From Candidatus Rokuibacteriota bacterium (lineage in GTDB: Bacteria > Methylomirabilota > Methylomirabilia > Rokubacteriales > JACPHL01), in contig JACPHL010000166.1 of the NCBI GenBank assembly GCA_016188625.1, positions 1 to 9,377 on the forward strand: 9,377 nt of DNA, in the 5' to 3' direction. The notes under the pieces were generated by a model, which saw only the letters and a list, made by a program, of their open reading frames with translations, had not been told where the DNA came from and did not search any database. A program made the translations under genes and the position numbers. Positions 1 through 9,377 of this stretch are shown piece after piece. Each line of letters begins with the position of its first letter. Position 1 is the first letter of the stretch.

Positions 1-113
1 GCGAGGTGCCCGGAGGGGCACCGGTAGTCCGCCGCGGGGAGGCCGGCTGGAGCCCGAGAGGGGCCCCGCCCGGCCTTCCCGAAGGCGGACCCGGCAGCCC
101 CCCTCCGAGTGTT
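1..113. other. left-edge non-coding stretch with a short perfect hairpin
   Basis: No credible gene is visible here. It lies downstream of the DUF2182 gene, which ends at 114 on the minus strand. A perfect 7-bp inverted repeat, GGTGCCC (5-11) with GGGCACC (16-22) around a GGAG loop, could form a stable hairpin. A smaller one, GCCTT (73-77) with AAGGC (82-86), lies closer to the gene end. Neither is followed by a T-run on either strand. They may help end the DUF2182 transcript, but a terminator call is not secure. Confidence 0.4.
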
Positions 114-902
114 TCAGAGGACGCCGGGGACGAAGGGGAGGCCGAGGGCGAGGCCGACCCCCCAGAGGGCGAACAGGACCCCGGCCGGCTTCGTGATCCA
201 CCCACCCCACGAGACCGCCTTCTCGGCGAACATCACCGCGCCGAGGAGGAGCATCCAGCCGAGGTTCACCCCGCCGACCGCGAACATCAGGAGCATCAGG
301 GCCCAGCAGCACCCCACGCAGAAGACCCCGTGGCGGACCCCCAGGGCGAAGGCCGCCCACCGGCGATCTCCCCCGTGCCAGTGGCTGGCCAGGAAGCCCA
401 CCGGTGAGCGGCACTCTCTGAGGCAGCTGTACTTGAGGGGCGAGAACTGGAACAGGCCGGCGACCAGGAGGGTCGCCGCGAGGATATAGGACTCGTACGA
501 CGCGAGCCGCCCGGCCCGCTCGACCGCCTCGTGGATGACCGTGTCGCCGAGGAAGGCGACCAGCCCGAACCCGGCCCACATGACCAGGTAGCCCGCGATC
601 AGGAGGCCGAGGTCCCGGCCGGGGCGCTCGCGCCGCCGGGTGATCGTGCGGAAGACGGTCACCAGCGGCAGGCTCGAGGGGAGCATCATCGCCACCGACA
701 TCACGAGCCACCCGGTGACGAAGATGGCGAGCCGCGCGCCGTAGGGGAGCGCGGTGGAGTCGATGGCGACCTGGTGGTCGAGGTAGCCCGCGTAGGGCGA
801 GGCCCCGACCAGGGCCAGCGCCAGCCAGGCCCCGACCACCAGGGCCGCCATCGTGGCGGCGAAGAGGAGCCGCTCCGCCCACTCCTCTGCCGTCGCGCTC
901 AC
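114..902 (-). CDS. DUF2182 multi-pass membrane protein (predicted metal-binding)
   Basis: This is a 262-aa integral membrane protein with about seven hydrophobic segments (roughly residues 12-33, 57-78, 97-118, 136-156, 183-205, 209-226 and 239-257). It matches the DUF2182 family, described as predicted metal-binding membrane proteins. Recognisable landmarks are MMLPSSLPL (72-80), FSPLKYSCLREC (153-164) and GVRHGVFCVGCCW (188-200). Conserved-looking Cys and His residues (C160, C164, H174, H176, H191, C195, C198, C199) cluster in or near the membrane and could bind a metal; that is inference. The start is GTG at 902 with no clear Shine-Dalgarno. The next ATG (851) would cut into the first helix, so GTG is preferred. 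The gene lies 36 bp downstream of the DUF1326 gene on the same strand, a pairing common in other genomes. The biochemical function is unknown. Confidence 0.88.
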   Translation of the reverse strand: MSATAEEWAERLLFAATMAALVVGAWLALALVGASPYAGYLDHQVAIDSTALPYGARLAIFVTGWLVMSVAMMLPSSLPLVTVFRTITRRRERPGRDLGLLIAGYLVMWAGFGLVAFLGDTVIHEAVERAGRLASYESYILAATLLVAGLFQFSPLKYSCLRECRSPVGFLASHWHGGDRRWAAFALGVRHGVFCVGCCWALMLLMFAVGGVNLGWMLLLGAVMFAEKAVSWGGWITKPAGVLFALWGVGLALGLPFVPGVL

Positions 903-938
903 CGCCCGAGCGTCCCGTCGCCCGACCGAGGTCCCTGG

Positions 939-1544
939 CTACGCCGCGAAGCGGAAGTCGCCCTGGATCGCGTTCCGGCCCTGGAACGTCCAGGTCATCC
1001 CGTGCTTGGGGATGTTCACTTTGTGGCTCGAGGCCTTGGCGACCCACGCCGGTGCGCCCGGGATGGTGCTGAAGATCGTGTCCGACAGGGTGGTCACCCG
1101 GCCGTCCTTGTCGGTGTAGGGCGCCAGCTCGGCCTCGACCACGTCGCCGATCTTGAGCGTCCCCTTCCCCTTCTCGAGCCGGAAGTCGAAGGGGGCGGAG
1201 TAGACGCCGACCACCTCGCCGACGAGCTGGGCCAGGTCGCCGAGCGGGCCGCCGAGCTTGCCGGCCCAGGCATCGACGAGGGCCTCCTTCTGCTGGGGGC
1301 TGGCCTTCTGGTCCACGTAGAGGGCGAGCTTCCAGTTCCCCTTCAGGATGTTGCCGGGGATGTGGGCGATCCCGGCGATGTGGAGCCCGGAGACATTGAC
1401 CCCGCGGACCGTCCCCTTGTCGATCCGGTAGGCGATGAAGGCGTCGCAGGTCCCCTTGTCCGGGTCCTCGCCGATCCAGCAGGGACAGAGGACGTTGCAA
1501 GAGCAGGCCTCGAGCAACGAGCCTTGCAGTTCGTAGGCAGCCAT
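939..1544 (-). CDS. DUF1326 domain protein with N-terminal cysteine motif
   Basis: This 201-aa soluble protein matches the DUF1326 family in length and in its N-terminal signature, EACSCNVLCPCWIGEDPD (residues 12-29). The signature carries C14, C16, C20 and C22, with C33 just after. No signal peptide or membrane helix is visible, so a cytoplasmic location is likely. The open frame extends upstream to 1763. ATG at 1544 is chosen because GGGAGGA sits about 5 nt before it, the family begins at this point, and the upstream extension has no protein-like character. The gene is first in a two-gene unit with the DUF2182 membrane protein. A sigma-54-like promoter lies about 120 nt upstream (1677-1692). 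The cysteines suggest metal or thiol chemistry shared with the membrane partner, but no activity is established and I assign none. Confidence 0.9.
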   Translation of the reverse strand: MAAYELQGSLLEACSCNVLCPCWIGEDPDKGTCDAFIAYRIDKGTVRGVNVSGLHIAGIAHIPGNILKGNWKLALYVDQKASPQQKEALVDAWAGKLGGPLGDLAQLVGEVVGVYSAPFDFRLEKGKGTLKIGDVVEAELAPYTDKDGRVTTLSDTIFSTIPGAPAWVAKASSHKVNIPKHGMTWTFQGRNAIQGDFRFAA

Positions 1545-1676
1545 CGCGTTCCTCCCTTCGGCCGTTCGCGTGGATCCATGGTCGCCCCTCGGTCCCCTGG
1601 GCGAGACGACGCCGCATCGCATGGGGTGAGGATACGCGACGCCGGGCGACCGGCCTTCCGTCCCGTGGAACTCTAG

Positions 1677-1692
1677 TGCAAATGACCTACCC
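1677..1692 (-). promoter_or_regulatory. candidate sigma-54 promoter for the DUF1326-DUF2182 unit
   Basis: Read on the minus strand, the sequence is GGGTAGGTCATTTGCA. It has the required GG (1691-1690) and GC (1679-1678) exactly 10 nt apart, with a full TTGCA -12 element. The -24 element is imperfect against TGGCACG: the first T is G, the C at position 4 is T, and the C at position 6 is G. Transcription would start near 1666, giving a leader of about 120 nt before the DUF1326 ATG. It is weaker than the rightward site. Confidence 0.42.
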
Positions 1693-1765
1693 TGCCCTTC
1701 TACACCGACCCGGCCGAGGGCGTCAAGGGGAAATTTCCCGCGTGGACGACACAATAACCGCACAT

Positions 1766-1799
1766 CCGACCCGGGTGGAGACGCCTCGCCGACCCGGGT
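1766..1799. repeat. paired CCGACCCGGGT direct repeats, candidate enhancer sites
   Basis: The 11-bp sequence CCGACCCGGGT occurs exactly twice, at 1766-1776 and 1789-1799, 23 bp apart (about two helical turns). Each copy contains the 8-bp palindrome ACCCGGGT. A partial third copy, CCGACCCGG, is at 1705-1713. The second copy lies inside a wider dyad, CGCCGA (1787-1792) with TCGGCG (1802-1807). The pair lies roughly 100-135 bp upstream of the leftward predicted start and 145-180 bp upstream of the rightward one, the usual range for sigma-54 activator binding sites. Binding by the regulator at 2947-4308 is inference. Confidence 0.5.
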
Positions 1800-1917
1800 T
1801 CTCGGCGTGGCAGTTTGTCACACCCGCGCGCAGGAACGCCCCACCGGAACGGGGCGCACGGGCGGGCCGGCGGTGGAATTACGCGTTTTCCCTACGACTG
1901 GAGCAATCGACTGGCCC

Positions 1918-1933
1918 TGGCATCGCCCTTGCT
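1918..1933 (+). promoter_or_regulatory. sigma-54 (-24/-12) promoter for the DUF1344-like gene
   Basis: TGGCATCGCCCTTGCT matches the consensus TGGCACG-N4-TTGCW at all but two positions of the -24 box. Spacing is exact: GG at 1919-1920, ten bases, then GC at 1931-1932. Transcription would start near 1944, leaving a leader of about 37 nt that includes the AAGGAGGT ribosome binding site. A sigma-54-dependent activator is encoded nearby (2947-4308). A weaker sigma-70 alternative overlaps it (TTGCTT at 1929, TTCAAT at 1951). Confidence 0.65.
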
Positions 1934-1980
1934 TAAATGCGTAAACAAAGTTCAATCACCCTAGCACAAGGAGGTCAGCG

Positions 1981-2241
1981 ATGAAGTGGATGGTGCGGAT
2001 GGCTGTCGTCGGGCTCGCCCTGGCGGTCCTGGTGGGGGCGGCCTGGGCCGGGGAGGTCACCGGGAAAATCCAGAAGGTGGACCAGGAGCAGAAGATGTTC
2101 GTCCTCGAGGACGGCACCCAGCTCTTCGCCCCTGAGGGCCTCTCCCTCGAGAAGCTGAGCGAGGGGACGAAGGTGAAGGCCTCCTACGAGGAGCGGGACG
2201 GCAAGAACTGGGCCACCGCCATCGAGGTCGTCAGCGAGTAG
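1981..2241 (+). CDS. small secreted DUF1344-like protein
   Basis: This 86-aa protein has a classical signal peptide: positive residues at 2 and 6, a hydrophobic core at about 7-20, and a probable signal peptidase I site after AWA (residue 23). The mature part is about 63 residues and begins GEVTGKIQKVDQEQKMFVLE. A small beta-rich fold follows, of the pattern in which a charged linker alternates with 'LEDGTQLFAPEG' and 'GTKVKASYEERDGK'. This fits the DUF1344 family of small periplasmic proteins, whose function is not known. AAGGAGGT ends 5 nt before the ATG, so the start is secure. It is transcribed divergently from the DUF1326 gene, under a sigma-54-type promoter, and ends at a strong terminator. 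The promoter and nearby two-component operon suggest an inducible envelope protein; this is inference. Confidence 0.85.
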   Translation: MKWMVRMAVVGLALAVLVGAAWAGEVTGKIQKVDQEQKMFVLEDGTQLFAPEGLSLEKLSEGTKVKASYEERDGKNWATAIEVVSE

Positions 2242-2260
2242 CGTCCAACCCGGCCCCTCA

Positions 2261-2301
2261 GACGCCGGCCGGGCGCCCCTCAGCCCGGCCGGTGTCTTTC
2301 T
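2261..2301 (+). terminator. intrinsic terminator after the DUF1344-like gene
   Basis: A 14-bp stem with one G-T wobble pairs 2261-2274 with 2283-2296 (core CCGGCCGGGC with GCCCGGCCGG) around an 8-nt loop. TTTCT (2297-2301) follows on the plus strand. It starts 20 nt after the stop codon of the DUF1344-like gene. The minus strand has no T-run after the stem, so it is directional for the plus-strand gene, though the stem may also slow the convergent protease transcript. Confidence 0.85.
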
Positions 2302-2318
2302 GTCACCCCCGCACTCCC

Positions 2319-2947
2319 TCACCTCGTAAGCCAGTGCCCGTACCCCGCCCCCTCCAGGAACCGCCGGATGGCGGCGGTTGGGACGACAGAGGTCTCGCCT
2401 GGGACCGGGAATTCGACGCTCGCCCTGGGGTCGCCGCGAAGCGTCATCCGGGCGGTCCGGTACCCCTCCACCACCCCGATCAGCCGGCCGCTCGCCGCGT
2501 CGAAGACCCCGCCGCCACTCGCCCCGTAGCTGACCGAGGCATCGATCATCACCGCCGGCCCCAGCGACTCCTCCCCCCCTTCGCCCGCGCCGGAAGGGCG
2601 AGGCCATCCAGGCGGACGAGGGCCAGGTCGGCCTCCCGGGCCGTGGCGAGGAGGACGGCCTTCAGGCGCGGCCCGCGGCGTCCGCCGGGGACGACGTACA
2701 GCTCGGCGCCCTCCAGGCCCTCCAGGGAGTGCGCGGTGGTGAGGACGAAGGAGCGAGGCGGATCGGTCTCGGCGTTGATCACCACCCCCGACGAGGAGCG
2801 GAGCCTCACCCCGCCCCGCTCCGTCACGACCTGGACAGTCTGGCGGAGGATCCGGCGGATGACCTCGTCTTTGGACGGTTGCGAGGGAGCCGAGGCGCAG
2901 CCCAGGAGCGCGAGGGCGAGGCCACCCAGGAGGAGCCGCCGCGCCAT
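2319..2947 (-). pseudogene. trypsin-like serine protease, lipoprotein; frame broken at a G7 run
   Basis: Two overlapping frames together encode one about 209-aa trypsin-like protease. The first (ATG at 2947, stop at 2549) carries a lipoprotein signal (LALLGC, Cys17), the catalytic His in LTTAHSLEG (H73) and the Asp in READLALVRLDG (D107). The second (from about 2579 to 2319) carries the Ser in SYGASGGGVFD (S144 when joined). Adding one G to the seven-G run at 2573-2579 fuses them into a continuous chain, AKGGEESLGPAVMIDAS, of normal family appearance. The three catalytic residues need both halves. There is no PDZ domain. It is the third gene of the kinase operon; its ATG overlaps the regulator's stop by 1 nt (TGATG), so translation is coupled. 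It would act outside the inner membrane. Three explanations remain open: assembly or sequencing error, true inactivation, or -1 slippage at G GGG GGG. An annotator might call two genes, 2549-2947 and 2319-2552. Confidence 0.8.
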
Positions 2948-4308
2948 CACTCCCCCGTCGCGGGGCCGCCGCGCGCCAGGAGGCGGTAGAGGGTGCGCCG
3001 GTCCACGCCCAGGATCTCCGCGGCCCGCTGCTTGTTCCCTCCCACCTCCCGCAGGACCTTGGTCACGTACCACCGCTTGACCGCCTCGAGGGTCATCCCC
3101 TCGGCGGGGAGCGCGGGGCCACGGGATGCGAGAGGGACCGACTCGATCACGAGATTCTCGGGGGTCAGGACAGGGGCCGACGAGAGCGTCGCCGCCCGCG
3201 CGATCACGTTCTCCAGCTCGCGCACGTTCCCGGGCCAGTCGTGAACCATCAGGCGCTCCACGGCCGCCGGCGCGATCCCGCGGGGCGGGGCGTTCGGCTC
3301 GCGGGCGAGCCTCTCGAGGAAGTGGTGGGCGAGGAGAGGGATGTCCTGACGGCGCTCGCGGAGCGGCGGGATCTGCATCGTGACGACGCTCAGCCGATAG
3401 TAGAGGTCCTCCCGGAACTCCTCCGCCTCCACGCGCCTCTTGAGATCCCGGTTGGTCGCGGCGAGGACCCGGACGTCCACCGGGATGGTTTCCCCGCCTC
3501 CCACCCGCCGGATCTGGCGCTCCTGGAGGACCCGGAGGAGCTTGGCCTGGAGGGCCAGCGGGAGGTCGCCGACCTCGTCGAGAAAGATGGTCCCCCCGTG
3601 GGCCGCCTCGAACAGCCCCCGCTTGGTCGTCACGGCGCCGGTGAACGCTCCCCGCTCGTGGCCGAAGAGCTCGGACTCGAAAAGGGCCTCGGGGAGCGCG
3701 GTGCAGTCCACTGGGACGAAGGGGCGGTCCGCCCTCGAGCTACCGTAGTGGATGGCGCGGGCGATCAACTCCTTCCCCGTTCCGGTCTCCCCCTGGATCA
3801 GGACGGTGGCGTCGGTCACCGCGGCCCGGGCGACCAACCGGTAGACCTCCACCATCTGCGGCGACAGGCCGACGATGTTCTCGAACCTGTACCGCTCCCG
3901 GAGCTCCTGACGGAAGCGAAGGTTCTCCTCGAGCAGGCGCCGCTGCTCGAGGACACGACGAACGACGAGCCGGATCTCCTCCATCCGGAACGGTTTCGAG
4001 AGATAGTCGTAGGCCCCGGCGCGGATCGCCTCGATGGCGGTCTCGATGGTCGCGAAGGCGGTGAGGATCAGGACGGGGACCTGCGGGCGGAGGGCCTGGA
4101 GCTGGCGCAGCACTTCGAGCCCGTCCAGGTCGGGCATACGGAGGTCCACCAGGGCGAGGTCCACCGGGACCAAGCCGGCCAGTTCGACGCACTCGCGACC
4201 CCCAGCGGCGACCCGGACCTCGTACCCCTCCTTGGCGAGGACCTCCGCGAGGAGATCCCGGGCGACAGGGTCATCGTCGGCCACCAGGATCAAGGGGGCG
4301 GGGATCAC
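2947..4308 (-). CDS. NtrC-family sigma-54-dependent response regulator
   Basis: This 453-aa regulator has the full three-domain layout. The receiver (about 5-120) has acidic residues D11-D13, phospho-acceptor D55 in ALVDLRMPD, T83 and K105. The sigma-54-interacting AAA+ domain (about 145-372) has Walker A GETGTGKE (173-180), an intact GAFTGA loop (220-225), Walker B IFLDEV (241-246), and REDLYYRL with WPGNVRELEN as sensor II. A C-terminal Fis-type helix-turn-helix (about 405-445) has GNKQRAAEILGVDRRTLYRL. All activity residues look intact. The start is GTG at 4308, overlapping the kinase stop as GTGA; GGAGG lies 7 nt upstream and the receiver begins at once. A longer open frame to 4536 is only out-of-frame kinase sequence. 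When phosphorylated it should remodel sigma-54 RNA polymerase closed complexes. The sigma-54-like promoters at 1677-1692 and 1918-1933 are the obvious local candidate targets (inference). Confidence 0.95.
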   Translation of the reverse strand: MIPAPLILVADDDPVARDLLAEVLAKEGYEVRVAAGGRECVELAGLVPVDLALVDLRMPDLDGLEVLRQLQALRPQVPVLILTAFATIETAIEAIRAGAYDYLSKPFRMEEIRLVVRRVLEQRRLLEENLRFRQELRERYRFENIVGLSPQMVEVYRLVARAAVTDATVLIQGETGTGKELIARAIHYGSSRADRPFVPVDCTALPEALFESELFGHERGAFTGAVTTKRGLFEAAHGGTIFLDEVGDLPLALQAKLLRVLQERQIRRVGGGETIPVDVRVLAATNRDLKRRVEAEEFREDLYYRLSVVTMQIPPLRERRQDIPLLAHHFLERLAREPNAPPRGIAPAAVERLMVHDWPGNVRELENVIARAATLSSAPVLTPENLVIESVPLASRGPALPAEGMTLEAVKRWYVTKVLREVGGNKQRAAEILGVDRRTLYRLLARGGPATGE

Positions 4309-5846
4309 CCGGCCGCCTCCACGCCAGGGAAGGCCAGGACGAAGGTCGTCCCTTGCCCCCCCGAACTCTCCACCTCGATCGCCCCGTCGTGCTCCCGAAC
4401 CATCTGCTGGGTGATGAAAAGGCCGAGCCCGACACCTTTGCCCAGTTCCTTGGTCGTGAAGAACGGATCGAAGATCTGTTTCAGGTGGTCGGGGCGGATC
4501 CCCGGCCCGGTGTCGCTGATCCGGACCTGCGCCCACTGTCGCCCGTCGCGGCGCTCCGGTCGAGTGGCGACCCTGAGGTGGCCGCCGGCCGGCATGGCAT
4601 CGAGGGCGTTCACGATGACGTTCAGGAACGCCTGCTGGAGCTGCTGGGGGTCGCCGGCGACCGGCGGAAGGTCCCGGGCAAGGTCGGTCTCTACGCTCAC
4701 CCGGGCCGCGGCGACCCCCGGGCTCACGAGGTCAAGGACCTCGCTGAGGAGGCTATTCAGGCCCACGGCAGTGTGCTCCCCCGCCGGGCGCCGGGTCAGG
4801 TCCTGGAGCTGCTCGATGGTCTCGCCGACGCGGAGGAGCTGGGACCGGACGATCGCGAGCCGGCGCTCGGGGGCGCCCTGGAGGACCTCGGGGGGAAGCT
4901 CTTGGCGGAGGAGCTCGAGGTGGCCGGCGATGGAGTGGATCGGGGTCCCGACCTCGTGGGCGATCATCCCCACTGTGCGCCCCATCAGGGCCAGGCGCTC
5001 GGCGTGGCGGAGGCGACGCTGGGCCTGGAAGAGGAGCTCGTTCAGGCGCCGGACCTCGGCGTAGCGCTCGGCCAGCTCCGCCGTGGCCTGCCGGACCCGC
5101 TCCTCCAGCTCCTCACTGGCCTGGGCGAGCAGCTCGAGCATCTGATTGAAGTGGTTCGCCAGCCTGCCGAACTCGTCGTTCCGGCTCAGCGCAACGCCGG
5201 TGGAGAGATCGCCCCGCTCCGCCCGCTCTATGGCCCGGAGGAACTGCCGGATCGGTCGGTCCACCACCCTGTGGACCACCAGGCCCATCAGCAGGACCAC
5301 GACCAGGATCGAGGCCCCCGTGATCCCCAGCGCGGTCCAGCGGATCTGGGCCGCCAGGCGGTCGGCCTCCACCAGCGAGAACTCGACCGCGACGGCCCCG
5401 GCCACAGCTCCTTCCAGGAGGATGGGGGCGACGACTTCCCAGCTCCGGCCCTCGGGCTTGGCGACGAGCTGAGCGACCACCCGGCCGCGCTCGAGCTCTC
5501 TGACCTGGTGGAGCGTGAGCGGGGGACGCCAGGCGGGGTCGCTGGAGGCCAGGAGCCGGACCCAGGGCCCTCCGAAGGCCAGGAAGTCGATGTTCTGGAC
5601 GTTGGCCCGGGCCTCCCGGATCCGCTCGATCTCCAAATCGAGAAGCCGGGTGTTCTCGAACTCGCGACGGTCCCCGATGGTGGCGGCGACCTCGCGGGCG
5701 AAGGTGATGGCGCGCCGGCGGAGGTCGGTCTCGACCCACCGCTCGGAGAGGTGGAGCGAGGCGGCGGTGAAGGCGAAGGAGACGGTGACCAGGAGGAGGA
5801 GGCTCGAGAGGATGAGCTTGCTCCGAACGCTCAGGCGAGGCCGCAT
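4305..5846 (-). CDS. membrane sensor histidine kinase, partner of the NtrC-type regulator
   Basis: This 513-aa sensor kinase has an N-terminal membrane helix (about 11-31), a periplasmic sensor domain of about 140 residues (32-168) that looks Cache-like, and a second helix (about 172-193). A HAMP domain (about 194-246) and a coiled coil (about 240-283) follow. The HisKA domain has phospho-acceptor H297 in GMIAHEVGTP. The HATPase domain has an N box (FLNVIVNALDAMP, N413), a G1 box DTGPGI (445-450), an F box FDPFF (459-463) and a G2 box GKGVGLGLF (469-477). Every catalytic box looks intact, and there is no PAS domain between HAMP and HisKA. The layout resembles ZraS/HydH and AtoS kinases that phosphorylate sigma-54 activators. 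Its ATG at 5846 lies about 15 nt from a predicted sigma-70 start, and no clear Shine-Dalgarno is seen. Its stop overlaps the regulator's GTG. The ligand cannot be told from sequence. Confidence 0.94.
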   Translation of the reverse strand: MRPRLSVRSKLILSSLLLLVTVSFAFTAASLHLSERWVETDLRRRAITFAREVAATIGDRREFENTRLLDLEIERIREARANVQNIDFLAFGGPWVRLLASSDPAWRPPLTLHQVRELERGRVVAQLVAKPEGRSWEVVAPILLEGAVAGAVAVEFSLVEADRLAAQIRWTALGITGASILVVVLLMGLVVHRVVDRPIRQFLRAIERAERGDLSTGVALSRNDEFGRLANHFNQMLELLAQASEELEERVRQATAELAERYAEVRRLNELLFQAQRRLRHAERLALMGRTVGMIAHEVGTPIHSIAGHLELLRQELPPEVLQGAPERRLAIVRSQLLRVGETIEQLQDLTRRPAGEHTAVGLNSLLSEVLDLVSPGVAAARVSVETDLARDLPPVAGDPQQLQQAFLNVIVNALDAMPAGGHLRVATRPERRDGRQWAQVRISDTGPGIRPDHLKQIFDPFFTTKELGKGVGLGLFITQQMVREHDGAIEVESSGGQGTTFVLAFPGVEAAG

Positions 5847-5866
5847 GGGGGACGACCCACTGGCCC

Positions 5867-5895
5867 CTTATACCCCGAGGATGGGGGCCGGTCAA
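5867..5895 (-). promoter_or_regulatory. sigma-70 promoter of the kinase-regulator-protease operon
   Basis: On the minus strand, TTGACC (5895-5890), exactly 17 nt, then TATAAG (5872-5867) make a near-consensus housekeeping promoter. The predicted start is about 5860, only about 15 nt before the kinase ATG. This implies constitutive expression of the sensor operon, separate from the sigma-54 promoters it may control. Confidence 0.68.
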
Positions 5896-5913
5896 CCCCT
5901 TTCGGCCCCGTGC

Positions 5914-5919
5914 TACAGT
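5914..5919 (+). promoter_or_regulatory. candidate -10 element for a leaderless plus-strand gene
   Basis: TACAGT fits the TANNNT -10 pattern and its last base is 7 nt before the A of the ATG at 5926, so transcription would start at or next to the start codon. There is no Shine-Dalgarno before this ATG and no good -35 box. The site lies next to the -35 of the divergent kinase promoter. Confidence 0.35.
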
Positions 5920-5925
5920 GGCATC

Positions 5926-6198
5926 ATGGAGCCTCCCGAGCCGGGGAGCAGAGCGGTGGACCGGCCCATCGAGGTGATCGCCTACGCCGGCGGGCGGGGC
6001 GAGGAGCGGCCCCGGGCGGTCCGATCGGCCGGGAAGACCCTCGGGGTCTCGGCGGTGCTCGAGGCCTGGATCGAGGCGATGCCCGAGCCCGGCGCGGGGA
6101 CCCGGCGCTGGTTCCGGGTCAGGCTCGAGGACGGCCGGACCCTGGCCGTCTACTACGATGAGGCCCTCGACGGCTGGTTCTGCCGGGAGCCGTCCTGA
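5926..6198 (+). CDS. small DUF6504-like protein
   Basis: This is a 90-aa soluble protein with no signal peptide or membrane segment. It begins with a Pro/Glu-rich tail, then DRPIEVIAYAGG (about 12-23), an internal 'LGVSAVLEAWIEA' helix, and a C-terminal pattern RRWFRVRLEDGRTLAVYYDE followed by DGWF. The order of 'PIEV', a WF-V strand, and 'YYDE...WF' resembles the small DUF6504 family, whose role is unknown. The match is by eye and tentative. The frame is open well upstream, but that part runs opposite the kinase gene; ATG at 5926 is the first start beyond it. No Shine-Dalgarno precedes it, and TACAGT 7 nt upstream suggests a leaderless message. It is divergent from the kinase operon and convergent with the FAD oxidoreductase. 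Confidence 0.7.
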   Translation: MEPPEPGSRAVDRPIEVIAYAGGRGEERPRAVRSAGKTLGVSAVLEAWIEAMPEPGAGTRRWFRVRLEDGRTLAVYYDEALDGWFCREPS

Positions 6199-6240
6199 CC
6201 GGCCTGACCTTCGGCTCGCGGATTGGCTGGTCCGCTCCGA

Positions 6241-6304
6241 GCGCCGGCTTCGCCGGCGCAACCTTAGGGGGGAGGTTCGGAAGGGGGGCGTTAGCCCCCC
6301 TCCG
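6241..6304. terminator. three abutting stem-loops in a convergent intergenic region
   Basis: Three hairpins lie end to end. The first is a perfect 8-bp stem, GCGCCGGC/GCCGGCGC with TTC loop (6241-6259). The second is AACCT/AGGTT (6260-6277). The third is GGGGGGC/GCCCCCC with GTTA loop, extended by CGGA/TCCG with one bulge (6278-6304). Position between the stop codons of two convergent genes suggests a bidirectional terminator, but no T-run follows on either strand. A dispersed palindromic repeat is the main alternative. TCCGAG (6301-6306) can also pair with CTCGGA (6332-6337). Confidence 0.5.
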
Positions 6305-6344
6305 AGAGGAAGGCGCGAGCGCACAGCGTTACTCGGACGGGCTC

Positions 6345-7583
6345 CTAGCCGGCGAGGGAGGCCAGGTCCAACCCCTCGTCCTCGAGCTGGGCTTGCGTGA
6401 GCGGCCTGCCGCTCCGGATCAACTGCTCGAGGGCGTCGCGCTCGGGCTGCTCACCGTTCACCTGGAAGTAGGCGACCAGCCGCCCGCCCCGGAGGTAGCA
6501 GGCCGTGAACCGCCGCGCCTCGGTGTCGCCGCGGAGGGCGATGGCCTCGTACTCGGTCTCGTCCCCGGCCGACTCGATGTGGAGATCGAAGGTGTCGGAC
6601 CAGAAGTAGGTGAGCAGCTCGTACTCGGCCGGCTGGCCGGCCATGTTCTGGGCCGCCAGCCCGCCGCCGTACTGGGCGTGCCCCCAGTGCTCGACGCGCC
6701 GGCGCCGGCCGAAGACCGGGTCCGTGTAGACGGCGAGGTCGCCGGCCGCGAAGATGTCGGGGTGGCCCGTCCGCATCTGCCGGTCCACCACGATCCCCCG
6801 GTCCAGCTCGATCCCCGCCCCTTCCGGGACGACCTCCAGCGGCAGCTCGGTCCCGATCCCGACCACCGCCAGGTCGCCGGGGAAGGTCTGCCCCGACGTG
6901 GTCCTCACCGCCCGGACGACCCCGCCGGCGCCCTCGAAGGCGGCCACCGCGTCGCCGAAGGCGAACTCCACGCCCCGGCCGCGGTAGTGCGCCTCGAAGA
7001 TCGCGGCGACCCGCCGGTCGAGGACGCGGGGCCAGAGCCGGTCGGCGACGTCGAGCACCGTCACGGCGATCCCCCGCTCGGCCAGGGCGGCGGCCACCTC
7101 CATCCCGATGAACCCCGCCCCCACCACGACCGCGCGGCGGGCCTCGGCCATGGCCGCCCGGATGGCGCGGGAGTCGTCGAGCGCGCGGAGGTAGAAGACC
7201 CCGCCGAGGCCGCCGCCCGGCGCCTCGAGCCGCCGCGGCCGGGCGCCCAGGGCGATGAGGAGCTTGCCGTAGCCGATGGGTGGCCCGCCGTCCGCGGAGA
7301 CCGTCTTGCCCCGGGGATCGATCCCGGTGACCCGCCGGCCCAGGAGGGGGGTCACCCCGTGGCGGTCGTAGTACCCCCGGTCATGGTAGCGGAGCTTCGG
7401 CTCCTCCATCTGCCCGCGGAGGAACTCCTTGGAAAGCGGGGGGCGGTCGTAGGGGAGCTCGGCCTCGGCGCTCAGCAGGCCCACCCGGTCGCCCTGCTTG
7501 AGCCGGACGAGCTTGTCCACGGCCGCGATCCCGGCCACGCCGCCGCCGAGGATCAGGTAGGGGAATGCCGACGCCGCAGCCAT
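6345..7583 (-). CDS. FAD-dependent NAD(P)H oxidoreductase (ferredoxin/rubredoxin reductase type)
   Basis: This 412-aa flavoprotein belongs to the two-dinucleotide-domain family of ferredoxin reductases, rubredoxin reductases and AIF-like proteins. The FAD-binding Rossmann motif is at the N-terminus (YLILGGGVAG, 9-18), with the RPPLSKE signature (47-53). The second dinucleotide motif is VVGAGFIGMEVA (153-164). The strand after it ends in Asp (VTVLD, D178), which favours NADH over NADPH. HPDIFAAGD (274-282) contacts FAD. A C-terminal domain (about 325-412) has TYFWSDTFDLHIESAG. It probably moves electrons from NADH to a ferredoxin, rubredoxin or oxygenase component, but no such partner is in view. 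ATG at 7583 has AGGAGG 6 nt upstream. It is the last gene of the right-hand cluster, 15 bp after the NUDIX gene. Confidence 0.92.
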   Translation of the reverse strand: MAAASAFPYLILGGGVAGIAAVDKLVRLKQGDRVGLLSAEAELPYDRPPLSKEFLRGQMEEPKLRYHDRGYYDRHGVTPLLGRRVTGIDPRGKTVSADGGPPIGYGKLLIALGARPRRLEAPGGGLGGVFYLRALDDSRAIRAAMAEARRAVVVGAGFIGMEVAAALAERGIAVTVLDVADRLWPRVLDRRVAAIFEAHYRGRGVEFAFGDAVAAFEGAGGVVRAVRTTSGQTFPGDLAVVGIGTELPLEVVPEGAGIELDRGIVVDRQMRTGHPDIFAAGDLAVYTDPVFGRRRRVEHWGHAQYGGGLAAQNMAGQPAEYELLTYFWSDTFDLHIESAGDETEYEAIALRGDTEARRFTACYLRGGRLVAYFQVNGEQPERDALEQLIRSGRPLTQAQLEDEGLDLASLAG

Positions 7584-7598
7584 CTCCGCCTCCTATCG

Positions 7599-8138
7599 TC
7601 ACCGCCTGGCGGCATACAGGACGGCGATGATGGTCATGCTGTCCACGATCTCTCCCGAGAGGACCATCCGAAGGGCTTCCTCGAAGGGGAAGGGACGGAC
7701 CTCGATGAACTCCGTCTCATCGGAGGGAAGCTCGACCCTCACCATCTCCTCCCCCAGGAAGAGGTGGGCGGTCTCGTCCATGACGCTCTTGCTGGTGTGG
7801 TACGTGCTCACGCGGACCAGCCGCCCCGCCCGGTAGCCGATCTCCTCCGCGAGCTCTCGTTGGGCCGCCTCCTCGATCGACTCCGCGGGGTGCACCCCTC
7901 CCGTGGGCATCTCCCACGTTACCCGGCGGGCGACGTACCGGTACTGTCGGACCAGGAGGACGGTGTCGGGATCGAGGAAGGGGAGGACGCCCACGCACTC
8001 TCCGCAGCTGACGACTCCATAGATGGTGGTCCGCCCATCGGGGAGCTCCACCAGGTCCTCGCGGAGGGAGAGCCATGGGTTGCTGTAGATGGGTCTCGTG
8101 GACAGGGTCGTCCAGGGGGTCTCCGACAGCTTGCTCAT
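7599..8138 (-). CDS. NUDIX hydrolase, ADP-ribose pyrophosphatase type
   Basis: This is a 179-aa NUDIX hydrolase. The Nudix box is complete: G80-x5-E86-x7-REL-AEE-I-G-Y102, fitting GX5EX7REUXEEXGU. The E-E pair in AEE (98-99) and E95 supply the metal ligands for pyrophosphate hydrolysis. The flanking pattern, with 'LLVRQYRY' before the box and 'STYHTSKSVMDETAHLFLGE' after it, resembles ADP-ribose/nucleoside-diphosphate-sugar pyrophosphatases of about 180-200 aa; the substrate is not proven. The protein is cytosolic, with no signal peptide. Its ATG overlaps the stop of the glycosyltransferase gene by 4 nt (ATGA), indicating coupled translation. An NDP-sugar or sugar-phosphate link with that upstream gene is possible. 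Confidence 0.92.
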   Translation of the reverse strand: MSKLSETPWTTLSTRPIYSNPWLSLREDLVELPDGRTTIYGVVSCGECVGVLPFLDPDTVLLVRQYRYVARRVTWEMPTGGVHPAESIEEAAQRELAEEIGYRAGRLVRVSTYHTSKSVMDETAHLFLGEEMVRVELPSDETEFIEVRPFPFEEALRMVLSGEIVDSMTIIAVLYAARR

Positions 8139-8809
8139 CCTCCACGCTCCATGAAGAATCGCCGGGTGTGCCGGGGTCCGCCCCCCTGCCTCTCCAGCGA
8201 AGCCCTCAAGCGCTCGAGATCAGCCGGGGTATCGACGTCGAACCAGGGCGGGAGGTACGCGGCCTCCAGCCCCTTCGCCTCGACTCGCCGGACGGTCTCC
8301 GGGAGCACCCGGGCCGTGCTCCACGCGATCTCCTCGAACAGCTCACGGTGCGGCGAGCGCAGTCCGATCAGGTAATAGCCGCCGTCCTCGCTCGGCCCCA
8401 GGACCACATCGACCCGCGGGGTCGCGATGAGGTCGAGTGCCCGCTGTAAAAAGCCCGTGGGCAGCGTGGGCGTGTCGCTATCGATGAGCAGGACCGCCGC
8501 ATAGCCCTCCGCGAAGAGCCGATCGAAGCTGTTGGCCAGCCGGGCCCCCAGATCAACCCCCTGCTGCGGGACGAGGGCGAAGCCCGGGGCCAGCTCCTCG
8601 AACACCGCCCTCCCCTCGACCGGCGTGTAGGCGATGGCCGGGTGCGCCCCCCTGAGCATCCCGACCTGCTCGATCTTGTCGAGGAGGAAGCGGCGGTACA
8701 GCTCGGCCGCTTCCTCGGTGGACAGGGGAGGGCAGAGCCGGGTCTTGACCTCCCCGGCCCGGGGCGTCTTGGCCATGATCGCGACCGCGGCCCGGACCAC
8801 CTCAGGCAC
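8135..8809 (-). CDS. TIGR04282/DUF2064-family glycosyltransferase
   Basis: This 224-aa GT-A-like nucleotidyl/glycosyltransferase matches the TIGR04282/DUF2064 group, often labelled 'arsenosugar biosynthesis glycosyltransferase'. Motifs in order are AKTPRAGEVKTRL (13-25, nucleotide-phosphate binding loop), LLIDSDTPTLP (107-117, containing a DxD-like D110-S-D112), GPSEDGGYYLIGL (138-150) and WFDVDTPADLE (189-199). The protein is soluble. The arsenosugar label should not be taken literally: no radical SAM ArsS, ArsM or arsenic gene is in view. The start is uncertain. GTG at 8809 fits the family N-terminus, GTG at 8800 is possible, and neither has a good Shine-Dalgarno. It starts 15 bp after the cupin gene and overlaps the NUDIX gene by 4 nt. 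Confidence 0.88.
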   Translation of the reverse strand: MPEVVRAAVAIMAKTPRAGEVKTRLCPPLSTEEAAELYRRFLLDKIEQVGMLRGAHPAIAYTPVEGRAVFEELAPGFALVPQQGVDLGARLANSFDRLFAEGYAAVLLIDSDTPTLPTGFLQRALDLIATPRVDVVLGPSEDGGYYLIGLRSPHRELFEEIAWSTARVLPETVRRVEAKGLEAAYLPPWFDVDTPADLERLRASLERQGGGPRHTRRFFMERGG

Positions 8810-8824
8810 TCGCCGGTTTCACCA

Positions 8825-9217
8825 TCATCGCGAACCGGCCGGGTCGAGGTGGACGACGACCGCCCGCGCCAATCGACCGCTGACGTTCCTGACGTTGTGC
8901 TCCACCCGCGCGGGCTTCCAGTAGACCCGACCGGCCTTGAGCGCGCGGGTCTCACCGTCCCGCAGGACCTCCTCGAGCTCCCCCTCGAGCACCACGAACA
9001 CGGCGGGGCCGGGGTGGCTGTGGCGACCGGTCTCGGCGCCCGGCTCCCAATGGTCGTGCCTCACCTGCACGCGGGCGGGCCTGGGGATCTCGGCCGTCGA
9101 GAGGTCGAGCAGGGTCTCCGCCCACATGCGGGGTGTCGCCTGGCTGCCGACCCGCTCATGAGCAATTCCAAGGGCAAACGCGACGAGCACGCAGAGGAGG
9201 ACAAGGGTGCGTTTCAT
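8825..9217 (-). CDS. exported single-domain cupin
   Basis: This 130-aa protein has an N-terminal signal sequence (KR at 2-3, hydrophobic 4-18) followed by one cupin domain (about 50-125). Motif 1 is GAETGRHSHPGPAVFVVLEG (60-79), with metal ligands H66 and H68. The usual Glu of HxHx3-4Ex6G is Val73 here. Motif 2 is GRVYWKPARVEHNVRN (96-111), with ligand H107, and the usual Gly after Pro is Arg. A three-His metal site is therefore likely, in the periplasm or anchored to the inner membrane. The substrate cannot be told. ATG at 9217 has GAGGGAG a few bases upstream. It lies 7 bp after the stop of the partial gene at the window edge, so the two are probably co-transcribed. Confidence 0.85.
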   Translation of the reverse strand: MKRTLVLLCVLVAFALGIAHERVGSQATPRMWAETLLDLSTAEIPRPARVQVRHDHWEPGAETGRHSHPGPAVFVVLEGELEEVLRDGETRALKAGRVYWKPARVEHNVRNVSGRLARAVVVHLDPAGSR

Positions 9218-9224
9218 GACTCCC

Positions 9225-9377
9225 TCACCGCTCTACTTCGAATCCCCCCTCGATCTGCCCCCGGCAGTCCTGGCCCCGATACTCCCCGAGGAGCCGGCCC
9301 CCCTCGATCCTGACGCGCCCCTCGCCACGCCCCGGACATTTCTCGACCGCCGATTCGAGGACGAAGGTGCCGCTCCC
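9225..9377 (-). CDS. C-terminal fragment of an unidentified protein, cut by the window edge
   Basis: The minus strand is open from the edge to a TGA at 9225-9227, giving at least 50 residues. They include GTFVLESAVEKCPGRGEG and end in RGQDCRGQIEGGFEVER. Two cysteines (14 and 38 of the fragment) and alternating short beta-like stretches suggest a small, possibly exported, disulfide-bearing beta-domain. I do not recognise a family. The start lies outside the window. It ends 7 bp before the cupin ATG, which supports a real gene at the head of, or within, the same operon. Confidence 0.55.
   Translation of the reverse strand, partial: GSGTFVLESAVEKCPGRGEGRVRIEGGRLLGEYRGQDCRGQIEGGFEVER

Follow-up and report, generated by a model that had tools for sequence, protein, structure and literature searches.

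A predicted sigma-54 promoter and candidate enhancer before an exported DUF1344 protein gene, linked to an adjacent NtrC-type two-component system in the order Rokubacteriales

The intergenic region before the DUF1344 gene of this Candidatus Rokuibacteriota contig quite probably carries a sigma-54 promoter and an enhancer through which the adjacent histidine kinase (HK) and NtrC-type response regulator (RR) would drive expression of the exported DUF1344 protein; a further, leftward promoter does not enter into this estimate. The predicted promoter, the candidate enhancer and these genes are tied to one another by comparison of related loci. In the window (the whole stretch of 9,377 nucleotides that was analysed), the DUF1326 and DUF2182 genes run leftward and the DUF1344 gene runs rightward, facing the lipoprotein, regulator and kinase genes. 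The features are as follows.

114-902, minus strand: membrane protein of the DUF2182 / PpoB2-type copper-chaperone family (PF09948, E 1.3e-64); DUF2182 is now named PpoB2, copper chaperone, in Pfam
939-1544, minus strand: DUF1326 gene, 201 aa, with a Cys-rich N-terminal part (PF07040, E 1.9e-55)
1677-1692, minus strand: candidate leftward sigma-54 promoter GGGTAGGTCATTTGCA, ~148 nt before the DUF1326 ATG
1766-1776, no strand assigned: repeat copy 1, CCGACCCGGGT, put forward as an enhancer in the sequence-only reading
1789-1799, no strand assigned: repeat copy 2, CCGACCCGGGT, 23 bp from copy 1
1806-1822, no strand assigned: candidate upstream activator site (UAS), the 17-bp palindrome CGTGGCAGTTTGTCACA (CGTGGC-AGTTT-GTCACA), beginning 112 bp before the -24 element
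1837-1843, no strand assigned: proximal half-site CGCCCCA, counterpart of a conserved CGCCACA in aligned upstream regions
1883-1896, no strand assigned: AT-rich block GCGTTTTCCCTACG, by alignment the counterpart of a conserved GAATTCGCT-like block
1918-1933, plus strand: predicted sigma-54 (-24/-12) promoter of the DUF1344 gene, TGGCATCGCCCTTGCT, its first base 63 nt before the ATG
1981-2241, plus strand: DUF1344 gene, 86-aa exported protein, the promoter's predicted target (PF07076, E 7.8e-8)
2319-2947, minus strand: trypsin-like lipoprotein gene of the cassette, in two reading frames in the window
2947-4311, minus strand: NtrC-type RR, probable activator (PF00158, E 4.4e-72; PF00072, E 2.8e-31; PF02954, E 6.2e-9)
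4305-5846, minus strand: HK, probable partner, with periplasmic Cache (sCache_3) sensor, HAMP, HisKA and HATPase domains

Two back-to-back sigma-54 promoters and a repeated element between them had been proposed in the sequence-only reading, and TGGCATCGCCCTTGCT, GGGTAGGTCATTTGCA and both copies of CCGACCCGGGT were found exactly where that reading had placed them. The window was scored with a 16-position sigma-54 matrix, the frequencies of which were approximated from the published consensus; the right-hand site (~15 bits) ranked first and the left-hand site (~12.5 bits, 12.3-12.7) second in the whole window. For the right-hand site, first-order Markov versions of the intergenic region gave a site scoring at least as high on the relevant strand with a probability of 0.002. 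This site has the features of a sigma-54 promoter, namely a TGGCAN-type -24 element, a TTGC -12 element and the correct spacing, and it is conserved across orthologues: in cassette relatives, 50-97 nt separate an equivalent site from the start codon, and TGGC and TTGC are invariant in the alignment with relatives. The rpoN gene, on which the earlier proposal depended, was found in the genome (E 7e-62), and the pattern TGGCAYN5TTGCW occurs 17 times genome-wide versus 2 for the reversed control pattern; a sigma-54 regulon is therefore plausible in this organism. No sigma-70 promoters were found in 1500-2400. The rightward sigma-54 promoter is a well-supported prediction.

The palindrome at 1806-1822 is imperfect, with 10/12 matches to TGTGGC-N5-GCCACA (p = 0.003 in shuffles), and perfect versions are present in L150, L152, L153, L154, L155, L170 and L232. 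At cassette loci TGTGGC-N5-GCCACA begins 88-113 bp upstream of the -24 element, at -110 to -112 in seven relatives, as in the window, and at -88 to -103 in others. It thereby fits the pattern expected of an NtrC-type enhancer, a palindromic site ~70-150 bp upstream that is conserved together with the regulator. According to the upstream alignments, the palindrome in relatives is often followed, ~13 bp on, by the CGCCACA half-site. Near the consensus -24/-12 promoters of this genome, no further site of this kind besides the window palindrome was found; the other 16 consensus -24/-12 sites were considered as further targets and ruled out, since all have at most 9/12 palindrome matches. Among the papers listed by a literature search for the palindrome, none was relevant. 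Between the UAS and the promoter, a GAATTCGCT-like block is conserved in most relatives, which is perhaps the site of a bending protein or of a second regulator.

The conserved cassette comprises DUF1344, the trypsin-like lipoprotein, the NtrC-type RR and the Cache-domain HK, and the cassette HK is present in 22/60 genomes of the order. Near DUF1344, the regulator is 62-69% and the kinase 46-53% identical, with 54% and 37%, respectively, in the more distant L170. Usually, and also in the window, the DUF1344 gene is convergent with the protease, RR and HK genes; in L148, L151 and L228-L232 it lies after them and is read the same way, and in L149 it is divergent from the kinase gene. A -24/-12 site together with the palindrome was found at 20 of the 22 cassette loci, the window included, versus none of the 14 DUF1344 loci lacking this RR (Fisher p ~3e-8, relatedness uncorrected; p-values here are optimistic because loci of one order are not independent). 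L144, where the contig ends before the regulator and the kinase is located on another contig of the same genome, was counted as a cassette. The promoter is strong and the palindrome weak in L145 and L148 (9 and 7 of 12), and weak -24/-12 scores were obtained at some cassettes (6.2 in L160 and 8.5 in L149). L156 and L158 have a less related OmpR-like regulator instead, and both elements are missing there.

A joint rule (sigma-54 score of at least 6 plus a palindrome with at least 10/12 matches at the right distance) gave 21 matches in 797,972 strand-bases, 19 of them directly before a DUF1344 gene; the remaining ones are in L170 (a receiver-domain gene, then DUF1344) and L233 (another small exported protein beside HK-RR). 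The motif was built on the first locus set; L228-L233 were added and scored only later, and the five cassettes L228-L232 all fit it. The HK relatives from the GTDB collection all came from other lineages, and no DUF1344, DUF1326, DUF2182 or protease gene was found near them.

The regulator contains a receiver, an AAA+ sigma-54 domain and a Fis-type HTH, and GAFTGA, GETGTGKE and GGTIFLDE can be read in its translation; it thus has the GAFTGA, Walker A and Walker B motifs that such an activator needs. Control by the NtrC-type activator that the sequence-only reading had noticed ~1 kb away is supported by the linkage of RR, palindrome and promoter across relatives. The HK and RR are presumably partners, because their genes are adjacent and overlapping. 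A structure model of the predicted HK sensor resembles the sensors of WalK, CitA and KinD. NtrC-type activators are phosphorylated, oligomerise and, through a DNA loop, use ATP to bring sigma-54 polymerase into the open state. From the comparison we infer binding, phosphorylation and transcription along the same lines: the Cache-domain kinase would sense an envelope signal, probably periplasmic, and phosphorylate the regulator; a regulator oligomer would bind the palindrome, probably with the half-site at 1837-1843; DNA looping would bring it into contact with sigma-54 RNA polymerase at 1918-1933, and the GAFTGA loop and ATPase would open the promoter. Before the HK-RR genes, no sigma-54 site reached 7 bits with the same matrix.

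Several other explanations of the region were weighed against this one. Bare GG-N10-GC is found at 12 places in the 436-bp intergenic region, both strands counted, and is for that reason uninformative, which might suggest chance resemblance in GC-rich DNA; for the right promoter such a reading is already contradicted by the conservation of promoter and palindrome in position, sequence and gene linkage, and its probability is negligible. It is improbable, at a somewhat higher level, that the right promoter is sigma-54 dependent and is activated by another enhancer-binding protein, the linked HK-RR having other targets. NtrC-type regulators usually number several per genome, which speaks for this alternative, as does the fact that binding by the RR is deduced from linkage; against it, the palindrome tracks the linked RR across the loci counted above, even where the target gene is a different one, as in L233. 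The full proposal of the sequence-only reading, in which the nearby regulator acts from the CCGACCCGGGT repeats on both promoters, seems less probable still. The repeats are real and correctly spaced, and CCGACCCGGGT has 8 copies genome-wide, 2 of which are in this intergenic region. However, ACCCGGGT is present in 0/15 related upstream regions examined, most of which keep the promoter, and a different palindrome, at 1806-1822, is conserved at a similar distance instead; judged by sequence comparison, it is therefore unlikely that the right promoter is activated from these repeats. The pair could be a site for another regulator or a local duplication. A conspicuous local repeat can thus mislead enhancer assignment, and comparison finds the more probable site.

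The same proposal also required the left promoter, for which a nominal P of 0.008 for an equal or better site was obtained in Markov versions of the intergenic region. Alignment of related intergenic regions upheld the right promoter and neither the left site nor the repeats: a comparable left-facing site is missing from most relatives, the best among cassette relatives scoring 8.8 bits (L157, genome G006). Upstream of DUF1326 orthologues, likewise, nothing comparable was found within a promoter-like distance; the best upstream score was 1.4 bits in the 81%-identical orthologue, and one 13.7-bit match was located 547 nt upstream in that of L007. These orthologues (57-81% identical) were tried as a route to the shared intergenic region and rejected, their neighbours being different. 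At no other neighbourhood examined do DUF1326-DUF2182 stand beside the cassette. Of the proposed back-to-back promoters under a shared enhancer, the right promoter and control by its probable activator are supported, and the repeats as enhancer are not. Control in both directions from the palindrome, of DUF1344 rightward and DUF1326-DUF2182 leftward, would extend the preferred explanation and is no alternative to it. The palindrome is roughly midway between the two -24 elements, with 104 bp from its centre to the right-hand one and 122 bp to the left-hand one, and the matrix score of the left site is in its favour; the lack of conservation of that site, and a DUF1326 neighbour seen only here, speak against it, and we hold it to be a minority prospect. 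In G006, two divergent DUF1344 paralogues have -24/-12-like sites around one shared palindrome (L157:6539-6718), so that two-directional use of the enhancer has a candidate precedent. With one matrix match in one genome, the left promoter and two-directional control of DUF1326-DUF2182 are possible but unproven. That the left promoter was recruited to the enhancer of the right one, and solely in the present lineage, can be entertained at about the same, rather low, level. Slightly more doubtful is that DUF1326-DUF2182 came to lie beside the cassette and were captured by its enhancer, so that one sensor would control divergent genes, for an OB-like exported protein on one side and a metal-handling pair on the other. 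If true, regulon capture through one sigma-54 enhancer shared in both directions could be traced here.

Returning to the preferred reading, with the adjacent HK-RR driving DUF1344, the closest parallel in design is ZraS/ZraR-ZraP (HydHG) of Escherichia coli, in which a membrane kinase and an NtrC-type regulator adjoin a sigma-54 gene for a small periplasmic protein. ZraSR has few targets, namely zraP, zraSR and mgtA (PMC7657598). The window regulator resembles ZraR and likewise appears to have few targets. In contrast to ZraSR, the predicted target is a DUF1344 beta protein and no ZraP-type gene, the cassette includes a protease lipoprotein gene, and the predicted binding palindrome is different; the RR and HK also fall below the ZraR/ZraS family cut-offs (397.2 of 760 and 143.1 of 479 bits). 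By analogy, the window system may work like ZraSR/ZraP, and by the tested features it is not a member. The best NCBIfam scores of both proteins were with AtoC and AtoS of E. coli, though below the curated cut-offs (504.7 vs 714 and 216.4 vs 646 bits), and the linked genes differ from those of AtoSC. The solved structure closest to the RR by sequence is 4l4u, an NtrC-family regulator (E 1.8e-113). The NtrC-family regulators NtrC1 and NtrC4 of Aquifex aeolicus share the domain order of the window RR. The enhancers of NtrC (TGCACC-N5-GGTGCA) and NifA (TGT-N10-ACA) are likewise palindromic upstream sites that act on -24/-12 promoters from ~100 bp, whereas the core here is TGTGGC-N5-GCCACA. The main text of a 2025 survey of sigma-54 regulons mentions neither DUF1344 nor Rokubacteria, Methylomirabilota or NC10 (PMC12316311).

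The DUF1344 protein has an N-terminal signal-like stretch followed by a predicted five-strand beta structure, and weak matches of the model suggest a small, OB-like beta protein. A role in metal binding was considered, as the OB-like model weakly resembles the CusF/SilF copper/silver chaperones (E 0.002-0.003, none <0.001), and it is not claimed because no conserved Met, His or Cys was found in the mature part. DUF1344 (1981-2241) also has weak, sub-threshold similarity to ExtJ of selenite/tellurite reduction operons. In the open-access literature searched, DUF1344 turns up in just two papers. The uncharacterised family now gains a regulatory context, made up of a predicted sigma-54 promoter conserved through an order, a predicted binding motif and a dedicated two-component system; motif and promoter lend themselves directly to binding and reporter tests. 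In the neighbouring trypsin-like lipoprotein gene a frameshift was located near 2550-2590, and both parts match one open frame in relatives, which points to either an assembly error or a pseudogene.

Some loci depart from the common pattern. In the more distant genome of L170, a stand-alone receiver-domain gene lies between the palindrome and promoter on one side and DUF1344 on the other (L170:6366-6871, minus strand). Genome G015 (L233:4518, minus strand) has an orthologous HK-RR, and beside it a weak promoter and the palindrome stand before the gene of another small exported protein (..FQCPKLIKQ..); the target may have been swapped here. L164, L165 and L167 carry DUF1344 without this RR and have other sigma-54-like sites, so that promoters of this class also occur apart from this RR. 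A common site, GGGCACG..CATTGCT, is present in these three at about -97, with a different palindrome, GTAACG-N5-CGTTAC, in L164, and such sites perhaps belong to a second regulator of the same family.
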